64,000 nt of DNA from Sphingosinicella sp. LHD-64 (GTDB taxonomy: Bacteria > Pseudomonadota > Alphaproteobacteria > Sphingomonadales > Sphingomonadaceae). The translations under genes were made by a program, and so were the position numbers. The stretch covers positions 1 through 64,000 of the forward strand of contig NZ_JAVIFV010000005.1 in assembly GCF_031157375.1 (NCBI RefSeq), given 5' to 3'. Positions 1 through 64,000 of this stretch are shown piece after piece (within the stretch, counting starts at the first letter, position 1; the number at the start of each line of letters is the position of its first letter). Below the pieces are notes generated by a model, which worked only from the letters and a program-made list of their open reading frames with translations, searched no databases and was not told the origin of the DNA.

Positions 1-79
1 GCTGACGCTTATATTGTTGCCTGAACGCCGGTCGAATCTCCCGCTGGCACGGGCCCCAGCGACCCGCTAGAGGGCCGCG

Positions 80-1453
80 ATGACCACGCGGACCGACACC
101 CATACGCCGAGCCCCACAATCGAGAGCCGCGAGGATCTGCTTCGCGTTTTCGCGAATGGCGAGAAGCCCAAAATTGACTGGCGGATCGGCACCGAGCATG
201 AGAAGTTCGTCTACCGCGTCGAGGATTATCGCGCGCCCTCATACGATGAGAAGGGCGGCATCCGTGACCTGCTGATGGGCCTTACCGATTATGGCTGGTC
301 TCCGATCTTCGAAGGCGAGAATGTCATCGCCCTCTCCGGTCCGGACGGCACGGTCAGCCTCGAGCCCGCCGGCCAATTCGAGCTTTCCGGTGCGCAACGC
401 ACGCATCTGCATGAAACCTGCGCTGAGACAGGCAAGCATCTCGCCCAGGTCAATGCGGTCGGCGACAAGCTCGGCCTCGGTTTCCTCGGCCTTGGCATGT
501 GGCCCGACAAGACGCGCGCTGAACTTCCGCGCATGCCAAAGGGTCGCTACGGCATCATGCTGAACTACATGCCGAAGGTCGGCAACCTCGGCCTCGACAT
601 GATGCTCCGCACCTGCACCATCCAGGTCAATCTCGACTATGCCTCCGAGGCGGACATGGCGCAGAAATTCCGTGTCGGCCTCGCGCTCCAGCCGCTCGCC
701 ACCGCGCTCTTTGCCAATTCGCCATTCACCGAGGGCAAACCGAACGGTTTCCTCTCCTTCCGCAGCCACATCTGGTCGGACACGGATCCCGATCGCACCG
801 GCATGCTGCCCTTCGTGTTCGAGGACGGATTTGGCTACGAGCGCTACCTGGACTACGCGCTCGATGTACCGATGTACTTCGTCTACCGCGACGGCAGATA
901 TATCGACGCCTCCGGTCAGTCGTTTCGCGATTTCCTCGATGGCCGCCTTCCCGCGCTGTCGGGCGAAAAGCCGCTCGTCACCGATTTCACCGATCATCTG
1001 TCGACCATCTTTCCCGAGGTGCGCCTCAAGAGCTTTCTCGAAATGCGCGGTGCCGACGGCGGGCCATGGAGCCGGATCTGTGCGCTGCCGGCGCTCTGGG
1101 TCGGTCTCCTCTACGATCAGTCGGCGCTCGATGCGGCGTGGGACGAGGTCAAGGGCTGGTCCATCGCGGAGCGCCAGGCGCTTCGCGATGCGGTGCCCAA
1201 GCTCGGCCTCAAGGCACAGACGCCTCGTGGCGAGACGCTGCTCGATCTTGGCCGGCGCGTGCTGGCGATTGCAGAGGGGGGGCTCAACGCACGGGCGCAG
1301 CTGAATCCGTCGGGCGACAACGAGTCGGGCTATCTCGACCCGCTGCACCAAATCCTCGCGACCGGCGTCACCCCGGCCGAGCGCCTGCTCGAGCACTACC
1401 GGCGCGACTGGGACGGGGATCTGCGCCGGGTCTATGATGAGAAGAGCTTCTAG
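80..1453 (+). CDS. gshA: Glutamate--cysteine ligase (GCS2, plant/alphaproteobacterial type)
   Basis: Cytosolic enzyme that joins glutamate and cysteine with ATP, the first step of glutathione synthesis. The 457-residue length and the motifs GTEHEKF (residues 37-43) and SLEPAGQFELSGA (93-105) fit the GCS2 family of plants and alphaproteobacteria rather than the E. coli GshA type. The ATG at 80 gives a full-length N-terminus. It converges on the mannose-1-phosphate guanylyltransferase gene with only 3 bp between the stops. No gshB is visible in this window. The 79 bases upstream hold no gene I can support. Confidence 0.93.
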   Translation: MTTRTDTHTPSPTIESREDLLRVFANGEKPKIDWRIGTEHEKFVYRVEDYRAPSYDEKGGIRDLLMGLTDYGWSPIFEGENVIALSGPDGTVSLEPAGQFELSGAQRTHLHETCAETGKHLAQVNAVGDKLGLGFLGLGMWPDKTRAELPRMPKGRYGIMLNYMPKVGNLGLDMMLRTCTIQVNLDYASEADMAQKFRVGLALQPLATALFANSPFTEGKPNGFLSFRSHIWSDTDPDRTGMLPFVFEDGFGYERYLDYALDVPMYFVYRDGRYIDASGQSFRDFLDGRLPALSGEKPLVTDFTDHLSTIFPEVRLKSFLEMRGADGGPWSRICALPALWVGLLYDQSALDAAWDEVKGWSIAERQALRDAVPKLGLKAQTPRGETLLDLGRRVLAIAEGGLNARAQLNPSGDNESGYLDPLHQILATGVTPAERLLEHYRRDWDGDLRRVYDEKSF

Positions 1454-1456
1454 TCC

Positions 1457-2527
1457 CTACAGGCAGGCATCTCGCCCTTCGGCCTTCAGCCGATCGACGA
1501 TGTCCTTGACGCGCTGGCTCTGATCCCTCGGCACGACCAGAACGGCGTCCGGAGTGGCCACGACCACCAGATTCTCGACGCCCACCACGGCGACCAGCGG
1601 CCCTTCGGAGCGGATCAGGCAATCGCGCACGTCAATGGCAATGATGTCGCCACCGACATCGTTGCGCGCCGGACCCCTGGCTGCATTCTCATGCAAAGCT
1701 TCCCAGCTGCCGATGTCGGACCAGCCGATCGACACAGGTGCGACCGCGACCTTCTCGGCCTTCTCCATCAGGGCATAGTCGATCGACACGGCCGGGGCCG
1801 AGGCGAACGCTGCGGCGTCCGGCTCGATGCGGCCGTTCCCGGCGTTCTGTCCTTCAACCGCGTCACGGACAGCCGCCAGGATGTCGGGAGCGTGCCGCGC
1901 CAGGCCATCGATGACCACATCGGCGCGCATAAGGAAAATCCCGCCGTTCCAGTCGTGCCCGCCCTCTGCAAGGTAACGGGCTGCGGTCTGCGCGTCCGGT
2001 TTCTCGACGAAGCGGTCCACCGCGAACAGTCCGTCGCCGAGCGGCGCGCCACGCCTGATGTAGCCATAGCCGGTCTCCGGCCGATCGGGCGTCATGCCGA
2101 AGGTGACGATCCAGCCGGCCTGCGCGAACGGCAGCCCGCGGCGAACGGCCTGGTTGAAGCCGTCGGCATCGCCGATGCTGTGATCGCTCGGGAGGACAAG
2201 CAGCACTGTTTCGGCCGGCATGTTCAATGCAGCCAGCGCGATCGCGGGGGCTGTGTTGCGCGGCGCCGGTTCGAGGACCAGTCGCGCCGCCGCTCCGACC
2301 TCGGCAGCGATCGCCTCGGCCTGGGCGGCGGCGCCGACGATCAGCGCCGGATCGTAGAGACCGGGATCATCGACACGACGGACCGTCTGGCGCAGCATAG
2401 AGTCCGTGCCGGTCAGCGCCAGCATTTGCTTGGGCCTGTCGCGCCGCGACATCGGCCACAGCCGTGTGCCCGCGCCGCCGCACAGAATAACCGGCGTGAT
2501 CCGCCCATCCTTGTCCGCAGAGTCCAT
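1457..2527 (-). CDS. Mannose-1-phosphate guanylyltransferase
   Basis: Makes GDP-mannose from mannose-1-phosphate and GTP for exopolysaccharide or glycan synthesis. The N-terminal nucleotidyltransferase signature GGAGTRLWPMSR lies at residues 17-28, followed by RPKQ; later the protein has PSDH and TGYGYI motifs. At 356 residues it ends soon after the transferase domain and its short beta-helix tail, so it lacks the C-terminal phosphomannose isomerase half of bifunctional AlgA/ManC-type enzymes. No other capsule genes adjoin it. The start ATG at 2527 leaves a short charged leader before the fold. Confidence 0.88.
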   Translation of the reverse strand: MDSADKDGRITPVILCGGAGTRLWPMSRRDRPKQMLALTGTDSMLRQTVRRVDDPGLYDPALIVGAAAQAEAIAAEVGAAARLVLEPAPRNTAPAIALAALNMPAETVLLVLPSDHSIGDADGFNQAVRRGLPFAQAGWIVTFGMTPDRPETGYGYIRRGAPLGDGLFAVDRFVEKPDAQTAARYLAEGGHDWNGGIFLMRADVVIDGLARHAPDILAAVRDAVEGQNAGNGRIEPDAAAFASAPAVSIDYALMEKAEKVAVAPVSIGWSDIGSWEALHENAARGPARNDVGGDIIAIDVRDCLIRSEGPLVAVVGVENLVVVATPDAVLVVPRDQSQRVKDIVDRLKAEGRDACL

Positions 2528-2568
2528 GGCCGATCCCTAGAGCCAATCCGCCATGGTGGAAATGCGTG

Positions 2569-3363
2569 TCAAAGCTGGGTGCGAAGGGTCCACAGCTCCG
2601 GAAAGGCGCGCTTGAGGAGGGTGGACTGGAGATATTTGACGCCGGCGGTGCCGCCGGTGCCGCGCTTGAACCCGATCACCCGCTCCACGGTCACCGCATG
2701 TTTGTGCCGCCATGTGGCCAGCGCATCGTCAATGTCGACCAGCTTCTCGGCGAGCTGGTAGAAGCGCCACCATCGGTCGGTGTCGCGGTAGACCTCGGCC
2801 CAGGCCGCCTCCACGTCCGGCGAAGGCTGGTAGGGCCGGGTCCAGTCCCGCTCCAGTGTCTCGGCGGGCAGGGCGAAGCCGCCGCGCGCGAGCGCCGCAT
2901 TGGCCTCGTCCCACAGGCTCGGCCGGCCGAGCGCGCCGGCGAGCTCCGCGTGCGCAGCCGAACCCTCCTCATGACGGGACAGGTGCGCCCCGTCCTTGAG
3001 GCCGAGCCGGTACTCGACTTCACGGAACTGGGCCGACTGGAAGCCGCTCGAGGAGCCGAGCACACCCCGGAAGGTGAGGTAGTCTGTCGGCGTCAGCGTC
3101 GCGAGCACGTCCCATGACAGGGTCATCACCGACTGGATCCGCGACACGCGCGAGAGGTTCTTGTGGACCTCGATCAGCTTGTCGGCGCGAACCAGTTCCA
3201 CCGCGAGGCGCAGCTCGTGCAGGATCTGCTTGAGCCAGAGTTCCTTGGTCTGGTGGATGATGATGAACAGCAGTTCGTCGTGATGATCCGAGACCGGATG
3301 CTGGGCGGTCAGCAACGGCTCCAGCGCCAGATACTGGCCGTAGGTCATATCGGATGTCGCCAT
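2569..3363 (-). CDS. kynA: Tryptophan 2,3-dioxygenase
   Basis: Heme enzyme that opens the indole ring of L-tryptophan to N-formylkynurenine, the first step of the kynurenine route. Family motifs are all present: HQTKELWLKQILHEL (residues 37-51), GSSSGFQS in the middle, and the C-terminal WRHKHAVTVERVIG block that carries the heme-ligand histidine region, then GTGGTAGVKYL. The frame is open further upstream, but the family N-terminus begins at MATSDMTYGQY, so I use the ATG at 3363 (264 residues). No kynB or kynU is nearby, so it appears as a lone catabolic gene. Confidence 0.93.
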   Translation of the reverse strand: MATSDMTYGQYLALEPLLTAQHPVSDHHDELLFIIIHQTKELWLKQILHELRLAVELVRADKLIEVHKNLSRVSRIQSVMTLSWDVLATLTPTDYLTFRGVLGSSSGFQSAQFREVEYRLGLKDGAHLSRHEEGSAAHAELAGALGRPSLWDEANAALARGGFALPAETLERDWTRPYQPSPDVEAAWAEVYRDTDRWWRFYQLAEKLVDIDDALATWRHKHAVTVERVIGFKRGTGGTAGVKYLQSTLLKRAFPELWTLRTQL

Positions 3364-3453
3364 GCGCCTGCACTTACACGCGGCGCCCGCATGCAGCAAA
3401 CAAGCGTTTCGTGCGTTCAACGATCCGTTCGCAGGACAACCAAGGGGCGAGCA

Positions 3454-4980
3454 ATGGCGGATGGGCATTTTGCGTGGCGGACTTCCATCGCCCTGGCTTC
3501 TATGGCGATGCTGTCGGGCTGCGGCGGCGGCGATGGCGGGTCTCCGGACCCGGGGCCGTCCAATCGGCCGCCGACCTTCACCTCAGCTGCGACCGCAAGC
3601 GTCCAGGAAGGCGCCACGGGTACGGTCTACACCGCCACCGCCAGCGATCCGGACGGCAACGCGCTGAGCTTCAGCCTGACCGGCGGCGCCGATCAGGCAC
3701 GCTTCGCGATCACCGCCGCCGGTGCCCTGTCTTTCGTGACGCCGCCCGATTTCGAGGCGCCGACCGACGCCGACGGCAACAATGTCTACCTGGTCCAGAT
3801 CGCCGTCAGCGACGGCACGACCAGCGCGACGCTGAATCTCAGCGTGACGGTTACCGACGACGGCACCGGCAGCGCCTTCCGCGTGACCCGGGTCGGCACC
3901 GGCTTCAGTTCCCCGCTGGCGCTCGTCGGTATTCCGGACAGTTCCGGCCGTGTCTTCATCGTCGAGCGGGCCGGGCGCATTCGAATTCTCAACCCGGCGA
4001 GCGGCGCCTCGAGTCAGTTCCTCGACATTGCGTCGCAGACGACGACCGACGGCGAGCGCGGCCTGCTCGGCCTCGCGCTGGCATCGGATTTTCCGACCAG
4101 CGGCACCTTCTATGTCTATCTGACCAACACCGCCGGAAACATCGAAGTCCGCCGCTATCGGACGGTTGCCGGCAATCGCGACCAGGGCGATCCGGCGAGC
4201 GGCGACGTCCTCCTCGTCATCCCGCATCCGGGCGCCTCCAATCACAATGGCGGCTTCATCGAGTTCGGCCCGGACGGCCTGCTCTATCTCGGCACCGGCG
4301 ATGGCGGGGGCGCGAACGATCCCGACAACAACGCCCAGAATCGGGGCAGTCTGCTCGGCAAGATCCTGCGGATCGACATCGCCGGCGACGCCTTTCCCGC
4401 CGATCCGCAACGCGACTATCGCATCCCCGCCGGCAACCCGTTCGCCGGAGGAGGGGGCGCTGCCGAAATCTGGGCCTATGGCCTGCGCAATCCCTTCCGC
4501 GCGAGCTTCGACCCGCTCACCCAGAATCTGTGGATCGGCGACGTCGGCCAGGGCGCGCGCGAGGAGGTCGATCTGATGCGGCCCACCGACGGCGGCGCCA
4601 ATTTCGGCTGGGATGTGGTCGAGGGCACGCTCGGCACGCCGCAAGCCGGCTTCGTCCCGCCGGTCGCCGAATATGGTCATGGCAACGGCCCGACGCAGGG
4701 CAATTCGATCACCGGCGGCCGCGTCTATCGCGGACCGATCGAGGCGCTGCGCGGCCAGTACATCTTCGGCGATTTCATCAGCGGCAATCTGTGGTCCTTC
4801 CCGATCGCGCAGGCGGCGATCGGCCAGACCATTCCGGCCAGCCAGTTCACGCTCCGCAACACAGATTTCGCGCCCAATGCCGGTACGATCGACAATCCCG
4901 CCGGGTTCGGCGTCGATCAGACGGGCAATCTCTATATCGTCGACTTCGACGGGGAGATTTTCCGGATCGAGCCGGCCTGA
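3454..4980 (+). CDS. Lipoprotein PQQ-dependent sugar dehydrogenase with cadherin-like domain
   Basis: Predicted envelope lipoprotein: a signal segment ends in the lipobox LSGC with Cys23. Residues about 35-130 resemble a cadherin-type Ig repeat (TYTATASDPDGNALSFSLTGG), and about 140-505 is a glucose/sorbosone dehydrogenase-type beta-propeller (ERAGRIRIL, GLLGLALASDF, HNGGFIEFGPDG, YGLRNPFRASFD, WIGDVGQGAREEVD, GQYIFGDF). Such propellers use PQQ to oxidise sugars or alcohols, but the real substrate cannot be told. ATG at 3454 follows a purine-rich AAGGGGCGAG. Its stop is 4 bp from the convergent rsh stop. Confidence 0.82.
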   Translation: MADGHFAWRTSIALASMAMLSGCGGGDGGSPDPGPSNRPPTFTSAATASVQEGATGTVYTATASDPDGNALSFSLTGGADQARFAITAAGALSFVTPPDFEAPTDADGNNVYLVQIAVSDGTTSATLNLSVTVTDDGTGSAFRVTRVGTGFSSPLALVGIPDSSGRVFIVERAGRIRILNPASGASSQFLDIASQTTTDGERGLLGLALASDFPTSGTFYVYLTNTAGNIEVRRYRTVAGNRDQGDPASGDVLLVIPHPGASNHNGGFIEFGPDGLLYLGTGDGGGANDPDNNAQNRGSLLGKILRIDIAGDAFPADPQRDYRIPAGNPFAGGGGAAEIWAYGLRNPFRASFDPLTQNLWIGDVGQGAREEVDLMRPTDGGANFGWDVVEGTLGTPQAGFVPPVAEYGHGNGPTQGNSITGGRVYRGPIEALRGQYIFGDFISGNLWSFPIAQAAIGQTIPASQFTLRNTDFAPNAGTIDNPAGFGVDQTGNLYIVDFDGEIFRIEPA

Positions 4981-4984
4981 GCCG

Positions 4985-7072
4985 CTAGAGCCGCTCCGCG
5001 GTCGAGACCATCTCCACCGCCCGGAGAGCGGCGAGAATGCCCATCAGGTGCTGGAGATCGTGCACCTCGATGTCGAAGTGAAAGGTGTGGAACGATCCGT
5101 CCCGCGCCGTCTGGTCCATGCTGACGATATTGGCGCCGTGCCGGCCGAGGATGCCCGCCACCGCAGCGAGCGCGCCGGGCTCGTTCTTCACCACCACCGC
5201 GAGCCGCGCCGTGCCGCCGTCGGTCTCGTTCCCCCAGGCGAGATCGACCCAGTCGGCATCGACGCCGCTGGCGAGCGTGTCGCAGCCGATCGTGTGCACC
5301 TCGATCCCTTCGCCCTCGCGGCGCAGGCCGACGATCCGGTCGCCAGGGATCGGGTGGCAGCATTCGGCGAGCTGGAACGCGACGCCGGGGGTGAGGCCCT
5401 TGATCGAGATGGCCGTGCGCTGCGGCGGCGGCTTCGTCCCCTCGGTCGCGGAGCCCGGCATCAGCGCTTCCATCACCGCGACGTCGTCGACCCGCTTGGT
5501 CGCGATGGCTTCCATCAGCGCCTCATCGTTGGGGAGCTTCAGCCGGCGTAGCCCTTCGGTGATCGCTTCCCACCCGAGCGGGGTCGGCAGACGCTGGACG
5601 ATCTCGTCGAAAATCTTGCGGCCCAGCGAGACCGTCTCCTCGCGCTCCTTCGACTTCACCCAGCGGCGGATCTTCGCGCGCGCCTTGCCGGTGACGACAT
5701 AGGAAAGCCAGGCCGGCTGCGGGTGCTGTGCCTTGGAGGTCAGGATCTCCACCTGGTCGCCATTGTCGAGCAGGGTGCGCAGCGGCATCACCCGGCCGTT
5801 GATCTTGGCGCCGACCGTCTGGTCGCCGAGATCGGTGTGGACGGCATAGGCGAAATCGATCGGCGTCGCACCCTTGGGCAGCTGGATCAGCTCACCCTTC
5901 GGCGTGAAGGCGAAGATCCGGTCGGTGTACATCGCCATCCGGGTATGTTCGAGCAGCTCCTCGGCCGTCGCCGCATGCTCCAGGATCTCGACGAGATCGC
6001 TGATCCAGGGATGATCGCCGGTCGCAGTCGGCGCGCCTTCCTTATAGGCCCAGTGAGCGGCGAGGCCGTGCTCGGCCTGGGCATGCATCTCCCGCGTGCG
6101 GATCTGGATCTCGATCCGCATCTGCTCGTCATGGATGATGGTGGTGTGGATCGAGCGGTAGCCGTTGCGCTTCGGCGTCGAGATGAAGTCCTTGAAGCGG
6201 CCGGGGACCATCGGCCAGCGCTGGTGGATCAGGCCAAGGGTGCGGTAGCAGTCCTCGACGCTGTCGACGATCGCGCGGAACGCCATCACGTCGGAGAGCT
6301 GCTCGAAGCTGACATGGCGCTCGGCCATCTTGCGCCAGATCGAATAGGGGTGCTTCTCGCGGCCCGTCACCTCGGCCTCGACACCGTTCGCCTCGAGATG
6401 CGCCTTGATGCCGCGGCCGATGCGCTGGATGAGATCGTCGCCGCCGCCCTTGTTCAGCTGCGCCAGCCGCTTGGTGATCGATTCATAGGCGTCGGGCTCG
6501 AGCTCGCGGAAGGCGAGCGTCTGCATCTCGGTCATGAATTCGTACATGCCGATCCGCTCCGCGAGCGGGGCGTAGATATCCATCGTCTCCCTGGCGATGC
6601 GGCGGCGCTTCTCTTCGTTCTTGATGAAGTGGAGCGTACGCATGTTGTGGAGCCGGTCGGCGAGCTTCACGAGCAGCACGCGGATGTCGTCCGACATCGC
6701 CAGCAGGAACTTGCGCAGATTCTCGGCGGCGCGCTGGCTCTCGCTCTGCGCCTCGATCTTGGAGAGTTTGGTGACGCCGTCCACCAGGCGGGCGACGTTC
6801 TGGCCGAAATGCTTGCGGATCTCTTCGGGAGTCGCCAGCGTGTCCTCGATCGTGTCGTGGAGGATCGCGGTCGCGATCGTCTCGTCATCGAGATGGAGAT
6901 CGGTGAGGATACCCGCCACCTCGATCGGATGGCTGTAATAGGGATCGCCCGAAGCGCGGGTCTGGTTGCCATGCGCCTTCATCGAGAAGACATAGGCGCG
7001 ATTGATCAACGCCTCGTCGGCGTCGGGGTCGTAGCTCTTGACCTTCTCGACAAGCTCATACTGCCGCAGCAT
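4985..7072 (-). CDS. rsh: Bifunctional (p)ppGpp synthetase/hydrolase (RelA/SpoT homologue)
   Basis: Controls the stringent response by making and degrading (p)ppGpp. Domain order is visible: HD hydrolase with SHP at 47-49 and HDTIED at 72-77, synthetase with DVMAFR and the STPKRNGYRSIHTT block near residue 300, TGS (FAFTPKGELIQLPKGATPIDFAY) near 390, and a C-terminal ACT domain (LAVVVKNEPGALAAVAGILG). Both catalytic signatures look intact, so both activities are expected. At 695 residues it has the normal length of the single alphaproteobacterial Rsh. rpoZ lies 1.4 kb upstream on the same strand, recalling the rpoZ-spoT neighbourhood of many proteobacteria. Confidence 0.95.
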   Translation of the reverse strand: MLRQYELVEKVKSYDPDADEALINRAYVFSMKAHGNQTRASGDPYYSHPIEVAGILTDLHLDDETIATAILHDTIEDTLATPEEIRKHFGQNVARLVDGVTKLSKIEAQSESQRAAENLRKFLLAMSDDIRVLLVKLADRLHNMRTLHFIKNEEKRRRIARETMDIYAPLAERIGMYEFMTEMQTLAFRELEPDAYESITKRLAQLNKGGGDDLIQRIGRGIKAHLEANGVEAEVTGREKHPYSIWRKMAERHVSFEQLSDVMAFRAIVDSVEDCYRTLGLIHQRWPMVPGRFKDFISTPKRNGYRSIHTTIIHDEQMRIEIQIRTREMHAQAEHGLAAHWAYKEGAPTATGDHPWISDLVEILEHAATAEELLEHTRMAMYTDRIFAFTPKGELIQLPKGATPIDFAYAVHTDLGDQTVGAKINGRVMPLRTLLDNGDQVEILTSKAQHPQPAWLSYVVTGKARAKIRRWVKSKEREETVSLGRKIFDEIVQRLPTPLGWEAITEGLRRLKLPNDEALMEAIATKRVDDVAVMEALMPGSATEGTKPPPQRTAISIKGLTPGVAFQLAECCHPIPGDRIVGLRREGEGIEVHTIGCDTLASGVDADWVDLAWGNETDGGTARLAVVVKNEPGALAAVAGILGRHGANIVSMDQTARDGSFHTFHFDIEVHDLQHLMGILAALRAVEMVSTAERL

Positions 7073-7128
7073 GCCCTAAAGATGTGGCGCTGCGGCGTTT
7101 CGATCAACCGAAATCGCTTGGTCTGCGG

Positions 7129-7422
7129 CTAGTTCTGCCGCGCCCGCATATTGCAGCTTTCCAGCTCCTCGGCAGCAAAGGCCCGGCCCTCGACCGAGAA
7201 GCTGCGCAGCCGGCCAACCTCGCGAACCAGCGTCTGGCAGACGATCGCCGGCCGCGCCGCGGTGCGGGCCGACTGGCACGCCCGGCTGTCGCAGCGCCAG
7301 ATATTCTCGCGGACGAGGAAGCGCGCCTGGGCCGGCTGCACCTCTGGCTCGGCATGATAGTAGCTCTGCGCGAAGGTCGGGGCGGCGACGAAGGCGAGGG
7401 AGAGGGTGGCGGCGCGCAGCAT
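7129..7422 (-). CDS. Small secreted Cys-containing protein, unknown function
   Basis: Unrecognised 97-residue protein. A signal peptide is clear (MLRAATLSLAFVAAPTFAQ, cleavage expected after AQ). The mature part has four cysteines (WRC, RAC, IVC, ESC) that could form two periplasmic disulfides. The ATG at 7422 is preceded by GGAGG at ideal spacing, which is why I prefer it over the ATG five codons upstream. It is divergent from an HxlR-type regulator and has its own well-formed promoter at 7455-7483, so that regulator may control it. Confidence 0.72.
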   Translation of the reverse strand: MLRAATLSLAFVAAPTFAQSYYHAEPEVQPAQARFLVRENIWRCDSRACQSARTAARPAIVCQTLVREVGRLRSFSVEGRAFAAEELESCNMRARQN

Positions 7423-7454
7423 GAAGGATTCCTCCATCTAGTTTCGTGCCGCAA

Positions 7455-7483
7455 CCTATATGAATGATAGTTGCTGTTTACAA
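7455..7483 (-). promoter_or_regulatory. Promoter of the small secreted protein gene, with possible HxlR operator
   Basis: Read on the minus strand, TTGTAA (7478-7483) and TATAGG (7455-7460) are separated by exactly 17 bp. The dyad GTTG-N7-CAAC at 7470-7484 overlaps the -35 box, placing it where the divergently encoded HxlR repressor could bind. The function of the dyad is inferred. Confidence 0.5.
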
Positions 7484-7537
7484 CGGAAAATGCCACGCCA
7501 TATCCATTTGCCGAGAAACAGCGTAGGATCGTCGGTC

Positions 7538-8002
7538 ATGCTGGATGTCGAACGCCATCGCGAGCTGCTGCGGCAATGCTCGATCGCAGCTGCGCTGGAA
7601 TCGGTGGGGGAGCGCTGGTCGTTCCTGATCCTGCGCGGCGCTTTCAACGGGCTCCACCATTTCGAGGAGTTCCAGTCGACGCTCGGCATCGCCCGCAACA
7701 TCCTCTCCAATCGTCTCACGCGGCTGGTCGAGCGGGGCATATTGGCACGCGAGCCCGATCCGGCCGATCGACGCAAGATTGCCTATATGCTGACGGAAAA
7801 GGGACGGGATTTGCTGCCCGTGCTCATCTCGCTCCGGCAGTGGGGCGAGAAATGGGTATCGGAGCAGCCCAGCAATCCGGTGCTGGTCGACCGGCAAACG
7901 CGACGCCCGATCGCGCTGATGACCGTCCGCGCGGCCGATGGACGCCCGCTCGCGCTCGGCGAAATGGAGTGGCTGGACCGGTCGGAGATCATATCCGGAT
8001 AA
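7538..8002 (+). CDS. HxlR-family winged-helix transcriptional regulator
   Basis: A 154-residue DNA-binding protein of the HxlR family, which act as dimers and often sense redox or electrophile stress. The diagnostic core is present: CSIAAALESVGERWSFLILR, FEEFQSTLGIARNILSNRL and YMLTEKGRDLLPVL. One cysteine precedes the core, in the position used for sensing by some members. I start at the ATG at 7538 (MLDVERH), because the upstream residues do not resemble the family. It is divergent from the small secreted protein gene and is followed by a strong terminator. Confidence 0.88.
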   Translation: MLDVERHRELLRQCSIAAALESVGERWSFLILRGAFNGLHHFEEFQSTLGIARNILSNRLTRLVERGILAREPDPADRRKIAYMLTEKGRDLLPVLISLRQWGEKWVSEQPSNPVLVDRQTRRPIALMTVRAADGRPLALGEMEWLDRSEIISG

Positions 8003-8007
8003 ACGAA

Positions 8008-8047
8008 CAGGGCAGGGTTCCGCGGTGAGCCGCGGAACCCTGCCCTG
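8008..8047. terminator. Perfect 18-bp inverted repeat between convergent genes
   Basis: An 18-bp arm (8008-8025) pairs without mismatch with 8030-8047 around a 4-base loop TGAG. It lies between the convergent stops of the HxlR gene and the small TM protein gene, so it probably stops transcription from both sides. There is no clear T-run, so it could also act as an mRNA-stabilising 3' hairpin. Confidence 0.7.
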
Positions 8048-8065
8048 CGCAAACGGGATAAACGA

Positions 8066-8305
8066 CTACGGGCTGGCCGGGGTGCCCTCGTCGCTGTCGT
8101 TCGAGACCGCGATCGCGATGATGGCGACGAGAAGCAGAACGCCCAACGCGATCCCCGCACTACCAGCCATCGAATTCGCATCGTCCATCGGCGCCGCGGC
8201 GCGAACGGGCGTCGCGACACTGAGCGGAGCCGCCGCCTGCGCGGCAACCGGCGACAATGCCAGTGCCGACGCGCTGACTGCGGTAAGAAGCCTCTTAAAG
8301 TTCAC
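8066..8305 (-). CDS. Small exported or membrane protein, unknown function
   Basis: Seventy-nine residues from a GTG start at 8305 that sits behind AGGGAGG. The N-terminus is a signal peptide (KRLLTAVSASALALSPVAAQA). A second hydrophobic stretch near residues 50-68 (GIALGVLLLVAIIAIAV) is a likely membrane anchor, followed by a short acidic tail. I do not recognise a family. It reads away from rpoZ toward the shared terminator at 8008-8047. Confidence 0.65.
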   Translation of the reverse strand: MNFKRLLTAVSASALALSPVAAQAAAPLSVATPVRAAAPMDDANSMAGSAGIALGVLLLVAIIAIAVSNDSDEGTPASP

Positions 8306-8437
8306 ATCTGCCTCCCTGTTACAAAGGGCAAAGTCCCCTGCCCGTCGCTTCGAGTAACACAACAAAGCAGAACGTGCCAAGAGCCGCAAGGCTCCACGCT
8401 AATTGCGGATGCGAAATATTATTTCGGCAAGATCGGC

Positions 8438-8782
8438 TCAGCCGTCGTAATCGGCACCGGCATTGGTGTTGCGCTGGGGCGCTGCAGCGGTGAGGCGCAG
8501 CGCCTCGGCCGATGCGGAGAGCGAGCCCACCTCGTCGGCGACGTCGTCGTCGTCGACCTGCACGCGCTGCAAGCTGCCAACCAGCGCCTCTTCGAGATCG
8601 CGCGGACGAACCGTCTCCTCCGCGACCTCGCGCAGCGCCACGACCGGATTCTTGTCGCGGTCGCGATCGATGGTGAGTTCGGCGCCGCCCGAAATCTGCC
8701 GCGCGCGCTGCGCGGAGAGGAGGACGAGCTCGAACCGGTTCGGGACTTTGTCGACGCAATCTTCGACGGTAACGCGCGCCAT
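8438..8782 (-). CDS. rpoZ: DNA-directed RNA polymerase omega subunit
   Basis: Small RNA polymerase subunit that helps assemble beta-prime and mediates ppGpp effects in some bacteria. The N-terminus [28 protein letters not shown] is the omega signature through helix 1, followed by [16 protein letters not shown]. At 114 residues it carries the longer acidic/alanine tail common in alphaproteobacteria. rsh lies downstream on the same strand, separated by three small genes. Confidence 0.95.
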
Positions 8783-8881
8783 GCGGCTGCTCCAACTCTA
8801 TGAATCTGGTCTTGCGGGAAAGCCCGCGCGCCTATCAGCGCGGGCCCGCCGAGTCAATGTAAGAGGCCGGATGGTGGGGCG

Positions 8882-9994
8882 CTAGACCCGCATCGGCATC
8901 AGCACGTAGAGCGCTGGCGCCTTGTCATTCTCGCGCAGCAGCGTCGGCGCTGCAGCGTCGGCGAGGTGGACTTCGACCGCGTCGCCCTCGATCTGGTTCA
9001 GAATGTCGAGCAGGTAGCGGGCATTGAACCCGATCTCGAATCCGTCCGCGGCATAGTCGGCCGGCACTTCCTCGGCCGCCGTACCATTTTCGGGCGAGGT
9101 GACCGACAGCGTGATCCGGTCGCGCTCGAGGCTCATCTTGACCGCCCGGGTGCGCTCGCTGGCGATGGTGGAGACGCGGTCGACGCCCTCCTCGAAGCTG
9201 CGCGGATCAATCTTGAGGAGCTTGTCATTGGCGGTCGGGATGACCCGGCTATAGTCCGGGAAAGTGCCGTCGATGAGCTTGGACGTGAGCACCGCATTGC
9301 CGAGACCGAAGCGGATCTTGGTGTCGGAAAGCGACACCTGCACCGAGCCGTCGACCTCGTCGAGCAGCTTGCGGAGCTCGCCGACGCATTTGCGCGGAAT
9401 GATCACGCCGGGCATGCCCTGCGCGCCATCGGGGCGCGGCACCGTCACCCGTGCCAGGCGGTGACCATCGGTGGCGGCCGCCTTCAGCACCGGCTGCGCC
9501 TCGTCTGAGACGTGGAGGTAGATGCCGTTCAGATAATAGCGCGTCTCCTCGGTCGAGATCGCGAAGCGGGTCTTGTCGATGATCTGGCGGAGCGCCGCCG
9601 CCGGCAGCTCGAACCGGTGCGGCAGCTCGCCCTCGGCGATCACCGGGAAGTCGTCCCGGGGCAGGGTCGCCAGGGTGAAACGGGCACGGCCGGCATTGAC
9701 CTGCATCCGTCCTTCGGCGGCGATCAGCTCGACCTGGCTGCCTTCGGGCAGCTTGCGGGCGATCTCGAAGAGGGTGTGCGCCGGGACGGTCGTCGCGCCC
9801 GGATCGGAGATATTGGCCTCGACCATCTCGTTGATCTGGAGATCGAGGTCGGTCGCCATCAGGCGGATCGACCCGTCCTCGCCGGCCTCGATCAGGACGT
9901 TGGACAGGATCGGGATGGTGTTGCGCCGTTCGACCACGGAATGGACGTGGCCCAGTCCCTTGAGGAGCGTCGCCCGTTCGATCGTCGCCTTCAT
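8882..9994 (-). CDS. dnaN: DNA polymerase III beta subunit (sliding clamp)
   Basis: Ring clamp that tethers DNA polymerase III and other clamp users. The 370-residue protein shows family blocks: TIPILSNVLIEA, LMATDLDLQI, TFPDYSRVIP, and the C-terminal LMPMRV that ends most clamps. Start ATG at 9994. It is not next to dnaA or recF; recF and gyrB are about 5 kb away on the other strand, so the classical dnaA-dnaN-recF-gyrB order is broken here. Confidence 0.96.
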   Translation of the reverse strand: MKATIERATLLKGLGHVHSVVERRNTIPILSNVLIEAGEDGSIRLMATDLDLQINEMVEANISDPGATTVPAHTLFEIARKLPEGSQVELIAAEGRMQVNAGRARFTLATLPRDDFPVIAEGELPHRFELPAAALRQIIDKTRFAISTEETRYYLNGIYLHVSDEAQPVLKAAATDGHRLARVTVPRPDGAQGMPGVIIPRKCVGELRKLLDEVDGSVQVSLSDTKIRFGLGNAVLTSKLIDGTFPDYSRVIPTANDKLLKIDPRSFEEGVDRVSTIASERTRAVKMSLERDRITLSVTSPENGTAAEEVPADYAADGFEIGFNARYLLDILNQIEGDAVEVHLADAAAPTLLRENDKAPALYVLMPMRV

Positions 9995-10075
9995 CGATTA
10001 CCCCTGCTCGGCATTCTTTTCGGTTTCGGCAAGGTTATAGCGGCCGTTGCAAAGCCCGCCAGTGGGAAGTGAAAC

Positions 10076-10106
10076 AAAAGGGGCCGGAGCGTCGCCGCCC
10101 CGGCCC
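10076..10106 (-). terminator. Rho-independent terminator after the outer-membrane barrel gene
   Basis: GGGCCGG (10081-10087) pairs with CCGGCCC (10100-10106); on the minus strand the hairpin is followed by CTTTTGTTTC. It lies just downstream of the barrel gene stop and upstream of dnaN, separating the two transcription units. A second GC-rich dyad lies at about 10113-10130. Confidence 0.7.
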
Positions 10107-10150
10107 GATATGGCACCGGCCCTAAGGCCGGGTGGATCCGCTCATGCCCC

Positions 10151-10729
10151 TCAGAAGCGGAAGCCGAAACCGCCGACCACCTGGTGGCGGCTGAAGCCGT
10201 CCTCGTAGTTCGAGTAGCGATACTCGGTCTTGAGGAAGGCGTTCTGACTGAGCGCATATTCCGCACCGGCGCCGAGACGGACGCCGTCCAGATTGCGGCC
10301 GATGTTGAAATCGGACGTCGTCGCGGCCGTGCCGTCGTCATAGTCGAGGCGGACGCGGCCGTTGGTGTAGCCGGCCTTCGCATAAAGCAGCAGGTTGCGG
10401 CTCACCGCGGCACCGGCGCGGCCGCCGACATAGAGGTCACGGCCAGCACCCGCACAGAGCTGGTCGCCGGCGATCACGGTGCCGCTGATGCACTCGTCCG
10501 CCGACGAATCGGTGACTTCACCCTCGATGCCGAAAACGGCGCGGCCGCGCTGCAGGTCGTAGCCGACCGCGGCGCCATAGGTCACGCCATTCGCTCCCTC
10601 TCCTTCGACATTGACGCGATCCCAGCCGACGATGCCCTCGATGCGGGCACCCTGGAAGGTGGCGTCCTGCGCGACAGCCGGCGTGGCAACGACACCGGCG
10701 AGAAGAAGCAACACAACAGACTTACGCAT
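10151..10729 (-). CDS. Outer-membrane beta-barrel protein (OmpA-like/Omp25 porin family)
   Basis: A signal peptide (MRKSVVLLLLAGVVATPAVAQ) is followed by an 8-strand-like barrel: alternating aromatic strands such as AVGYDLQRGRAVFGIEGEV, LYAKAGYTNGRVRLDY, GAGAEYALSQNAFLKTEYRYSNY and a terminal VVGGFGFRF ending in phenylalanine, the BAM signal. The 192-residue length fits the Omp25/OmpW-like small porin group. The ATG at 10729 has GGAG eight bases upstream and is preferred to the ATG five codons earlier. Probably structural in the outer membrane; no ligand can be inferred. Confidence 0.85.
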   Translation of the reverse strand: MRKSVVLLLLAGVVATPAVAQDATFQGARIEGIVGWDRVNVEGEGANGVTYGAAVGYDLQRGRAVFGIEGEVTDSSADECISGTVIAGDQLCAGAGRDLYVGGRAGAAVSRNLLLYAKAGYTNGRVRLDYDDGTAATTSDFNIGRNLDGVRLGAGAEYALSQNAFLKTEYRYSNYEDGFSRHQVVGGFGFRF

Positions 10730-10865
10730 TATTCTAACTCCCATATTCTCCAGCCCTGAGGGGTAATGTCGGGCCGGCGGCGCCGCTCTGGCCCGGCGTT
10801 GGTGAACCTCAGCCGAACGGGTTTTTCAGTTGCCAGCAAGGTTCCGCGCGGGCGATCAGGGGCGG

Positions 10866-11351
10866 ATGGTTCGGGGCTCCGTCTTTCTCGCTCTCCTCGC
10901 ACTGGCCGCGCCGGCGGCGGCGCAGCGCCAGTCGCTGGGGGTGTTCGGCACCTGGGGTGCGTTTCGCGGCGCGGACTCCTGTTATGCGATTGCCCAGCCG
11001 TGGCAGGCGCCGGCGCCGGAGGGTTGGCGGCCATTCGTTTCGGTCGGACACTGGCCGGGCCGGCGCGTCGCCAACCAGCTCCACGTCCGGCTCAGCCGCG
11101 AGAAGCGTGAGGGCTCTGCGGTGCTGCTGCGGATCGACGGCGAGGTTTTCCAGCTGACCGGCAGCGGCCGCGACGCCTGGGCGCCGGACCGGCGTGCGGA
11201 CGACGCGATCCAGGATGCAATGCGGACCGGTCTGGACCTCGTCGTCGAGACCCGCTCGACCCGCGGCGCACTGGTGCGTGACCTCTATCGCCTCCGCGGT
11301 GCCGCCACGGCGATGGACGCGGCTGCCGTGGCCTGTGTGGGGCGGCGCTGA
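10866..11351 (+). CDS. Exported IalB-like protein
   Basis: Predicted exported protein of 161 residues with a signal peptide (VFLALLALAAPAAA). The mature sequence (FGTWGAFRGADSCYAIAQP, GSAVLLRIDGEVFQLTG, and a final AACVG-like cysteine) resembles the invasion-associated locus B (IalB) family of small periplasmic alphaproteobacterial proteins; the role is unknown outside Bartonella. ATG at 10866 follows AGGGGCGG. Its stop shares one base with the ATG of the histidine phosphatase gene (TGATG), so the pair is translationally coupled. Confidence 0.6.
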   Translation: MVRGSVFLALLALAAPAAAQRQSLGVFGTWGAFRGADSCYAIAQPWQAPAPEGWRPFVSVGHWPGRRVANQLHVRLSREKREGSAVLLRIDGEVFQLTGSGRDAWAPDRRADDAIQDAMRTGLDLVVETRSTRGALVRDLYRLRGAATAMDAAAVACVGRR

Positions 11352-11968
11352 TGCGGTTCTTCATCGCCCGTCATGGCGCGACCGTGTTCAACGCCGCCGC
11401 GCGGCTGCAGGGCGGCGCGCGACATACGCCGCTCACCCGCGCCGGCTTTGCGCAAGCCGAGACGATGGGCGAGACCTTGCGCGCGGCGCTTGGCCCGCGT
11501 CCGGCCCTCGACCTGTGGGCCTCGCCGACCGATCGCGCGCTGCAGACGCTCGCGGTCATCGCCGAGCATCTCGAGCTGGACTGGCATGGCGCGCGCACCG
11601 ATCCGCGTCTCGCCGAGATCGACGTCGGTGACTGGGGGAGTCGCACCTATGGCGAGATCGAGCAGCTCAGCCCCGGCTTCTTCGATCCGGCCGCGAAGCT
11701 CTTCGCGCGGCGGCCGCCCAGTGGCGAATGGTATGACGACATCGCCGCGCGCCTGACGACATGGCTGGACGATCTGGCCGGGGAGACGGCGGACCGCCTT
11801 GTCGTCATGCATGGCATCTCTTCATGCGTGCTTCGTGGCCTGCTTACCGGTCAGCCGCATCGCGACGGCTGCGGCGCGCCAGTGGCGGTGGGGCTTGCCC
11901 AAGGGTCGGTCGCTTGCGTGGCGGGCGGGCGGGAGACCGTTCTGGCTAGGCCGAACCGCGGAAGCTGA
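11351..11968 (+). CDS. Histidine phosphatase (phosphoglycerate-mutase-like) family protein
   Basis: Contains the catalytic RHGAT signature at residues 7-11, the second-half VVMHGISS motif with the second catalytic histidine, and an acidic EIDVGDWGSRTYGEI block, so the phosphohistidine mechanism looks intact. Members dephosphorylate sugar phosphates, cobalamin precursors or proteins; the substrate is not evident here. 205 residues. It starts on the stop codon of the IalB-like gene, and its last 23 bases overlap the 3' end of the convergent MFS gene. Confidence 0.85.
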   Translation: MRFFIARHGATVFNAAARLQGGARHTPLTRAGFAQAETMGETLRAALGPRPALDLWASPTDRALQTLAVIAEHLELDWHGARTDPRLAEIDVGDWGSRTYGEIEQLSPGFFDPAAKLFARRPPSGEWYDDIAARLTTWLDDLAGETADRLVVMHGISSCVLRGLLTGQPHRDGCGAPVAVGLAQGSVACVAGGRETVLARPNRGS

Positions 11969-13208
11969 GGCCCGTCCAGGCAGCCAGCGCGATCATCAAG
12001 GCTGCGGTCGCCAGGAAGGGCAGCGGCAGGCTGATCATGTAGAGCCCGACGCCGACCGCGGGCGCGGCGATATAGGCGATGCCGTTGACCGAGGTGACCA
12101 TGCCGGCGACGGCATTCTGCTCGTCGCGCCCGACGGCGAGACTGGCGCCGCTGGTGAAGCCGGGGCGGAACAGGCCGAAGCCGAGCGAACCCAGCGCATA
12201 GCCCAGGGTGATCCCGTAGAGCGTCTCGGCGACGCCGGTGACCGCTGTTCCTGCAGCGGTGACCAGGGAGCCCCACAGGATGAGCTGGCGCGGATCGAGC
12301 GCAAGCTGCGGAATCAGCCACCACTGCGCCAGCAGGGTGGCGAAGGCGCCGACGATCAGCACGATCGCGATCCATTGTTGGGCCTGGTCGGGCGCGATCG
12401 AAAGCCGGTCGATGACCAGGAACCCGACGACGCTGAGGAGGATCGCCTGGCCGTGACCGCCGATCATTCCCGCCATCAGCCAGGGCCATACCCGCGGATC
12501 GCGCCAGCGCAGCGGCGTGCGTTCTCCGTTTTCCGTCGGAGCGTGCGCGTCCGGGGCGCCGATCGAGGGATAGGCGACGATCGGCCCGCGCGCCGGATTC
12601 TTCGGCGTGTCGTCGGGAAGACGGGTGACCAGCAGCGCCAGCACGATCGCACCGATTCCGGCGAAGACGATCAGGGGCGCCGACAGGCCGAGCGGCGGAA
12701 AGATGAAGAGCGGCGCAACTGCCGGCCCGATGATCGTGCCAAGCCCGAACGACGAGGCGAGCGCGGCGAGCGCGTTGATGCGCTGCTCACCGTCGGTGCG
12801 CGCGGCGATATAGGCCTGCACCGCCGGCGGCGAGGCCGCGCCGAAGGCGCCGTAAAGCGAGCGTCCGAGGATGAAGACGACGAAGGCGGCGACCGGCCCG
12901 ACATAGCCGGCAAGACCGGCGGCCAGCGCGCCGCCGCAGATCAGCATCGAGGAGACGAAACCGTAGAGCCCCACCCGCATCAGCGCACGCCGGCCGCGCC
13001 GGTCGGCGCGATGCGCCCAATAGGGTGCCGCGATGACCCAGAGCACCGCCGACAGGCTGAAGGCGAGCGCGACCCAGATGTCCGCGACGCCGAGCACCCG
13101 GCCGATCGACGGCAGCAGCGATTGCATCGCGGTGTTGCCCGCCGCGGCGACCAGCATCACCGAAAAGAGCAAGGCGAAGCGCCCGCGCGACAAGCCCAAG
13201 CCGCTCAT
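11946..13208 (-). CDS. MFS transporter
   Basis: A 420-residue, twelve-helix major facilitator. The helix 2-3 loop carries WAHRADRRGRRALMRVG, the MFS motif A variant, and helix 5 has LGTIIGPAVAPLF, typical of the drug-proton antiporter subgroup. Substrate unknown. I use the ATG at 13208 (MSGLGLSRGRFAL), because the 22 upstream residues are polar and unlike the family. It overlaps the histidine phosphatase gene tail-to-tail by 23 bp and is divergent from a methyltransferase gene. Confidence 0.85.
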   Translation of the reverse strand: MSGLGLSRGRFALLFSVMLVAAAGNTAMQSLLPSIGRVLGVADIWVALAFSLSAVLWVIAAPYWAHRADRRGRRALMRVGLYGFVSSMLICGGALAAGLAGYVGPVAAFVVFILGRSLYGAFGAASPPAVQAYIAARTDGEQRINALAALASSFGLGTIIGPAVAPLFIFPPLGLSAPLIVFAGIGAIVLALLVTRLPDDTPKNPARGPIVAYPSIGAPDAHAPTENGERTPLRWRDPRVWPWLMAGMIGGHGQAILLSVVGFLVIDRLSIAPDQAQQWIAIVLIVGAFATLLAQWWLIPQLALDPRQLILWGSLVTAAGTAVTGVAETLYGITLGYALGSLGFGLFRPGFTSGASLAVGRDEQNAVAGMVTSVNGIAYIAAPAVGVGLYMISLPLPFLATAALMIALAAWTGLSFRGSA

Positions 13209-13352
13209 AAGGTGTGACTTTCCGCCGCCGTCATCGGCTGCCGCTTCGTCCCGATCCGGCCCGCACGGGACCAACGGGACAGCGCTTGCCGCTGGACAAG
13301 CGCCCGGCGATTTGCGAACGCGTCATCTTTCCGCAACTGTTTGGACATCGGC

Positions 13353-13970
13353 ATGTCGGCATCCTGGGACGAAGCGCGTAGAGAAAGCCGGTTCGCGCGT
13401 GGCGCGGGCGGCGGCCCGCTCTGGCACTTCCTGCGCGGCTTCATCAAGCATCCCGTGATGGTCGGCTCGATCATTCCCTCGTCCCGGCAGACGATCGACA
13501 AGGTGCTCGCCAAGGTCGACTGGGCCAATTGCAAGCTGTTCGTCGAATATGGCCCGGGCGTCGGCACCTTCACCGAGCATGTCCTGCGGCGCATGGCGCC
13601 GGACGCGACCCTGGTCGCGATCGACACCAACGAGGATTTCATCCGCTACCTGCGCGGCAAGTTCACCGACAACCGCCTGTTCGCGATCAATGGCTCGGCG
13701 GCGGACGTCAGGCAGATCATCGCCGATTGCGGTTTCGAGCATGCCGACTATGTCCTCTCCGGCCTGCCCTTCTCGACCCTGCCGCCCGGTGTCGGTCCCG
13801 CCATTGCCGAGCAGACCTATGAGGCGCTGCGTCCGGGCGGTGCCTTCCTCGTCTACCAGTTCACGCCAAAGGTCCGCGATTTCCTGGAGCCCCATTTCGA
13901 CCGGATCGACCGCGGCATCGAATGGGTCAACGTGCCGCCCTGCACGATCTTCTGGGCCTGGAAGGATTGA
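13353..13970 (+). CDS. Class I SAM-dependent methyltransferase (PmtA/KsgA-like)
   Basis: Rossmann methyltransferase with motif I VEYGPGVGTFTEHVL, an acidic strand-2 end (VAIDTNEDF), and a VLSGLPFSTLPP motif. The last motif resembles the NLPY-like site of rRNA adenine dimethylases and phospholipid N-methyltransferases (PmtA). The preceding FLRGFIKHPVMVGSIIPSSR segment is typical of the PmtA-like group, which methylates phosphatidylethanolamine. Neighbouring phospholipase D favours a lipid role, but that is inference. ATG at 13353 is used; a TTG four codons upstream is possible. Confidence 0.75.
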   Translation: MSASWDEARRESRFARGAGGGPLWHFLRGFIKHPVMVGSIIPSSRQTIDKVLAKVDWANCKLFVEYGPGVGTFTEHVLRRMAPDATLVAIDTNEDFIRYLRGKFTDNRLFAINGSAADVRQIIADCGFEHADYVLSGLPFSTLPPGVGPAIAEQTYEALRPGGAFLVYQFTPKVRDFLEPHFDRIDRGIEWVNVPPCTIFWAWKD

Positions 13971-13977
13971 GGCAAGC

Positions 13978-15159
13978 TCAGGTCGGCTCCGCCTCCCCGG
14001 CGAAGTTGAGCCGCCGGGTGATCCGGTAGTCGGCGATCGCCACGAGGAAATAGCCGATCGCCCAGCGCAGCCGGTTGAGGAAGGTGCGCTGCGCCTTGTG
14101 GCCTTCGCGCGTGATCTCCCGGGAATCAGCGACCTCGCCGTCGACATAGAGGCGCATTGTCGCCGCGAACGCATCGTCCTCGATCCGCAGCATCATCTCC
14201 AGATTGAGGAACAGGCTGCGCATGTCGAAATTGGCCGAACCGATATGGACGACGTTGTCGATCACGAACAATTTCGTGTGCAGCTTGGTCGGCTGATATT
14301 CGAAGATGCGCACGCCGCGCTTGAGCAGGGTCCAGTAGGTGTAGCGCGCGGCCGCAATCGTCGCGTTGTTGTCCGACTTGGCGGCGGTCACCAGCCGCAC
14401 CGCGCCGCGCCGCGCGACATTCCCCGAGCGCCGCAGCAGCACCGGCCCCGGCGCGAAATAGGCGGCAATGATGTCGAGCCGTTTCGCGGACCGCATGTCC
14501 TTGCGCACCGCCTTGGCCCAGGGGCTCAGTCGCCGCGTCGGTCCGCCGAACAGCCAGTGGAGCCTGCCGTCGATCTTGCTGTGCTTCTGCAAAACGCGCC
14601 TGAGCTGCCGCATCGAGCCTTCGGGCTTCAGCGCCCATTTGAACAGATCGTCGAAATAGGCGACGGGGCGGGCGACGCTGTCGCCCTCGACCAGCAGCCC
14701 GAGATCGCGCCAGGCGCCCTCGGCGACCGTGCCGAAATAATCGGCGCCGATGTTGAATCCGCCGACGATCACCCGCCGGCCATCCGCGACGGCGAGCTTC
14801 TGGTGATTGCGCAGCAGATAGCGCCGGCCGAAGCGCGGCACGAATCGGCAGGATCGTGCGCCGGCCTCGGTCAGCTCGCGGAAGAATCCGTCCGGAGCGT
14901 TGGCGGCGCCGAAGCCATCGACCAGCAGCAACACCTCGACGCCGCGCCGCGCCGCCGCGATCAGGGCATCGCGGACGCGGCGGCCGACGGCGTCATTCTC
15001 CCAGATATAATAGAGGATTCGCAGCGATTCCCGCGCTCCGTCGATCAGGCCGATCAAGGCCTCCAGCCGCTCCGGCCCGTCGGGAAGCAGGGTGAGGCGA
15101 TTGCCGGCCACCTCGATCGGCGCGATCCGCACCGGCTCTTCTGTCAGCGCATCCTCCAT
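13978..15159 (-). CDS. Phospholipase D / cardiolipin synthase-like protein with two HKD motifs
   Basis: Two complete HKD motifs are visible: NHQKLAVADGRRVIVGG and LHTKLFVIDNVVHIGSANFD, each followed by the usual G-G/S-N context. The 393-residue enzyme therefore probably transfers phosphatidyl groups, as bacterial cardiolipin synthases do, or hydrolyses phospholipids. It has no N-terminal membrane helices, unlike ClsA, so it is closer to ClsB-like or soluble members. A C-terminal hydrophobic patch (WAIGYFLVAIADY) may touch the membrane. It converges on the PmtA-like methyltransferase gene, 7 bp away. Confidence 0.82.
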   Translation of the reverse strand: MEDALTEEPVRIAPIEVAGNRLTLLPDGPERLEALIGLIDGARESLRILYYIWENDAVGRRVRDALIAAARRGVEVLLLVDGFGAANAPDGFFRELTEAGARSCRFVPRFGRRYLLRNHQKLAVADGRRVIVGGFNIGADYFGTVAEGAWRDLGLLVEGDSVARPVAYFDDLFKWALKPEGSMRQLRRVLQKHSKIDGRLHWLFGGPTRRLSPWAKAVRKDMRSAKRLDIIAAYFAPGPVLLRRSGNVARRGAVRLVTAAKSDNNATIAAARYTYWTLLKRGVRIFEYQPTKLHTKLFVIDNVVHIGSANFDMRSLFLNLEMMLRIEDDAFAATMRLYVDGEVADSREITREGHKAQRTFLNRLRWAIGYFLVAIADYRITRRLNFAGEAEPT

Positions 15160-15239
15160 CCCGGGAAATGCTAGCCGGTGGAAATGACGGGGGGAAGCGT
15201 TCCGGTTGAAGGCGCGACCACTTGCGCTAGAGCGGAGCC

Positions 15240-16301
15240 GTGCACGTCGACCGCCTCAGCCTGACCGACTTCCGCTCCTATGCGGACGCGTCGCTGTCGC
15301 CCGGCCCGGGCCTCGTCGTCCTGACCGGCGAGAACGGCGCGGGGAAGACGAACCTGCTGGAGGCGGTGTCGCTCCTCTCGCCCGGCCGCGGCCTCAGAGG
15401 CGCGAGCCTCTCCGACATGGCGCGCAAGGGCGGCCCCGGCGGCTTCGCCGTGGCCGGCCGATTTGGTGAGATCGACATCGGCACCGGCATCCTCGCCGCG
15501 GCGCCGGATCGACGGCAGGTGCGGATCAACGGTGCCCCGGCCTCGGCGAACGCGCTGTCCGAATGGCTGTCGATCCTGTGGCTTACTCCGGCGATGGACC
15601 GGCTGTTCACGGAAGGCGCCTCGGGCCGCCGCCGCTTCCTCGACCGCCTCGTCCTCGCGCTGCGCCCGGACCATGCGACCCATGCCGCCCGCTACGAGGC
15701 GGCGATGCGGGCGCGCAACAAGCTGCTCGCCGAGGAGCGGCCCGATGCCGACTGGTTGACCGCACTCGAAGCGCGCATGGCCGAACATGGTGGGGCGCTC
15801 GCCGAGGCCCGTGCCGCGACCGTCGACGCGCTCGGCGACCGTCTCGCCGCCGCGCCGGAAGGCCCGTTCGCCCGCGCCGGCCTCGCGCTCGAAGGCGGAG
15901 AGGCCGACGACCTCGCCGCCGCGCTTGTCATGGCGCGCACACGCGATGCCGGCGCTGGCCGTACTTTGGCGGGTCCGCACCGGACAGATCTTGTCGTGAC
16001 CCATCTGGGCAAGGACCAGCCCGCCGCGCTCTGCTCGACGGGCGAGCAGAAGGCGCTCCTGATCGGCCTCGTCCTCGCCCATGCCGATCTCGTTGCGGAA
16101 CGGTCGGGCCGCCGCCCGATCCTGCTGCTCGACGAAGTGGCGGCCCATCTCGACCCGCTGCGCCGCCGCGCCCTGTTCAAGCGGCTGGGCGCAGCCGGCG
16201 GCCAGGTCTGGATGACCGGAACGGAGTGCGCGCTCTTTGCCGAAACCGGCGGCAGCCCGAGTTGGTTCGAGGTTTCGGACGGGCGCGTCGAACGGCGCTG
16301 A
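15240..16301 (+). CDS. recF: DNA replication and repair protein RecF
   Basis: SMC-like ATPase that helps load RecA at gaps. Walker A is [13 protein letters not shown] (about residues 30-42), the signature region [18 protein letters not shown] and Walker [14 protein letters not shown] are present, and the N-terminal LSLTDFRSY is the RecF hallmark. The start is GTG at 15240, preceded by GGAG. 353 residues, normal length. gyrB follows on the same strand after 51 bp, preserving the recF-gyrB half of the ancestral replication cluster. Confidence 0.95.
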
Positions 16302-18848
<2,547 letters not shown>

Positions 18849-18858
18849 TGCGTTGCGA

Positions 18859-20313
18859 CTAAGTTCGACGAAAAAGCCAGTCGACAATCGAATTTTCATT
18901 CGGCGTCGGCGCATTCGTGCATGCTTGTGCCGCGGCGGCTCCCATTACGTCGGTAAGAGCATTCTCGAAATCGCGACTGACATCAACAAAACCTGTCGCT
19001 GCATGAACGATTTCATGGAGCAATGTCCCCGCGAAATTCCTGAGGTCGATAAGTTGATCCCTGCGGATCACGATGCAACTTGATTCTGGATCCCACAATC
19101 CTACCGAATCAGTGCCCGTCACGAAGTCGGCCCGCATCGTGCGGCTAATGCGAACACCCTTAACGTGACGAGGAAACCCTCCCGCAATCTGCGCAATAGA
19201 ATCGCGCATCTCGAACACCCGCCGCTCATCCTTCGTCAGCGCCGCGGTGTCGACGAAGTCAAATACGAAGCTGTCGTTCCATTCGGCCTGATATGCCCCG
19301 AGGTCGCGGATCGGCGCGCCCAGAGCGTCGATTCCGCCGGCGACGTCAGCGTGAATGTTGTCCGGAATCGTTACGATAGCGAGACCGTCGTCCCGGGCCT
19401 TGTCGATCGCATCAACGTTCGTGACTAACTGAAAGGCTGTGACAAACAGATAGCGTCCGCTCGCATTCAGGATTTTACAAGCGTGAACAGCCACTTCTTT
19501 CCATTGTACCTCGTCGGCCCCAGTTCCCGCTTGGACTTTCACGAGTTCGTCGGCGAGGGTCGCGGCGACGGCTGCGCCTTTTGCTTGGAGAAGCATATGT
19601 TTGACGCGCTCAGTGTAGGCCGTGCGACCCACATTCGTTCTCTCCCTATTGAGGGCTTTTCTCATCGCGACGTTGAGCGAGGTGATATTGTAGGAGAAGG
19701 CGAACGCTTCCTCCTCGGCGATCAAGAGTCCCGCCACATAAACTCGCGCACTCTGTCCGTCCTTGCGCCCTAGAATCTGACCAACGCTCGTTTCCTCGAG
19801 CACCATTTCTCCCGAAAATTTCAGGAAGAAGCGCTTCGCCTCGTCCATCTCGCTATCGCGCAATCCAGCCAATGTAATTTTGGTGCCCACATAGTCTGGT
19901 CTGGCACTCGGCCCTACTTCGGCATGAAGGGTAACCACATCGTCAAATCCGTGCTTTGCCTTTTCGACAACGGTGATGGAGCCGTGGGCCGACTCGATCT
20001 CAACGCGCACGCCATTACGATGAAGCGTGGCCAGCGCATCCTTAAGTCCAACTCCGAATTTTCCGATAACCTTACCGACATTTTCAAGCTTCTCGGCACT
20101 CTCGTTCTGAGTGAAGTGCTCGTAGCGCAACCCCCGGCCATGATCCTGGATCACCCATGCCCCATCGCTGCGTCTAAGAATGTCGATTTCGGCGCTACGG
20201 CTGAGTGTCTGCTCATCAAGCGCGTTGGCGATAAGCTCCCGAACCGCGTGTGCGTTTGTCCAAGCCTCCAATATCCTTTCGATGTTGAGGTCGAATAGCC
20301 TTGTTCCGGTCAT
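18859..20313 (-). CDS. GHKL ATPase with C-terminal HExxH metallopeptidase motif (candidate conflict protein)
   Basis: Unrecognised 484-residue protein. The N-terminus is a GHKL (Hsp90/MutL/MORC-type) ATPase: N-box RELIANALDE with E26 and N30, G1 box DHGRGL (57-62), G2 box GKFGVGLKDAL (84-94), and GTKITLAGL. A middle part (YVAGLLIAEEEAFAFSYNI) looks like an S5-type transducer fold. The C-terminus has HEIVH at 433-437 with E450 as possible third ligand, as in zinc metallopeptidases. I use the ATG at 20313 because GGGGGAC precedes it. The gene is AT-richer than its neighbours (20041-20100 is 26/60 G+C), suggesting transfer. It lies downstream of mazEF. A role in phage or plasmid conflict is inference. 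Confidence 0.75.
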   Translation of the reverse strand: MTGTRLFDLNIERILEAWTNAHAVRELIANALDEQTLSRSAEIDILRRSDGAWVIQDHGRGLRYEHFTQNESAEKLENVGKVIGKFGVGLKDALATLHRNGVRVEIESAHGSITVVEKAKHGFDDVVTLHAEVGPSARPDYVGTKITLAGLRDSEMDEAKRFFLKFSGEMVLEETSVGQILGRKDGQSARVYVAGLLIAEEEAFAFSYNITSLNVAMRKALNRERTNVGRTAYTERVKHMLLQAKGAAVAATLADELVKVQAGTGADEVQWKEVAVHACKILNASGRYLFVTAFQLVTNVDAIDKARDDGLAIVTIPDNIHADVAGGIDALGAPIRDLGAYQAEWNDSFVFDFVDTAALTKDERRVFEMRDSIAQIAGGFPRHVKGVRISRTMRADFVTGTDSVGLWDPESSCIVIRRDQLIDLRNFAGTLLHEIVHAATGFVDVSRDFENALTDVMGAAAAQACTNAPTPNENSIVDWLFRRT

Positions 20314-20401
20314 TTTGTCGTCCCCCAATATGCCGGCCGACATTACATCAAACTGAGATGCTGAGTTCGGAAATTACTAGCGCGTCGAGATTTGGTTCGA
20401 T

Positions 20402-20737
20402 TCAGCCGACTAACACCCGCAGCTTCGCTCTGATCTCCTCCAACTCCACCGCGCTAGCCTTGCCCTTTTTGGTCGCCTTGCGTACTCGCCAATCGAGGCA
20501 CTTCACTTGGTCGGCCAAGGCGACGCCGCCGCGGCTTCCCTTCACCGCCACCTCGAACGGATAGCCCTTCACGCGCGTCGTCAGCGGCACGCAGAGCATC
20601 AGGCCGGTCTTGCCGTTATAGGCGGCGGGCGAGAGCACCACTGCGGGGCGATGGCCGGCCTGTTCGTGTCCGGCCTGGGGGTTGAACTGCAGCCAGACGA
20701 TATCGCCGGCGTCCGGCGTCCACTTGCCGGCTACCAC
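20402..20737 (-). CDS. mazF: MazF/PemK-type mRNA interferase toxin
   Basis: Sequence-specific endoribonuclease toxin of a type II toxin-antitoxin pair. Family features are present: GDIVWLQFNPQAGHEQAGHRPAVVLS with the catalytic arginine in HRPAVV, VPLTTRVKGYPFEV with the conserved threonine, and VKCLDWRVRKA. 111 residues from a GTG start whose first bases overlap the antitoxin stop (7 bp overlap), as is usual for mazEF. The GHKL-HExxH gene follows 88 bp downstream on the same strand without an obvious terminator, so read-through is possible. Confidence 0.92.
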   Translation of the reverse strand: MVAGKWTPDAGDIVWLQFNPQAGHEQAGHRPAVVLSPAAYNGKTGLMLCVPLTTRVKGYPFEVAVKGSRGGVALADQVKCLDWRVRKATKKGKASAVELEEIRAKLRVLVG

Positions 20738-20973
20738 GCCTCATTCCCGACAGCGGGGCCGAAATCGATTTCCTCATGCCGGTTCTCGGGGGTGATGCCT
20801 TCGAGCAGCCATTCCAATGTCGTCGCCTGCGGCTTGGCCTTCTCGATCACGATCCGGCCATTTTCCTCGCGCACCTCGATCGGATCATCTGGCTTCAGCC
20901 CGGCAGCGTCGAGCGTGGCAGCCGGAATACGCACAGCCGCACTGTTACCCCATTTGCGCACATACATGTTCAT
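20731..20973 (-). CDS. mazE: MazE-type antitoxin (AbrB/SpoVT fold)
   Basis: Eighty-residue antitoxin. The N-terminal swapped-hairpin DNA-binding domain is typical: YVRKWGNSAAVRIPAATL, LKPDDPIEVREENGRIVIEKA. The C-terminal tail (LEWLLEGITPENRHEEIDFG) is the acidic part that blocks MazF. The start ATG at 20973 has GGAG seven bases upstream. The promoter TTGAAA-17 bp-TATCTA with a 19-bp palindrome over its -10 box indicates autoregulation. Confidence 0.92.
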   Translation of the reverse strand: MNMYVRKWGNSAAVRIPAATLDAAGLKPDDPIEVREENGRIVIEKAKPQATTLEWLLEGITPENRHEEIDFGPAVGNEAW

Positions 20974-20983
20974 GGCGATCTCC

Positions 20984-21024
20984 GTATCTACACTGTAGAT
21001 ACTCGATGGCACGCATCGTTTCAA
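20984..21024 (-). promoter_or_regulatory. mazEF promoter with autoregulatory palindrome
   Basis: On the minus strand TTGAAA (21019-21024) and TATCTA (20996-21001) are 17 bp apart. The dyad GTATCTACA-c-TGTAGATAC at 20984-21002 is perfect apart from its central base, and covers the -10 box and start site, as expected for binding by MazE or the MazEF complex. The ATG of mazE begins 11 bp downstream of the palindrome. Confidence 0.8.
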
Positions 21025-21054
21025 CCGGTGCCTGCACGCGCTAGACGGCAATTC

Positions 21055-21453
21055 ATGAAGCATATCGGTCAATGCCATTGCGGCGCGCTTCGCGTCTCTT
21101 TCGACACGAACAGGCCGCTCGTGCCACGTGCATGCCAATGCAGCTTCTGCCGTAAACATGGTGCGCGGACTGTGACCGACCCGGAGGGCCTGGCCATGCT
21201 GATCCTCGGCCCGAAGGCGAACCGCTATCGCTTCGCTTCGAAAACGACCGACTACATTTTGTGCGGCCGTTGCGGCGCCTATGTGGGCGCCGTCGCCGAG
21301 ATCGAACGCGCTACCTACGCCACGCTCAATCTCAACGCATTCGACGATCCGCGGCTGGACCTCACCGCCGCCCCGGTCGACTATGACGGCGAGAGCCCGG
21401 CGGAGAAGGCGGCGCGGCGCCGGGCGCGTTGGACGCCCGCCCGGCTCGCCTGA
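21055..21453 (+). CDS. GFA/CENP-V domain protein
   Basis: A 132-residue zinc protein of the glutathione-dependent formaldehyde-activating (GFA) family. Zinc ligands are visible as GQCHCGALRV, CQCSFCRKHGA and CGRCGAY. Some members accelerate formation of S-hydroxymethylglutathione, but many have unknown roles. Start ATG at 21055 with only a weak ribosome site. It is divergent from mazEF (81 bp between starts) and its stop abuts the stop of the VWA gene. Confidence 0.87.
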   Translation: MKHIGQCHCGALRVSFDTNRPLVPRACQCSFCRKHGARTVTDPEGLAMLILGPKANRYRFASKTTDYILCGRCGAYVGAVAEIERATYATLNLNAFDDPRLDLTAAPVDYDGESPAEKAARRRARWTPARLA

Positions 21454-23256
21454 TTACTTGCTCCCGCCGCCTGCGAGCCGCTGCCGTTCCGCCAGCCGCG
21501 TGAGGTCGACGAACTCCTGCCGCCACCAGTTACGCCCCGCACCTTCCTCCGCCAGCGCGCGCGCGTCGGCGAAGGTGAAGCGGCCCATATTGGTGTCGCC
21601 GCGCAGCAACTGCCCATAGGCCGCCACCGCCGCCGCGAAGGCGCTGTCGCCGGTCGGCTGCTGCGCGGTGCGGATCAGGCCGGCGCGCACCGGCTGCTCG
21701 ATGAGCCGCGACTGGTCCTCGCCCGGCAGTTTATACCTGAGGCGCAGGAACGCCATCTCGCCGGTCGGGTCGCCCGGCGGCTCGCGCCGCTGGTTCGCTT
21801 GGTAGCGACGGTCGGGCAGCCAGCCATAGGCGCCGAACGGCACGATCTCGTAGATCGCCGTCACCTGATGGCCTGCGCCGATCTCGCCCGCATCGACCGT
21901 GTCGTTGTCGAAATCCTCCTCGCGCAGCGCCCGGTTCTCGTAGCCGATCAGGCGGTATTCGCGGACATAGGCCGGGTTGAACTCGACCTGGATCTTCACG
22001 TCGTGGGCGATGGTGAAGAGGGTCGAGGCGAGCTCGTCGTCGAGCACCTTCTGCGCCTCGCGCGGGGAATCGATATAGGCATAGTTGCCGTTCCCGTGAT
22101 CGGCGATCTGCTCCATCATCGCTTCGTTGAAATTGCCCGTGCCGAAGCCCAATGTAGTCAGCGTGATCCCGCTCTCGCGTTCGCGCTCGACCATGTCGAT
22201 CAGCGCCTCGTTGTTCGAGATGCCGACATTGAAGTCGCCGTCGGTCGCCAGCACGACGCGGTTGATGCCGCCGTCGATCCTGCCCCGCCGCGCGGTCTGG
22301 TAGGCGAGCTGGATGCCTTCGGCCCCCGCGGTCGATCCGCCCGCCTTCAGCCGCGCCAGCGCCTCCATCACCACCTGCCGGCTGGAGGTCGGCGAGAGGA
22401 CGAGCCCCGCCGCGCCGGCATAGACGACGATCGACACCCGGTCCTGCCGTTGCATCCGGTTGGCGAGCAAGGCGAGCGAGCAGCGGACCAGCGGCAACTT
22501 GTCGATCGAATCCATCGATCCGGACACGTCGACCAGGAAGACAAGATTGGCCGGCGGCCGCTCGTTCCTCGGCAGGTCGTAGCCGCGCAGACCGACGCGC
22601 AGCAGCCGCGTGTCCGGATTCCACGGGGTCAGCGTCATGTCGGCATTGACGCTGAACGGTCGCGACCGGTCGGCCGGCCGCGGATAGTCGTAGCGGAAAT
22701 AGTTCAGCATTTCCTCGGTGCGCACCGCCGCCTGCGGCGGCAGCTGGCCCTGGTTCAGCATCCGCCGGACATTGGCGTAGGAGCCCGTATCGACGTCGAC
22801 CGAGAAGGTCGAGACCGGCGCATCGGCGACGGCCTGCACCGCGGCAACCTCCTCGCCATCATAGCGTTCCCGATTCTCGGGCTGAGGCGGCAGCGGCCGA
22901 TAGCGTGACTCGGGTGACGGCCGGGCGATGCGACCGCCCGTCACCGCGATCTGGTCCTCTGCCATCGTGCCGGAGACAGGCGGCGGCGGCGGAGGCGCCG
23001 ACGGCATGATGGTGGGCGGCGGGGCGTAGTTCGACTGGGGCCGAACCCCGCCCAGACGAGGGGTCCGGGTGAGCTGGCGGCCCTCATATTCGTCGCGGAA
23101 CGAGCCGTTGAGAAACGGCGCGCAGATCGTGTCGGGATTTTCCCCGCCGCGATCGCCGCGACGGTCCATCGGCTGGGCGGGCAGCGGCTCGACGGGAGTT
23201 GGAGGAAGTCCGCTGATCAACAAGGCGGACATGGTGGCCAGGACGAAAGCACGCAT
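21454..23256 (-). CDS. VWA-domain protein (YfbK-like, with DUF3520-type tail)
   Basis: Exported 600-residue protein. A signal segment is followed by a Pro-rich linker (MPSAPPPPPPVSG), then the von Willebrand N-terminal domain (STFSVDVDTGSYANVRRMLNQG, EEMLNYFRYDYP), the VWA domain with an intact MIDAS (LVFLVDVSGSMD, and VLATDGDFNVG), and a C-terminal DUF3520-type region. Such proteins probably bind partners through a metal ion in the periplasm; function is unknown. The ATG at 23256 is at ideal distance from GGGGAGG; a GTG two codons earlier is less likely. Confidence 0.86.
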   Translation of the reverse strand: MRAFVLATMSALLISGLPPTPVEPLPAQPMDRRGDRGGENPDTICAPFLNGSFRDEYEGRQLTRTPRLGGVRPQSNYAPPPTIMPSAPPPPPPVSGTMAEDQIAVTGGRIARPSPESRYRPLPPQPENRERYDGEEVAAVQAVADAPVSTFSVDVDTGSYANVRRMLNQGQLPPQAAVRTEEMLNYFRYDYPRPADRSRPFSVNADMTLTPWNPDTRLLRVGLRGYDLPRNERPPANLVFLVDVSGSMDSIDKLPLVRCSLALLANRMQRQDRVSIVVYAGAAGLVLSPTSSRQVVMEALARLKAGGSTAGAEGIQLAYQTARRGRIDGGINRVVLATDGDFNVGISNNEALIDMVERERESGITLTTLGFGTGNFNEAMMEQIADHGNGNYAYIDSPREAQKVLDDELASTLFTIAHDVKIQVEFNPAYVREYRLIGYENRALREEDFDNDTVDAGEIGAGHQVTAIYEIVPFGAYGWLPDRRYQANQRREPPGDPTGEMAFLRLRYKLPGEDQSRLIEQPVRAGLIRTAQQPTGDSAFAAAVAAYGQLLRGDTNMGRFTFADARALAEEGAGRNWWRQEFVDLTRLAERQRLAGGGSK

Positions 23257-23355
23257 CGTCACCTCCCCGACAGTGATGTGACAGAATCACATGAGTCGGG
23301 ATGAACCGCGACTGAACCCCGTTTCGGAACGGCTGGTCGCGGCTTCGCGTCTCCT

Positions 23356-23438
23356 CGTCATTGCGAGCGAAGCGAAGCAATCCAGTTCAGCGTCAGGGCA
23401 GGCTGGATTGCTTCGTCGCTGCGCTCCTCGCAATGACG
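23356..23438. repeat. Palindromic intergenic repeat, cgtcattgcgag family, copy 1
   Basis: An 83-bp element with terminal inverted repeats: it opens with CGTCATTGCGAGCGAAGCGA and closes with the complement ending CGCAATGACG. Internal arms AAGCAATCCAG and CTGGATTGCTT also pair. A second copy with the same ends lies at 56762-56844. It lies between the starts of the VWA gene and the stop of the P1 peptidase gene. Confidence 0.85.
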
Positions 23439-23459
23439 ACGGATCGGATCTGAACGCCT

Positions 23460-24596
<1,137 letters not shown>

Positions 24597-24600
24597 GTCC

Positions 24601-24702
24601 TCATCCCAGACTGAGCAGGCATAGCCCGACCAACAGCACGATTGCGAGCATCGCGATCAGCAGCGGCAGGCGGCCATCGCCGTAGAACCTCATGAACATC
24701 AT
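24601..24702 (-). CDS. 33-residue membrane micropeptide
   Basis: A small ORF with a strong GGAGGAG ribosome site. It encodes a positively charged N-terminus (MMFMRFYGDGRLP) and one hydrophobic helix (LLIAMLAIVLLVGLCLL), then a short tail, so a single-pass membrane peptide is expected. Its ATG overlaps the TGA of the RHH gene (ATGA), and its stop is 4 bp before the P1 peptidase ATG. This tight spacing, RBS and clean helix are the reasons I call it. Function unknown; it may act with the SPFH membrane protein of the same operon. Confidence 0.65.
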   Translation of the reverse strand: MMFMRFYGDGRLPLLIAMLAIVLLVGLCLLSLG

Positions 24703-24899
24703 TTCTCCTCCTCTTTCCTCGGCCGCCCGCGCGGACGGGCTTCGGGCGGGGCGACCTTGACGCCGCGCCGGGCGAGCGCCTCGCGCAGCAGCACCTCGAT
24801 CTCCGCATTGACGCTGCGGAACTCGGCCGCGGCGCAGCGTTCCAGCGCGTCCCAGAGCGCCGGCTCGATGCGCAGTGGAAAGGCCTTCTTCGGCGCCAC
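24699..24899 (-). CDS. Arc/MetJ-type ribbon-helix-helix DNA-binding protein
   Basis: Sixty-six residues from a GTG start. The pattern KKAFPLRIEPALWDALERCAAAEFRSVNAEIEVLLREAL is a ribbon-helix-helix fold: a short beta strand with alternating basic residues, then two helices. The basic tail (RPRGRPRKEEEK) contains an AT-hook-like RPRGRPRK core that could grip AT-rich minor grooves. Such proteins usually repress their own operon; the AT-rich repeat region upstream of the SPFH gene (25883-25907) is a likely target. It starts 8 bp after the SPFH stop. Confidence 0.78.
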   Translation of the reverse strand: MAPKKAFPLRIEPALWDALERCAAAEFRSVNAEIEVLLREALARRGVKVAPPEARPRGRPRKEEEK

Positions 24900-24907
24900 G
24901 CCCGATC

Positions 24908-25864
24908 CTACTGGTAGAGCGAGCCCGCGTTCACTACCGGCTGGGTGTCGCGCTCGCCGCAGAGCACCACCATGAGGTTCGAGACCATCGCCGCCTTGCG
25001 CTCGTCGTCGAGCTCGACGACCTGTTTCTCGGACAGCATCTGGAGCGCGGTCTCGACCATCGATACGGCGCCGGTGACGAGCTTCTGCCGCGCCGCGATC
25101 ACGGCCTCGGCCTGCTGGCGGCGCAGCATCGCCTGGGCGATCTCGGCGGCATAGGCGAGATGGGTGAGGCGGGCTTCGTCGACGGTGATGCCGGCGCGGC
25201 CGACGCGCTCCTGCAGCTCGCGCTCCAGATCCTCGGCCACCGCCTCGGCATCGCCGCGCAGCGTCACCTCCTTGTGCTCGATGTCGTCATAGGGATATTT
25301 GCCGGCGATCGCCCGCACCGCGCTCTCGATCTGGATCTCGACGAACTCGAGATAATTGTCGACATCGTAGAGCGCCTGCGCGGTGTCGGTGACACGCCAG
25401 ACCACGTTGGCGGCGATCTCGATCGGATTGCCGCGCTGGTCGTTCACCTTCAGCCGGTCCGACGTCAGGTTGTGGATACGGGTCGAGATCTTCTGGCGGG
25501 TGAGCCAGGGCAGCACCCAGCGGAGGCCCGGATTCCGGTCGGTACCCCGATATGCGCCGAACAGCAGGATCGCGGCCGCCTGGTTGGGCTGCAGCAGGTA
25601 GAAGCCGGGGCAGATGAGCCCGAACGCGATCGCGCCAGCCACGACGAACGTGATCCCGAGGCCGATATTGCCGCCGGACACGGCTTCGCCGGCGAGGTCG
25701 ATCTGCTCGCCGCCCGTTGCGATCAGCTCGATCAGGCCGAAGACGATGGCGGCGATCGCAACGAGCCCGGCCAGCAGCATCACATAGCCGTTGCTCGTCA
25801 TGGCCGGCCGTTCGCGCGAACGGCTGAGGGCGACGGGGCCGGCCTGTTCCACTGTGCTCATCAT
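24908..25864 (-). CDS. SPFH/band-7 domain membrane protein
   Basis: A 318-residue stomatin/flotillin-like scaffold. Two N-terminal membrane segments (about residues 25-47 and 68-88) precede the SPFH core: [67 protein letters not shown]-terminal helical part ([24 protein letters not shown]) probably forms coiled coils for oligomerisation. SPFH proteins organise membrane microdomains and protease complexes. Two adjacent ATGs exist; GGGAGG suits the second (25861) slightly better. First gene of the operon with RHH, micropeptide and P1 peptidase genes. Confidence 0.87.
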
Positions 25865-25882
25865 GTCCTCCCAGGGTGAATA

Positions 25883-25918
25883 TATGATATCATAATTAAA
25901 TCATCGATCGTTGCGCAA
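25883..25918 (-). promoter_or_regulatory. AT-rich promoter/operator of the SPFH operon
   Basis: Unusually AT-rich for this genome. It contains the perfect palindrome TATGATATCATA (25883-25894) and a repeated ATCAT at 25889 and 25900, 11 bp apart, the spacing that ribbon-helix-helix dimers favour. On the minus strand TATGAT (25889-25894) lies 18 bp from TTGCGC (25913-25918), a plausible sigma-70 promoter. Control by the operon's own RHH protein is inferred. Confidence 0.5.
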
Positions 25919-26031
25919 GCGGAATCTGCCGGAAAGCGCCCTGGGGCGATTTGTGGCGGGCGCCGCTTCTGCTAGAGGCCAGCGCGGCGCAATCCGAGGG
26001 CCTGTCGCCTCACCGTCTTAGGAGCTTACCG

Positions 26032-26970
26032 ATGTCGGCATCCGATTCCCGCCCGGCCTGGCGCCTCGTCATCCATGGCGGCGCCGGCATGATCGAACGC
26101 GATCGGGTGAGTGCCGGAGAAGATCGGGCGATCCGCACGGCCCTCAACCATGCGTTGGAGACAGGCACGGCGGTCCTCGCGGGCGGGGGCGCTGCGCTCG
26201 ATGCGGTCGAGGCGGCGGTCTCTGCGCTCGAGGACGATCCGCATTTCAACGCCGGCCACGGCTCGGTCTTCACCTGGGAGGGCGCGATCGAGATGGACGC
26301 CGCGGTCATGGACGGTCGCGACCGCAACGCCGGCGCGGTCTCCGGCGTCACCGCGACGCGCAATCCGGTCCGTCTCGCCCGCGCGGTGATGGAGGAGAGC
26401 CCGCACGTCTTCCTGAGCCGCGAAGGCGCCGACCTCTTCTCGGTCCGGCAGGGCCTGCCGCAGGTGCCGCCCGATTATTTCGAGACCGCAGAGCGCCGTC
26501 GCCAGCTCGACGAGCTGCGCGCCCGGCCGGAATCGGAGCATTCCGCCCTGCACCTCAAATATGGCACGGTCGGCGCAGTCGCGCTCGACACGGCGGGCAA
26601 TCTCGCCGCCGCGACCTCGACCGGCGGCCTCACCGGCAAGCGTTGGGGACGGATCGGCGATTCGCCGCTCATCGGTGCGGGCACCTACGCCGACAACCGC
26701 GCCTGCGCGGTCTCGGCGACCGGGGCCGGGGAGTATTTCATCCGCGCGGGCGTCGCCCACGAGATTTGCGCCCGGCTGCGGCTGCTGGGCGGCGACGCCA
26801 GGGCGGTTGCGGATGCGGTGATGGCTGACGTCAAGGCGCTGGGCGGCAGCGGTGGCGTGATCGTCGTCACGCCGCGCGGCGAGGGCATCTGGAGCTTCAA
26901 CACGCCCGGCATGTATCGCGGCGAGGCTTCGCCGGATGGCCGTTCGGTCGCGCTCTACGGCGACGATTAA
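26032..26970 (+). CDS. Isoaspartyl peptidase / type III L-asparaginase
   Basis: Ntn-hydrolase that cleaves isoaspartyl dipeptides and L-asparagine. VIHGGAG opens the fold, NAGHGSVF and MDAAVMDG are typical, and the self-cleavage site lies in KYGTVGAVALD with Thr179 as the new N-terminal nucleophile. The later TSTGGLTGKRWGRIGDSPLIGAGTYAD block is also diagnostic. 312 residues. I use the ATG at 26032 behind TTAGGAGC rather than upstream in-frame codons. It is divergent from the SPFH operon and converges on the LytTR gene. Confidence 0.93.
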   Translation: MSASDSRPAWRLVIHGGAGMIERDRVSAGEDRAIRTALNHALETGTAVLAGGGAALDAVEAAVSALEDDPHFNAGHGSVFTWEGAIEMDAAVMDGRDRNAGAVSGVTATRNPVRLARAVMEESPHVFLSREGADLFSVRQGLPQVPPDYFETAERRRQLDELRARPESEHSALHLKYGTVGAVALDTAGNLAAATSTGGLTGKRWGRIGDSPLIGAGTYADNRACAVSATGAGEYFIRAGVAHEICARLRLLGGDARAVADAVMADVKALGGSGGVIVVTPRGEGIWSFNTPGMYRGEASPDGRSVALYGDD

Positions 26971-26973
26971 GGC

Positions 26974-27801
26974 TCAGATCGCCAGCGGATAGCGCCGGCT
27001 GCCCTTGAGCGCTTCGCCGCTCTCCAGCACGACCTCATAGTCCCCGCTCTGATTGCCCGCGATCCGGCGGATGGCACCCCGCCGGACGAGCCGGGTGCGA
27101 TGGATGCGCACGAAGCCGTGACCGGCAAGCGCGGCTTCGACGCCGGCGAGGGTCGCCCGGTGAAGGAGCGTCCAGCCCCGCCAGCGTATCTCGACATAAT
27201 TGGCTGCCGAGGTGACGTGGTCGATCTCGTCGATCGGCACCTGATGAAGAACGGCGCCATCCCGAACCGCAAGCATCGGCCGTTCGTCCGGCCGCGTCGA
27301 CGCAGCGCGCCGCGGCACGAGCCACTGGATCAGGGCGAAGACCAGCACGAAGCCGACCGTCGTCGCGACGTCCTTGCGATATTCGTAGAGCAATGCGCCC
27401 CAGATGTCGTTTGCGAACACGTAGGTGTGGCCGGCGGCCCAGTAGATGAGCTTGCGCAGGGCCACCATTCCCGCGACGTGAATCGCGGAGACCGGAGCGG
27501 TGATGGCGGCGACACCGATCGCCACCAGGGGCCAGCTGAGCCGGCGTTGCCGCGCCCAGGAAACCGCCCGCCAGATCAGAGGTGCGAGCCCGCACCAGAC
27601 GATCGCGCTCGAAATCTCCCAACTCCAGGCTTCCCATCGGTGGAATCCCCGATCGCCGTGCTCGGCGATCGTCGATGTCGCGTTCGCCATCACGTTCACG
27701 GTGAGGAACAGGACCAGCACCAGCCAGCCGAGTGTGGCCGGCGCGATTCCGCTCGTCCCAGCCCCCTCGCCGCTCGTCCCAGGCCGATTCTCGTCCGTCA
27801 C
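26974..27801 (-). CDS. Membrane-anchored LytTR-type DNA-binding regulator
   Basis: Four predicted membrane helices fill the N-terminal 160 residues (LGWLVLVLFLTVNVMA; ISSAIVWCGLAPLIW; PLVAIGVAAITAPVS; TTVGFVLVFALIQWL). The C-terminal 100 residues are a LytTR domain (VPIDEIDHVTSAANYVEIRW, FVRIHRTRLV, YEVVLESGEALKGSRRY). The start is GTG at 27801. Its direct membrane tethering without a histidine kinase suggests it senses something in the membrane. It is divergent from an acyltransferase gene, a common pairing, and probably regulates it. Confidence 0.83.
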   Translation of the reverse strand: MTDENRPGTSGEGAGTSGIAPATLGWLVLVLFLTVNVMANATSTIAEHGDRGFHRWEAWSWEISSAIVWCGLAPLIWRAVSWARQRRLSWPLVAIGVAAITAPVSAIHVAGMVALRKLIYWAAGHTYVFANDIWGALLYEYRKDVATTVGFVLVFALIQWLVPRRAASTRPDERPMLAVRDGAVLHQVPIDEIDHVTSAANYVEIRWRGWTLLHRATLAGVEAALAGHGFVRIHRTRLVRRGAIRRIAGNQSGDYEVVLESGEALKGSRRYPLAI

Positions 27802-27898
27802 GCCGCCGCCGCTTCCCGTCCCTTGCCGCTCGCGCTGCCCGATGCGTCCGGTTTAGCCGCCTGATCCGCAACCGCAACAGCAAGTGAGGGGTGCGAAC

Positions 27899-29077
27899 AT
27901 GACGACGCAACGGCATTACGGAATGGACTGGCTCAGGATCGGTGCGTTCGGGCTGCTGATCCTCTATCATATCGGCATGTATTTCGTGCCTTGGGGCTGG
28001 CACGTGAAGATCGCCGCGCCGCTGGACTGGACGCAGGTTCCGATGATGGCCGTCAATCCGTGGCGGCTCGGGCTGCTGTTCGTCGTCTCCGGCTTCGCCA
28101 GCCACGCCCTGTTCTCGCGCATGCGCGGACCGGGGGAGTTCGTGACATCGCGCACGGCACGGCTGCTCATTCCGCTCGTCGCCGGAATGGTGATCATCAT
28201 CCCGGCCCAGCCGTGGGTCGAGCTGATGTTCAAGCATGGCTACACGCACGGCTTCGCGCATTTCTGGCTGCACGACTATTTCCGGTTCGACGCTGCGCTC
28301 GGCGGGATCGCGCTCCCGACCTGGAACCACCTCTGGTTCGTCGTCTATCTCTGGGTCTATTCGCTCCTGCTCGGGGCGATGCTCTGGATCATTCCGGAAC
28401 GTGTCCGCGCCGCCATCGCCGCGGGATTCGGGCGCGCGCTGTCCGGCTGGCTGATACTCATCGTGCCGATCCTGCTGCTCGCCTTCCAGGAGTTCATCCT
28501 GCTTCCGGGTACGGATATGACGCATGCGCTGATCGGCGACTGGGCGGCGCATGTCCTCTTCTTCCCGATGTTTCTGTTCGGCTATCTGCTGATGGGCAGC
28601 GAACGCCTCTGGGCGGCGATCCGGACGCACTGGCGGCCGATCGGCCTGCTCGCGATCGCGGGCTATGCCGCCTCCGTCGCGGTCGAGCTGGGCTGGAGCC
28701 TCGTCCCGGCCGGCTGGGGATACGGTGTCTATGAAGTCGCACGCATGTTCCAGGGCTGGGGCGCGATCGTGGCGTTGATCGGGCTGGCCGACCGCTATCT
28801 CGATCGCGACCTCCCGGCGCGCCCGATGCTGACCGAGGCGGTCTTTCCCTTCTACATCATCCACCAGACGACGATCGTGCTGCTCGGTTGGTGGCTGATC
28901 GGCCGCGGCTATGCGCCGGGCCTGCAGTTCGCCATCCTGCTCGTTGCCACGGTCGCGTCCTGCTGGGCCTTCTACCTGGCCGGGCGCGAGATCGGCTGGC
29001 TGCGCCCGCTGATCGGCCTCAAGCCCTGCAAGCGGGCCGCCCCGGTACCGGCCGCGCCGCAGGCACAATCGCTGTAG
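27899..29077 (+). CDS. Acyltransferase-3 family integral membrane protein
   Basis: About ten membrane helices over 392 residues. The N-terminal GMDWLRIGAFGLLILYHIGMYF carries the family's conserved D/R and histidine in helix 1, and FVVSGFASHALFSRM and PTWNHLWFVVYLWVYSLLLG are typical. Such enzymes move acyl or succinyl groups onto cell-surface glycans or lipids such as OPG (OpgC/MdoC type). ATG at 27899 is chosen, with AGGGG upstream. It shares a 97-bp promoter region with the LytTR regulator. Confidence 0.84.
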   Translation: MTTQRHYGMDWLRIGAFGLLILYHIGMYFVPWGWHVKIAAPLDWTQVPMMAVNPWRLGLLFVVSGFASHALFSRMRGPGEFVTSRTARLLIPLVAGMVIIIPAQPWVELMFKHGYTHGFAHFWLHDYFRFDAALGGIALPTWNHLWFVVYLWVYSLLLGAMLWIIPERVRAAIAAGFGRALSGWLILIVPILLLAFQEFILLPGTDMTHALIGDWAAHVLFFPMFLFGYLLMGSERLWAAIRTHWRPIGLLAIAGYAASVAVELGWSLVPAGWGYGVYEVARMFQGWGAIVALIGLADRYLDRDLPARPMLTEAVFPFYIIHQTTIVLLGWWLIGRGYAPGLQFAILLVATVASCWAFYLAGREIGWLRPLIGLKPCKRAAPVPAAPQAQSL

Positions 29078-29109
29078 CGGCCGTCACCGAGGATGCGTAT
29101 GGCGCCGGC

Positions 29110-30006
29110 ATGCGCATCCTCCGGTACCTGCTTCCGCTGCTCGTCGCCTTCTCGCTCACCTCCCCCGCCGCCGCCTATTGGGACTATGGCCACCAGGTCG
29201 TGGCGCGGATCGCGTGGCTGAACATCCGGCCCGAGACCCGGGCCGAGCTTGGCCGGCTGATGCGCCAGTCCCGGCTGCTCGACACGCCGACCTGCCCGGC
29301 GCGGACGATCGAGGAGGTGAGCGTCTGGCCGGACTGCATCAAGTCGCTCGGCGAGCGGTTCAGCTACAGCGCATCCTGGCACTACCAGAATGTCGACATC
29401 TGCCGGCCGTTCGATCCGGACTCCGCCTGCCGCGACGGCAATTGCGTCTCCGTCCAGATCGAACGCAACGCACGCCTGCTCGCCGATCGATCGGTGCCGG
29501 CGCGCGAACGGCTGATGGCGCTGGCCTTCCTCGTCCATTTCGTCGGCGACCTCCACCAGCCGATGCACGCCGGCGACCATGGCGATCTCGGTGGCAACCG
29601 GGTGGCGGTGAGCTACGGGATCATCGCGGGGCGCACCAACCTCCACCTCGCCTGGGACGGCTATGTCGCGGAACGCGCGATCACCACCCCGCCCGGCAGT
29701 GCCGACGGCATTCTTTCGGAGCTGAGCGACGCCGACAAGGCGGCGATGAAGGGCGGCAGCATCGACGACTGGGCACGGGAGAATTGGGAGATCGCCCGCG
29801 ACACCGCCTATCGCACGGTCAATCCGGACCCGTGCGGGCCGGAGGCCGCGGAGCGCCCGATGATCACCGAAGCAATCACGCGCAGCCTGATCCCGGTCGT
29901 GCGCCGGCAGGTGGCCCGCGGCGGCCTGCGCCTCGCCCGCATGCTGGACGAGGCGTTCGCGCCCGATTCACCATGGCGGCATGCCGCGGCGCGCCGTCGC
30001 CGCTGA
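29110..30006 (+). CDS. S1/P1-type zinc nuclease, secreted
   Basis: Secreted nuclease that degrades single-stranded DNA and RNA or 3'-nucleotides. After the signal peptide (MRILRYLLPLLVAFSLTSPAAA) the mature chain begins near YWDYGH, whose tryptophan/histidine bind zinc. Further zinc-ligand motifs are visible: ASWHYQNVD, FLVHFVGDLHQPMHAGD, and NLHLAWDGYV. 298 residues, close to the bacterial family length. ATG at 29110 begins 32 bp after the acyltransferase stop, so the two may share a transcript. Confidence 0.9.
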   Translation: MRILRYLLPLLVAFSLTSPAAAYWDYGHQVVARIAWLNIRPETRAELGRLMRQSRLLDTPTCPARTIEEVSVWPDCIKSLGERFSYSASWHYQNVDICRPFDPDSACRDGNCVSVQIERNARLLADRSVPARERLMALAFLVHFVGDLHQPMHAGDHGDLGGNRVAVSYGIIAGRTNLHLAWDGYVAERAITTPPGSADGILSELSDADKAAMKGGSIDDWARENWEIARDTAYRTVNPDPCGPEAAERPMITEAITRSLIPVVRRQVARGGLRLARMLDEAFAPDSPWRHAAARRRR

Positions 30007-30014
30007 ACGCTGCG

Positions 30015-30461
30015 CTATCGGCCGGCGGCCGAGGCCATGAGCTGGACCTGGGTCACGTTGCCGACCCGGGTGGCGCTGACGGTGATCATGTCGCTGGCGC
30101 CGCGCCGGGCGGTCATGCCGACCGTCATTCGGTTCAGATTGGTGCGGTCCTCGATGGTGAAGCCGGCCTGCTCGGCGGCGCGCGCATAGAAATCGGCGAC
30201 CTCGACCGGCGGGTCGGCGGTGCGGAAGGCCATGAACCCGCCCCGCCCGCCGGCCGCGCCGCCGGACTGGACCTGCTCGGCATTGGGATAGGCCGGCACG
30301 ATGTCGAGCACGGCCGATCCATCGGACGCGGCGACGGCGTTGACCGGCTCGGCCGCATTTGCCGCCGATGAAGCTGCCGCGTTGCCGGTCTCCGGTGCTC
30401 CGCTGTTGCAAGCCGCCAGCGCCAACAGACCGATACCGGTGATCATCAATGCTGCGCGCAT
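30015..30461 (-). CDS. Lipoprotein, unknown function
   Basis: A 148-residue predicted lipoprotein with lipobox LAAC in MITGIGLLALAAC. A low-complexity Ala/Asn/Ser linker (GNAAASSAANAAEPVNAVAAS) precedes a small domain (ADFYARAAEQAGFTIEDRTNLNRMTVGMTARRG) that could be an alpha/beta fold. The ATG at 30461 has GGGAGAG upstream and is preferred to an ATG 18 codons earlier. Family not recognised. Confidence 0.72.
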   Translation of the reverse strand: MRAALMITGIGLLALAACNSGAPETGNAAASSAANAAEPVNAVAASDGSAVLDIVPAYPNAEQVQSGGAAGGRGGFMAFRTADPPVEVADFYARAAEQAGFTIEDRTNLNRMTVGMTARRGASDMITVSATRVGNVTQVQLMASAAGR

Positions 30462-30540
30462 GCGACTCTCCCTTGTCCGATCGTCGTCCCGTCCTTGAAG
30501 GGGCCGGTCCGACAAGGCAAGAGGTGCGGGCGTGCGGCGA

Positions 30541-31335
30541 TCAGAACCGCATCCTGCCTTCGATCACCGTTACGCAGCGGCTGCGCAGGATCACGCGGTC
30601 GCCCGCCATGCGTCCGGAGAGGTGGCCGCCACGGCGGCTCGCCTGGAAATAGCTGAGCTCCCCGCCGCCCAGGCGCTCCGCCCAGAACGGCACCAGCGCG
30701 GCATGGGCCGAGCCGGTGACGGGGTCCTCGTCGATCCCCCAGGCGGGGACGAAGACACGGCTCACGACGTCGGCCTTGCCGTCGCCGGGCGCCGTGACGA
30801 TGGCCATCAGCTCGATGCCCGCCAGCGCCTTCATGTCGGGCGCGCAGACGCGCACCGCAGCGGCATCGTCGAGGAGCACGATCGCGGTCGCCTCCGCACC
30901 GGCATAAGAGAGGAAGGCCTGGCCATCGGGCGTGCCGAGCGCGGCCAGCAGGGGCGGATTGTCGTCGGGCGCGACCCGGATCTGCGGCAGATCGAGCACG
31001 AGGACATCGCTCTCGCGGCTCACGACCAGCACGCCCGCCTTGCGGGTGCGGAAGCGGACGGAGGGCCTGTCGCCGATCAGCACATGCCCGCTGGCCAGCG
31101 TCGCATGGCCGCACATCGCGACCTCGGTGGTCGGCGTGAACCAGCGCAGTTCGTAATCCGCCTCGCCGGTCGTGTCGGGAACGGTGAAGGCGGTCTCGCT
31201 GAGATTGTTCTCGAGCGCGATCGCCTGCATCTCATCGTCGGGCAGCCAGGCGTCGAGCGGCATCACCGCGGCGGGGTTGCCGGCGAACGGCCGGTCGGCA
31301 AAGGCATCGACCTGGATCAGCCTGAGTTCGGTCAC
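30541..31335 (-). CDS. PhzF-family isomerase
   Basis: Diaminopimelate-epimerase-fold protein of the PhzF group, whose members isomerise or act on small aromatic or keto substrates. Family motifs: VDAFADRPFAGNPAAVM, NNLSETAF with catalytic Glu47, RWFTPTTEVAMCGHATLA, and DEDPVTGSAHAAL. 264 residues, normal length. Start GTG at 31335 overlaps the CDF stop by 4 bp, so translation is coupled to that gene. Nothing suggests phenazine synthesis here. Confidence 0.92.
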   Translation of the reverse strand: MTELRLIQVDAFADRPFAGNPAAVMPLDAWLPDDEMQAIALENNLSETAFTVPDTTGEADYELRWFTPTTEVAMCGHATLASGHVLIGDRPSVRFRTRKAGVLVVSRESDVLVLDLPQIRVAPDDNPPLLAALGTPDGQAFLSYAGAEATAIVLLDDAAAVRVCAPDMKALAGIELMAIVTAPGDGKADVVSRVFVPAWGIDEDPVTGSAHAALVPFWAERLGGGELSYFQASRRGGHLSGRMAGDRVILRSRCVTVIEGRMRF

Positions 31336-32273
31336 GGACGCAATCCTTCTGTTTCGTCTGTCTCGGCGAGCGGGTTGTCCGGCTGGTCCACCTGCCCTTC
31401 GGGATCGAGGTGGATTAGCACGTCGGCGCCAGCAAATTCGCGGGCCAGTTCCGTTTCAATGGCCTCGACGACGCGATGGGCCTGCGCCACCGTCATGCCG
31501 GGATCGATCCAGATGTGGAACTGGATGTGATCGGTGACGCCGCTGCTGCGGGTGCGCAGATCGTGGACGCCGCGCACCTCCGGATGGCGCGCCGCGATCT
31601 CGACCACCCGGCGGCGCCTGTCGTCCGGCCATTCCTTGTCCATCAGTTGGTCGATCGCCCGGGTCGAGGCGCGCAGCGCGCCGAACAGGAGCCAGAGCGC
31701 GATGGCGAGGCCGAACAAAGGATCGGCGCCCGTGAGGCCGAAATACTGGTCGAGCGCCAGCGCGGCTATCACCGACAGGTTGAGGAGGAGATCGCTCTGA
31801 TAGTGGAGCCGGTCGGTCAGAATCGCGACCGAGCCGGTGCGGCGGATGACGGCGCGCTGATAGGCGGTGAGGCCGAGCGTCGCGGCAATCGCGATCACGG
31901 AAACGGCGATGCCATATTCGGCATTCGCAGAGGTCGCGCCGGAGAGGAGGCGCTGCATCGCCTGCCAGCCGATCCCGACCGCCGAGACGCTGATGACGGC
32001 AACCTGGAACAGGGCGGCGAGCGCCTCCGCCTTGCCGTGGCCGAAGCGATGGTCGGCGTCGGCGGGCCGGCCGGCGACGCGGACGCCGAACAGGGTGACG
32101 AGCGAGGCGACCAGATCGAGTCCGGTGTCAGCGAGCGACGCGAGCATCGCCACCGATCCGGTTTCCAGGGCTGCCCATGCCTTGAGCCCGAGCAGCAGGA
32201 GCGCGACGGCGACGCTGGCGAGCGCGGCGCGGGCGGTGAGCGCGGCACGATCCGCTCCGCGCGCCATGCTCAT
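31332..32273 (-). CDS. Cation diffusion facilitator (FieF-like metal/proton antiporter)
   Basis: Inner-membrane exporter of divalent metals such as zinc or iron. Six membrane segments fill the first 210 residues. The metal site is visible as DTGLD in helix 2 and HYQSD in helix 5, the DxxxD/HxxxD pattern of FieF. The C-terminal cytoplasmic domain ([26 protein letters not shown]) is complete. 313 residues. Its ATG overlaps the pdxH stop (ATGA) and its stop overlaps the phzF start, so the three genes form one coupled operon. Confidence 0.92.
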
Positions 32274-32848
32274 GGGTAGAGCAGGCCTTCCGTCCAGCTG
32301 TCCGCGGTGCGGGTGAACAGCCGCCGCTCGTGGAGACGGTGCGGCCGGTCCTGCCAGAACTCGATCCGTTCCGGCACGACCCGCCAGCCGCTCCAGTGCG
32401 GCGGGCGCGGCACGTCGGTGGCGGCGAAGCGCGCGACCACCTCTTCGTAGCGCGCCTCGAACAGGGCGCGGCTCTCGAGCGGACGCGACTGGTCCGACGC
32501 CCAGGCGCCGAGCCGGGATTCGCGCGAGCGCGTGGCGAAATAGGCGTCGGCCTCGGCTTCGCTCACCGGTTCGACCTGCCCTTCGACCCGCACCTGCCGG
32601 CGCAGCGATTTCCAGTGGAAGAGCAGGGCCGCTTGGCGGTTGGCGGCGAGCTCGCGGCCCTTCCGGCTCTCCCAGTTCGTATAGAAGACGAAGCCGCGCG
32701 CATCATGCCCCTTCAGCAGCACCATCCGGACCGACGGCGCGCCCGAGGCGTCGGCGGTGGCGAGCGCCATTCCGTCGGGATCATTGGACTCGGCGGCGCG
32801 CGCCTCGGCGAACCAGGTGTCGAACAGGCGGTGCGGATCGGCTTCCAT
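32270..32848 (-). CDS. pdxH: Pyridoxamine/pyridoxine 5'-phosphate oxidase
   Basis: FMN enzyme making pyridoxal 5'-phosphate, the last step of vitamin B6 synthesis and salvage. Typical blocks: [66 protein letters not shown], and a final [17 protein letters not shown]. 192 residues, the usual length without an N-terminal extension. It is the first gene of an overlapping operon with the CDF and phzF genes and is divergent from the DnaJ-class gene. Confidence 0.96.
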
Positions 32849-32941
32849 GGCCGCGCTCTACCCCCCATATCGCGGTGCGGACAAGCCGGCGCGGTTTCCG
32901 GCGGGTGTGGACTTTTCGGAAGGAGTGGAGAAGAAACCGGC

Positions 32942-33907
32942 ATGGCCGACCTCTATTCGACCCTGAGCGTGGCACGCGGCGCGAGCGAGGCCGACATCAA
33001 GAAGGCGTACCGCAAGCTCGCCAAGGAGCTGCATCCGGACCGCAACAAGGACAATCCGGGCGCGACCGAACGGTTCGCCAAGGTCACGCAGGCCTATGAC
33101 ATCCTGACCGACAAGGACAAGCGCGCCCAGTACGACCGCGGCGAGATCGACGAGGACGGCAATCCGCGCATGCCGTTCGGCTTCGGCGGCGGCGGGGCAC
33201 GCAGCGGACGCGGCCCGGACTTCCGCGGCCCCAATGGCGAGCCGTTCGAATTCAGCGGCGGCGGCGAGGCGGCGGATCTCAGCGACCTGTTCGAAGGACT
33301 GTTCGGTGGCCTCGGCGGACGGCGCGGCAGTGGTGGCGGCGGAACGGGGCCCTTCAGTGGCTTCGGGCGCCGGAGCGCGCCGCCGCAAAAAGGCGCCGAT
33401 GTCGGCTACCGGCTCGACGTCCCGTTCGAGGACGCGGCGGCGCTGAAGGGGCAGCGGGTCACCCTTTCCAGCGGCAAGACGCTGGACATCAAGCTGCCCG
33501 GCGGAGTCGAGGACGGCACCAAGATTCGCCTGTCCGGCCAGGGCCAGGCCGGGCCCGGCGGCAACGGCGATGCGATCGTCACCATCGCCATCAAGCCGCA
33601 CCGTTTCTTCCGGCGCGACGGCGACAATATCCGGATCGAGCTCCCGGTGACGCTGAACGAGGCAGTGCTCGGCGCCAAGGTGCGGGTTCCGACCGTCGAC
33701 GGACCGGTGATGGTAAGTGTTCCCAAGGGCTCGAGCGCCGGCAAGGTTCTTCGCCTCAAGGGCAAAGGCTTCACCGGCAAGAACGGGGAGCGCGGCGACC
33801 AGCTCGTCACCTTGATGATCGACCTTCCCGCCGACGATGCCGGGCTGGCGAAGTTCGCGGAGGGCTGGGCCGACACGCGCAACATCCGGGCCGGCCTGGG
33901 TGTTTGA
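32942..33907 (+). CDS. DnaJ-class (type B) co-chaperone, CbpA-like
   Basis: The N-terminal J domain (DLYSTLSVARGASEADIKKAYRKLAKELHPDRN) has the HPD motif that stimulates DnaK. A Gly/Phe-rich linker (about residues 78-145) follows, then two substrate-binding beta domains (LKGQRVTLSSGKTLDIKLPGG; RIELPVTLNEAVLGAKVRVPT). There is no CxxCxGxG zinc region, so it is class B rather than DnaJ itself. 321 residues. ATG at 32942, GGAAGGAG upstream. brkB-like gene follows after 6 bp. Confidence 0.93.
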   Translation: MADLYSTLSVARGASEADIKKAYRKLAKELHPDRNKDNPGATERFAKVTQAYDILTDKDKRAQYDRGEIDEDGNPRMPFGFGGGGARSGRGPDFRGPNGEPFEFSGGGEAADLSDLFEGLFGGLGGRRGSGGGGTGPFSGFGRRSAPPQKGADVGYRLDVPFEDAAALKGQRVTLSSGKTLDIKLPGGVEDGTKIRLSGQGQAGPGGNGDAIVTIAIKPHRFFRRDGDNIRIELPVTLNEAVLGAKVRVPTVDGPVMVSVPKGSSAGKVLRLKGKGFTGKNGERGDQLVTLMIDLPADDAGLAKFAEGWADTRNIRAGLGV

Positions 33908-33913
33908 TCCTGC

Positions 33914-34978
33914 ATGAACGACACGAACGCCCCGGCCCCTCCGCTGAAAGCGCAAGCGGAAGCCGAGGCGATCGAACATGAGGTCCACGACCAGTTCGCC
34001 GCCAAGGGCCGTTCGCCGCATTCGCCCGAGGCGCGGCGCGAGGCGGCGATCCGCACCGAGCGGGCGCTGCGAAGGCAGGGCGCCTGGCGACGTCATGTCG
34101 GTCCCGGCACCCGCCCGTTCCGGATCGCCAGGCGCGTGCTGGTCGGCGCCTATTATGACGGCTTCATCCATGCCGGGAACCTCGCCTATCTGGCGCTGAT
34201 CGCGCTCTTCCCCTTCTTCATCACCGCCACCGCGGTGATGAGCGCGCTCGGCCAGACCGCGGAGGGCGAGCATGCGCTGGAGGTGATCCTCGCCACCATG
34301 CCACCCGGCGTCGCCGAGACATTGGGCCCGCCGGTGCGCGAGGCGATGTCCGCGCGGACCGGGCCGCTGCTGTGGCTGGGCGCGGCGGTGGGCCTGTGGA
34401 CCGTGGGCAGCCTGATCGAGACGATCCGCGACATCCTGCGACGCGCCTACGGCACCCAGTTCACCCGCAGCTTCTGGCACTACCGCCTCTATTCGATCGG
34501 CCTGATCGTCGGCGCCGTCGTGCTGCTGCTCATCTCGTTCAGCGCGCAGGTGGTGACCACGGCGGTGTCCGAGTTCATCGAGCGGGTCCTGCCGGAAGAG
34601 GTCGACGCCGTCTTCCAGATCGCGTTGTCGCGCGGAATCTCGGCCTTCGGCCTGTTCCTGTCGCTCTACCTGCTGTTCTACACCCTCACCCCCAGCCGCT
34701 ACCGGCAGCGGCGCTATCCGAAATGGCCCGGTGCGCTCGCCACGACGATCTGGTGGGTGGCGGTGACCCTAGCCCTGCCGCCGCTGCTCGCCGGCCTGCT
34801 CTCCTACGATCTCACCTATGGCAGCCTCGCCGGCGTGATGGTCGTGCTGTTTTTCTTCTACCTCGTCGGGCTCGGGGTCGTTATCGGGGCGGAACTCAAT
34901 GCCGCGCTGGCGGAATCGCCGATGGAACACCACGACGATGTCGGCCAGGCGGACGACAGGATGCACAAGGAGGCATGA
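33914..34978 (+). CDS. YihY/BrkB-family membrane protein
   Basis: A 354-residue integral membrane protein with a long polar N-terminus and six membrane helices. The family core is clear: GAYYDGFIHAGNLAYLALIALFPFFITATAV, LWLGAAVGLWTVGSLIETIRDILRRAYG, LYTLTPSRYRQRR-like region, and GSLAGVMVVLFFFYLVGLGVVIGAELNAAL. The family was wrongly named RNase BN in the past and its true role is unresolved. Its stop overlaps the fabI start by ATGA, so the two are co-translated. Confidence 0.9.
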   Translation: MNDTNAPAPPLKAQAEAEAIEHEVHDQFAAKGRSPHSPEARREAAIRTERALRRQGAWRRHVGPGTRPFRIARRVLVGAYYDGFIHAGNLAYLALIALFPFFITATAVMSALGQTAEGEHALEVILATMPPGVAETLGPPVREAMSARTGPLLWLGAAVGLWTVGSLIETIRDILRRAYGTQFTRSFWHYRLYSIGLIVGAVVLLLISFSAQVVTTAVSEFIERVLPEEVDAVFQIALSRGISAFGLFLSLYLLFYTLTPSRYRQRRYPKWPGALATTIWWVAVTLALPPLLAGLLSYDLTYGSLAGVMVVLFFFYLVGLGVVIGAELNAALAESPMEHHDDVGQADDRMHKEA

Positions 34979-35781
34979 TGACGGCATTGATGGCGGGAAA
35001 GCGCGGGCTGATCATGGGGCTCGCCAACGACCGCTCACTGGCCTGGGGGATCGCGCAGCAGCTGCATGCGGCGGGCGCCGAGATCGCCTTCTCCTATCAG
35101 GGCGAGGCGCTGCAGAAGCGGGTGGCGCCGCTCGCGGAGCAGCTCGGATCCGATTTCCTGATCGATTGCGACGTCGCCGACATGGCGGCGCTCGACGCGA
35201 CCTTCGACGCGCTGAAGGCGCGCTGGGCGACGATCGACTTCGTCGTCCACGCGATCGGCTTTTCGGACAAGAACGAGCTGCGGGGCCTGTTCGTCGACAC
35301 CAGCCTCGACAATTTCCTGATGACGATGAACATCTCCGCCTACAGCTTCGTCGCGGTGGCGAATCGGGCACGGCCGATGATGCCCGACGGCGGCAGTCTC
35401 CTCACCCTGTCCTATTACGGCGCCGAGAAGGTGATCCCCCACTACAACGTCATGGGGGTCGCCAAGGCGGCGCTCGAGACCAGCGTCAAATATCTCGCTA
35501 TGGACCTGGGGCCGGAGAAGATCCGGGTGAACGCGATCTCGGCCGGCCCGATCAAGACCCTGGCGGCGAGCGGCATCGGCGACTTCCGCTACATCATGAA
35601 GTGGAACGAGTATAATTCGCCGCTCCGGCGCAACGTCACCATCGAGGATGTCGGCGGCGCCGGCCTCTACCTCCTCTCCGATCTCGCCTCGGGCGTGACC
35701 GGCGAGATCCACCATGTCGACGCGGGCTACAACGTCATTGGCATGAAGGCCGAGGACGCGCCCGACATCACCACCCTGTGA
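34975..35781 (+). CDS. fabI: Enoyl-[acyl-carrier-protein] reductase
   Basis: Last step of each fatty-acid elongation cycle, NADH-dependent, target of triclosan. SDR fold with the FabI-type nucleotide motif GLANDRSLAWGIAQ instead of the classical TGxxxGIG, and the active site YYGAEKVIPHYNVMGVAKAALE with the Y-x6-K pair. NAISAGPIKTLAASGI and the 268-residue length agree. Start: ATG at 34975 overlapping the brkB stop; a second ATG follows immediately. The GNAT gene overlaps its stop. Confidence 0.95.
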   Translation: MMTALMAGKRGLIMGLANDRSLAWGIAQQLHAAGAEIAFSYQGEALQKRVAPLAEQLGSDFLIDCDVADMAALDATFDALKARWATIDFVVHAIGFSDKNELRGLFVDTSLDNFLMTMNISAYSFVAVANRARPMMPDGGSLLTLSYYGAEKVIPHYNVMGVAKAALETSVKYLAMDLGPEKIRVNAISAGPIKTLAASGIGDFRYIMKWNEYNSPLRRNVTIEDVGGAGLYLLSDLASGVTGEIHHVDAGYNVIGMKAEDAPDITTL

Positions 35782-36287
35782 GCGGCGGCATCCGCCCGGC
35801 CGAGCCGCCCGACGCGGCCGCCATCCGCGCCGTCCATCTCGCTGCCTTCCCCACCGCAACGGAGGCCGATCTGGTCGCGGCGCTCGATCGCGACGGCGAC
35901 ACCGTCGTCTCATTGGTCGGAGAGACGCAGGGCGAGATCGTCGGCCATGCCCTGCTGAGCCGGATGCGGGTCACGGGTGGCGGGCGTGACCGGCGCGCTG
36001 TCGCGCTCGCGCCGGTCGGCGTTCGCCCGGATTTTCAGGGCGCGGGTGTCGGCCGGCGCCTGATCGAGGGCGCGCTGGCGATCGCGCGGGCGACCGGCGA
36101 GGAGCTGGTCTTCGTGCTCGGCGAGCCGGCTTATTACGGCCGCTTCGGCTTCTCCGCCGAAGCTGCTGCGCCGTTCGCGTCGCCTTATGCGGGACCCTAT
36201 TTCATGGCGCTCGCGTTGAAGGAGGGGCCGGCGCTCCACGAGAAGGGCGAAGCCGCTTACGCTCCCGCGTTCGCCGGCCTCGCGTGA
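35778..36287 (+). CDS. GNAT-family N-acetyltransferase
   Basis: A 169-residue acetyltransferase. The acetyl-CoA pyrophosphate loop is VRPDFQGAGVGRRLIEGAL (Q/RxxGxG/A motif), preceded by the beta-4 strand VALAPVGV. The tail FVLGEPAYYGRFGFSAE is typical of the YhbS-like subgroup. Substrate unknown. The GTG start at 35778 overlaps the fabI TGA by 4 bp (GTGA). Acylphosphatase follows after 4 bp; the run brkB-fabI-GNAT-acyP is one operon. Confidence 0.88.
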   Translation: MSGGIRPAEPPDAAAIRAVHLAAFPTATEADLVAALDRDGDTVVSLVGETQGEIVGHALLSRMRVTGGGRDRRAVALAPVGVRPDFQGAGVGRRLIEGALAIARATGEELVFVLGEPAYYGRFGFSAEAAAPFASPYAGPYFMALALKEGPALHEKGEAAYAPAFAGLA

Positions 36288-36291
36288 GACC

Positions 36292-36567
36292 ATGATCGTT
36301 CGCCGTCTCGTCATCCACGGCCGGGTTCAGGGCGTCTTCTATCGCGGCTGGGCGGTCGAGACGGCCCGTGCGCTCGGGCTTCGAGGCTGGGTGCGCAACC
36401 GGCGCGACGGGACGGTCGAGGCGCTGATCGCCGGGCATGAGGACGCGCTCGAGCAGATGATCGAACGCTGTCACGAGGGGCCGGACGCGGCGCTGGTCGA
36501 GCGTGTCGAGGTCGAGGATGCCGCCGACGAACCGCCGGCCGGATTCGCGCAGCGGCCGACCGTCTGA
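36292..36567 (+). CDS. acyP: Acylphosphatase
   Basis: Small cytosolic enzyme that hydrolyses acyl phosphates such as carbamoyl or acetyl phosphate. The consensus is intact: VIHGRVQGVFYRGWAVETARALGLRGWVRNRRDGTVEAL, holding the catalytic arginine in VFYR and asparagine in VRNR. 91 residues. ATG at 36292. The gene closes the brkB-fabI-GNAT operon; a palindromic repeat lies directly behind it. Confidence 0.94.
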   Translation: MIVRRLVIHGRVQGVFYRGWAVETARALGLRGWVRNRRDGTVEALIAGHEDALEQMIERCHEGPDAALVERVEVEDAADEPPAGFAQRPTV

Positions 36568-36575
36568 CGCTGCTC

Positions 36576-36657
36576 CGTCATCCCGGCGAAGGCCGGGATC
36601 TCAGGACCAGAGGTCACGGCGGGTCCCCACGAGACCCCGGCCTTCGCCGGGGTGACG
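36576..36657. repeat. Palindromic intergenic repeat, cgtcatccc family, copy 1
   Basis: An 82-bp element between convergent genes. The left arm CGTCATCCCGGCGAAGGCCG...(36576-36602) pairs with the right arm ending ...GGGGTGACG (to 36657) with two mismatches. Relatives occur at 57894-57965 and 60536-60614. The GCGAAGGC core is the same in all. It could also act as a transcription terminator for the neighbouring genes. Confidence 0.85.
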
Positions 36658-36664
36658 GCAAGCG

Positions 36665-37414
36665 CTATCCCGCCTTGCGGCCGATCAAAGTGCCCTTGGT
36701 GCCGGAGAGGTCGAGCCGGAAATCGAACTCGGGATGGGCGTGGCGCCAGCGGCGGGCAACGAAGCGCTCGCCGGGGCGGGCGCCGTCGTCGAGCATGACC
36801 GTGCCGCCGGGCGAGACATGATCGAACAGGGAGGCGGCCGCGCCGCGGGTGAGGGGATGGATCGACCAGGGCGGCCCGTCGATCAGCATCAGATCGATGC
36901 CGTCGGGCAGCGGGCCGTGATCGTACCACAGGCCCGGCCAGCCGTCGGGCGACGGCCGGAGCGGCACGGCGCGCAGGTCGCCCTTCAGGCCGTAGTCGGC
37001 AAGCCACTGCCGCGTCGCGACGACGAAATCGGCATGCTGGTCGAAGCTGATCAGCTCGCCGCCGCCGGCCTGCTGGAGCGCCCGCGCCAGGATCAAGGTC
37101 GAGGCGCCCATGCCGAACTCGACGACGAGCTGTGGCCTTGCCTCGAAAATGTGATCGACGACGAGGCCGAGGAGGCCGGTGTCCGCCTTCCAGCTGCCCA
37201 GATAGGGCAGGGCGTCATAGGGAAGGTCGAGGCGGTCGAGCAGGGCGTGCTTGTCGGCGAGCCGCCCGCCATGGAGGCTACGCAGGAGCCACGGCCATTG
37301 GAAGGCACCGAAGAAGATCATTGTCGCCCGGTCCGCGATCGACCGGCCGTCCGCGCCGATGATGAGCGTGTCGCCGATGCGGGGGAGCAGGCCGGTGGCT
37401 TCGCGGGTCGTCAT
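36665..37414 (-). CDS. Class I SAM-dependent methyltransferase-like protein
   Basis: A 249-residue protein with a Rossmann methyltransferase core: VVEFGMGASTLILARALQQ (motif I), ELISFDQHADFVVATRQWL (motif II with acidic residue), IDLMLIDGPPW (motif IV), and a late VSPGGTVMLDDGARPGE. The DGPPW/DDG arrangement resembles O-methyltransferases and FkbM-like enzymes. Substrate unknown. Start at 37414 (MTTREATG) is supported by GGTGAG upstream; more N-terminal residues are low quality. It follows purA on the same strand after 25 bp. Confidence 0.7.
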   Translation of the reverse strand: MTTREATGLLPRIGDTLIIGADGRSIADRATMIFFGAFQWPWLLRSLHGGRLADKHALLDRLDLPYDALPYLGSWKADTGLLGLVVDHIFEARPQLVVEFGMGASTLILARALQQAGGGELISFDQHADFVVATRQWLADYGLKGDLRAVPLRPSPDGWPGLWYDHGPLPDGIDLMLIDGPPWSIHPLTRGAAASLFDHVSPGGTVMLDDGARPGERFVARRWRHAHPEFDFRLDLSGTKGTLIGRKAG

Positions 37415-37439
37415 GCTTGGCTCACCATAAAGCGCGTCC

Positions 37440-38801
<1,362 letters not shown>

Positions 38802-38891
38802 TTACCTGACGGAATCGTTGTTTTGGGTTAATGAAACCGAGTGGGACGGGGTGCGTTCATGTCCCGGAATTTCCCAGCACGGAGACCTGTC

Positions 38892-39227
38892 ATGCGTAAT
38901 CTGATTCTTGCCGCTTCGGCGACGGCATTGGCCGTTCCGGTCACCTTCGCATTGCCGACCACGACCGGTGAGGCCGAGGCCCAGCGCCGTTATTATCGCG
39001 ACGGCTACTACAATGGTCCGACCTGGCGCGATGATCGCGGCCGCTATCGCTGCCGGCGGTCGAACGGGACGGTCGGCCTGCTGGTCGGCGGCGCCGCCGG
39101 CGCGCTGATCGGCCGCGAGATCGACGGCGGCCGTGACCGCACCACCGGCACCATCGTCGGCGCCGCGGCCGGCGCACTGCTCGGCCGCGAGGTCGACCGC
39201 GGCAGCAGCCGTCGCCGTTGCCGCTAG
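38892..39227 (+). CDS. Glycine-zipper outer-membrane protein (17-kDa antigen-like)
   Basis: A 111-residue exported protein with a signal peptide (MRNLILAASATALAVPVTFAL). Two glycine-zipper repeats are clear: TVGLLVGGAAGALIGREIDGG and TIVGAAAGALLGREVDRG. The mature N-terminus is Tyr/Arg-rich (RRYYRDGYYNGPTWRDDRGRYRCR). Glycine-zipper 2TM proteins insert in or span the outer membrane. The ATG at 38892 has GGAG at ideal spacing. A strong terminator follows. Confidence 0.8.
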   Translation: MRNLILAASATALAVPVTFALPTTTGEAEAQRRYYRDGYYNGPTWRDDRGRYRCRRSNGTVGLLVGGAAGALIGREIDGGRDRTTGTIVGAAAGALLGREVDRGSSRRRCR

Positions 39228-39248
39228 GCGGCTCGCTGACTTGAAGAG

Positions 39249-39274
39249 AAAGGGCGCCCGCGAGGGCGCCCTTT
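39249..39274. terminator. Rho-independent terminator between convergent genes
   Basis: AAAGGGCGCCC (39249-39259) pairs perfectly with GGGCGCCCTTT (39264-39274) around the loop GCGA. The A/T ends give a T-run on both strands, so it can stop the glycine-zipper gene on the plus strand and the H1-like gene on the minus strand. Confidence 0.88.
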
Positions 39275-39279
39275 GTCGT

Positions 39280-39828
39280 TCAGACGCCTGCGGGTGGCGG
39301 CGTGGTGCCGCCGCCATTCGGCTTGCGGGCCCGCGCGGCACCCGGCTTGCGGGCGCCGGTCTTCTTCGCCGGGGCGCGCTTGGCGGCGGACGACCTTGCG
39401 GTCGTCTTGGTCTTCGCCGGCGCTTTCTTCTTTGCGGCCGATCGCGGAGAGGATTTGGCGGCCGCCGGCTTCGCGGCTGCTGGAGCCGTGCCGTCGCCCA
39501 TCATGCGGCGCACTGCCTCGGTCGCGGCATTGATCATCGCCGCGCCGATCTTGCTCGCGCTCTCCGCCGCGGCGTCGGCCGCTGCCTCGGCCGCGTCCTG
39601 GGCATGGCGCGCGCTCTTCTTGGCAGTGTCGCGCACTGACTTGTTTGCCGCCAGGGCGGCGGCCGCCGTCACGAGTCCTGCGGCCAGCAGGCTGCGTGCG
39701 ACCGGGTTTTGCGCCAGCTCGGCGGCCTTGCGGCCGGCATCGCGCAGCGCGTCAGGAATGGCGTCGGCGGCCTTGCGCGCACCGCCCGTCTTGCCCGTGG
39801 ACGTCTTTCCGGTGGAGGATTTGGCCAT
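39280..39828 (-). CDS. Ala/Lys-rich histone H1-like protein
   Basis: A 182-residue, low-complexity basic protein. The first half is Ala-rich and helical (VARSLLAAGLVTAAAALAANKSVRDTAKK, HAQDAAEAAADAAAESASKIG), the second half is a Lys/Ala/Pro tail (AAKPAAAKSSPRSAAKKKAPAKTK) like eukaryotic H1 and bacterial HC1/AlgP tails. It probably binds DNA or organises the nucleoid, by analogy only. GGAGAACC precedes the ATG. It shares a bidirectional terminator with the glycine-zipper gene. Confidence 0.7.
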   Translation of the reverse strand: MAKSSTGKTSTGKTGGARKAADAIPDALRDAGRKAAELAQNPVARSLLAAGLVTAAAALAANKSVRDTAKKSARHAQDAAEAAADAAAESASKIGAAMINAATEAVRRMMGDGTAPAAAKPAAAKSSPRSAAKKKAPAKTKTTARSSAAKRAPAKKTGARKPGAARARKPNGGGTTPPPAGV

Positions 39829-39896
39829 CGTCGGTTCTCCTGCGGTTCGTATCCGTTGCGTAACAGACCCGCGAACGCACGAACAGTTCCACCGGC

Positions 39897-40118
39897 TCAG
39901 GCGTCGTCGGGCTGTTCGACCGAGCTGCGTCCGGTCGGCTCGCCATAGGGCTCGCCGTCCGGCCCCACCGGCTTTCCGGCCGGCTGCACGGCCTCGACGC
40001 TGTCCTCGCCGGTGCCTTTCTCGCTGACCAGGTTCTCCGGCAGCTCGTCTTCCCGCGCTTCCTCGCTGGCCGGCAGCGGATGGCGGGGCTCGGTGCTCAG
40101 GCGGTCATCTCCGGTCAT
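39897..40118 (-). CDS. Small acidic hydrophilic protein, unknown function
   Basis: Seventy-three residues, polar and acidic, without a hydrophobic stretch (HPLPASEEAREDELPENLVSE; GPDGEPYGEPTGRSS). Probably disordered. The ATG at 40118 has AGAGGAG upstream. The gene is preceded by the terminator of the 18-codon ORF, so it either has its own promoter or depends on read-through. Family not recognised. Confidence 0.6.
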   Translation of the reverse strand: MTGDDRLSTEPRHPLPASEEAREDELPENLVSEKGTGEDSVEAVQPAGKPVGPDGEPYGEPTGRSSVEQPDDA

Positions 40119-40150
40119 CGTCTCGCTCCTCTTTGCCGAGAAAAGCGAAA

Positions 40151-40178
40151 GGCCGCCGGGTTGTTCCACCCGACGGCC
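40151..40178 (-). terminator. Terminator of the small-ORF transcript
   Basis: On the minus strand an 11-bp stem (arms 40168-40178 and 40151-40161, one G-U pair) around ATTGTTCC-like loop is followed by TTTCGCTTTT. It lies 53 bp behind the stop of the 18-codon ORF and just before the ribosome site of the 73-residue gene. Confidence 0.7.
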
Positions 40179-40230
40179 TGTTCACATGGTCAGCGGCCGG
40201 AAGCCGACTGCCCGGAAGATCCTGGAAAGC

Positions 40231-40287
40231 CTAGGCTTTCATCTCCCGAACGGACTTGACCGACCTCTCTGCTGAACCATGAGACAT
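40231..40287 (-). CDS. 18-residue peptide with complete Shine-Dalgarno sequence
   Basis: ATG at 40287, stop TAG at 40231; the peptide is MSHGSAERSVKSVREMKA. It is preceded by GAAAGGAGGTGATCC (40289-40303 as complement), a 15-base match to the full 3' end of 16S rRNA at 7-base GGAGG spacing. Predicted promoter elements lie at 40323-40351 and a terminator at 40151-40178. It may be a translated peptide, a leader, or a small RNA that captures ribosomes. I do not recognise a family; the call rests on the RBS and flanking signals. Confidence 0.5.
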   Translation of the reverse strand: MSHGSAERSVKSVREMKA

Positions 40288-40322
40288 CGGATCACCTCCT
40301 TTCGCTGGTTGCTGTTGACCCC

Positions 40323-40351
40323 TGTATGATTCGGGCCGAATCGCCAATCAA
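40323..40351 (-). promoter_or_regulatory. Predicted promoter of the 18-codon ORF with dyad operator
   Basis: On the minus strand TTGATT (40346-40351) and CATACA (40323-40328) are 17 bp apart; the -10 is weak. The spacer holds the dyad GATTCGGGCCGAATC (40328-40342), 7-bp arms with one central base, a possible regulator site. No regulator is identified. Confidence 0.35.
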
Positions 40352-40354
40352 GAC

Positions 40355-40423
40355 TTGAACTTGATTTTTTTCTGGCTAGGATTCCATGCTTCGCGCGGCG
40401 CCCCGGGAGGGCGCCTTTTCTTT
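40355..40423 (+). ncRNA. Possible very short RNA from a divergent promoter to a hairpin terminator
   Basis: On the plus strand TTGAAC (40355-40360) and TAGGAT (40377-40382) are 16 bp apart. About 15 bp later the stem GGCGCCC (40397-40403) / GGGCGCC (40409-40415) is followed by TTTTCTTT. No plus-strand gene precedes this plus-oriented terminator, so a transcript of about 35 bases is the simplest reading. Alternatively the hairpin serves only as the 3' end of the opposing lipoprotein gene. Confidence 0.25.
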
Positions 40424-40946
40424 ATCCGCGGCATTCCTCCACGACGCGTGCCGGCTCCGGCCAGGCGGGCAGGAAGAGCGGCGTTGCGCCTGCGGTCTGG
40501 ACGAGAAAGCGGCCGCGGCTGAAGGCGATCTGGTCGAGCAGCGGATCGTTCGGCGAAAGGCTCGCCGCCGATCCGGTGCCTTGCGGCGTGGCAGGGAGGC
40601 TGCGGTCGCTGAAGGTGGTGCGCACCGTCATGGCCTGGGCGGCGACACCGGGTCTCAGCAGGCTGATCTGCCGGCCCGGGTCGCAGCGCACCATGAAGAC
40701 CGGATTGCCCTCTGCACTGTAGGCGGCAACGGACGCGCCGCCCTCGATGCTGTAGCTCCAGTCGCCGGGGGTGAGCGGCACATCGCGCCAGTCGGACGGC
40801 GCGGGAGACGGCGGCGGTGCGGGCGGCGGCGGAGGTGGCGGGGCCGGTTCCGGCGCCAGCGGGGGCGGCGGCGCCTCCGGGCGCGGCACGCAAGCCGTGA
40901 CTGACAGGAACAGCAGGCCGATGCCGGCCAGGGCCAGATTACGCAT
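40422..40946 (-). CDS. Pro-rich lipoprotein, sister of the following gene
   Basis: A 174-residue lipoprotein: signal and lipobox in LLFLSVTAC, then a Pro/Ala-rich spacer (EAPPPPLAPEPAPPPPPPP), then a globular domain (LTPGDWSYSIEGGASVAAYS, VRCDPGRQISLLRPG, LSPNDPLLDQIAFSRGRFLVQ, VEEC). The domain has three cysteines, and resembles that of the neighbouring lipoprotein at 40990-41610, so the pair likely arose by duplication. Start at 40946. Confidence 0.72.
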   Translation of the reverse strand: MRNLALAGIGLLFLSVTACVPRPEAPPPPLAPEPAPPPPPPPAPPPSPAPSDWRDVPLTPGDWSYSIEGGASVAAYSAEGNPVFMVRCDPGRQISLLRPGVAAQAMTVRTTFSDRSLPATPQGTGSAASLSPNDPLLDQIAFSRGRFLVQTAGATPLFLPAWPEPARVVEECRG

Positions 40947-40989
40947 TGTCACATCCTCTCGCCGGTTCAACGCCGCAGGCCGCAGCGGT

Positions 40990-41610
40990 TCACTGCGTCG
41001 CGGCGCCGTTCGTGGCGGCCTCGGCACCGTTCGCCTCGGGTGCGGCGGCGTTGCCGGCCTCGTCCGCCGCCGCGCCCGCGGTCTCGCCTGACGCGCAGGC
41101 AGTGAGGAAGGCGCCGATCTGGTCGCCCGGCGGCAGCACCAGCGGCGGCGAATCGCCGATCCGGATGGTGATCGGCGAATCCGCCGCGGTCAGGGTCTGG
41201 CGGAACGGATCGCCGGAGGTCAGCGTGGCGCGCAGCATCGGAATGGTCCCGCCGGTGCTGGTGACCGCGAAGCGCCGTGTATCGCTGCCGACCGTGATCA
41301 GCATGGTCGGCAGGTCGCCGGTGAGTGCGGCGCCGTGCCGTTGCAGGAGCGTGCCGCGGCGGCCGTCGCAGCGCAGGCTGAACAAGGGCGGCGCGCCGGC
41401 CGGTCCGAACTCGAGCGCCGCCGCGTCGTCCTGGAGCGAGTCCCGCCACTCGCCGAGCGCGACCTCATTGTCGTCCTGCTCCGGCGTGCGGACCCGCTCG
41501 ACCGCGGTCGTCTGTCCGTTGGTGTCGGCGACGACGCTCGCATCCTCCGAACGCGCGCAGGCGCCCGCGAGGAGCAGCAGAGCAAGCGGAAACGCGGTGC
41601 GAACGGCCAT
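40990..41610 (-). CDS. Lipoprotein, sister of the preceding gene
   Basis: A 206-residue lipoprotein with lipobox LAGAC. The domain includes EWRDSLQDDAAALEFG, FSLRCDGRRGTLLQRHG, LTSGDPFRQTLTAADSPITIRIG and GAFLTAC. It parallels the other lipoprotein (WRD...DWSY...CD.GR...LL; ND/GD PL...; terminal C). Ala/Asn-rich tail. I choose ATG 41610 because AAGG lies six bases before it; another in-frame ATG is at 41616. The amidohydrolase gene is upstream on the same strand. Confidence 0.7.
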   Translation of the reverse strand: MAVRTAFPLALLLLAGACARSEDASVVADTNGQTTAVERVRTPEQDDNEVALGEWRDSLQDDAAALEFGPAGAPPLFSLRCDGRRGTLLQRHGAALTGDLPTMLITVGSDTRRFAVTSTGGTIPMLRATLTSGDPFRQTLTAADSPITIRIGDSPPLVLPPGDQIGAFLTACASGETAGAAADEAGNAAAPEANGAEAATNGAATQ

Positions 41611-41646
41611 GGTCATCCTTCTCATCCTGATCGGTCGGCGACGTCC

Positions 41647-43113
41647 TTAGCCCGGGACGCCGCCATGCGCATCCCATAGCGCAAGGAATTCGCGTCGCGT
41701 CCTGGGCCCGTAGGTCGCGAAGCTCGGATTGGGCCGCTCGCGATACGCGGCACGACGCTCGGCCAGGGTGCCGCGATCGTGGAGGGCGGCCACATCGATC
41801 CTGTAGACCTCGGCGCCGTTGAGGCCGAAAATCCGGCGCTTCGCCTCCGGCGTCAGCGCCGGATAGCCGTAACGTTCCTGGAATTCCTCGCTGATCCGGA
41901 AGGCGCGGAACGCCTGGATCTGGTCCTGCGGGCTGCCGTACCAGATCGAATCCGTCCCCCACATGATCCGGTCCTCGCCGAAATACCGGAGGAGCTTGCC
42001 CATCACATGGGCGGCCTCCTCCGGCCGGCTCATGAAGTAGCGCCAGAGCGAACCCATCTCGGCATAGAGATTGCCCTGGTTGCGCCGCAAGCCGGCATCC
42101 TGGTGCGACTTGATCAGCCGATCCACGCCTTGCGGGTTCTCGGGATTGTAGGGCCCCTCGGTCTTCCCGCCCTCGAAGCCGCCATGATAGACGAGGAAGG
42201 TGAGATCGGGATTGGCGACGGCTGCCGGGCCCATGTCGCGCGGCGAGCTGTATTCATATTCGAGGCCGCCCAGCGGCACGCCCTTGTGGACGGCGACGGT
42301 CTTCACATTGAGCGCGCGCGCCTTCTCGAAGAAGCGGTCGGCGTGCTCGCTCCGGTCGAGCCAGATGCCGCGGCCGTTCGATCCATATTGCGGATAGAGC
42401 TTCCACGCCTCGACCCGGTGGCGCTCGGCCATCGCGTCCATCGCCTCGATCGCGCCGGGCTCCTGCGGAAAGACGCCGCCATGGATGAGCGCGCGGGCGC
42501 CCTCGCCGCCGATGCTGGCGACGATCTCGCGCGCCTCGTCGGCATATTCGATCGGCGTCGGATTGGGCTGGCCCCACAGCGCCGAGACCACTGCGACGTC
42601 GGTGTCACTGTCGAGGAAGACCTCGCGCGCCAGCGTCTGCGCGGAATAGCATTCGAAGCTGCCGCTCTCGCATTTGGAAGCTTGGCCGAACACCCGGCTG
42701 AGCGTGCGCGTCCAGCGTTCGCCGTCGGCGCCTCGCGCCCAGCGGCCGGCTGGATCGACGCAGTGCGTTTGCACGTCGAAGATGAATTCATCACCACCAA
42801 TCGCTGCCGCGGCCTGCTGCTGGTCGAGCGCCGCCTCGTTGTCGACCGCGAAGCTGCCGCCTGTCATGCCGTTCGCCTCGGCGGCGCGGTTGCAGGCGAG
42901 CAGAGTCGAGGCGGCGCCGGCGGCGGACACCAGGAAGGCGCGGCGGCCGAGCCCCAAACGCCGCGCATTCTCGCTCGCCGCCTCGTGGGCGAGACGCCTG
43001 GCCAGCGTCTGCGTCGGCGTCAGCGGCGGCGGCATATATTCGCCGTTCGAGGTGCGATCGATCTTGATCGGCAGCCGCCTGCCGTCGGGATCGAGATCGT
43101 CGGCGCGGGACAT
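41647..43113 (-). CDS. Amidohydrolase-2 family protein, Tat-exported
   Basis: A 488-residue protein with a twin-arginine-like signal (LGRRAFLVSAAGAASTLLAC) starting near residue 57, unusually far from the N-terminus. The catalytic domain shows FIFDVQTHCVDP, ALIHGGVFPQEPGA, VEAWKLYPQYG, VAVHKGVPLGG, VYHGGFEGG and WGTDSIWYGSP, in line with TIM-barrel amidohydrolases of the decarboxylase/amidohydrolase-2 group. The substrate is unknown. If the Tat signal is real, translation may start nearer to it than the ATG at 43113. Confidence 0.8.
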   Translation of the reverse strand: MSRADDLDPDGRRLPIKIDRTSNGEYMPPPLTPTQTLARRLAHEAASENARRLGLGRRAFLVSAAGAASTLLACNRAAEANGMTGGSFAVDNEAALDQQQAAAAIGGDEFIFDVQTHCVDPAGRWARGADGERWTRTLSRVFGQASKCESGSFECYSAQTLAREVFLDSDTDVAVVSALWGQPNPTPIEYADEAREIVASIGGEGARALIHGGVFPQEPGAIEAMDAMAERHRVEAWKLYPQYGSNGRGIWLDRSEHADRFFEKARALNVKTVAVHKGVPLGGLEYEYSSPRDMGPAAVANPDLTFLVYHGGFEGGKTEGPYNPENPQGVDRLIKSHQDAGLRRNQGNLYAEMGSLWRYFMSRPEEAAHVMGKLLRYFGEDRIMWGTDSIWYGSPQDQIQAFRAFRISEEFQERYGYPALTPEAKRRIFGLNGAEVYRIDVAALHDRGTLAERRAAYRERPNPSFATYGPRTRREFLALWDAHGGVPG

Positions 43114-43181
43114 GAGGCTTTCCTCCGTGCGATTCGCCCCCCATCCACAAGCCTGACGGGCGGGGCCCGTGCTGGCAAGCG

Positions 43182-43868
43182 TCAGCGCGCGTCGTGGAAG
43201 ATGATCCCGAGCGTGAACCTGAGGCCGGAGCGCAGCCGGCTGACGCCATGGCGCATCGCCCGGCGGTGCCAGCCGCGCGCGCCCTGCACTGGCCGGTCGC
43301 GGACCGGGAAGATCACCGCGTCGCCCTGGGTCAGCGGCACCACCTCGGCGCGCGACTGCTGGCGCGGCCGCTGCTCGGTGAGCACGAGTTCCCCGCCGGT
43401 GAAATCGCGGCCCGGCTCGGAGAGCAGGATGGCGACCTGGAGCGGGAAGACACGCTCGCCGTAGAGGTCCTGGTGCAGCGCGTTCCAGTCGCCGGGCTCG
43501 TAGCGCAGCAGCAAGGGCGTCGGCCGGCTCTGGCCGGCGGCATGGCAGCGGGCGAGGAACTCGGCATGGTCCTCCGGGAAAGTGGACGTTCCAAATATCT
43601 CTGCCCAGCGATTGGCGATCCGCGCCAGGTGCGGATAGAACGCTTCGCGCAGGCGCGCGACCGGTTCCGGCAGCGGATAGGCATAGTAGCGATAGGCGCC
43701 CCGGCCATAGCCGTGCCGGGCCATCACGACCTCCGACCGGTACAGGTCGCGCGCACCCCAGCCCGTACGCAGGGCCTTGCAGGTGGCGCCGTCCAGCAAG
43801 CCGGGGAGGATCGCGCAGCCATGCGCGTCGAGTTCGGCTTCGGTTTTCGTCCAGTCGATCCGTTTCAT
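43182..43868 (-). CDS. 2-oxoglutarate/Fe(II)-dependent oxygenase
   Basis: A 228-residue dioxygenase of the prolyl-hydroxylase-like group. The iron facial triad reads HQD (LHQDLYGERVFPLQ) and a distal RHGVSRL histidine, with the 2OG-binding arginine in GLRFTLGIIFHD. FTGGELVLTEQRPR and GDAVIFPVRDRPVQG fit the double-stranded beta-helix. Substrate unknown; similar bacterial proteins hydroxylate proteins or small molecules. It starts at 43868 and is divergent from a TetR regulator that may control it. Confidence 0.87.
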   Translation of the reverse strand: MKRIDWTKTEAELDAHGCAILPGLLDGATCKALRTGWGARDLYRSEVVMARHGYGRGAYRYYAYPLPEPVARLREAFYPHLARIANRWAEIFGTSTFPEDHAEFLARCHAAGQSRPTPLLLRYEPGDWNALHQDLYGERVFPLQVAILLSEPGRDFTGGELVLTEQRPRQQSRAEVVPLTQGDAVIFPVRDRPVQGARGWHRRAMRHGVSRLRSGLRFTLGIIFHDAR

Positions 43869-43926
43869 GAGCCCATTCTCAACGCTCGCGGGCCGGATCG
43901 CGTCCCGCCGCTTGCGCCCAAAGCGC

Positions 43927-43954
43927 TTGACACGGCTCTTGATTGAGCATTCAA
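43927..43954 (+). promoter_or_regulatory. tetR-family promoter with TTGA/TCAA dyad
   Basis: TTGACA at 43927-43932 is a perfect -35 box. The dyad TTGAGCATTCAA (43943-43954) sits where a -10 and operator would overlap, typical for TetR autoregulation. The GTG at 43964 lies near the expected transcript start, so the mRNA may be leaderless. Confidence 0.45.
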
Positions 43955-43963
43955 CTCAGCGCC

Positions 43964-44572
43964 GTGAACGCCGACACGCGCACCCGCATCGTGATGACCG
44001 CGATGGAGCTGTTCTGGGAGAAGGGCTTCCAGTCGACCTCGATTGCCGACATCCTGAGCCGCAGCCAGGTCCATTCCGGCAGCCTCTACCATTTCTTCCC
44101 CGGCAAGCAGGACGTGCTCGCGGCGGTGCTGGAGGCCTACCGCGACGGGATCGAGGAATGGCTGCTGAAGCCCGCCTGGTCGGGCGTCGACGATCCGGTC
44201 GAGCGGGTGTTCGCGCTGCTGGACGGCTACCGTATCCAGCTCGTCACCACCGACTGCACCTACGGCTGCCCGATCGGCAGCCTCGCGCTCGAGCTGCACG
44301 AGCCCGACCCGAACATCCGCGAGCTGCTCTCGATCAACTTCGCCAACTGGACCACCGCGATCGAGCGCTGCCTCGACGACGCGGGCGACCGGCTGCCGCG
44401 CGGCCTCGACCGGCGGCGTCTCGCCGAATTCACCCTCACCGTGATGGAGGGCGCGATCATGCAGGCGCGCACCTATCGCGACATCGCAAGCTTCGACCGC
44501 AACGTCGCCGTCCTCCGCGAGCATTTCGAGATGCTGCTGGAGACGGCGCGGCAGGAGAAGGAGTCGGCGTAG
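43964..44572 (+). CDS. TetR/AcrR-family transcriptional regulator
   Basis: Repressor of 202 residues. N-terminal HTH is typical: RTRIVMTAMELFWEKGFQSTSIADILSRSQVHSGSLYHFFPGKQDVLAAVLEAY. The C-terminal ligand domain (CTYGCPIGSLALEL, TVMEGAIMQART) resembles the TetR_C subgroup of NemR-like regulators, whose conserved cysteines sense electrophiles. The start GTG at 43964 is uncertain; a TTG seven codons upstream is possible. It is divergent from the 2OG oxygenase gene and precedes a DUF1761 gene. Confidence 0.85.
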   Translation: MNADTRTRIVMTAMELFWEKGFQSTSIADILSRSQVHSGSLYHFFPGKQDVLAAVLEAYRDGIEEWLLKPAWSGVDDPVERVFALLDGYRIQLVTTDCTYGCPIGSLALELHEPDPNIRELLSINFANWTTAIERCLDDAGDRLPRGLDRRRLAEFTLTVMEGAIMQARTYRDIASFDRNVAVLREHFEMLLETARQEKESA

Positions 44573-44597
44573 AAGCGACAGCCTTAAGGGAGGGAAT

Positions 44598-44993
44598 ATG
44601 CCGGAGGTGAACTATATCGCGGTGCTGCTCGCCGCCTTGTCCGCGTTCGTGCTCGGGGGATTGTGGTATTCGCCGGTCCTGTTCGGCAACAAATGGGCGG
44701 CGCTGACCGGACAGAGCGAGGAAGTGCTGAAATCCGGTTCCATGCCGGTGATCTTCGGCGGGGCGTTCCTCCTCAACCTGATCGCCGCCTTCGTGCTGGC
44801 GATGTTTCTGGGGCCGATGCCGCCGTCGCATGCGACCCTCGCCGGCCTGTCGGTGGGCCTGTGCTGGGTCGCGGCGAGCCTCGGCGTCAACTATCTCTTC
44901 GAGCGCCGGCCGCTCGGCCTGTGGCTGATCAACAGCGGCTATTTCGTCCTGCAGTTCACCGCGATGGGCGCGATCATCGGGGCGTTCAACTAG
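44598..44993 (+). CDS. DUF1761-family membrane protein
   Basis: A 131-residue protein with four membrane helices (YIAVLLAALSAFVLGGLWYSPVLFG; VIFGGAFLLNLIAAFVLAMFLG; LSVGLCWVAASLGVNYLF; WLINSGYFVLQFTAMGAIIGAF). The GGLWYSPVLFGNKW and YFVLQFTxMGxIIG motifs identify DUF1761. Function unknown. AAGGGAGGG precedes the ATG. It lies 25 bp after the TetR stop, so the TetR-DUF1761 unit may be one transcript. Confidence 0.88.
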   Translation: MPEVNYIAVLLAALSAFVLGGLWYSPVLFGNKWAALTGQSEEVLKSGSMPVIFGGAFLLNLIAAFVLAMFLGPMPPSHATLAGLSVGLCWVAASLGVNYLFERRPLGLWLINSGYFVLQFTAMGAIIGAFN

Positions 44994-44996
44994 CCG

Positions 44997-45146
44997 CTAG
45001 CGCCGCTTGAAATACTGCACCTCGCGCTCATGCGTCTCGGCCGCCGCGCGCGAGGTGAAGGTCCCGAGGTTGCGACGCTTGCCGGTCTTCGGATCCTTCT
45101 TGCGCGAATAGAGGCGATACTCGCCGGATTTGAGCTTGCGGATCAT
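44997..45146 (-). CDS. Small basic 49-residue protein
   Basis: ATG at 45146 to TAG at 44997. The protein MIRKLKSGEYRLYSRKKDPK... is Lys/Arg-rich with a compact fold-like second half (RNLGTFTSRAAAETHEREVQYFKRR). It resembles short conserved alphaproteobacterial proteins that are found alone and unnamed; a nucleic-acid role is only a guess. No strong SD. It converges on the DUF1761 gene, 3 bp away. Confidence 0.62.
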   Translation of the reverse strand: MIRKLKSGEYRLYSRKKDPKTGKRRNLGTFTSRAAAETHEREVQYFKRR

Positions 45147-45179
45147 GGGTGCAAAACGTGGGTGGCCGAGGCGCGTTCC

Positions 45180-45467
45180 TCAGGCCGCCTTTTGCACCGT
45201 AAGGCGCAACCCAAGAGAGGAAATAATCGCAGTCACCGTCTCGAGCGTCGGATTGCCCTGCTCGGACAACGCCGTGTAGAGTGCTTGGCGGCCGAGGCCG
45301 GTGCGTCGGGAAATCGCCGTCATGCCCTCGGAACGTGCGACGTCTCCGAGGGCACGGGCGATATGGGCGGGATCGTTGTCCTCCATCGCCGCGTCGAGAT
45401 AGGCGATGATGTCCTCCTCGGACTTCAGATATTTGGCGGGGTCAAACACCTTCGTCTTGATCCTCAT
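45180..45467 (-). CDS. HigA-like addiction-module antitoxin
   Basis: Ninety-five residues. FDPAKYLKSEEDIIAYLDAAMEDNDPAHIARALGDVARSEGMTAISRRTGLGRQALYTALSEQGNPTLETVTAI is the HTH 'putative addiction module antidote' signature, with the antitoxin dimer and DNA-binding helices. It overlaps the toxin gene by 26 bp, in toxin-first order as usual for this family. Start ATG at 45467. Confidence 0.85.
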   Translation of the reverse strand: MRIKTKVFDPAKYLKSEEDIIAYLDAAMEDNDPAHIARALGDVARSEGMTAISRRTGLGRQALYTALSEQGNPTLETVTAIISSLGLRLTVQKAA

Positions 45468-45744
45468 CGAAATCGCCCTTCGCCATTTCCTTCGCCCGCG
45501 CGATATCCCGCTTCTGGCTCGACTTGTCACCGCCGCAAAGCAGCAGGATCAGGCGATCGCCGCGGTTGATGAAATAGGCGCGATAACCCGGCCCGAAATC
45601 CATCCGCAGCTCATGAACGCCATCGCCCACGGACTTTGCGTTGCCGAACTTCCCATCACCGAGCTTGCGAAGCTGGTTGAGGATGCGGGCGCTCTTCTGC
45701 CGGTCGCGCAAGCCATCCAGCCAGGCCTCGAAAATCTCAGTCAC
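45442..45744 (-). CDS. HigB/RelE-type addiction-module toxin
   Basis: RelE-fold ribosome-dependent RNase toxin. FEAWLDGLRDRQKSARILNQLRKL, VHELRMDFGPGYRAYFINRGDRLILLLCGGDKSSQKRDI is the standard core with the GPGYR catalytic patch. The start is uncertain: the promoter -10 box (45766-45771) places the transcript start below the upstream in-frame GTG and ATG, so I give the GTG at 45744 (100 residues). Two to six extra residues may be missing if a non-standard start upstream (E/F codons) is used. Lies upstream of its antitoxin. Confidence 0.8.
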   Translation of the reverse strand: MTEIFEAWLDGLRDRQKSARILNQLRKLGDGKFGNAKSVGDGVHELRMDFGPGYRAYFINRGDRLILLLCGGDKSSQKRDIARAKEMAKGDFDEDQDEGV

Positions 45745-45760
45745 GCGAACTTCGAACTCT

Positions 45761-45794
45761 TGTCCTCTATATAGGACAGAGGGCACTTGGTCAA
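45761..45794 (-). promoter_or_regulatory. Toxin-antitoxin promoter and palindromic operator
   Basis: On the minus strand TTGACC (45789-45794) and TATAGA (45766-45771) are 17 bp apart. The near-palindrome TGTCCTCTATATAGGACA (45761-45778, 16 of 18 symmetric) covers the -10 box, as expected for binding by the HTH antitoxin. Confidence 0.75.
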
Positions 45795-45914
45795 AGTTTT
45801 TGCCTGTTGGGTCAGAGCTGCGGACCACGATGCTACCCCTCGATTTGGTAGCTGATTCTGACGCTAATCTAGGCTGAGTTCCACGGCCGTTAGGTCAACC
45901 ACGAACCACCGCAT

Positions 45915-48113
45915 TCACAGGGACCGCCGTCCGCCACCCCATTTCCTTTGCGTTTTTCCATAGCGCGTCTTCCGCGTGCCCGGCTTGCCCTCGTTGGAAT
46001 GCCCGACGGCCGGGGCGCGGCTTTGTTCGGTGGCGAGGCCGAGCTCGCCGGCTTCGAGGCGGCGGATTTCGTCGCGCAGGCGGCCGGCCTCCTCGAACTC
46101 GAGATCGGCGGCCGCCTTGCGCATCCGCTTTTCGAGATCGTCGATATAGGCGCGCAGGTTGTGGCCGACGAGGTGGGGCGCGTCCTCGTCGCCGGTGTCG
46201 ATCATGACGCTGTCGCGGTTCGACACGTCGGACAGGATGTCGGCGATGTCGCGCTTGATCGTCGTCGGCGTGATGCCGTGGAGGGCGTTGTACGCCTCCT
46301 GCTTCTCGCGGCGCCGGCTGGTCTCGTTGAGCGCGCGCTCGATCGAGCCGGTCTTGCGGTCGGCGTAGAGGATGACCTTGCCCTCGACGTTGCGGGCGGC
46401 GCGGCCGATCGTCTGGATCAGCGAGGTTTCCGAGCGCAGGAAGCCTTCCTTGTCCGCGTCGAGGATCGCGACGAGGCCGCATTCGGGGATGTCGAGGCCC
46501 TCGCGCAGCAGGTTGATGCCGACGAGCACGTCGTAGACGCCGAGGCGCAGGTCGCGGATCAGCTCGATGCGCTCCAGCGTCTCGACGTCGCTGTGCATGT
46601 AGCGCACCCGCAGACCCGCTTCGTGGAGGAACTCGGTCAGGTCCTCGGCCATCCGCTTGGTGAGCGTGGTGACGAGGGTACGATAGCCCTTGGCCGCGGT
46701 CGCCCGGGCCTCGGCGATCAGGTCGTCGACCTGGTCCTCGACCGGTTTGATCTCGACCGGCGGGTCGATGAGGCCGGTCGGGCGGATCACCTGCTCGACG
46801 AAGACGCCGCTCGCCTGCTCCATCTCCCACGGGCCGGGCGTCGCCGAGACCGCGACGGTCTGCGGGCGCATCACGTCCCATTCGTTGAAGCGGAGCGGAC
46901 GGTTGTCGATGCAGCTCGGCAGGCGAAAGCCATATTCGGCGAGCGTGATCTTCCGCCGGTGGTCGCCGCGCGCCATCGCGCCGATCTGCGGCACCGTCTG
47001 GTGGCTCTCGTCGACGAACAGCAGGGCATTGTCGGGGAGATATTCGAACAAGGTCGGCGGCGGCTCGCCCGGCAGGCGGCCGGTGAGGAAGCGCGAGTAG
47101 TTCTCGATGCCGGCGCAGGAGCCGGTGGCCGCGATCATTTCCAGGTCGAAATTGGTCCGCTGCTCCAGCCGCTGCGCCTCCAGCAGGCGGCCTTCCGCAT
47201 TCAGCTCCTTCAGCCGCTCGGTGAGCTCGAAGCGGATCGCCTCCATCGCCTGCTTGAGCGTCGGGCCGGGGGTCACATAGTGGCTGTTCGCATAGACGCG
47301 GACATAGTCGAGCGCCGCCGACTTCTTCCCCGTCAGCGGATCGAACTCGACGATCTCCTCGATCTCGTCGCCGAAGAAGGAGATGCGCCAGGCGCTGTCT
47401 TCATAGTGCGACGGGAAGATTTCGAGATTGTCGCCCTTCACCCGGAAATTGCCGCGCGCGAAGGCCTGATCGTTGCGCTTGTACTGGAGCGCGACGAGCT
47501 TCCTCACGATCTCGCGCTGGTCGACGCTCTGGCCCTTCTTCAGGTCGAAAATCATCGCCGAATAGGTCTCGACCGAGCCGATGCCGTAGAGGCAGGAGAC
47601 CGAGGCGACGATGATCACGTCGTCGCGCTCGAGCAGCGCCCGGGTCGCCGAGTGGCGCATCCGGTCGATCGCCTCGTTCACCGAGCTTTCCTTCTCGATG
47701 TAGGTGTCGGACCGGGGCACATAGGCCTCGGGCTGGTAATAGTCGTAATAGCTGACGAAATATTCGACCGCATTGTCGGGGAAGAAGCTCTTGAACTCCC
47801 CGTAGAGCTGGGCGGCGAGGATCTTGTTGGGGGCCAGCACCAATGCCGGCCGCTGCACCCGCTCGATCACCTGCGCCATGGTGAATGTCTTGCCCGATCC
47901 GGTGACGCCCAGGAGCACCTGCGTCTTCTCGTCCGCCTCGATCTGCTCGACCAGCTCGGCGATCGCCTGCGGCTGGTCGCCCGAGGGCTGATAGTCCGAG
48001 ACGATCCTGAACGGCCGGCCGCCCTCGGCCTTCTCGGGGCGCTGCGGGCGGTGGGGAACGAAGGCCTCGCCGGTCTCCGGCTCCTCGAGGCTGGTGCGAA
48101 TCTGGATGGCCAT
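45915..48113 (-). CDS. uvrB: Excinuclease ABC subunit B
   Basis: Damage-verifying helicase of nucleotide-excision repair. Walker [11 protein letters not shown], the beta-hairpin [20 protein letters not shown], the helicase motifs ([73 protein letters not shown]) and the UvrC-binding C-terminal part ([28 protein letters not shown]) are all intact. The start is set at ATG 48113 ([12 protein letters not shown]); an ATG three codons upstream is also possible. Basic tail follows the UVR motif. Confidence 0.96.
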
Positions 48114-48225
48114 GTTCCCCATATGGTCTCATACCGTAACCTTCGCAATTGCCACCTCCCCGCGTTTGCGCCACATTCCCGCAGGCGGGGGCGCGTGCCT
48201 TCGCGGCAACAAGGGGGGAAGTTCC

Positions 48226-48732
48226 ATGAAGCGGCTTGTCTTGCTGGCGCCGGTCCTGGCGCTCGTCGCGGCCTGTTCGCAGGGTCCCGACACGATCCAG
48301 CCCGGCCAATGGGAAATGGCCGTGCAGATGACCGAATTCGACGCGCCCGGCGCGCCGCCCGAAGTCGCCAACCAGATGCGTGCGATGATGGCGACCGGCC
48401 AGAGCCAGACCCAGGCGCGCTGCATCACGCCGGAGGAAGCCGCCAATCCGACCCGCGGCATGATGAACCCGAGCGGCCAGGCCGAAGGGTGCACCTACAC
48501 CGAACAGACCTTCGCCGGCGGCCGCATCCAGATCGCCGGCTCCTGCCCGGTGCCCGGCAATCGCGGCACCGTGAAGACGACGATGACGGGCAGCTATACG
48601 GCGACGACGATGGAAACCCGACTCAACAGCGAGATCGACGCCGGCGCCAATGCCCCGCCGGGCGCGCCGCGCATCGTGCGCATGGGCGGCACGATGACCG
48701 GCCGCCGCACCGGCGACTGCCCCGCGGGCTAG
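48226..48732 (+). CDS. DUF3617 lipoprotein, first of three
   Basis: A 168-residue lipoprotein: lipobox LVAAC, then the DUF3617 pattern of a QPGQWEMAVQMTEFDAPGAP strand, CITPEEAANPTRGMM, CTYTEQTFAGGRIQIAGSC, and a closing TGRRTGDC. Two disulfides are likely. AAGGGGGG precedes the ATG at 48226. It is the first of three tandem paralogues; function unknown. It is divergent from uvrB. Confidence 0.85.
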   Translation: MKRLVLLAPVLALVAACSQGPDTIQPGQWEMAVQMTEFDAPGAPPEVANQMRAMMATGQSQTQARCITPEEAANPTRGMMNPSGQAEGCTYTEQTFAGGRIQIAGSCPVPGNRGTVKTTMTGSYTATTMETRLNSEIDAGANAPPGAPRIVRMGGTMTGRRTGDCPAG

Positions 48733-48741
48733 GTTCAGGAT

Positions 48742-48775
48742 CGAGGCGCCGCGCCCGCGCAGGTCCGGCGCCTCG
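48742..48775. terminator. GC-rich stem-loop between first and second DUF3617 genes
   Basis: CGAGGCGCC (48742-48750) pairs with GGCGCCTCG (48767-48775) around a 16-base loop. There is little T-run, so it may stabilise the mRNA or attenuate rather than fully terminate. Confidence 0.45.
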
Positions 48776-48839
48776 TCATATTTGCAATCCGGCGCGTGGG
48801 CGTTACGGTCCGGCCCCATAACAAAAGGGGGATGACCTG

Positions 48840-49361
48840 ATGCGCAAACTTGCCTGCATTCCGTTGTTGTTCGTGGCCGCCTGCGGGGATGGCGAGGCGG
48901 AAAAGAATGCCGCCGCCCCGGCGACGGCCGCCAGCCTCGCCGCCGGCCAGTGGGAGCTGACATCCGAGGTCACGGCCTTCCGCGCCGCCGACGGCGGCGC
49001 GCCCAGGATCGACACGCCGGTCGGCACCCGCGCGACCCAGAGCGTCTGCGTCGGCGCCGGCCAGCCGCCGATCGAATTCTTCGCCGGCGACGGCTTCACC
49101 TGCACCACCGGCGCGTCCTATATCCGCAACGGGCGGATGAACGTCACAGCCTCGTGCACGCGCGATGGCCTGGAGGGTTCGATCCAGATCATGGCCGATG
49201 GCACGTTCCAGGCCGACTCGGCCGAATTCAACCGCAATATCGGCACGATGCTGAGCACCGACGGCGACGTCGAGATCACGGCGCGGGTCGACGGCCGGCG
49301 CACCGGCGACTGCACGCCGGGCACCGAAAGCGGCGGCAACAACGCCGCGACGGCCGGCTAG
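48840..49361 (+). CDS. DUF3617 lipoprotein, second of three
   Basis: A 173-residue paralogue with lipobox FVAAC. It keeps the order AAGQWELTSEV, QSVCVGAGQPPIEFF, CTTGASYIRNGRMNVTASC, and RVDGRRTGDCTPG, but the CITPEEAA block is altered (SVCVGAG). ATG at 48840 behind GGGGGATG. The third paralogue starts 8 bp after its stop. Confidence 0.83.
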   Translation: MRKLACIPLLFVAACGDGEAEKNAAAPATAASLAAGQWELTSEVTAFRAADGGAPRIDTPVGTRATQSVCVGAGQPPIEFFAGDGFTCTTGASYIRNGRMNVTASCTRDGLEGSIQIMADGTFQADSAEFNRNIGTMLSTDGDVEITARVDGRRTGDCTPGTESGGNNAATAG

Positions 49362-49369
49362 CGGGGGAC

Positions 49370-49906
49370 ATGGGCGCGCGGGCGATCCTGCTCACCGCGC
49401 TGGCCCTGCTCGGGGGCTGCGGTGGCGAGGAGAGCCGCAACATGTCGGCCAGCGAGGTCGCCGGCGCGCTCGATTCCCTGCCGATCGAGCCCGGCCTGTG
49501 GGAGATTGCGAGCGACGTGACCGATGTCGGCGCGCCCAACCTGCCGGTCGAGGTGCAGCGGCGGATGATCGGGCCGCGGCAGCGGCTGCGCAGCTGCGTC
49601 ACGCCGGAGCAGGCGGCGCGGCCGAGCGCCGGCTTCCTCGCCGCGCGCGAGGCCGGGCAAGGCTGCAGCTATGCCGATTTCGCGATGCAGGGCGGCCGGA
49701 TGACCGGGACGATGCGCTGCGCCGAACCGGATGGTGGCGCAACGGTCGCGCGGATGGACGGCACCTATCGCCGCGACCAGTATGTGCTCAGGATGGCGAT
49801 CGAGACGCCGATGCCCGACGGCGTCACGATGCGGATTGGCACGCGGACGACCGGGCGGCGGATCGGCGCATGCGTCGATCCAGGACAGGAAGGGAATTCA
49901 GGATGA
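49370..49906 (+). CDS. DUF3617 lipoprotein, third of three
   Basis: A 178-residue paralogue with lipobox LLGGC. The family order is clear: IEPGLWEIASDVTDVGAPN, SCVTPEQAARPSAGFL, CSYADFAMQGGRMTGTMRC, TGRRIGAC. ATG at 49370 with GCGGGGG upstream. Its stop overlaps the VOC start (ATGA), so translation is coupled. Confidence 0.83.
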   Translation: MGARAILLTALALLGGCGGEESRNMSASEVAGALDSLPIEPGLWEIASDVTDVGAPNLPVEVQRRMIGPRQRLRSCVTPEQAARPSAGFLAAREAGQGCSYADFAMQGGRMTGTMRCAEPDGGATVARMDGTYRRDQYVLRMAIETPMPDGVTMRIGTRTTGRRIGACVDPGQEGNSG

Positions 49907-50307
49907 TCGGCTATGCCTGCATCGGCACCAACGACCTCGGCAAGGCGCGCGCTTTCTACGATGCCCTGTTCGGATCGATCGGCGGTCGGCGGCTGATGGA
50001 ATTCCCGGACGAGCAGGGCGGCTTCACCCTCTACGGCGTGGGCTGGGGCAAGCCCGGCGTCGCCGTGACCCGGCCCTATAACCGGGAGGCCGCCACCGCC
50101 GGCAACGGCAACATGATCGCGATCGTCATGGACAGCCGCGACAAGGTCGACGCCTTCCACGCGAAGGCGCTGGAGCTGGGCGGCACCGACGAAGGCCCGC
50201 CGGGACTGCGCACGCCGGAAGGCGACCGCGCCTTCTACGGCGCCTATTTCCGCGATCCCGAGGGCAACAAGTTCTGCGCCTTCCGGACCGGGCCGGCGGC
50301 CGGCTGA
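49903..50307 (+). CDS. VOC-family (glyoxalase/dioxygenase-like) protein
   Basis: A 134-residue vicinal-oxygen-chelate fold protein: YACIGTNDLGKARAFYDALFG opens the first beta-alpha module, and GAYFRDPEGNKFCAF closes the second with the usual metal-ligand position in D-P-E-G-N. Activity unknown; many members detoxify methylglyoxal or bind small ligands. Starts inside the stop of the third DUF3617 gene. Its stop abuts the tilS stop. Confidence 0.82.
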   Translation: MIGYACIGTNDLGKARAFYDALFGSIGGRRLMEFPDEQGGFTLYGVGWGKPGVAVTRPYNREAATAGNGNMIAIVMDSRDKVDAFHAKALELGGTDEGPPGLRTPEGDRAFYGAYFRDPEGNKFCAFRTGPAAG

Positions 50308-51267
50308 TCAGGACCGCCGCGGCGGCGCGGCCTCGAAACGCCAGGTCGCCCCGCCAACGCATTTGACGCCGCCGAGCGTCGCCGATCCGCCAGACGCCAG
50401 CGTCTCCAGCAGACGGTCGAGCTCCGGCCCTCGTGCCGCTACGCCGGGCGCGAGCCCGGCGAGGATACGCAGTGTGAGCCGTCGACGAAGCTCGCCGGGA
50501 AGGCCGTCCGTATCGAGTTGGAAGGCGTCACCGGCCCGTGTCACGCACTCGCTCAGCAAGCGCTCGGCCATCCATTCAAGCGCCGCGTCCGCCTCGGCAA
50601 GCGCCGCCGCGCTGCGGGCGACCCCGCGTCGATCGATCCAGCCGGCATCCGCCAATTGTGCGCGAAGCCGGGCGCGGTCGTAGCGCGGATCGATATTGCC
50701 GGGGTCCTGCACAGGGATAAGTCCCGCTGCCGCGACGACGGCTGCCAGCTCTTCGCGCGACCAGCCCAGGAGAGGGCGCGCGACTTTTGCCCTGTCGATG
50801 ACGGTCGTCGCCCGAACCCCGGCAAGGCCGCCCACGCCAGCGCCTCGGTTCAGCCGCATCAGCAGCGTTTCGACCTGATCGTCACGATGATGGGCGGTCA
50901 GCAGCCACCCGGCACCGGTCGCCTCCGCCCAGTGGCCGAGCAGGCGATAGCGCAGGGCACGGGCACCCGACTGTACGTTGCCCGTGATCGGCGCATCGTC
51001 GGCCAGGGTCGCGTGCGGCACGTCCAGCTCGGCGCAGACCCTCGCGACGAAGGCGGCTTCGTCCGCGCTCTCGGTGCGCAGCCGATGATCGACCGTGGCG
51101 GCCGCGATCCCCCCGGGCCGCGCGGCATGGGCGAGCAGCAGCAGCGCGAGGCTGTCGGGACCGCCCGAGATGGCGACGCCGAGCCGCCCGTCGCCCTCAC
51201 CGACAAGCGCGTCCAGATCGGCCCGAAAGCGCGACACGAGAGCAGATGGGGGCACGGCAAGGGCCAT
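50308..51267 (-). CDS. tilS: tRNA(Ile)-lysidine synthetase
   Basis: Adds lysine to cytidine-34 of tRNA-Ile so it reads AUA. The PP-loop is VAISGGPDSLALLLL, with VDHRLRTESADEAAFVARVCAELDVPHATL and LLTAHHRDDQVETLLMRLNRGAG following. 319 residues; the C-terminal region is short as in alphaproteobacteria. Start ATG at 51267 (MALAVPPS). It lies 31 bp downstream of the cpoB-like gene on the same strand; in many relatives this pair continues to ftsH, but here the next gene is a convergent VOC gene. Confidence 0.93.
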   Translation of the reverse strand: MALAVPPSALVSRFRADLDALVGEGDGRLGVAISGGPDSLALLLLAHAARPGGIAAATVDHRLRTESADEAAFVARVCAELDVPHATLADDAPITGNVQSGARALRYRLLGHWAEATGAGWLLTAHHRDDQVETLLMRLNRGAGVGGLAGVRATTVIDRAKVARPLLGWSREELAAVVAAAGLIPVQDPGNIDPRYDRARLRAQLADAGWIDRRGVARSAAALAEADAALEWMAERLLSECVTRAGDAFQLDTDGLPGELRRRLTLRILAGLAPGVAARGPELDRLLETLASGGSATLGGVKCVGGATWRFEAAPPRRS

Positions 51268-51298
51268 GCCGTATCCTATCTGCCGCGATCCGCCGCGC

Positions 51299-52204
51299 CT
51301 AGTTCGCGCTGCAGCGGGCGTCGGTGCGGGCCTGGGGCAGGCGGGTGCGGATGAAGTCGCGCATGTTCGGATAGACCTGGGCGAGCTCGTCATAGACGCG
51401 GCAGGCCTCGGTGCGCCGGTTGAGCCGCGCCAGCGACTGGCCGAGGAAATAGAGGCTGTCGGCGGCCCGGTCGCCGCGTGGATTGTCCTGATAGTTGGCG
51501 AGGAAGATGCGTGCCGCCGTCGCCGGCTTGTTGTCGTCGAGATAGGCGCGGCCCTGCAGGTTGCGCGTCCAGCTCGTCCAGCGGCTGTTCGGATATTGGG
51601 TCGCCGCCGCCTCGAGCGCGCGCTGCGCCTCGCCATATTGGCCGGCATTCCACAACCGGTAGCCGGCATTGTAGGCGGCCTCCGCCGCGTCGCCGGCCGG
51701 CGCGGGCTCTGCTGCGGGTTCGGCAGCCGGCTCGGCCGGCGGTTCTGCGGCGGGCTCTTCCGTCGGGCGGGGCGGGCGTCCAGAGGATACAGGCGCGGGC
51801 GGAGTCACGGCGACCGGCGTCGCGCCCTGCTGCTCGATCCGGTCGAGCCGGCCCCTCAAGTCGGTGCGCAGCTCGCCGAGCTGCTGCTCGAGCTGGCGGG
51901 TGCGGAAATCCTGCTCCTCGACCTGGGCGGTGAGCGAGCGCAGCTGCGCCTCGAGGGCATCGACCCGGGCGGTGAGGTTCGACAGGGCATCGGCGCCGGG
52001 GCGCCCGGCCAGATCGGGCGGCGTCTGCTGCGGCTGGATCTCGGGCTCGACGAACTGGGCGCGTCCGCCGGGGAAGACGCGGCGCTGCACGGCGCGCATC
52101 TCCTGTTCGAGACGGCCGACGCGCCGCTCGACAGGATCGCTCTGCGCCGTCGCCGGCACCGCGACGCTCGCCATCAGGACCAAGCCGAGAAGATGAAAAC
52201 GCAT
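51299..52204 (-). CDS. cpoB: Tol-Pal system protein CpoB/YbgF-like
   Basis: Periplasmic protein that links the Tol-Pal system with septal peptidoglycan synthesis. Signal peptide (LLGLVLMASVAVPATAQ), then an N-terminal coiled coil (LSNLTARVDALEAQLRSLTAQVEEQ, LEQQLGELRTDLRGRLDRIEQQ), a Pro/Glu/Ala spacer, and C-terminal TPR repeats (AYNAGYRLWNAGQYGEAQRALEA). 301 residues. Followed by tilS, a common neighbour. Pal is not in the window. Confidence 0.85.
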   Translation of the reverse strand: MRFHLLGLVLMASVAVPATAQSDPVERRVGRLEQEMRAVQRRVFPGGRAQFVEPEIQPQQTPPDLAGRPGADALSNLTARVDALEAQLRSLTAQVEEQDFRTRQLEQQLGELRTDLRGRLDRIEQQGATPVAVTPPAPVSSGRPPRPTEEPAAEPPAEPAAEPAAEPAPAGDAAEAAYNAGYRLWNAGQYGEAQRALEAAATQYPNSRWTSWTRNLQGRAYLDDNKPATAARIFLANYQDNPRGDRAADSLYFLGQSLARLNRRTEACRVYDELAQVYPNMRDFIRTRLPQARTDARCSAN

Positions 52205-52283
52205 GATTGTCCCCAGAAATCCGGATCGGTGCCGGCCACTCTATTGAACGCCGGCGCCTGTCGCCAGCCTTAAGCGGCGCCCT

Positions 52284-53129
52284 TCATGGTGTCGGCGGCT
52301 GGGCCGCGGGAGGCGTGGCGCCCGCCGGAGCGCCGGCGGCCTGAATGCGCGCCGCGATGTCCTCGGCGCGCAGGCTGACGTCCGAGATGGTGCGCTCGAC
52401 CGGGTCGATCGGGCCGATATCGCGTCCGCCGATGGTGACGCGCAGCACCTGCGGGCGCCCGGTGCGGATCACCGGTCCCTGCGCCGTCGCCGGCAGGGTG
52501 AAGGTCTGGCCCGGCGTCATGATGCCGTTGAACAGCGCCGGCCCGCCCGACGCATCGGTGATGCGCAGCCAGACTTCCTGGGTGGCGGTGAGCGTCACCG
52601 GCTGACCGGCGAGCGCCTGTGGCGCGGCGGGCTGCTGCGGCTGCGGAATCGGCTGGGCCGGACCCTGGGCTTCGTCGAGCGGCACGCTGACGCTGGCTGA
52701 TGGTGCGCTGGTCTCGCCGCCGCCGAGGCCGCTGCGCCAGACCAGATAGCCGCCGACGAACAGTATGACGATGATGCCGACGACGATTGCCAGCGCCCGC
52801 GGCGGCACGCGGGCCGGATCGGCCGGCTCGTAATATTCCGCGGCCGGGGCGCGGCTCCGGAGGCCGCCGAGCCGGTCGCGGACCTCGCGGCTAACCTCGG
52901 CGCCGTCGAGCCCGACGGCGTTGGCATAGGCGCGCGCGAAGCCGATGCTGTAGGTGACGGCGGGCAGCGCGTCCCATTCCTCGTTCTCGATATGCTGGAG
53001 ATGGCGGATCGGAATGCGGGTCTGGCTCGCGATCTGCTCGAGCGGGATGCCGCTCGCTTCGCGCGCCTCCTTCAGGCGCTCCCCGATCGATCGGGGAGTG
53101 AACGGATCCTCGAGGCCCTCTTCCGCCAT
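52284..53129 (-). CDS. RodZ-like helix-turn-helix membrane protein
   Basis: A 281-residue bitopic protein: N-terminal HTH (SIGERLKEAREASGIPLEQIASQTRIPIRHLQHIENEEWDALP), a membrane helix (ALAIVVGIIVILFVGGYLVW), a Pro/Gln-rich linker, and a DUF4115-type periplasmic domain (PVTLTATQEVWLRITDASG, FTLPATAQGPVIRTGRPQVLRVTIGG). This is the architecture of RodZ, the MreB anchor for rod shape. Start at 53129 (MAEEGLEDP). The gene lies 79 bp upstream of cpoB. Confidence 0.85.
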   Translation of the reverse strand: MAEEGLEDPFTPRSIGERLKEAREASGIPLEQIASQTRIPIRHLQHIENEEWDALPAVTYSIGFARAYANAVGLDGAEVSREVRDRLGGLRSRAPAAEYYEPADPARVPPRALAIVVGIIVILFVGGYLVWRSGLGGGETSAPSASVSVPLDEAQGPAQPIPQPQQPAAPQALAGQPVTLTATQEVWLRITDASGGPALFNGIMTPGQTFTLPATAQGPVIRTGRPQVLRVTIGGRDIGPIDPVERTISDVSLRAEDIAARIQAAGAPAGATPPAAQPPTP

Positions 53130-53236
53130 CTGTCGATGCCGCTCCTCAAACCGGGGCTGCTGAATGGGTGCAAGCCATCGGCGGAAGCGGTGGTCGATGT
53201 CAACCGCCCGCGGGGTCCATAGCGAAGGAAACTTGG

Positions 53237-55510
53237 TTAACCGACCGCGATACCGTTCTTTTCCGCCCAATCGCCGAGCGCGGCGCGCATATTCTGCGGC
53301 GGTTCTTCCAGCAGGCTGCCGACGAACGCCATCGCCGCGGCACGGTCCAGCGTACGGATCATCGCCTTGATCGGGCCGACTGCGACCGGTGTGATCGACA
53401 GGCGCTTGACGCCGATGCCGATCAGCGCGAGCGCCTCCAGCGCCCGCCCGCCCATCTCGCCGCATACGCCGATCGGCACGCCATGCGCGTCGGCTTGTAT
53501 GACGACCCGCTTGAGGAAGCGCAGGATCGCCGGCGAGAGCCAGTCGTAACGCTCGGCCAGCGCCGGATTGGAGCGGTCGGCGGCGAACAGGAACTGGGTG
53601 AGATCGTTGGTCCCCACCGACAGGAAATCGAGCCGGGGCAGCAGCACGTCGAGCATCTCGGCGAGCGCGGGCACCTCGAGCATTGCGCCGTAGCGGATCT
53701 GGGTCGGAAGCTGCTTCCTGCGGTCGGCGAGCCAGGCGCGCTGCTGCTCGACCAGCGCCCTGGCCTCGTCGAACTCCCATGGCTCCGAGACCATCGGGAA
53801 CATGACGTCGAGCTCGCGCCCGGCCGCCGCCTCGAGCAGCGCGCGCGCCTGCGCCTTCATCAGCGTGTCGCGATCGAGCGCGAGCCTCAAGGCCCGCCAG
53901 CCCATGGCGGGGTTCTCCTCGCCATTCTCGCTGGCGCGCAGATAGGGAAGCTGCTTGTCGCCGCCGACGTCGACGGTGCGGAAGATGACCGGCTTGTCCC
54001 CCGCCGCCTCCAGCACCGAGCGGTAGAGCCGCTGCTGGCTCTCGCGCCGCGGAAGAGTAGCAGAAACAAGGAACTGGAACTCGGTCCGGAACAGACCGAT
54101 GCCGTCGGCGCCGACCGCGTTCAATGCGGCGACATCGTCGCGCAGGCCGGCATTGACCATCACCGAGAGGCGTACGCCATCCGTCGTGACCGGCGGAAGA
54201 TCCTTGGCGGCAGCATATTCGGCGCGGCGCTTCTGACTGGCGGCGAGTCTCGCGTCGAACGCCTCGTGCACCGCCTGGGTCGGCCGCGCGAAGGCGACGC
54301 CCTCGCCGCCATCCAGGAGGACGAGGTCGCCCTCGGCGATCTGCTGACGAACATTGCGCACGCGGCCGATCACGGGGATCCCCATGGCGCGCGCGACGAT
54401 CGTGACATGGGCGGTCAGGGACCCTTCCTCCAAAATCACACCCTTCAATTTGCGCCGGTCATATTCGAGCAGCTCGGCCGGTCCCAGGTTGCGCGCGATC
54501 AGCACGGCGTCCTGCGGCAGGCCGGCCTGGGCGGCGGTGCCGAGCTGGCCGGAGACGATCCTCAGGAGCCGGTTCGACAGATCGTCAAGATCGTGCATCC
54601 GGTCTGCAAGCAACGGGTCGCTGATCTGGCGCATGCGCTGCTGCATGCGCTGACGGACGCGCTCGATCGCCGCCTCGGCGGTCAGGCCGGAATCGATCGC
54701 CTCGTTGATCCGGCGCGACCAGCCCTCGTCATAGGCGAACATTTTGTAGGTCTCGAGCACCTCCTGATGCTCGCCGACCGTGCCGAACTCGGCCTGGCCG
54801 GTCATCGCGTCGATCTGCTCGCGCATCCGGCCGAAAGCGGAAACGACGCGGTGGCGCTCCGCCTCGATATCCTCGGCGACGGTATGCTCGATGAGGACGC
54901 GCGGCTGGTGATAGACCGCATGGCCCTTCGCCATGCCGATGACGAGCCGCTGGCCGGTGAGCCGGGCCATGCCGGAATCCCGGTTCTCGCCGGCCGCGGC
55001 GCTGGCGCGGTCGGCCAGGCCCGCATTGGCGATCAGCTCGGACAGCACCATCGCGACGGTCTGCAAGGCCTCGATCTCGAGCTCGTCATAGGCGCGCGGA
55101 TCGGCATGCTGGACGGCGAGCACGCCGATCGCCCGCTCCTTGCGGATGATCGGCACGCCGGCGAAGCTGTGGAACAGCTCCTCGCCCGTCTCGGGCCGGT
55201 AGGCGAATTCGGGGTGGCCGGCCGCCTCGGCGAGGTTGAGCACCGCAACCTCGCGCGCGATCGTGCCGACCAGGCCTTCGCCCTGCGCAAGCTTGGTGAC
55301 ATGGACCGCCTCCTGCTTGAGGCCGACCGTGGCGAACAGTTCCAGGACGCCGTCGCGCAGCAGGTAGATCGAGCAGACCTCGCTCGCCATCGCCTCGGCG
55401 ATGATCTTCACCACCTTGTTGAGCTTGGCCTGCGCGCCGAGCTTGGAGGCCATCACGTCATGAAGGCCCGTCAGGATCTCCCGGGCGGACGTGGCGGACT
55501 GGGTGGGCAT
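53237..55510 (-). CDS. ptsP: PTS EI-Ntr (phosphoenolpyruvate--protein phosphotransferase with GAF domain)
   Basis: First enzyme of the nitrogen-related PTS, which controls nitrogen, potassium and storage responses through NPr and EIIA-Ntr. The N-terminal GAF domain (residues ~20-150) is followed by the EI core: the phospho-histidine site GSLTAHVTIVARAMGIPVIG, the PEP site GIGLFRTEFQFL, and the C-terminal TIM barrel (SVGTNDLTQFLFAADRSN, GVCGEMGG). 757 residues, typical of PtsP. EI-Ntr genes usually lack nearby sugar EII genes, as here. Confidence 0.94.
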   Translation of the reverse strand: MPTQSATSAREILTGLHDVMASKLGAQAKLNKVVKIIAEAMASEVCSIYLLRDGVLELFATVGLKQEAVHVTKLAQGEGLVGTIAREVAVLNLAEAAGHPEFAYRPETGEELFHSFAGVPIIRKERAIGVLAVQHADPRAYDELEIEALQTVAMVLSELIANAGLADRASAAAGENRDSGMARLTGQRLVIGMAKGHAVYHQPRVLIEHTVAEDIEAERHRVVSAFGRMREQIDAMTGQAEFGTVGEHQEVLETYKMFAYDEGWSRRINEAIDSGLTAEAAIERVRQRMQQRMRQISDPLLADRMHDLDDLSNRLLRIVSGQLGTAAQAGLPQDAVLIARNLGPAELLEYDRRKLKGVILEEGSLTAHVTIVARAMGIPVIGRVRNVRQQIAEGDLVLLDGGEGVAFARPTQAVHEAFDARLAASQKRRAEYAAAKDLPPVTTDGVRLSVMVNAGLRDDVAALNAVGADGIGLFRTEFQFLVSATLPRRESQQRLYRSVLEAAGDKPVIFRTVDVGGDKQLPYLRASENGEENPAMGWRALRLALDRDTLMKAQARALLEAAAGRELDVMFPMVSEPWEFDEARALVEQQRAWLADRRKQLPTQIRYGAMLEVPALAEMLDVLLPRLDFLSVGTNDLTQFLFAADRSNPALAERYDWLSPAILRFLKRVVIQADAHGVPIGVCGEMGGRALEALALIGIGVKRLSITPVAVGPIKAMIRTLDRAAAMAFVGSLLEEPPQNMRAALGDWAEKNGIAVG

Positions 55511-55561
55511 GGCCGAGCGCTATCAGAAAGCGCGGGTGGTTTCCAATGCGTGGGTGAGGAT

Positions 55562-55951
55562 TTAACGGGGCAGGCCGACGCCGCCGACCGGCTCGGTCTC
55601 GGTGCCGTTCTCGAAGCCGGCGATAAGCGGCCGCGCCCGCGCGATGGTCGCGCGTACCGACGGGAGCTGCAGCGAGGCGGCGTGGCTCTCGCGCCGGTCC
55701 CAGACCTCGGTGATCCAAATTCCGTCCGGGTCGCCCGGATCCCTGGCGACCACGTAGGAGAGGCAGCCCGGCATCGCCTCCGTGCCTTCGAGAAGCAGGG
55801 CGATCAACGCGTCGCGCTCGCCGGCCACTGCTCTCATCTTGCCGATCAGTCCGAACATGCCTGGTCCCCCTCTCGTCTGTGCGAAGGCCGGAACTCCCGC
55901 CAGAGTGAGCGCCAGGCCACCCGCCAGAACCTCGCGCCGCGCCAACATCAT
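55562..55951 (-). CDS. Exported antibiotic-biosynthesis-monooxygenase-type (ABM) protein
   Basis: A 129-residue protein with a twin-arginine-like signal (MMLARREVLAGGLALTLAGVPAFAQ). The mature domain (MFGLIGKMRAVAGERDALIALLLEGTEAMPGCLSYVV, DGIWITEVWDRRESHAASLQLPSVRATI) is the small ABM/YgiN alpha-beta barrel, which binds quinones or heme in some members. Start ATG 55951 behind CGGAGG. It lies 51 bp before ptsP with the same direction reversed, i.e. upstream of it. Confidence 0.83.
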   Translation of the reverse strand: MMLARREVLAGGLALTLAGVPAFAQTRGGPGMFGLIGKMRAVAGERDALIALLLEGTEAMPGCLSYVVARDPGDPDGIWITEVWDRRESHAASLQLPSVRATIARARPLIAGFENGTETEPVGGVGLPR

Positions 55952-56061
55952 AGACCCGACCTCCGATTCCGGATGGCTAGCACTGCGGCCGGACCGCCGC
56001 CACAGCCGGCTGCATGTCAAGCCGCGTGCATCGGGCGCGCGGGATTGATAGTCAGCGCTCG

Positions 56062-56754
56062 ATGCGACTCCACGCCGGCCTCCTCTCCCTCGCCCTGCTT
56101 GCGGGCTGCGCCGGCCATGTCGCAGACTATGTCGGCCCACGATCGACCATCATCACGCCGCAGCTCGTCCGCTACGGCTACACCGTCGTCGAAACGCGCT
56201 GCGTCGGCGAGACGCTGGGGCGGACGGTCCGACCGGGGCGGCTGCGCGACCTTGCGGCCGCCGCGGGCGCGGTCAACCGCGGCTTTTACAACCCCGCCGA
56301 ATTGGGCGTGCGCGATCTGGTCTGGGTCGCGACCACGATCGGTAGCCGTACCCGCTCCGCACTCGAGCAGGCCAATCGCGACTGCGGCGTCGCGGCTGAG
56401 CCCGCGCAGCCACCGGTCGTGGCGGTCGCCGCGCCGCCGCCGGTGCCGCCCGCCGCCTGGCTCAATCTCGGCGCGGCAGGATCGGGCCAGTCGATCGCCG
56501 TCGATGCCGCGACGATCGAGCGGACCGAGGGGCGGCGAGCCGCCTGGTTCCGGCTGACCGATCCCGGTGCCGATCCCAGCCCCGACCTCTTCCATCTCGT
56601 TGTCGATTGCGGCGCGCGCACGATTGACGCGACCGAACGGCGGCGGATCGGCGCCGACGGTTCGGTCGTGGAGCGGCGCGAATATCCGAGCAACCCGCTG
56701 CCGGTAGAAGACGACACCGTGATGCAGATCGCCTGGATGTCGCTCTGCACCTAA
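56062..56754 (+). CDS. Lipoprotein, unknown function
   Basis: A 230-residue lipoprotein: lipobox LLAGC. The first half (TPQLVRYGYTVVETRCVGETLGRTV, RLRDLAAAAGAVNRGFYNPAEL) contains two cysteines, and the second half begins after a Pro-rich linker (VVAVAAPPPVPPAAWL) with a domain FHLVVDCGARTIDATERRR...DTVMQIAWMSLCT. The second half looks like a surface-exposed beta fold. I do not recognise a family. Start ATG 56062. Followed by a palindromic repeat. Confidence 0.72.
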   Translation: MRLHAGLLSLALLAGCAGHVADYVGPRSTIITPQLVRYGYTVVETRCVGETLGRTVRPGRLRDLAAAAGAVNRGFYNPAELGVRDLVWVATTIGSRTRSALEQANRDCGVAAEPAQPPVVAVAAPPPVPPAAWLNLGAAGSGQSIAVDAATIERTEGRRAAWFRLTDPGADPSPDLFHLVVDCGARTIDATERRRIGADGSVVERREYPSNPLPVEDDTVMQIAWMSLCT

Positions 56755-56761
56755 CCCCTGT

Positions 56762-56844
56762 CGTCATTGCGAGGAGCGAGGCGACGAAGCAATCCAGACT
56801 GCCCCGGCGCTGCATTGGATTGCTTCGCTTCGCTCGCAATGACG
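56762..56844. repeat. Palindromic intergenic repeat, cgtcattgcgag family, copy 2
   Basis: An 83-bp element with the same ends as the copy at 23356-23438: it opens CGTCATTGCGAGGAGCGAGG and closes ...CGCTCGCAATGACG. Internal AAGCAATCCAG/ATTGGATTGCTT arms pair. It lies between convergent genes. Confidence 0.85.
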
Positions 56845-56850
56845 GAAGTG

Positions 56851-57885
56851 CTAAACTGAGCGCCGCTCCAGCGCATGGGCGGCTTCGTCCATGAGCTGGG
56901 CGAGGATGGTCGCGACCGGCGCTTCGTCCTTGACCATCCCGACCGATTGGCCGGCCATCACCGAGCCAGTCTCGACATCGCCCTCGATCACCGCGCGGCG
57001 CAGCGCCCCGGCCCAGTAATGCTCGATCTGGAGCTGCGCCTCCATCATCTCGACCTTCTCCTCGTCGAGCAATTGGGCGACCTCGCGCTGCTTGGCGGCG
57101 AAGCTCTCCATCTCGCGGTTCTTGAGCGCGCGGACCGGGATGACCGGCAGGCGCGGGTCGATCTGGACCGAGGTGATCGCATCGCGCGCCGAGGCGCGGA
57201 TGAAGGCCTTCTTGAAATTGGGATGGGCGATGCACTCGGTCGCGCAGACGAAGCGGGTGCCGAGCTGGACGCCGACCGCGCCCATTTCGAGATAGCCGGC
57301 GATCAGGCCGCCATGGCCGATGCCACCGGCGACGAAGATCGGCACGTCGGCCGCGAGCGGCGGCAGGATCTCCTGCGCCAGCACCGAGGTCGAGACCGGC
57401 CCGATATGGCCGCCGGCCTCCATCCCTTCGATCACCAGCGCATCGACGCCGGAGCGGATCAGCTTTTTCGCCAGCGCCAGTGCGGGCGCGAAGCAGAGGA
57501 GCTTCGCCCCGGACGCCTTCACCTTCTCGATCGCCCCGGCCGGTGGAAGGCCGCCGGCGAAGACGACGTGGCTCACCTCGTGACGCGCGCAGACCTCGAT
57601 CAGCTCCGACAGCACCGGGTGCATGGTGATGAGATTGACGCCGAACGGCTTCGCGGTGCGCGCCTTCGTCTCGGCGATCTCGGTGTCGAGCAGGTCGGGT
57701 GTCATCGCTCCGCAGGCGATCACCCCGAAGGCGCCGGCATTGCTGAGCGCGGAGACGAGGTTGCGCTCCGAGATCCAGCTCATCGCGCCGCCGAGCACCG
57801 CGTACTCGCAACCCAGGAATTCGGCACCGCGCGCCATCAGGCGCTTCAGGCGGTCGTGGCCGATTGAGGTAGAAACGTCGTTCAT
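56851..57885 (-). CDS. Nitronate monooxygenase (2-nitropropane dioxygenase) family protein
   Basis: FMN enzyme of the NMO group, which oxidises alkyl nitronates. The TIM barrel carries GGAMSWISERNLVSALSNAGAFGVIACGAM, PFGVNLITMHP, VIEGMEAGGHIGPVSTSVLAQEILP and FVAGGIGHGGLIAGYLEMGAVGVQLGTRFVC. 344 residues. The family name covers enoyl reductases as well, so the actual reaction is not certain. A palindromic repeat lies between it and the upstream lysC gene. Confidence 0.87.
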   Translation of the reverse strand: MNDVSTSIGHDRLKRLMARGAEFLGCEYAVLGGAMSWISERNLVSALSNAGAFGVIACGAMTPDLLDTEIAETKARTAKPFGVNLITMHPVLSELIEVCARHEVSHVVFAGGLPPAGAIEKVKASGAKLLCFAPALALAKKLIRSGVDALVIEGMEAGGHIGPVSTSVLAQEILPPLAADVPIFVAGGIGHGGLIAGYLEMGAVGVQLGTRFVCATECIAHPNFKKAFIRASARDAITSVQIDPRLPVIPVRALKNREMESFAAKQREVAQLLDEEKVEMMEAQLQIEHYWAGALRRAVIEGDVETGSVMAGQSVGMVKDEAPVATILAQLMDEAAHALERRSV

Positions 57886-57893
57886 CGAAATCC

Positions 57894-57965
57894 CGTCATT
57901 CCAGCGAAAGCTGGAATCCCTTTGCCTATTAAGAAAGCGAGATTCCAGCTTTCGCTGGAATGACG
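57894..57965. repeat. Palindromic intergenic repeat, cgtcat(t/c)cc family, copy 2
   Basis: A 72-bp element with perfect 25-bp terminal inverted repeats: arms 57894-57918 and 57941-57965, loop 22 bp. The arms open CGTCATTCCAGCGAAAGCTG. It lies between the lysC stop and the nitronate monooxygenase start. Confidence 0.9.
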
Positions 57966-57972
57966 AAGAGGA

Positions 57973-59214
57973 TCAGGCGGCGTCCTCTTCGGCATCGAGG
58001 CCGTAGGCGGTGTGCAGCACGCGCACGGCGAGCTCGGTATATTCCTCGGGGATCAGCACACTCACCTTGATCTCGGATGTGGTGATCGCGACGATGTTGA
58101 TGCCGCGGTCGGCGAGCGTCTTGAACATGGTCGCAGCGATGCCGGCGTTCGAGCGCATGCCGACGCCGACCGCGCTCACCTTCACGACGTTGGTGTCGGT
58201 CAGCATCTCCGCGAAGCCGATCGACTCCTTGAGCTTTTCCAGCTCCGCCGCCGTGTGCGCCAGCGAGGCCGTCGGCACGGTGAAGGTGAGGTCGCTCGCC
58301 TCGCCGGCGCGCGGGATGTTCTGGACGATCATGTCGACGTTGATGTTGGCGTCGGCGAGCGGCCCGAACACGGCGGCGACGACGCCGGGCCGGTCGGGAA
58401 TGCCGGTCAGCGTCACCCGCGCCTCGTTCTTGTCATAGGCGATGCCGGTGATGACGTTGCGTTCCATATTGCTGTCCTCGATGGCCTCGTCGGAAACGAT
58501 CATCGTCCCGGGCTTGTCCTCGAACGAGGACAGGACCTTGAGAGGCATGTTGTAGCGCATCGCCAGCCCGACCGAGCGGGTCTGGAGCACCTTGGCGCCG
58601 ACGCTCGCCAGCTCCAGCATCTCCTCGTAAGTGACGAGATCGAGCTTGCGGGCGCGCGGGACGATGCGGGGATCGGTGGTGTAGACGCCGTCGACGTCGG
58701 TGTAGATGTCGCAGCGGTCGGCCTTCATCGCGGCGGCAAGCGCGACCGCCGAGGTGTCGGAGCCGCCGCGGCCGAGCGTCGCCACTGCACCTTCGGCCGT
58801 CACGCCCTGGAAGCCCGGAATGACGGCGATGCCGCCGCCGTCGAACACGCGCTCCAGAACGTCGACGTCGATCGTCTCGATCAGCGCGGCGGCGTGGCCC
58901 GAGGCGCGGATCGGGAGCTGCCAGCCCATATAGGATTTGGCCGGGAGCCCCATGCCCTGCAGCGTGATCGCGAGCAGGCCGCTGGTCACCTGCTCGCCTG
59001 ACGCCACCACCACGTCATATTCGCGCGGATCGTAGAGCGAGGCGGCCTCGCGGCAGAGCTGGACGAGCCGGTCGGTCTCGCCCGCCATCGCCGAGACGAC
59101 GACGGCGACCTGGTTGCCCGCCTCGACCTCCGCCTTCACGCGCGACGCGACGTGGCGGATCCGCTCGATCCCCGCCATCGAGGTGCCGCCGAATTTCATC
59201 ACGATGCGGGCCAT
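57973..59214 (-). CDS. lysC: Aspartate kinase
   Basis: First enzyme of the aspartate pathway to lysine, threonine and methionine. MARIVMKFGGTSMAGIERIRH opens the kinase domain; ASGEQVTSGLLAI, GRGGSDTSAVALAAAMKADRCDIYTDVDGVYTTDP and the two C-terminal ACT domains (ARVTLTGIPDRPGVVAAVFGPLADANINVDMI; MFKTLADRGINIVAITTSEIKVSVLI) are clear. 413 residues, the lysine/threonine-regulated class. Start ATG at 59214. lysA lies just upstream, with 11 bp between. Confidence 0.95.
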   Translation of the reverse strand: MARIVMKFGGTSMAGIERIRHVASRVKAEVEAGNQVAVVVSAMAGETDRLVQLCREAASLYDPREYDVVVASGEQVTSGLLAITLQGMGLPAKSYMGWQLPIRASGHAAALIETIDVDVLERVFDGGGIAVIPGFQGVTAEGAVATLGRGGSDTSAVALAAAMKADRCDIYTDVDGVYTTDPRIVPRARKLDLVTYEEMLELASVGAKVLQTRSVGLAMRYNMPLKVLSSFEDKPGTMIVSDEAIEDSNMERNVITGIAYDKNEARVTLTGIPDRPGVVAAVFGPLADANINVDMIVQNIPRAGEASDLTFTVPTASLAHTAAELEKLKESIGFAEMLTDTNVVKVSAVGVGMRSNAGIAATMFKTLADRGINIVAITTSEIKVSVLIPEEYTELAVRVLHTAYGLDAEEDAA

Positions 59215-59225
59215 GAGGAGCGCGC

Positions 59226-60506
59226 TTACGGAGCCGTTACGGGTCTGGCAAGCCAATCGGGAATCGCGTCCCCGGCGATCAGCTCCGCGACTTCGATCCG
59301 CTTCCTGACCACCGCCCATCTGTCGCCGTCGACCAGAACCTCGGGCGTGACCGCGCGGCTGTTGTAGCTGTTCGCCATCGCCGCCCCGTAGGCGCCGGCG
59401 GTGCGGAAGACGACGAGGTCGTCCGCGGCCACTTCGTCCATCTCGCGCGCGGTCGCGAAGGTGTCGCCGCTTTCGCAGACCGGGCCAACGACCGTGGTGG
59501 TCATTTTCGGCCCCTTGGGCTCCACCGCCCCGATCTCGTGCCAGGCATCGTAGAGCGCCGGGCGCATCAGATCGTTCATCGCCGCGTCGACGATCAGGAA
59601 GGGGTGGGTCGCGCCGGGCTTCACCCGGATCACGCGGGTCAGCAGCACGCCGGCATTGCCGGTGATCAGCCGGCCGGGCTCGAACACCAGCCGGACGCCC
59701 CAGTCGCCGGCGATCCGCCGGACCATCGCGCCGTAGTCAGCGGGACTGGGCGGCTCGGGCAGGGCCGGATTGTAGGGAACGCCGAGGCCGCCGCCGAGAT
59801 CGGCGACCTCGATCGCGCAGCCGACGGCGCGCAGCTCGGCGATCAGCGCGCCGACCCGGGCGAAGGCCGCTTCGAGCGGGGCGAGGCTGGTCAGCTGGCT
59901 GCCGATATGGACGGCGACGCCCTGCACCTTCATGCCCGGCAGCCGGCGGATCCGCGCATAGGCGGCGGGCGCGTCGCCGATCGGGATGCCGAACTTGTTC
60001 TCGGCGGAGCCCGTGGTGATCTTGGCATGGGTGCCGGCCGCGACGTCCGGATTGACCCGGAAGCCGACCGGCGCCGCGAGACCCATCGAGGCCGCGACCT
60101 GCGACAGCATCTCGGCCTCTTCCAGCGACTCCAGATTGAACTGGTAGAGGCCACCCTCGAGTGCGCGGGCCATCTCGTCGGCGGTCTTGCCGACGCCGGA
60201 GAAGACGATTTTCTCGGCGGCGATCCCCGCCGCGCGGGCGCGAGCATATTCGCCGCCCGAGACGATGTCGGCGCCGAGTCCCTGCCGCGCCAGCGTCGCC
60301 AGCACCGCGACATTGGGATTGGCCTTGACCGCATAGGCGATCAGCGGATCGGCGAGGCCGGCCAGCGCCGCCTTCATCACGCCCGCATGGCGGACCATGG
60401 TGGCGGTCGAATAGACGTAGACCGGCGTGCCGATTTCGGCCGCGATCCGGGGGAGCGGCACGCCCTCGCAATGGAGGACGCCGTCCTTCAGGTGAAAATG
60501 ATCCAT
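59226..60506 (-). CDS. lysA: Diaminopimelate decarboxylase
   Basis: PLP enzyme for the last step of lysine synthesis. The PLP lysine is in YAVKANPNVAVL; VSGGEYARARAAG, VKIHIGSQL-like VAVHIGSQLTSL, CESGDTFATAREM and AANSYNSRAVTPEVL complete the family pattern. 426 residues from ATG 60506 (MDHFHLKDG). It is transcribed first and runs into lysC, so first and last lysine enzymes are co-regulated. A palindromic repeat lies between it and ubiG. Confidence 0.94.
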   Translation of the reverse strand: MDHFHLKDGVLHCEGVPLPRIAAEIGTPVYVYSTATMVRHAGVMKAALAGLADPLIAYAVKANPNVAVLATLARQGLGADIVSGGEYARARAAGIAAEKIVFSGVGKTADEMARALEGGLYQFNLESLEEAEMLSQVAASMGLAAPVGFRVNPDVAAGTHAKITTGSAENKFGIPIGDAPAAYARIRRLPGMKVQGVAVHIGSQLTSLAPLEAAFARVGALIAELRAVGCAIEVADLGGGLGVPYNPALPEPPSPADYGAMVRRIAGDWGVRLVFEPGRLITGNAGVLLTRVIRVKPGATHPFLIVDAAMNDLMRPALYDAWHEIGAVEPKGPKMTTTVVGPVCESGDTFATAREMDEVAADDLVVFRTAGAYGAAMANSYNSRAVTPEVLVDGDRWAVVRKRIEVAELIAGDAIPDWLARPVTAP

Positions 60507-60535
60507 TCGGAGCCTTCGCTGTCGATCCGCTTCCA

Positions 60536-60614
60536 CGTCACCCCGGCGAAAGCTGGGGTCTCTTTTCCTTTGGCGGCGAGAAGTGCAAGGAGATTCCAGT
60601 CCTCCGGAACGACG
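60536..60614. repeat. Degenerate palindromic repeat, cgtcat(t/c)cc family, copy 3
   Basis: The left arm CGTCACCCCGGCGAAAGCTG (from 60536) matches the other family members; the right end (GAGATTCCAG...GACG, to 60614) is partly decayed, so pairing is imperfect. It sits between the divergent lysA and ubiG starts and so overlaps their promoter region. Confidence 0.6.
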
Positions 60615-60623
60615 AACGAGATC

Positions 60624-61349
60624 ATGGCGACCACCATCGACCCCAAGGAAGCCGCCCATTTCGGCCAGCTCGCCGCCGACTGGTGGGACCCGAAGGGCAG
60701 CTCGGCGATGCTGCACAAGCTCAATCCGGTGCGGCTCTCCTATGTCCGGGCGCGGATCGACGCGCATTGGGGGCTGGACGAGCACGACCTGAAGCCGCTC
60801 CGGGGCAAGCGCGCCGTGGACGTGGGTTGCGGCGCGGGGCTCCTCGCCGAGCCGCTGTGCCGGCTGGGGGCGGAGGTGACCGCACTCGACGCGGCGCCGG
60901 AGAATATCGCAGCGGCGAAGCTGCACGCCGAGGGGCAGGGGCTGACGATCGCCTATCGCGTCGGTGGCACCGAGGCGCTCACGGGGCGCTACGACCTCGT
61001 CACCTCGATGGAGGTGGTCGAGCATGTCGCCGACGTGCCGGCCTTCGTCGCGGGGCTGGCCGATGCGCTGGCAAAGGACGGGCTGCTGGTCATGTCCACG
61101 CCCAACCGCACCGCCTGGTCGCGGCTGGTGATGATCGGGATCGGCGAAGGACTGGGGCAGATACCGCGGGGCACGCACGACTGGGACAAGTTCCTGACGC
61201 CCGGGGAGCTGACCGCCGAGCTCGCGGCGACGGGGCTGGAGGTGACCGACGTCACCGGCCTCGGCTGGACGCCGACGCGGGGATTTGCGCTCACCGAGGA
61301 TGTGTCCCTCAACTATCTGCTGACGGCGCGGCGCGCGGCCAGCATCTGA
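60624..61349 (+). CDS. ubiG: Ubiquinone biosynthesis O-methyltransferase
   Basis: Catalyses both O-methylations in ubiquinone synthesis. HFGQLAADWWDPKGSSAMLHKLNPVRLSYV is the UbiG N-terminal signature. Motif I is VDVGCGAGLLAEPLCRLGAEVTALDAA, and the late VMSTPNRTAWSRLVMIGIGE and GTHDWDKFLTPGEL fit. 241 residues. Start ATG at 60624, close behind a decayed palindromic repeat. Divergent from lysA. Confidence 0.95.
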   Translation: MATTIDPKEAAHFGQLAADWWDPKGSSAMLHKLNPVRLSYVRARIDAHWGLDEHDLKPLRGKRAVDVGCGAGLLAEPLCRLGAEVTALDAAPENIAAAKLHAEGQGLTIAYRVGGTEALTGRYDLVTSMEVVEHVADVPAFVAGLADALAKDGLLVMSTPNRTAWSRLVMIGIGEGLGQIPRGTHDWDKFLTPGELTAELAATGLEVTDVTGLGWTPTRGFALTEDVSLNYLLTARRAASI

Positions 61350-61660
61350 CGCGAATGTTCCCAATGTTCGCAGTGGCCATGGCGGGTGCGTTCCCCGACC
61401 TTTTTCAAGCCTCGGGGACGTCTCGAAGAGGGCGTCAAAACGAACGAATCAAAGAGCCGGCGATCCGGGCAAAGCCCGAGTCGCGGCAATGGTGTCAGTC
61501 GAAATCCTATTTGTATCCAACAATCCAGAGAGTCCGCTTTCGACCTCTTGCGGTCTAGGCCAGTGGCAGAATGTGCCCCTCCTGGTCATTTGCAACTCGC
61601 CCCTTAAACCTCCTCAAGCATCCGGTTGGAGAGGCGAGTGGCGCCAGCTAACATCGCGGG
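61350..61660. other. 311-bp region without a supported gene
   Basis: Between ubiG and the AT-rich foreign gene. It contains an imperfect dyad around GTTCCCCGA/TCGGGGAC near 61390-61425 that could be the ubiG terminator. The G+C falls along the region. I see no RNA gene, attachment duplication or clear promoter in it. Confidence 0.5.
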
Positions 61661-62407
61661 ATGTCCAAATCCGAATCATCGCAATTAATGGATTCTATCG
61701 GAACTTGGATTAGGCGGATCGACGACACCCCGGGATGGAAGGAATGGCAGCGAGCTAAAATCGCTGCTGCCATGGACTCAGTTGAGGGGTACCGACATCG
61801 AGCAAGCGATCTACCTGATGAATTCAAGTTTCCAGACGATATTGAATCTCAACATGAAGCCATAATGTCCTACCTTAATCTTAATGTCTGCCTACATTCT
61901 CTCCAGCAATGTGAATTCTATTTTCGAAGATTTCCGTTTAGATCTTCATGGATATCCAAGGAGGATCACATTCGTAACATATGCGAGATGTATTTTAGTA
62001 GGTTCTACGAATTCAAATCACGCTTGAAACGTTGCTTGAACGCTATAAACATGACTATCGACGGGGAATTGGATGTCGGAAAAACTCTAAAAGGGTTTGC
62101 AAGGGATTTTGATCAAGAACTTAGGGCACGAAACGCAATTCACCACCACGACCAGTTTGACGACTTGGCGATCCAAGGGATCGGTATTGCCACAATGATG
62201 GGTACTGACGAACGAGTCGGTCCGGGCTGGCAACTTGTAGCCCGCATTGGCTATCGGCGCTCCTCCCGAGAATGGGCTGAACGGGTGAAGCGGCGCAGCA
62301 AGGACGTCGAGCACTACCTTGACGCGGTAGCGAAAGCTATGTTGGAACATTGCACATTCTTGGACGAGCCTGTCGACAGCCAAGAAACGAAAAAGAAAGC
62401 TGTCTGA
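61661..62407 (+). CDS. AT-rich orphan with HEPN-like motif (Rx4-5H)
   Basis: Unrecognised 248-residue, mostly helical protein. The motif LRARNAIHHHDQF has R157 with H162/H163, matching the Rx4-6H active site of HEPN ribonucleases such as the AbiU2 type; YFSRFYEFKSRLKRCL (residues 111-126) also fits the HEPN helical core. G+C is far below its neighbours (61861-61920 is 22/60 G+C), so recent transfer is likely. No antitoxin or partner gene is visible in its surroundings. ATG at 61661. The HEPN assignment is inference from one motif. Confidence 0.5.
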   Translation: MSKSESSQLMDSIGTWIRRIDDTPGWKEWQRAKIAAAMDSVEGYRHRASDLPDEFKFPDDIESQHEAIMSYLNLNVCLHSLQQCEFYFRRFPFRSSWISKEDHIRNICEMYFSRFYEFKSRLKRCLNAINMTIDGELDVGKTLKGFARDFDQELRARNAIHHHDQFDDLAIQGIGIATMMGTDERVGPGWQLVARIGYRRSSREWAERVKRRSKDVEHYLDAVAKAMLEHCTFLDEPVDSQETKKKAV

Positions 62408-62440
62408 AAAGTTCGCAGCTTAGCGACGCCCTCAGGCCGC

Positions 62441-63745
62441 CTATTCCCTTTCCTCCCGGCTCAACCTTGTCATCAGGATCGCCGCGCGCTGGGCCTGGCG
62501 GGTGAGGCTGTCGAGGTCGATCCATTCGCCCGGCGCATGGCTGCCGCCGCCGGCGGCGCCGAGGCCGGCGAGGGTGTCGGCGTCGCCCGCGACGAAGCTC
62601 GAATCGGCGGCGCCGCGGCGGGCGGGGTCGTATTCGGGCATTTCGGGCAGGCCGAGGTCGCGGTTGACCGCGTTGAGGCGGGTGAGGATGGCGCGGTTGC
62701 CCGCGGTCGGCGCCATCGGCGGATAGCCGTCCTCGGCGAAGACCAGCTCGGCCTGGGTCTGCGGCAGGTGCTGCGCGACGATCGCCTGCATCCGGGCGCG
62801 GACGCGCGCCTCCTGATCGGCGGAGAGGGTGCGGATGTCGCCGCGGGCGACCGCCTGCTCGGCGACGATGTTGGTCTTGCCCGAGGCGGTGACGCGGAAG
62901 CCGTCGGCGTCGATGCTGGCCGGCGTGCCGCCCGCCATCACGCCGACATTGTAGGTGAGGTTGGGTTCGGGCAGCTCGCGGCGGAAGGCGTCGAGGATGC
63001 GGGCCAGCTCGTAGATCGCGCCATAGCCGAGCCGCTCGCCGAAAACGCCCGACGAATGACCGGAGCGGCCGCGCGTGGTCAGCGTCCAGCTCGTCGAGCT
63101 GCGCCGCGCGACGGTGCCGAAGTCGCGGCCGTCCTGTTGCGCCAGATTCTCGAACTCCAGCGCGACGTCGGCCCAGCGGCCGGCCTCGATCAGGTCGCGC
63201 CGCGCGGTCGCGATCGGCGAGCCGGGACGCTCCTCGTCGCCGGTGAGCACGACCATGATGTCGGCGTCGCGCAGCGTCCCCGCCGCCTGCATCGCGCGCA
63301 GCGCCGCGACGATTACCGCGATGCCGCCCTTGTCGTCGCCGATGCCGGGGCCTGTGGCGCGGTTGCCCTCGCGGGTGAAGGTCTGGAACGGGCTGTCGGC
63401 CTCGAACACCGTGTCGAGATGGCCGATCAGGAGGATGCGCTTGCCGCGGCCGTTGCCGCGATGGGTGGCGACGATATGGCCCGCCCGCCCGGTTTCGCGC
63501 ATGTCGATCCAGCGCACCTCGAAGCCGAGCGGCTCAAGCTCGGCGCGGGCCATCTCGCCGACTGCGGTCACGCCTTCGAGGTTCAGCGTGCCGCTGTTCC
63601 GGTTCACCATTCGCTCGAGCAGGGCGATGGTGCGGTCGCTCTCCTGCGTCGCGACCTCGGCTATGCGGCGTTCGGGCGCGCTGAGCTCGGCCCGGGCGGC
63701 GGCAGGGAGGAGGAGAAGGGCGGCGATGAGGGGGAAGATGCGCAT
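62441..63745 (-). CDS. Exported M20/M25/M40-family zinc peptidase
   Basis: Co-catalytic zinc peptidase of the CPG2/M20 group. Signal peptide (MRIFPLIAALLLLPAAARA). Zinc ligands are visible: LLIGHLDTVFEADSPF (H-x-D), GPGIGDDKGGIAV (bridging D), LTGDEERPG (E-E), and a late GGGSHAPGEWID (H). A dimerisation domain (RGRSGHSSGVFGERLGYGA) is inserted as usual. 434 residues. Start ATG at 63745 gives the signal peptide directly. Substrate unknown; glutamate carboxypeptidase-type activity is common. Confidence 0.88.
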   Translation of the reverse strand: MRIFPLIAALLLLPAAARAELSAPERRIAEVATQESDRTIALLERMVNRNSGTLNLEGVTAVGEMARAELEPLGFEVRWIDMRETGRAGHIVATHRGNGRGKRILLIGHLDTVFEADSPFQTFTREGNRATGPGIGDDKGGIAVIVAALRAMQAAGTLRDADIMVVLTGDEERPGSPIATARRDLIEAGRWADVALEFENLAQQDGRDFGTVARRSSTSWTLTTRGRSGHSSGVFGERLGYGAIYELARILDAFRRELPEPNLTYNVGVMAGGTPASIDADGFRVTASGKTNIVAEQAVARGDIRTLSADQEARVRARMQAIVAQHLPQTQAELVFAEDGYPPMAPTAGNRAILTRLNAVNRDLGLPEMPEYDPARRGAADSSFVAGDADTLAGLGAAGGGSHAPGEWIDLDSLTRQAQRAAILMTRLSREERE

Positions 63746-63878
63746 GCCCCTTGGTGTCCGCCCGGACCCCTCGCGGTCAAGCCCGGCTGTCCGCATCCGG
63801 ACGCTCGACTGTTCGCGCGCGAACTTGTTTCGACGTCCGCATGCGCCGGGAATTCCGGATTTCCGCCATTTCCGGCGC

Positions 63879-63894
63879 TGGCACGATGCTTGCC
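63879..63894 (+). promoter_or_regulatory. Sigma-54 promoter
   Basis: TGGCACG-ATGC-TTGCC (63879-63894) matches the sigma-54 consensus TGGCACG-N4-TTGCW at all but the last base, with GG and GC 12 bp apart. It lies 38 bp before the ATG of the truncated lipoprotein gene, in the right direction. An enhancer-binding activator is required for such promoters; none is encoded in this window. Confidence 0.8.
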
Positions 63895-63931
63895 TGCTAA
63901 ATTTGTAGCACATGGCAAAATGGAGGGCTCA

Positions 63932-64000
63932 ATGATCAGACAGTTCATCGCGGTGGCATCGGCCGCCCTGCTCGCATGCGCGGCACAGCCGCCGGCATCG
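63932..64000 (+). CDS. Lipoprotein, truncated by the window end
   Basis: Twenty-three codons from ATG 63932, preceded by TGGAGGG. The visible part MIRQFIAVASAALLACAAQP is a signal with lipobox LLAC and a Pro/Ala spacer. The sigma-54 promoter upstream suggests regulated surface or export function; polysaccharide export lipoproteins of this lineage often begin in this way, but the rest of the gene is outside the window, so no family is assigned. Confidence 0.65.
   Translation, partial: MIRQFIAVASAALLACAAQPPAS

What the first reader, a model, noticed from the sequence alone, without database searches (positions are those of the whole stretch)
18859..21002. GHKL ATPase fused to an HExxH metallopeptidase, behind mazEF, in an AT-richer insert
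Seen: one 484-residue protein combines a complete GHKL ATP site (E26, N30, DHGRGL, GKFGVGL) with a C-terminal HEIVH motif. It lies next to gyrB, is AT-richer than its flanks, and follows a mazEF pair on the same strand. Known: GHKL ATPases of the MORC/Hsp90 type act as ATP-driven clamps, some in bacterial conflict systems, and HExxH proteins are zinc proteases. Inference: an ATP-gated protease that is switched on by an invader or damage signal, with mazEF either part of the unit or stabilising it. I know no named system with this single-gene architecture.
Basis: partly seen in the sequence, partly recalled or inferred. Interest (0 to 1): 0.8.

Follow-up and report, generated by a model that had tools for sequence, protein, structure and literature searches.

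The report
ATPase-gated zinc protease on mobile DNA
A bacterial gene fuses an Hsp90/gyrase-type ATPase module to a likely small zinc protease; relatives turn up sporadically on plasmids, viral contigs and beside DNA-restriction genes in bacteria and archaea, and it is probably an uncharacterised player in the fight over foreign DNA.

Summary
The gene is real: 18859-20343 (-), 494 aa (484 from the better-placed ATG at 20313). GHKL motifs are intact and HExxH is kept in 26 of 27 full-length family rows. Structure prediction gives an Hsp90/MutL/GyrB-like ATPase module and a C-terminal fold whose four best solved matches are minigluzincin-type zinc proteases (best E 0.019, none reaching 0.001). 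Relatives, 40-64% identical, are patchy across several bacterial phyla and archaea, on plasmids and viral contigs; 1 of 26 same-genus genomes (its own) has it. mazEF is not part of it: no similar mazE or mazF was found in 41 other homologue loci, and a same-genus genome has this mazEF in the same place with a nuclease-like ORF instead. Elsewhere the neighbours often include restriction, SbcCD, DprA, CoiA-like or pAgo genes. No family of PADLOC, Pfam, NCBIfam or PHROGs gives it a function. Best reading: an ATP-gated clamp protease acting on proteins of invading DNA or phage, probably beside nucleases. Protease activity, ATP coupling and a defence role are all untested; a suicide (Abi) protease or a counter-defence gene of mobile elements remain live rivals.

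The parts
18859..20343 (-). GHKL-zincin gene, 494 aa from first ATG; 484 aa from ATG at 20313 (preferred start)
19849..20313 (-). GHKL ATP-binding domain, about residues 11-165 of 494; invariant E36, N40, D67, GRG, G94, FG, G99
   Evidence: boundary approximate
19564..19848 (-). S5/transducer-like domain, about residues 166-260, with conserved FSYxIT and NRERxNVGRxAY (residues 232-243)
   Evidence: boundary approximate
19264..19563 (-). Middle alpha/beta region, about residues 261-360, conserved D277, E278, H287; no convincing database match
   Evidence: boundary approximate
18904..19263 (-). Minigluzincin-like zinc peptidase domain, about residues 361-480
   Evidence: boundary approximate
19003..19017 (-). 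HEIVH (H443-H447), predicted zinc-binding and catalytic motif
18964..18984 (-). Candidate third zinc ligands: D454 (18982-18984) and E460 (18964-18966)
   Evidence: which one is undecided
18849..20401 (.). Segment that differs wholly between this genome and same-genus G186 (from gyrB stop to mazF stop); the acquired cargo
20402..20973 (-). mazF (20402-20737) and mazE (20731-20973): neighbours, judged NOT part of the unit

Best explanation
A mobile single-gene protease of host/foreign-DNA conflict. Shown (by sequence and predicted models): a GHKL-S5 ATPase module of the Hsp90/MutL/GyrB clade is fused through a small conserved middle region to a minigluzincin-like zincin, and the gene travels as cargo on plasmids, viral contigs and chromosomal inserts, often near restriction or DNA-end-processing genes. 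Inferred: ATP binding closes a GHKL dimer into a clamp, probably around DNA; closure unlocks the zincin, which cleaves proteins on that DNA (in the manner of Wss1/SPRTN, also minigluzincin-like and, for Wss1, DNA-activated), exposing invading DNA to nucleases or destroying phage replication proteins. It does not need mazEF, and in this genome no relative of the sphingomonad SbcC was found.
For: GHKL motifs invariant in 20 rows; HExxH in 26 of 27 rows. Full-length model pLDDT 84; all 42 PDB matches at E <= 0.001 are Hsp90, gyrase/topoisomerase or MutL. C-terminal model pLDDT 86.9; its four best PDB matches are abylysin, jannalysin (two chains) and selecase, 4jiu at rmsd 2.4 A over 89 columns, prob 1.00, E 0.019; weak zincin Pfam hits converge at E <= 1: DUF6782 in 14, M76 in 10 and SprT-like in 9 of 17 members. 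Purifying selection: dN/dS about 0.08 in two pairs. Patchy spread: genus 1 of 26, family 2 of 397, phylum 3 of 398, Bacillota sample 1 of 299, Bacteroidota sample 1 of 247, own or centre genome counted each time. Mobile cargo: empty site in a Sphingopyxis plasmid with about 93% identical flanks; the cassette's second gene matches candidate defence family PDC-S02 at 2.5e-43. Adjacent genes: type I subunits S and R, 51 bases each side; SbcC, Rad50-like, DprA, CoiA-like nuclease; Piwi and SIR2 nearby. Same-plasmid comparison: 18 restriction/DNA-processing genes in 6 of 6 stretches against 3 in 2 of 6 control stretches.
Against: No experiment. No C-terminal Foldseek match at E 0.001 or better; the profile of the C-terminal part has no significant solved relative by sequence, the best being unrelated plasmepsin V at 0.17, with Aip56 0.21 and Wss1 0.96. 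No DNA-binding feature was shown, no dimer modelled, no zinc distances measured. Direct profile comparison with a SprT-annotated protease gives probability 14%, over the HExxH stretch only. Third zinc ligand unclear: phage homologue L071 keeps D454 but has T at E460. One homologue (L024) lost HExxH but keeps the GHKL motifs. In 10 of the 22 loci, the window among them, I found no restriction or DNA-processing partner of foreign-DNA type. SbcC relatives are on 51 plasmid records, and only ten plasmid records in all carry the GHKL-zincin or a piece of it, so the SbcCD link may be hitchhiking. PADLOC has no model for the protein. The plasmid control is six stretches scored by me from product names, unblinded, and L021/L022 are not independent.
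Confidence: 0.42

Rival explanations
1. Abortive-infection protease (closest to the first reader): the GHKL module senses an invader signal and unleashes a zincin that cleaves an essential host protein, stopping growth. No DNA clamping needed.
For: Single gene in the window, and no match to the sphingomonad SbcC in this genome (which warns that an empty answer alone shows little); a GHKL-effector fusion with proven anti-phage activity exists, VcSduA (PMC12137116, passages); copies split into two ORFs in L016 and L029 would fit a costly gene.
Against: No toxicity data; several copies sit in operon-like order with DNA-processing genes, suggesting a helper rather than a suicide role.
Confidence: 0.28
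2. Counter-defence or superinfection gene of mobile elements: relatives on phages and plasmids cleave or remodel host defence proteins, as T4 RIIA-like GHKL proteins are suspected to counter defence.
For: Distant full-length relatives in phages MTATph1 and vB_EalM-132, both with HExxH; many RIIA proteins among viral fold matches; N-half matches PHROG 6077 at 9.3e-23; four relatives on viral contigs, one 42 bases after a terminase gene; RIIA described as GHKL with variable C-terminal domain among counter-defence systems (PMC7824862, passages).
Against: The window copy lies between gyrB and mazEF, not in an obvious prophage (no prophage search was run); a copy inside a type I restriction operon and copies near Piwi/SIR2 genes fit a defence role better.
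Confidence: 0.2
3. Maintenance function of plasmids: DNA-protein crosslink or DNA-end repair with SbcCD, no conflict role.
For: SbcD-SbcC plus CoiA-like gene in 7 of the 11 rows of the alphaproteobacterial clade, WYL regulator in 4 of them; Mre11-like and Rad50-like genes directly upstream in an archaeal MAG.
Against: Window copy and most copies outside that clade lack SbcCD; the cluster exists without the gene in both plasmids opened.
Confidence: 0.1

Closest known systems
VcSduA (Shedu with N-terminal GHKL ATPase; PMC12137116, passages)
   Same: One protein: N-terminal GHKL ATPase, clamp-like middle, C-terminal effector domain; in about 1.2% of genomes examined there
   Different: Effector there is a PD-(D/E)xK nuclease (DUF4263), here a minigluzincin-like protease
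MORC / paraMORC GHKL proteins of restriction systems (PMC2292703, abstract and passages); paraMORCs fused to Ymh HEPN domains (PMC3710099, passages)
   Same: GHKL plus S5 ATPase, sporadic spread, restriction-gene neighbours; some carry a C-terminal effector (RecB-type nuclease, HEPN)
   Different: Words peptidase, protease, zincin, HEXXH do not occur in the main text of PMC2292703; membership in paraMORC families 1-5 not tested
T4 RIIA and RIIA-like phage proteins
   Same: Viral fold matches; GHKL with variable C-terminal domain (PMC7824862, passages)
   Different: No zincin shown for RIIA; query TM-scores of the named RIIA rows 0.28-0.35
Minigluzincins (abylysin; jannalysin and selecase by recall) and Wss1/SPRTN
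   Same: Best C-terminal fold matches; HExxH; Wss1/SPRTN called minigluzincin-like and Wss1 DNA-activated (PMC4559962, passages)
   Different: No GHKL domain in those (recalled); Wss1 uses a His six residues after the second HExxH His as third ligand (PMC5557861, passages)
Lamassu (LmuA/B/C)
   Same: SMC-like sensor with swappable effectors including predicted proteases (PMC10586767, passages); SbcC of L004 and Rad50-like of L011 hit LmuB models at 3.5e-22 and 1.3e-17
   Different: Those loci have an SbcD/Mre11-type partner and none of the ten proteins scanned hit LmuA or LmuC; the window copy has no such partner

Membership tests
GHKL ATPase superfamily | N-box E/N, DxGxG and GxxGxG-type motifs | tested here: met
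   invariant in 20 aligned rows; Pfam hit 0.4 bits below its cut-off
GHKL ATPase superfamily | ATP binding and hydrolysis | not testable with these tools
   No assay
Hsp90/MutL/GyrB/MORC (GHKL-S5) clade | S5-fold domain after GHKL | tested here: met
   Predicted model only: many Foldseek alignments of about 250-660 columns to Hsp90, GyrB/ParE, MutL; query TM 0.15-0.32
MORC / paraMORC 1-5 | Family-specific motifs | not tested
   No profile of these families was at hand
Minigluzincin-like zincins | HExxH on a helix within the minimal gluzincin fold | tested here: met
   ranks 1-4, best E 0.019; predicted model only, not significant at 0.001
Minigluzincin-like zincins | Third zinc ligand Glu on following helix | tested here: inconclusive
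   D454 and E460 are both present in the 26 rows with HExxH; phage L071 (not among the 27) keeps D454 but has T at E460
Wss1/SPRTN (WLM/SprT) proteases | Sequence profile match to WLM or SprT | tested here: not met
   Only sub-threshold hits; hhalign to one SprT-annotated protein 14%. Works-like claim only
Named anti-phage systems in PADLOC 2.0.0 | Any family match | tested here: not met
   0 families for GHKL-zincin, MazF and MazE; other window genes not scanned
Shedu (SduA) | DUF4263 nuclease domain | tested here: not met
   No such Pfam hit
Lamassu | LmuB with LmuA/LmuC operon | tested here: inconclusive
   Window: no PADLOC hit in three genes. L004/L011: SbcC-like proteins hit LmuB, but no LmuA/LmuC among ten proteins scanned
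mazEF plus GHKL-zincin as one unit | Conserved co-occurrence | tested here: not met
   no match in 41 other held homologue loci; mazEF without the gene in G186. The search misses distant MazF
T4 RIIA family | Sequence-level relation to RIIA | tested here: inconclusive
   Fold matches; PHROG 6077 has no functional name

The most novel reading that the evidence does not exclude
A prokaryotic immune protease that works on DNA: a GHKL clamp closes with ATP on incoming DNA and fires a Wss1/SPRTN-like protease at the proteins shielding or replicating it, opening the DNA to whichever restriction or SbcCD-type nuclease the locus carries; phage relatives are the captured counterpart on the other side. 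I know of no such system (recall, plus the capped literature searches listed).
Probability: 0.22. Interest if true: 0.85.

Novelty: new variant of a known kind. Interest (0 to 1): 0.62.

Why it matters
A GHKL module that precedes a C-terminal effector is a recently described kind of bacterial immune protein (VcSduA, PMC12137116). A version that controls a zinc protease would widen the effector set from nucleic acids to proteins, and would link DNA-dependent crosslink proteases of eukaryotes to prokaryotic conflict. The family spans bacteria, archaea and phages, is small (about 480 aa, one gene) and has two clean point-mutant tests, so it is directly testable.

Tried and rejected
mazEF as part of the system: rejected. 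Limits: of the 41 homologue loci searched (L003-L043) many are duplicates, fragments or have about 1.5 kb flanks, and a single MazF query misses distant MazF: it did not find the MazF annotated in control plasmid stretch L077, only its MazE weakly. In the annotated loci no MazF is listed; other toxin-type genes are (a PIN toxin in L018, BrnTA in L023; ParE in L007).

SbcCD as an obligate partner: rejected; no match in this genome, and both plasmids opened with close SbcC relatives lack the gene.

Promoter and terminator scans: nothing above chance. Shedu membership: not met. A whole-genome GC control was not possible. An in-house structural aligner was not available.

Literature: (open-licence PubMed Central only; some searches listed only the best 10-20 of longer lists). 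No title or abstract start listed there describes a GHKL plus metallopeptidase protein in defence; that is not proof that none is in print. DefensePredictor (PMC13092281, passages) lists a HATPase domain in a figure of predicted systems and, separately, an M15 peptidase; figures and supplements were not seen, so this family may be among its predictions. Papers, passages only: PMC12137116, PMC13092281, PMC7824862, PMC3710099, PMC10586767, PMC4559962, PMC5557861; PMC2292703 abstract and passages.
Full report
The observation. The gene stands as described: 18859-20343 on the minus strand, 494 codons from the first ATG, 484 from the second. The second ATG (20313) has GGGGGA upstream and aligns with the MTxxRLFDLNIE-type start of relatives. 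Pfam sees the ATPase just below its cut-off. NCBIfam gives sub-threshold hits to sacsin-like and gyrase models, PADLOC nothing, and PHROG 6077, which has no functional name, matches the N-terminal half at 9.3e-23. The gene is the most AT-rich stretch of its size in the window: 55.4% GC against 67.5%.

A real family. Relatives came from genome contigs (15 loci), plasmids (10 of 72,556 records, 9 covering at least 80%), phages (2 of 50,697 records, one covering at least 80%) and viral contigs (4 loci, after a first scan with the single sequence found none). Identity to the window protein in the 20-row alignment is 40-64%; the phage proteins are far more distant (about 24%). Of 27 full-length rows examined (window and near-duplicates included), 26 keep HExxH and 25 match all three of my GHKL patterns; L024 has lost HExxH, L032 misses one pattern, and the distant phage protein L026 misses two. 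Two pairs of close relatives show dN/dS near 0.08 overall (0.036/0.446 and 0.044/0.571); the last third is constrained too, though dS is saturated in one pair.

Spread. The gene is in 1 of 26 same-genus genomes, 2 of 397 sampled family genomes, 3 of 398 sampled phylum genomes, one of them split into two ORFs, 1 of 299 in a Bacillota sample and 1 of 247 in a Bacteroidota sample; the own or centre genome is one of the positives each time. The tree groups a Salinibacter plasmid protein with three haloarchaeal ones (100/99), which points to transfer between domains of life; letter make-up of the Salinibacter row is flagged as unusual, so some caution is due. Host labels of metagenome-assembled genomes should also be read with care: L014 and L015 are 98.6% identical under two phylum names.

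mazEF. A phmmer search with the window's MazE and MazF in ORFs of the window and the 43 loci then held found only the window's own copy (41 loci are from elsewhere). In the same-genus genome G186 (L062), mazE and mazF are 80% and 91% identical and in the same place between the vWA-domain gene and gyrB; G186 has no GHKL-zincin. DNA homology ends at the gyrB stop (window about 18844) and resumes at the mazF stop (20401). In between, G186 has another AT-rich ORF of 177 aa with an EID...ECK nuclease-like motif, though no Pfam hit. Of the other same-genus stretches fetched, none has this mazEF beside gyrB. mazEF is thus an older resident or an unrelated neighbour, and the slot beside it takes different cargo. 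The search misses distant MazF, as L077 shows.

Structure. The 42 PDB matches at E <= 0.001 are Hsp90, gyrase/topoisomerase and MutL, with query TM-scores of only 0.15-0.32. Viral matches are uncharacterised phage proteins, the best with 437 residues (query TM 0.55), and many RIIA proteins. Residues 272-494 folded alone gave pLDDT 86.9. The four best solved matches were abylysin, jannalysin (two chains) and selecase, with 4jiu at rmsd 2.4 A over 89 columns, probability 1.00, E 0.019; none reached 0.001. At E <= 1, individual members give weak hits to DUF6782 (14 of 17), M76 (10) and SprT-like (9); the window protein itself hits M76 (0.11) and MPTase-PolyVal (0.15) among those. A sequence profile found no significant solved relative. 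Together with the conserved HExxH this makes a zinc-peptidase fold likely, not proven. Wss1 and Spartan are described as minigluzincin-like, with Wss1 activated by DNA binding, and abylysin 4JIU was used there for modelling (PMC4559962). Direct profile comparison with a SprT-annotated protease was weak, so I claim resemblance of fold, not membership.

Third zinc ligand. D454 and E460 are both present in the 26 rows that have HExxH, but phage protein L071 has threonine at the E460 place while keeping D454. In Wss1 the third ligand is a histidine six residues after the second HExxH histidine (PMC5557861). I leave this open.

Neighbours. The alphaproteobacterial clade of the tree has 11 rows. In 7 of them (L003, L004, L005, L008, L009, L010, L018; L003/L004 and L008/L009 carry identical copies) an SbcD-SbcC pair is within the held stretch together with a CoiA-like gene, and in four of these a WYL-domain regulator; the window, L006, L017 and L007 lack them (L007 is a short contig). 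In an archaeal MAG (L011), Mre11-like and Rad50-like genes lie directly upstream, gap 4 bases. Elsewhere the gene lies between type I S and R genes with 51-base gaps (L023), 66 bases after DprA (L019), near Piwi and SIR2 genes (L021), near type I restriction genes (L024), near a Fic gene and a type ISP restriction enzyme (L013), or with a NucS_C-type gene near by on the other strand (L012). In all, 12 of the 22 loci listed have such a restriction, nuclease or DNA-uptake gene in the held stretch; not every neighbour was scanned and several stretches are short. L034 lies 42 bases after a terminase gene. L031-L033 look prophage-like to me by eye, but the two tail-like ORFs tested in L032 and L033 had no Pfam hit.

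Controls on the neighbourhood. On the six annotated plasmids, I counted restriction, nuclease, DNA-uptake, SbcCD/SMC, Piwi and SIR2 genes by product name (helicases, RNase H, recombinases and transposases left out): 18 in 6 of 6 stretches around the gene against 3 in 2 of 6 equal stretches elsewhere on the same plasmids, or 4 in 3 of 6 if DUF1156 is counted. This is small, unblinded, and two of the six are near-duplicates. Against an obligate SbcCD link: SbcC relatives at E <= 1e-30 are on 51 plasmid records (25 listed), while only ten records in all carry the GHKL-zincin or a piece of it; among the 25 listed only Croceicoccus is in both. The Sphingopyxis plasmid L072 has the cluster with an empty site where L004 carries a 3.0 kb cassette, with flanks 93.7% and 92.6% identical; the cassette holds the GHKL-zincin and a NucS_C-like gene that matches PADLOC candidate family PDC-S02 at 2.5e-43. 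The SbcC of L004 and the Rad50-like protein of L011 also hit Lamassu LmuB models (3.5e-22, 1.3e-17), which I read as general SMC likeness. The gene is therefore mobile cargo that is repeatedly found near DNA-processing genes. Whether that is function or a shared hotspot is undecided.

Mechanism. Shown: domain order, conservation, mobility, context. From known families: GHKL-S5 modules typically dimerise and act as clamps (recalled; also said of VcSduA), and VcSduA shows such a module before an effector in an anti-phage protein (PMC12137116, passages). Inferred: ATP closure licenses the zincin. I favour proteins on foreign DNA as substrate because of the neighbours and the Wss1/SPRTN-like fold, at 0.42; an Abi protease is 0.28, a counter-defence role 0.20, plasmid upkeep 0.10.

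Verdict. The family has no functional name in the libraries searched and did not appear in the listings of nine capped literature searches. It is a new variant of GHKL-controlled effector proteins, worth a bench test.

Noticed in passing
window 60601-63100: A second AT-rich stretch; it holds ORF 61661-62407 (+), 248 aa, of unknown function.
   Followed up: partly
L062 2491-3021 (-): In same-genus G186 the slot between gyrB and mazEF holds a 177-aa ORF with an EID...ECK nuclease-like motif, no Pfam hit; the slot is 57.7% GC.
   Followed up: partly
window 21003-21461: A gene at about 21076-21453 (+), GFA-like by eye (recalled name), is absent from G186 at this spot, so it looks like a separate insertion or loss.
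   Followed up: no
L024 7995-9437: Halorussus plasmid homologue keeps the GHKL motifs but has lost HExxH.
   Followed up: no
L004 7923-10918: A 3.0 kb cassette of GHKL-zincin plus a NucS_C/YhcG-like nuclease gene, absent at the matching site of Sphingopyxis plasmid L072.
   Followed up: yes
L025 5031-5378: Conjugative Citrobacter plasmid carries a 115-aa ORF matching only the C-terminal zincin part, 46-51% identical.
   Followed up: no
L014, L015: 98.6% identical homologues in MAGs labelled Firmicutes and Bacteroidetes: transfer or misbinning.
   Followed up: no
L026 5971-7311; L071 3989-5302: Phages MTATph1 and vB_EalM-132 encode 437-446 aa proteins with a C-terminal HExxH and a GHKL-like N-half.
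   Followed up: partly
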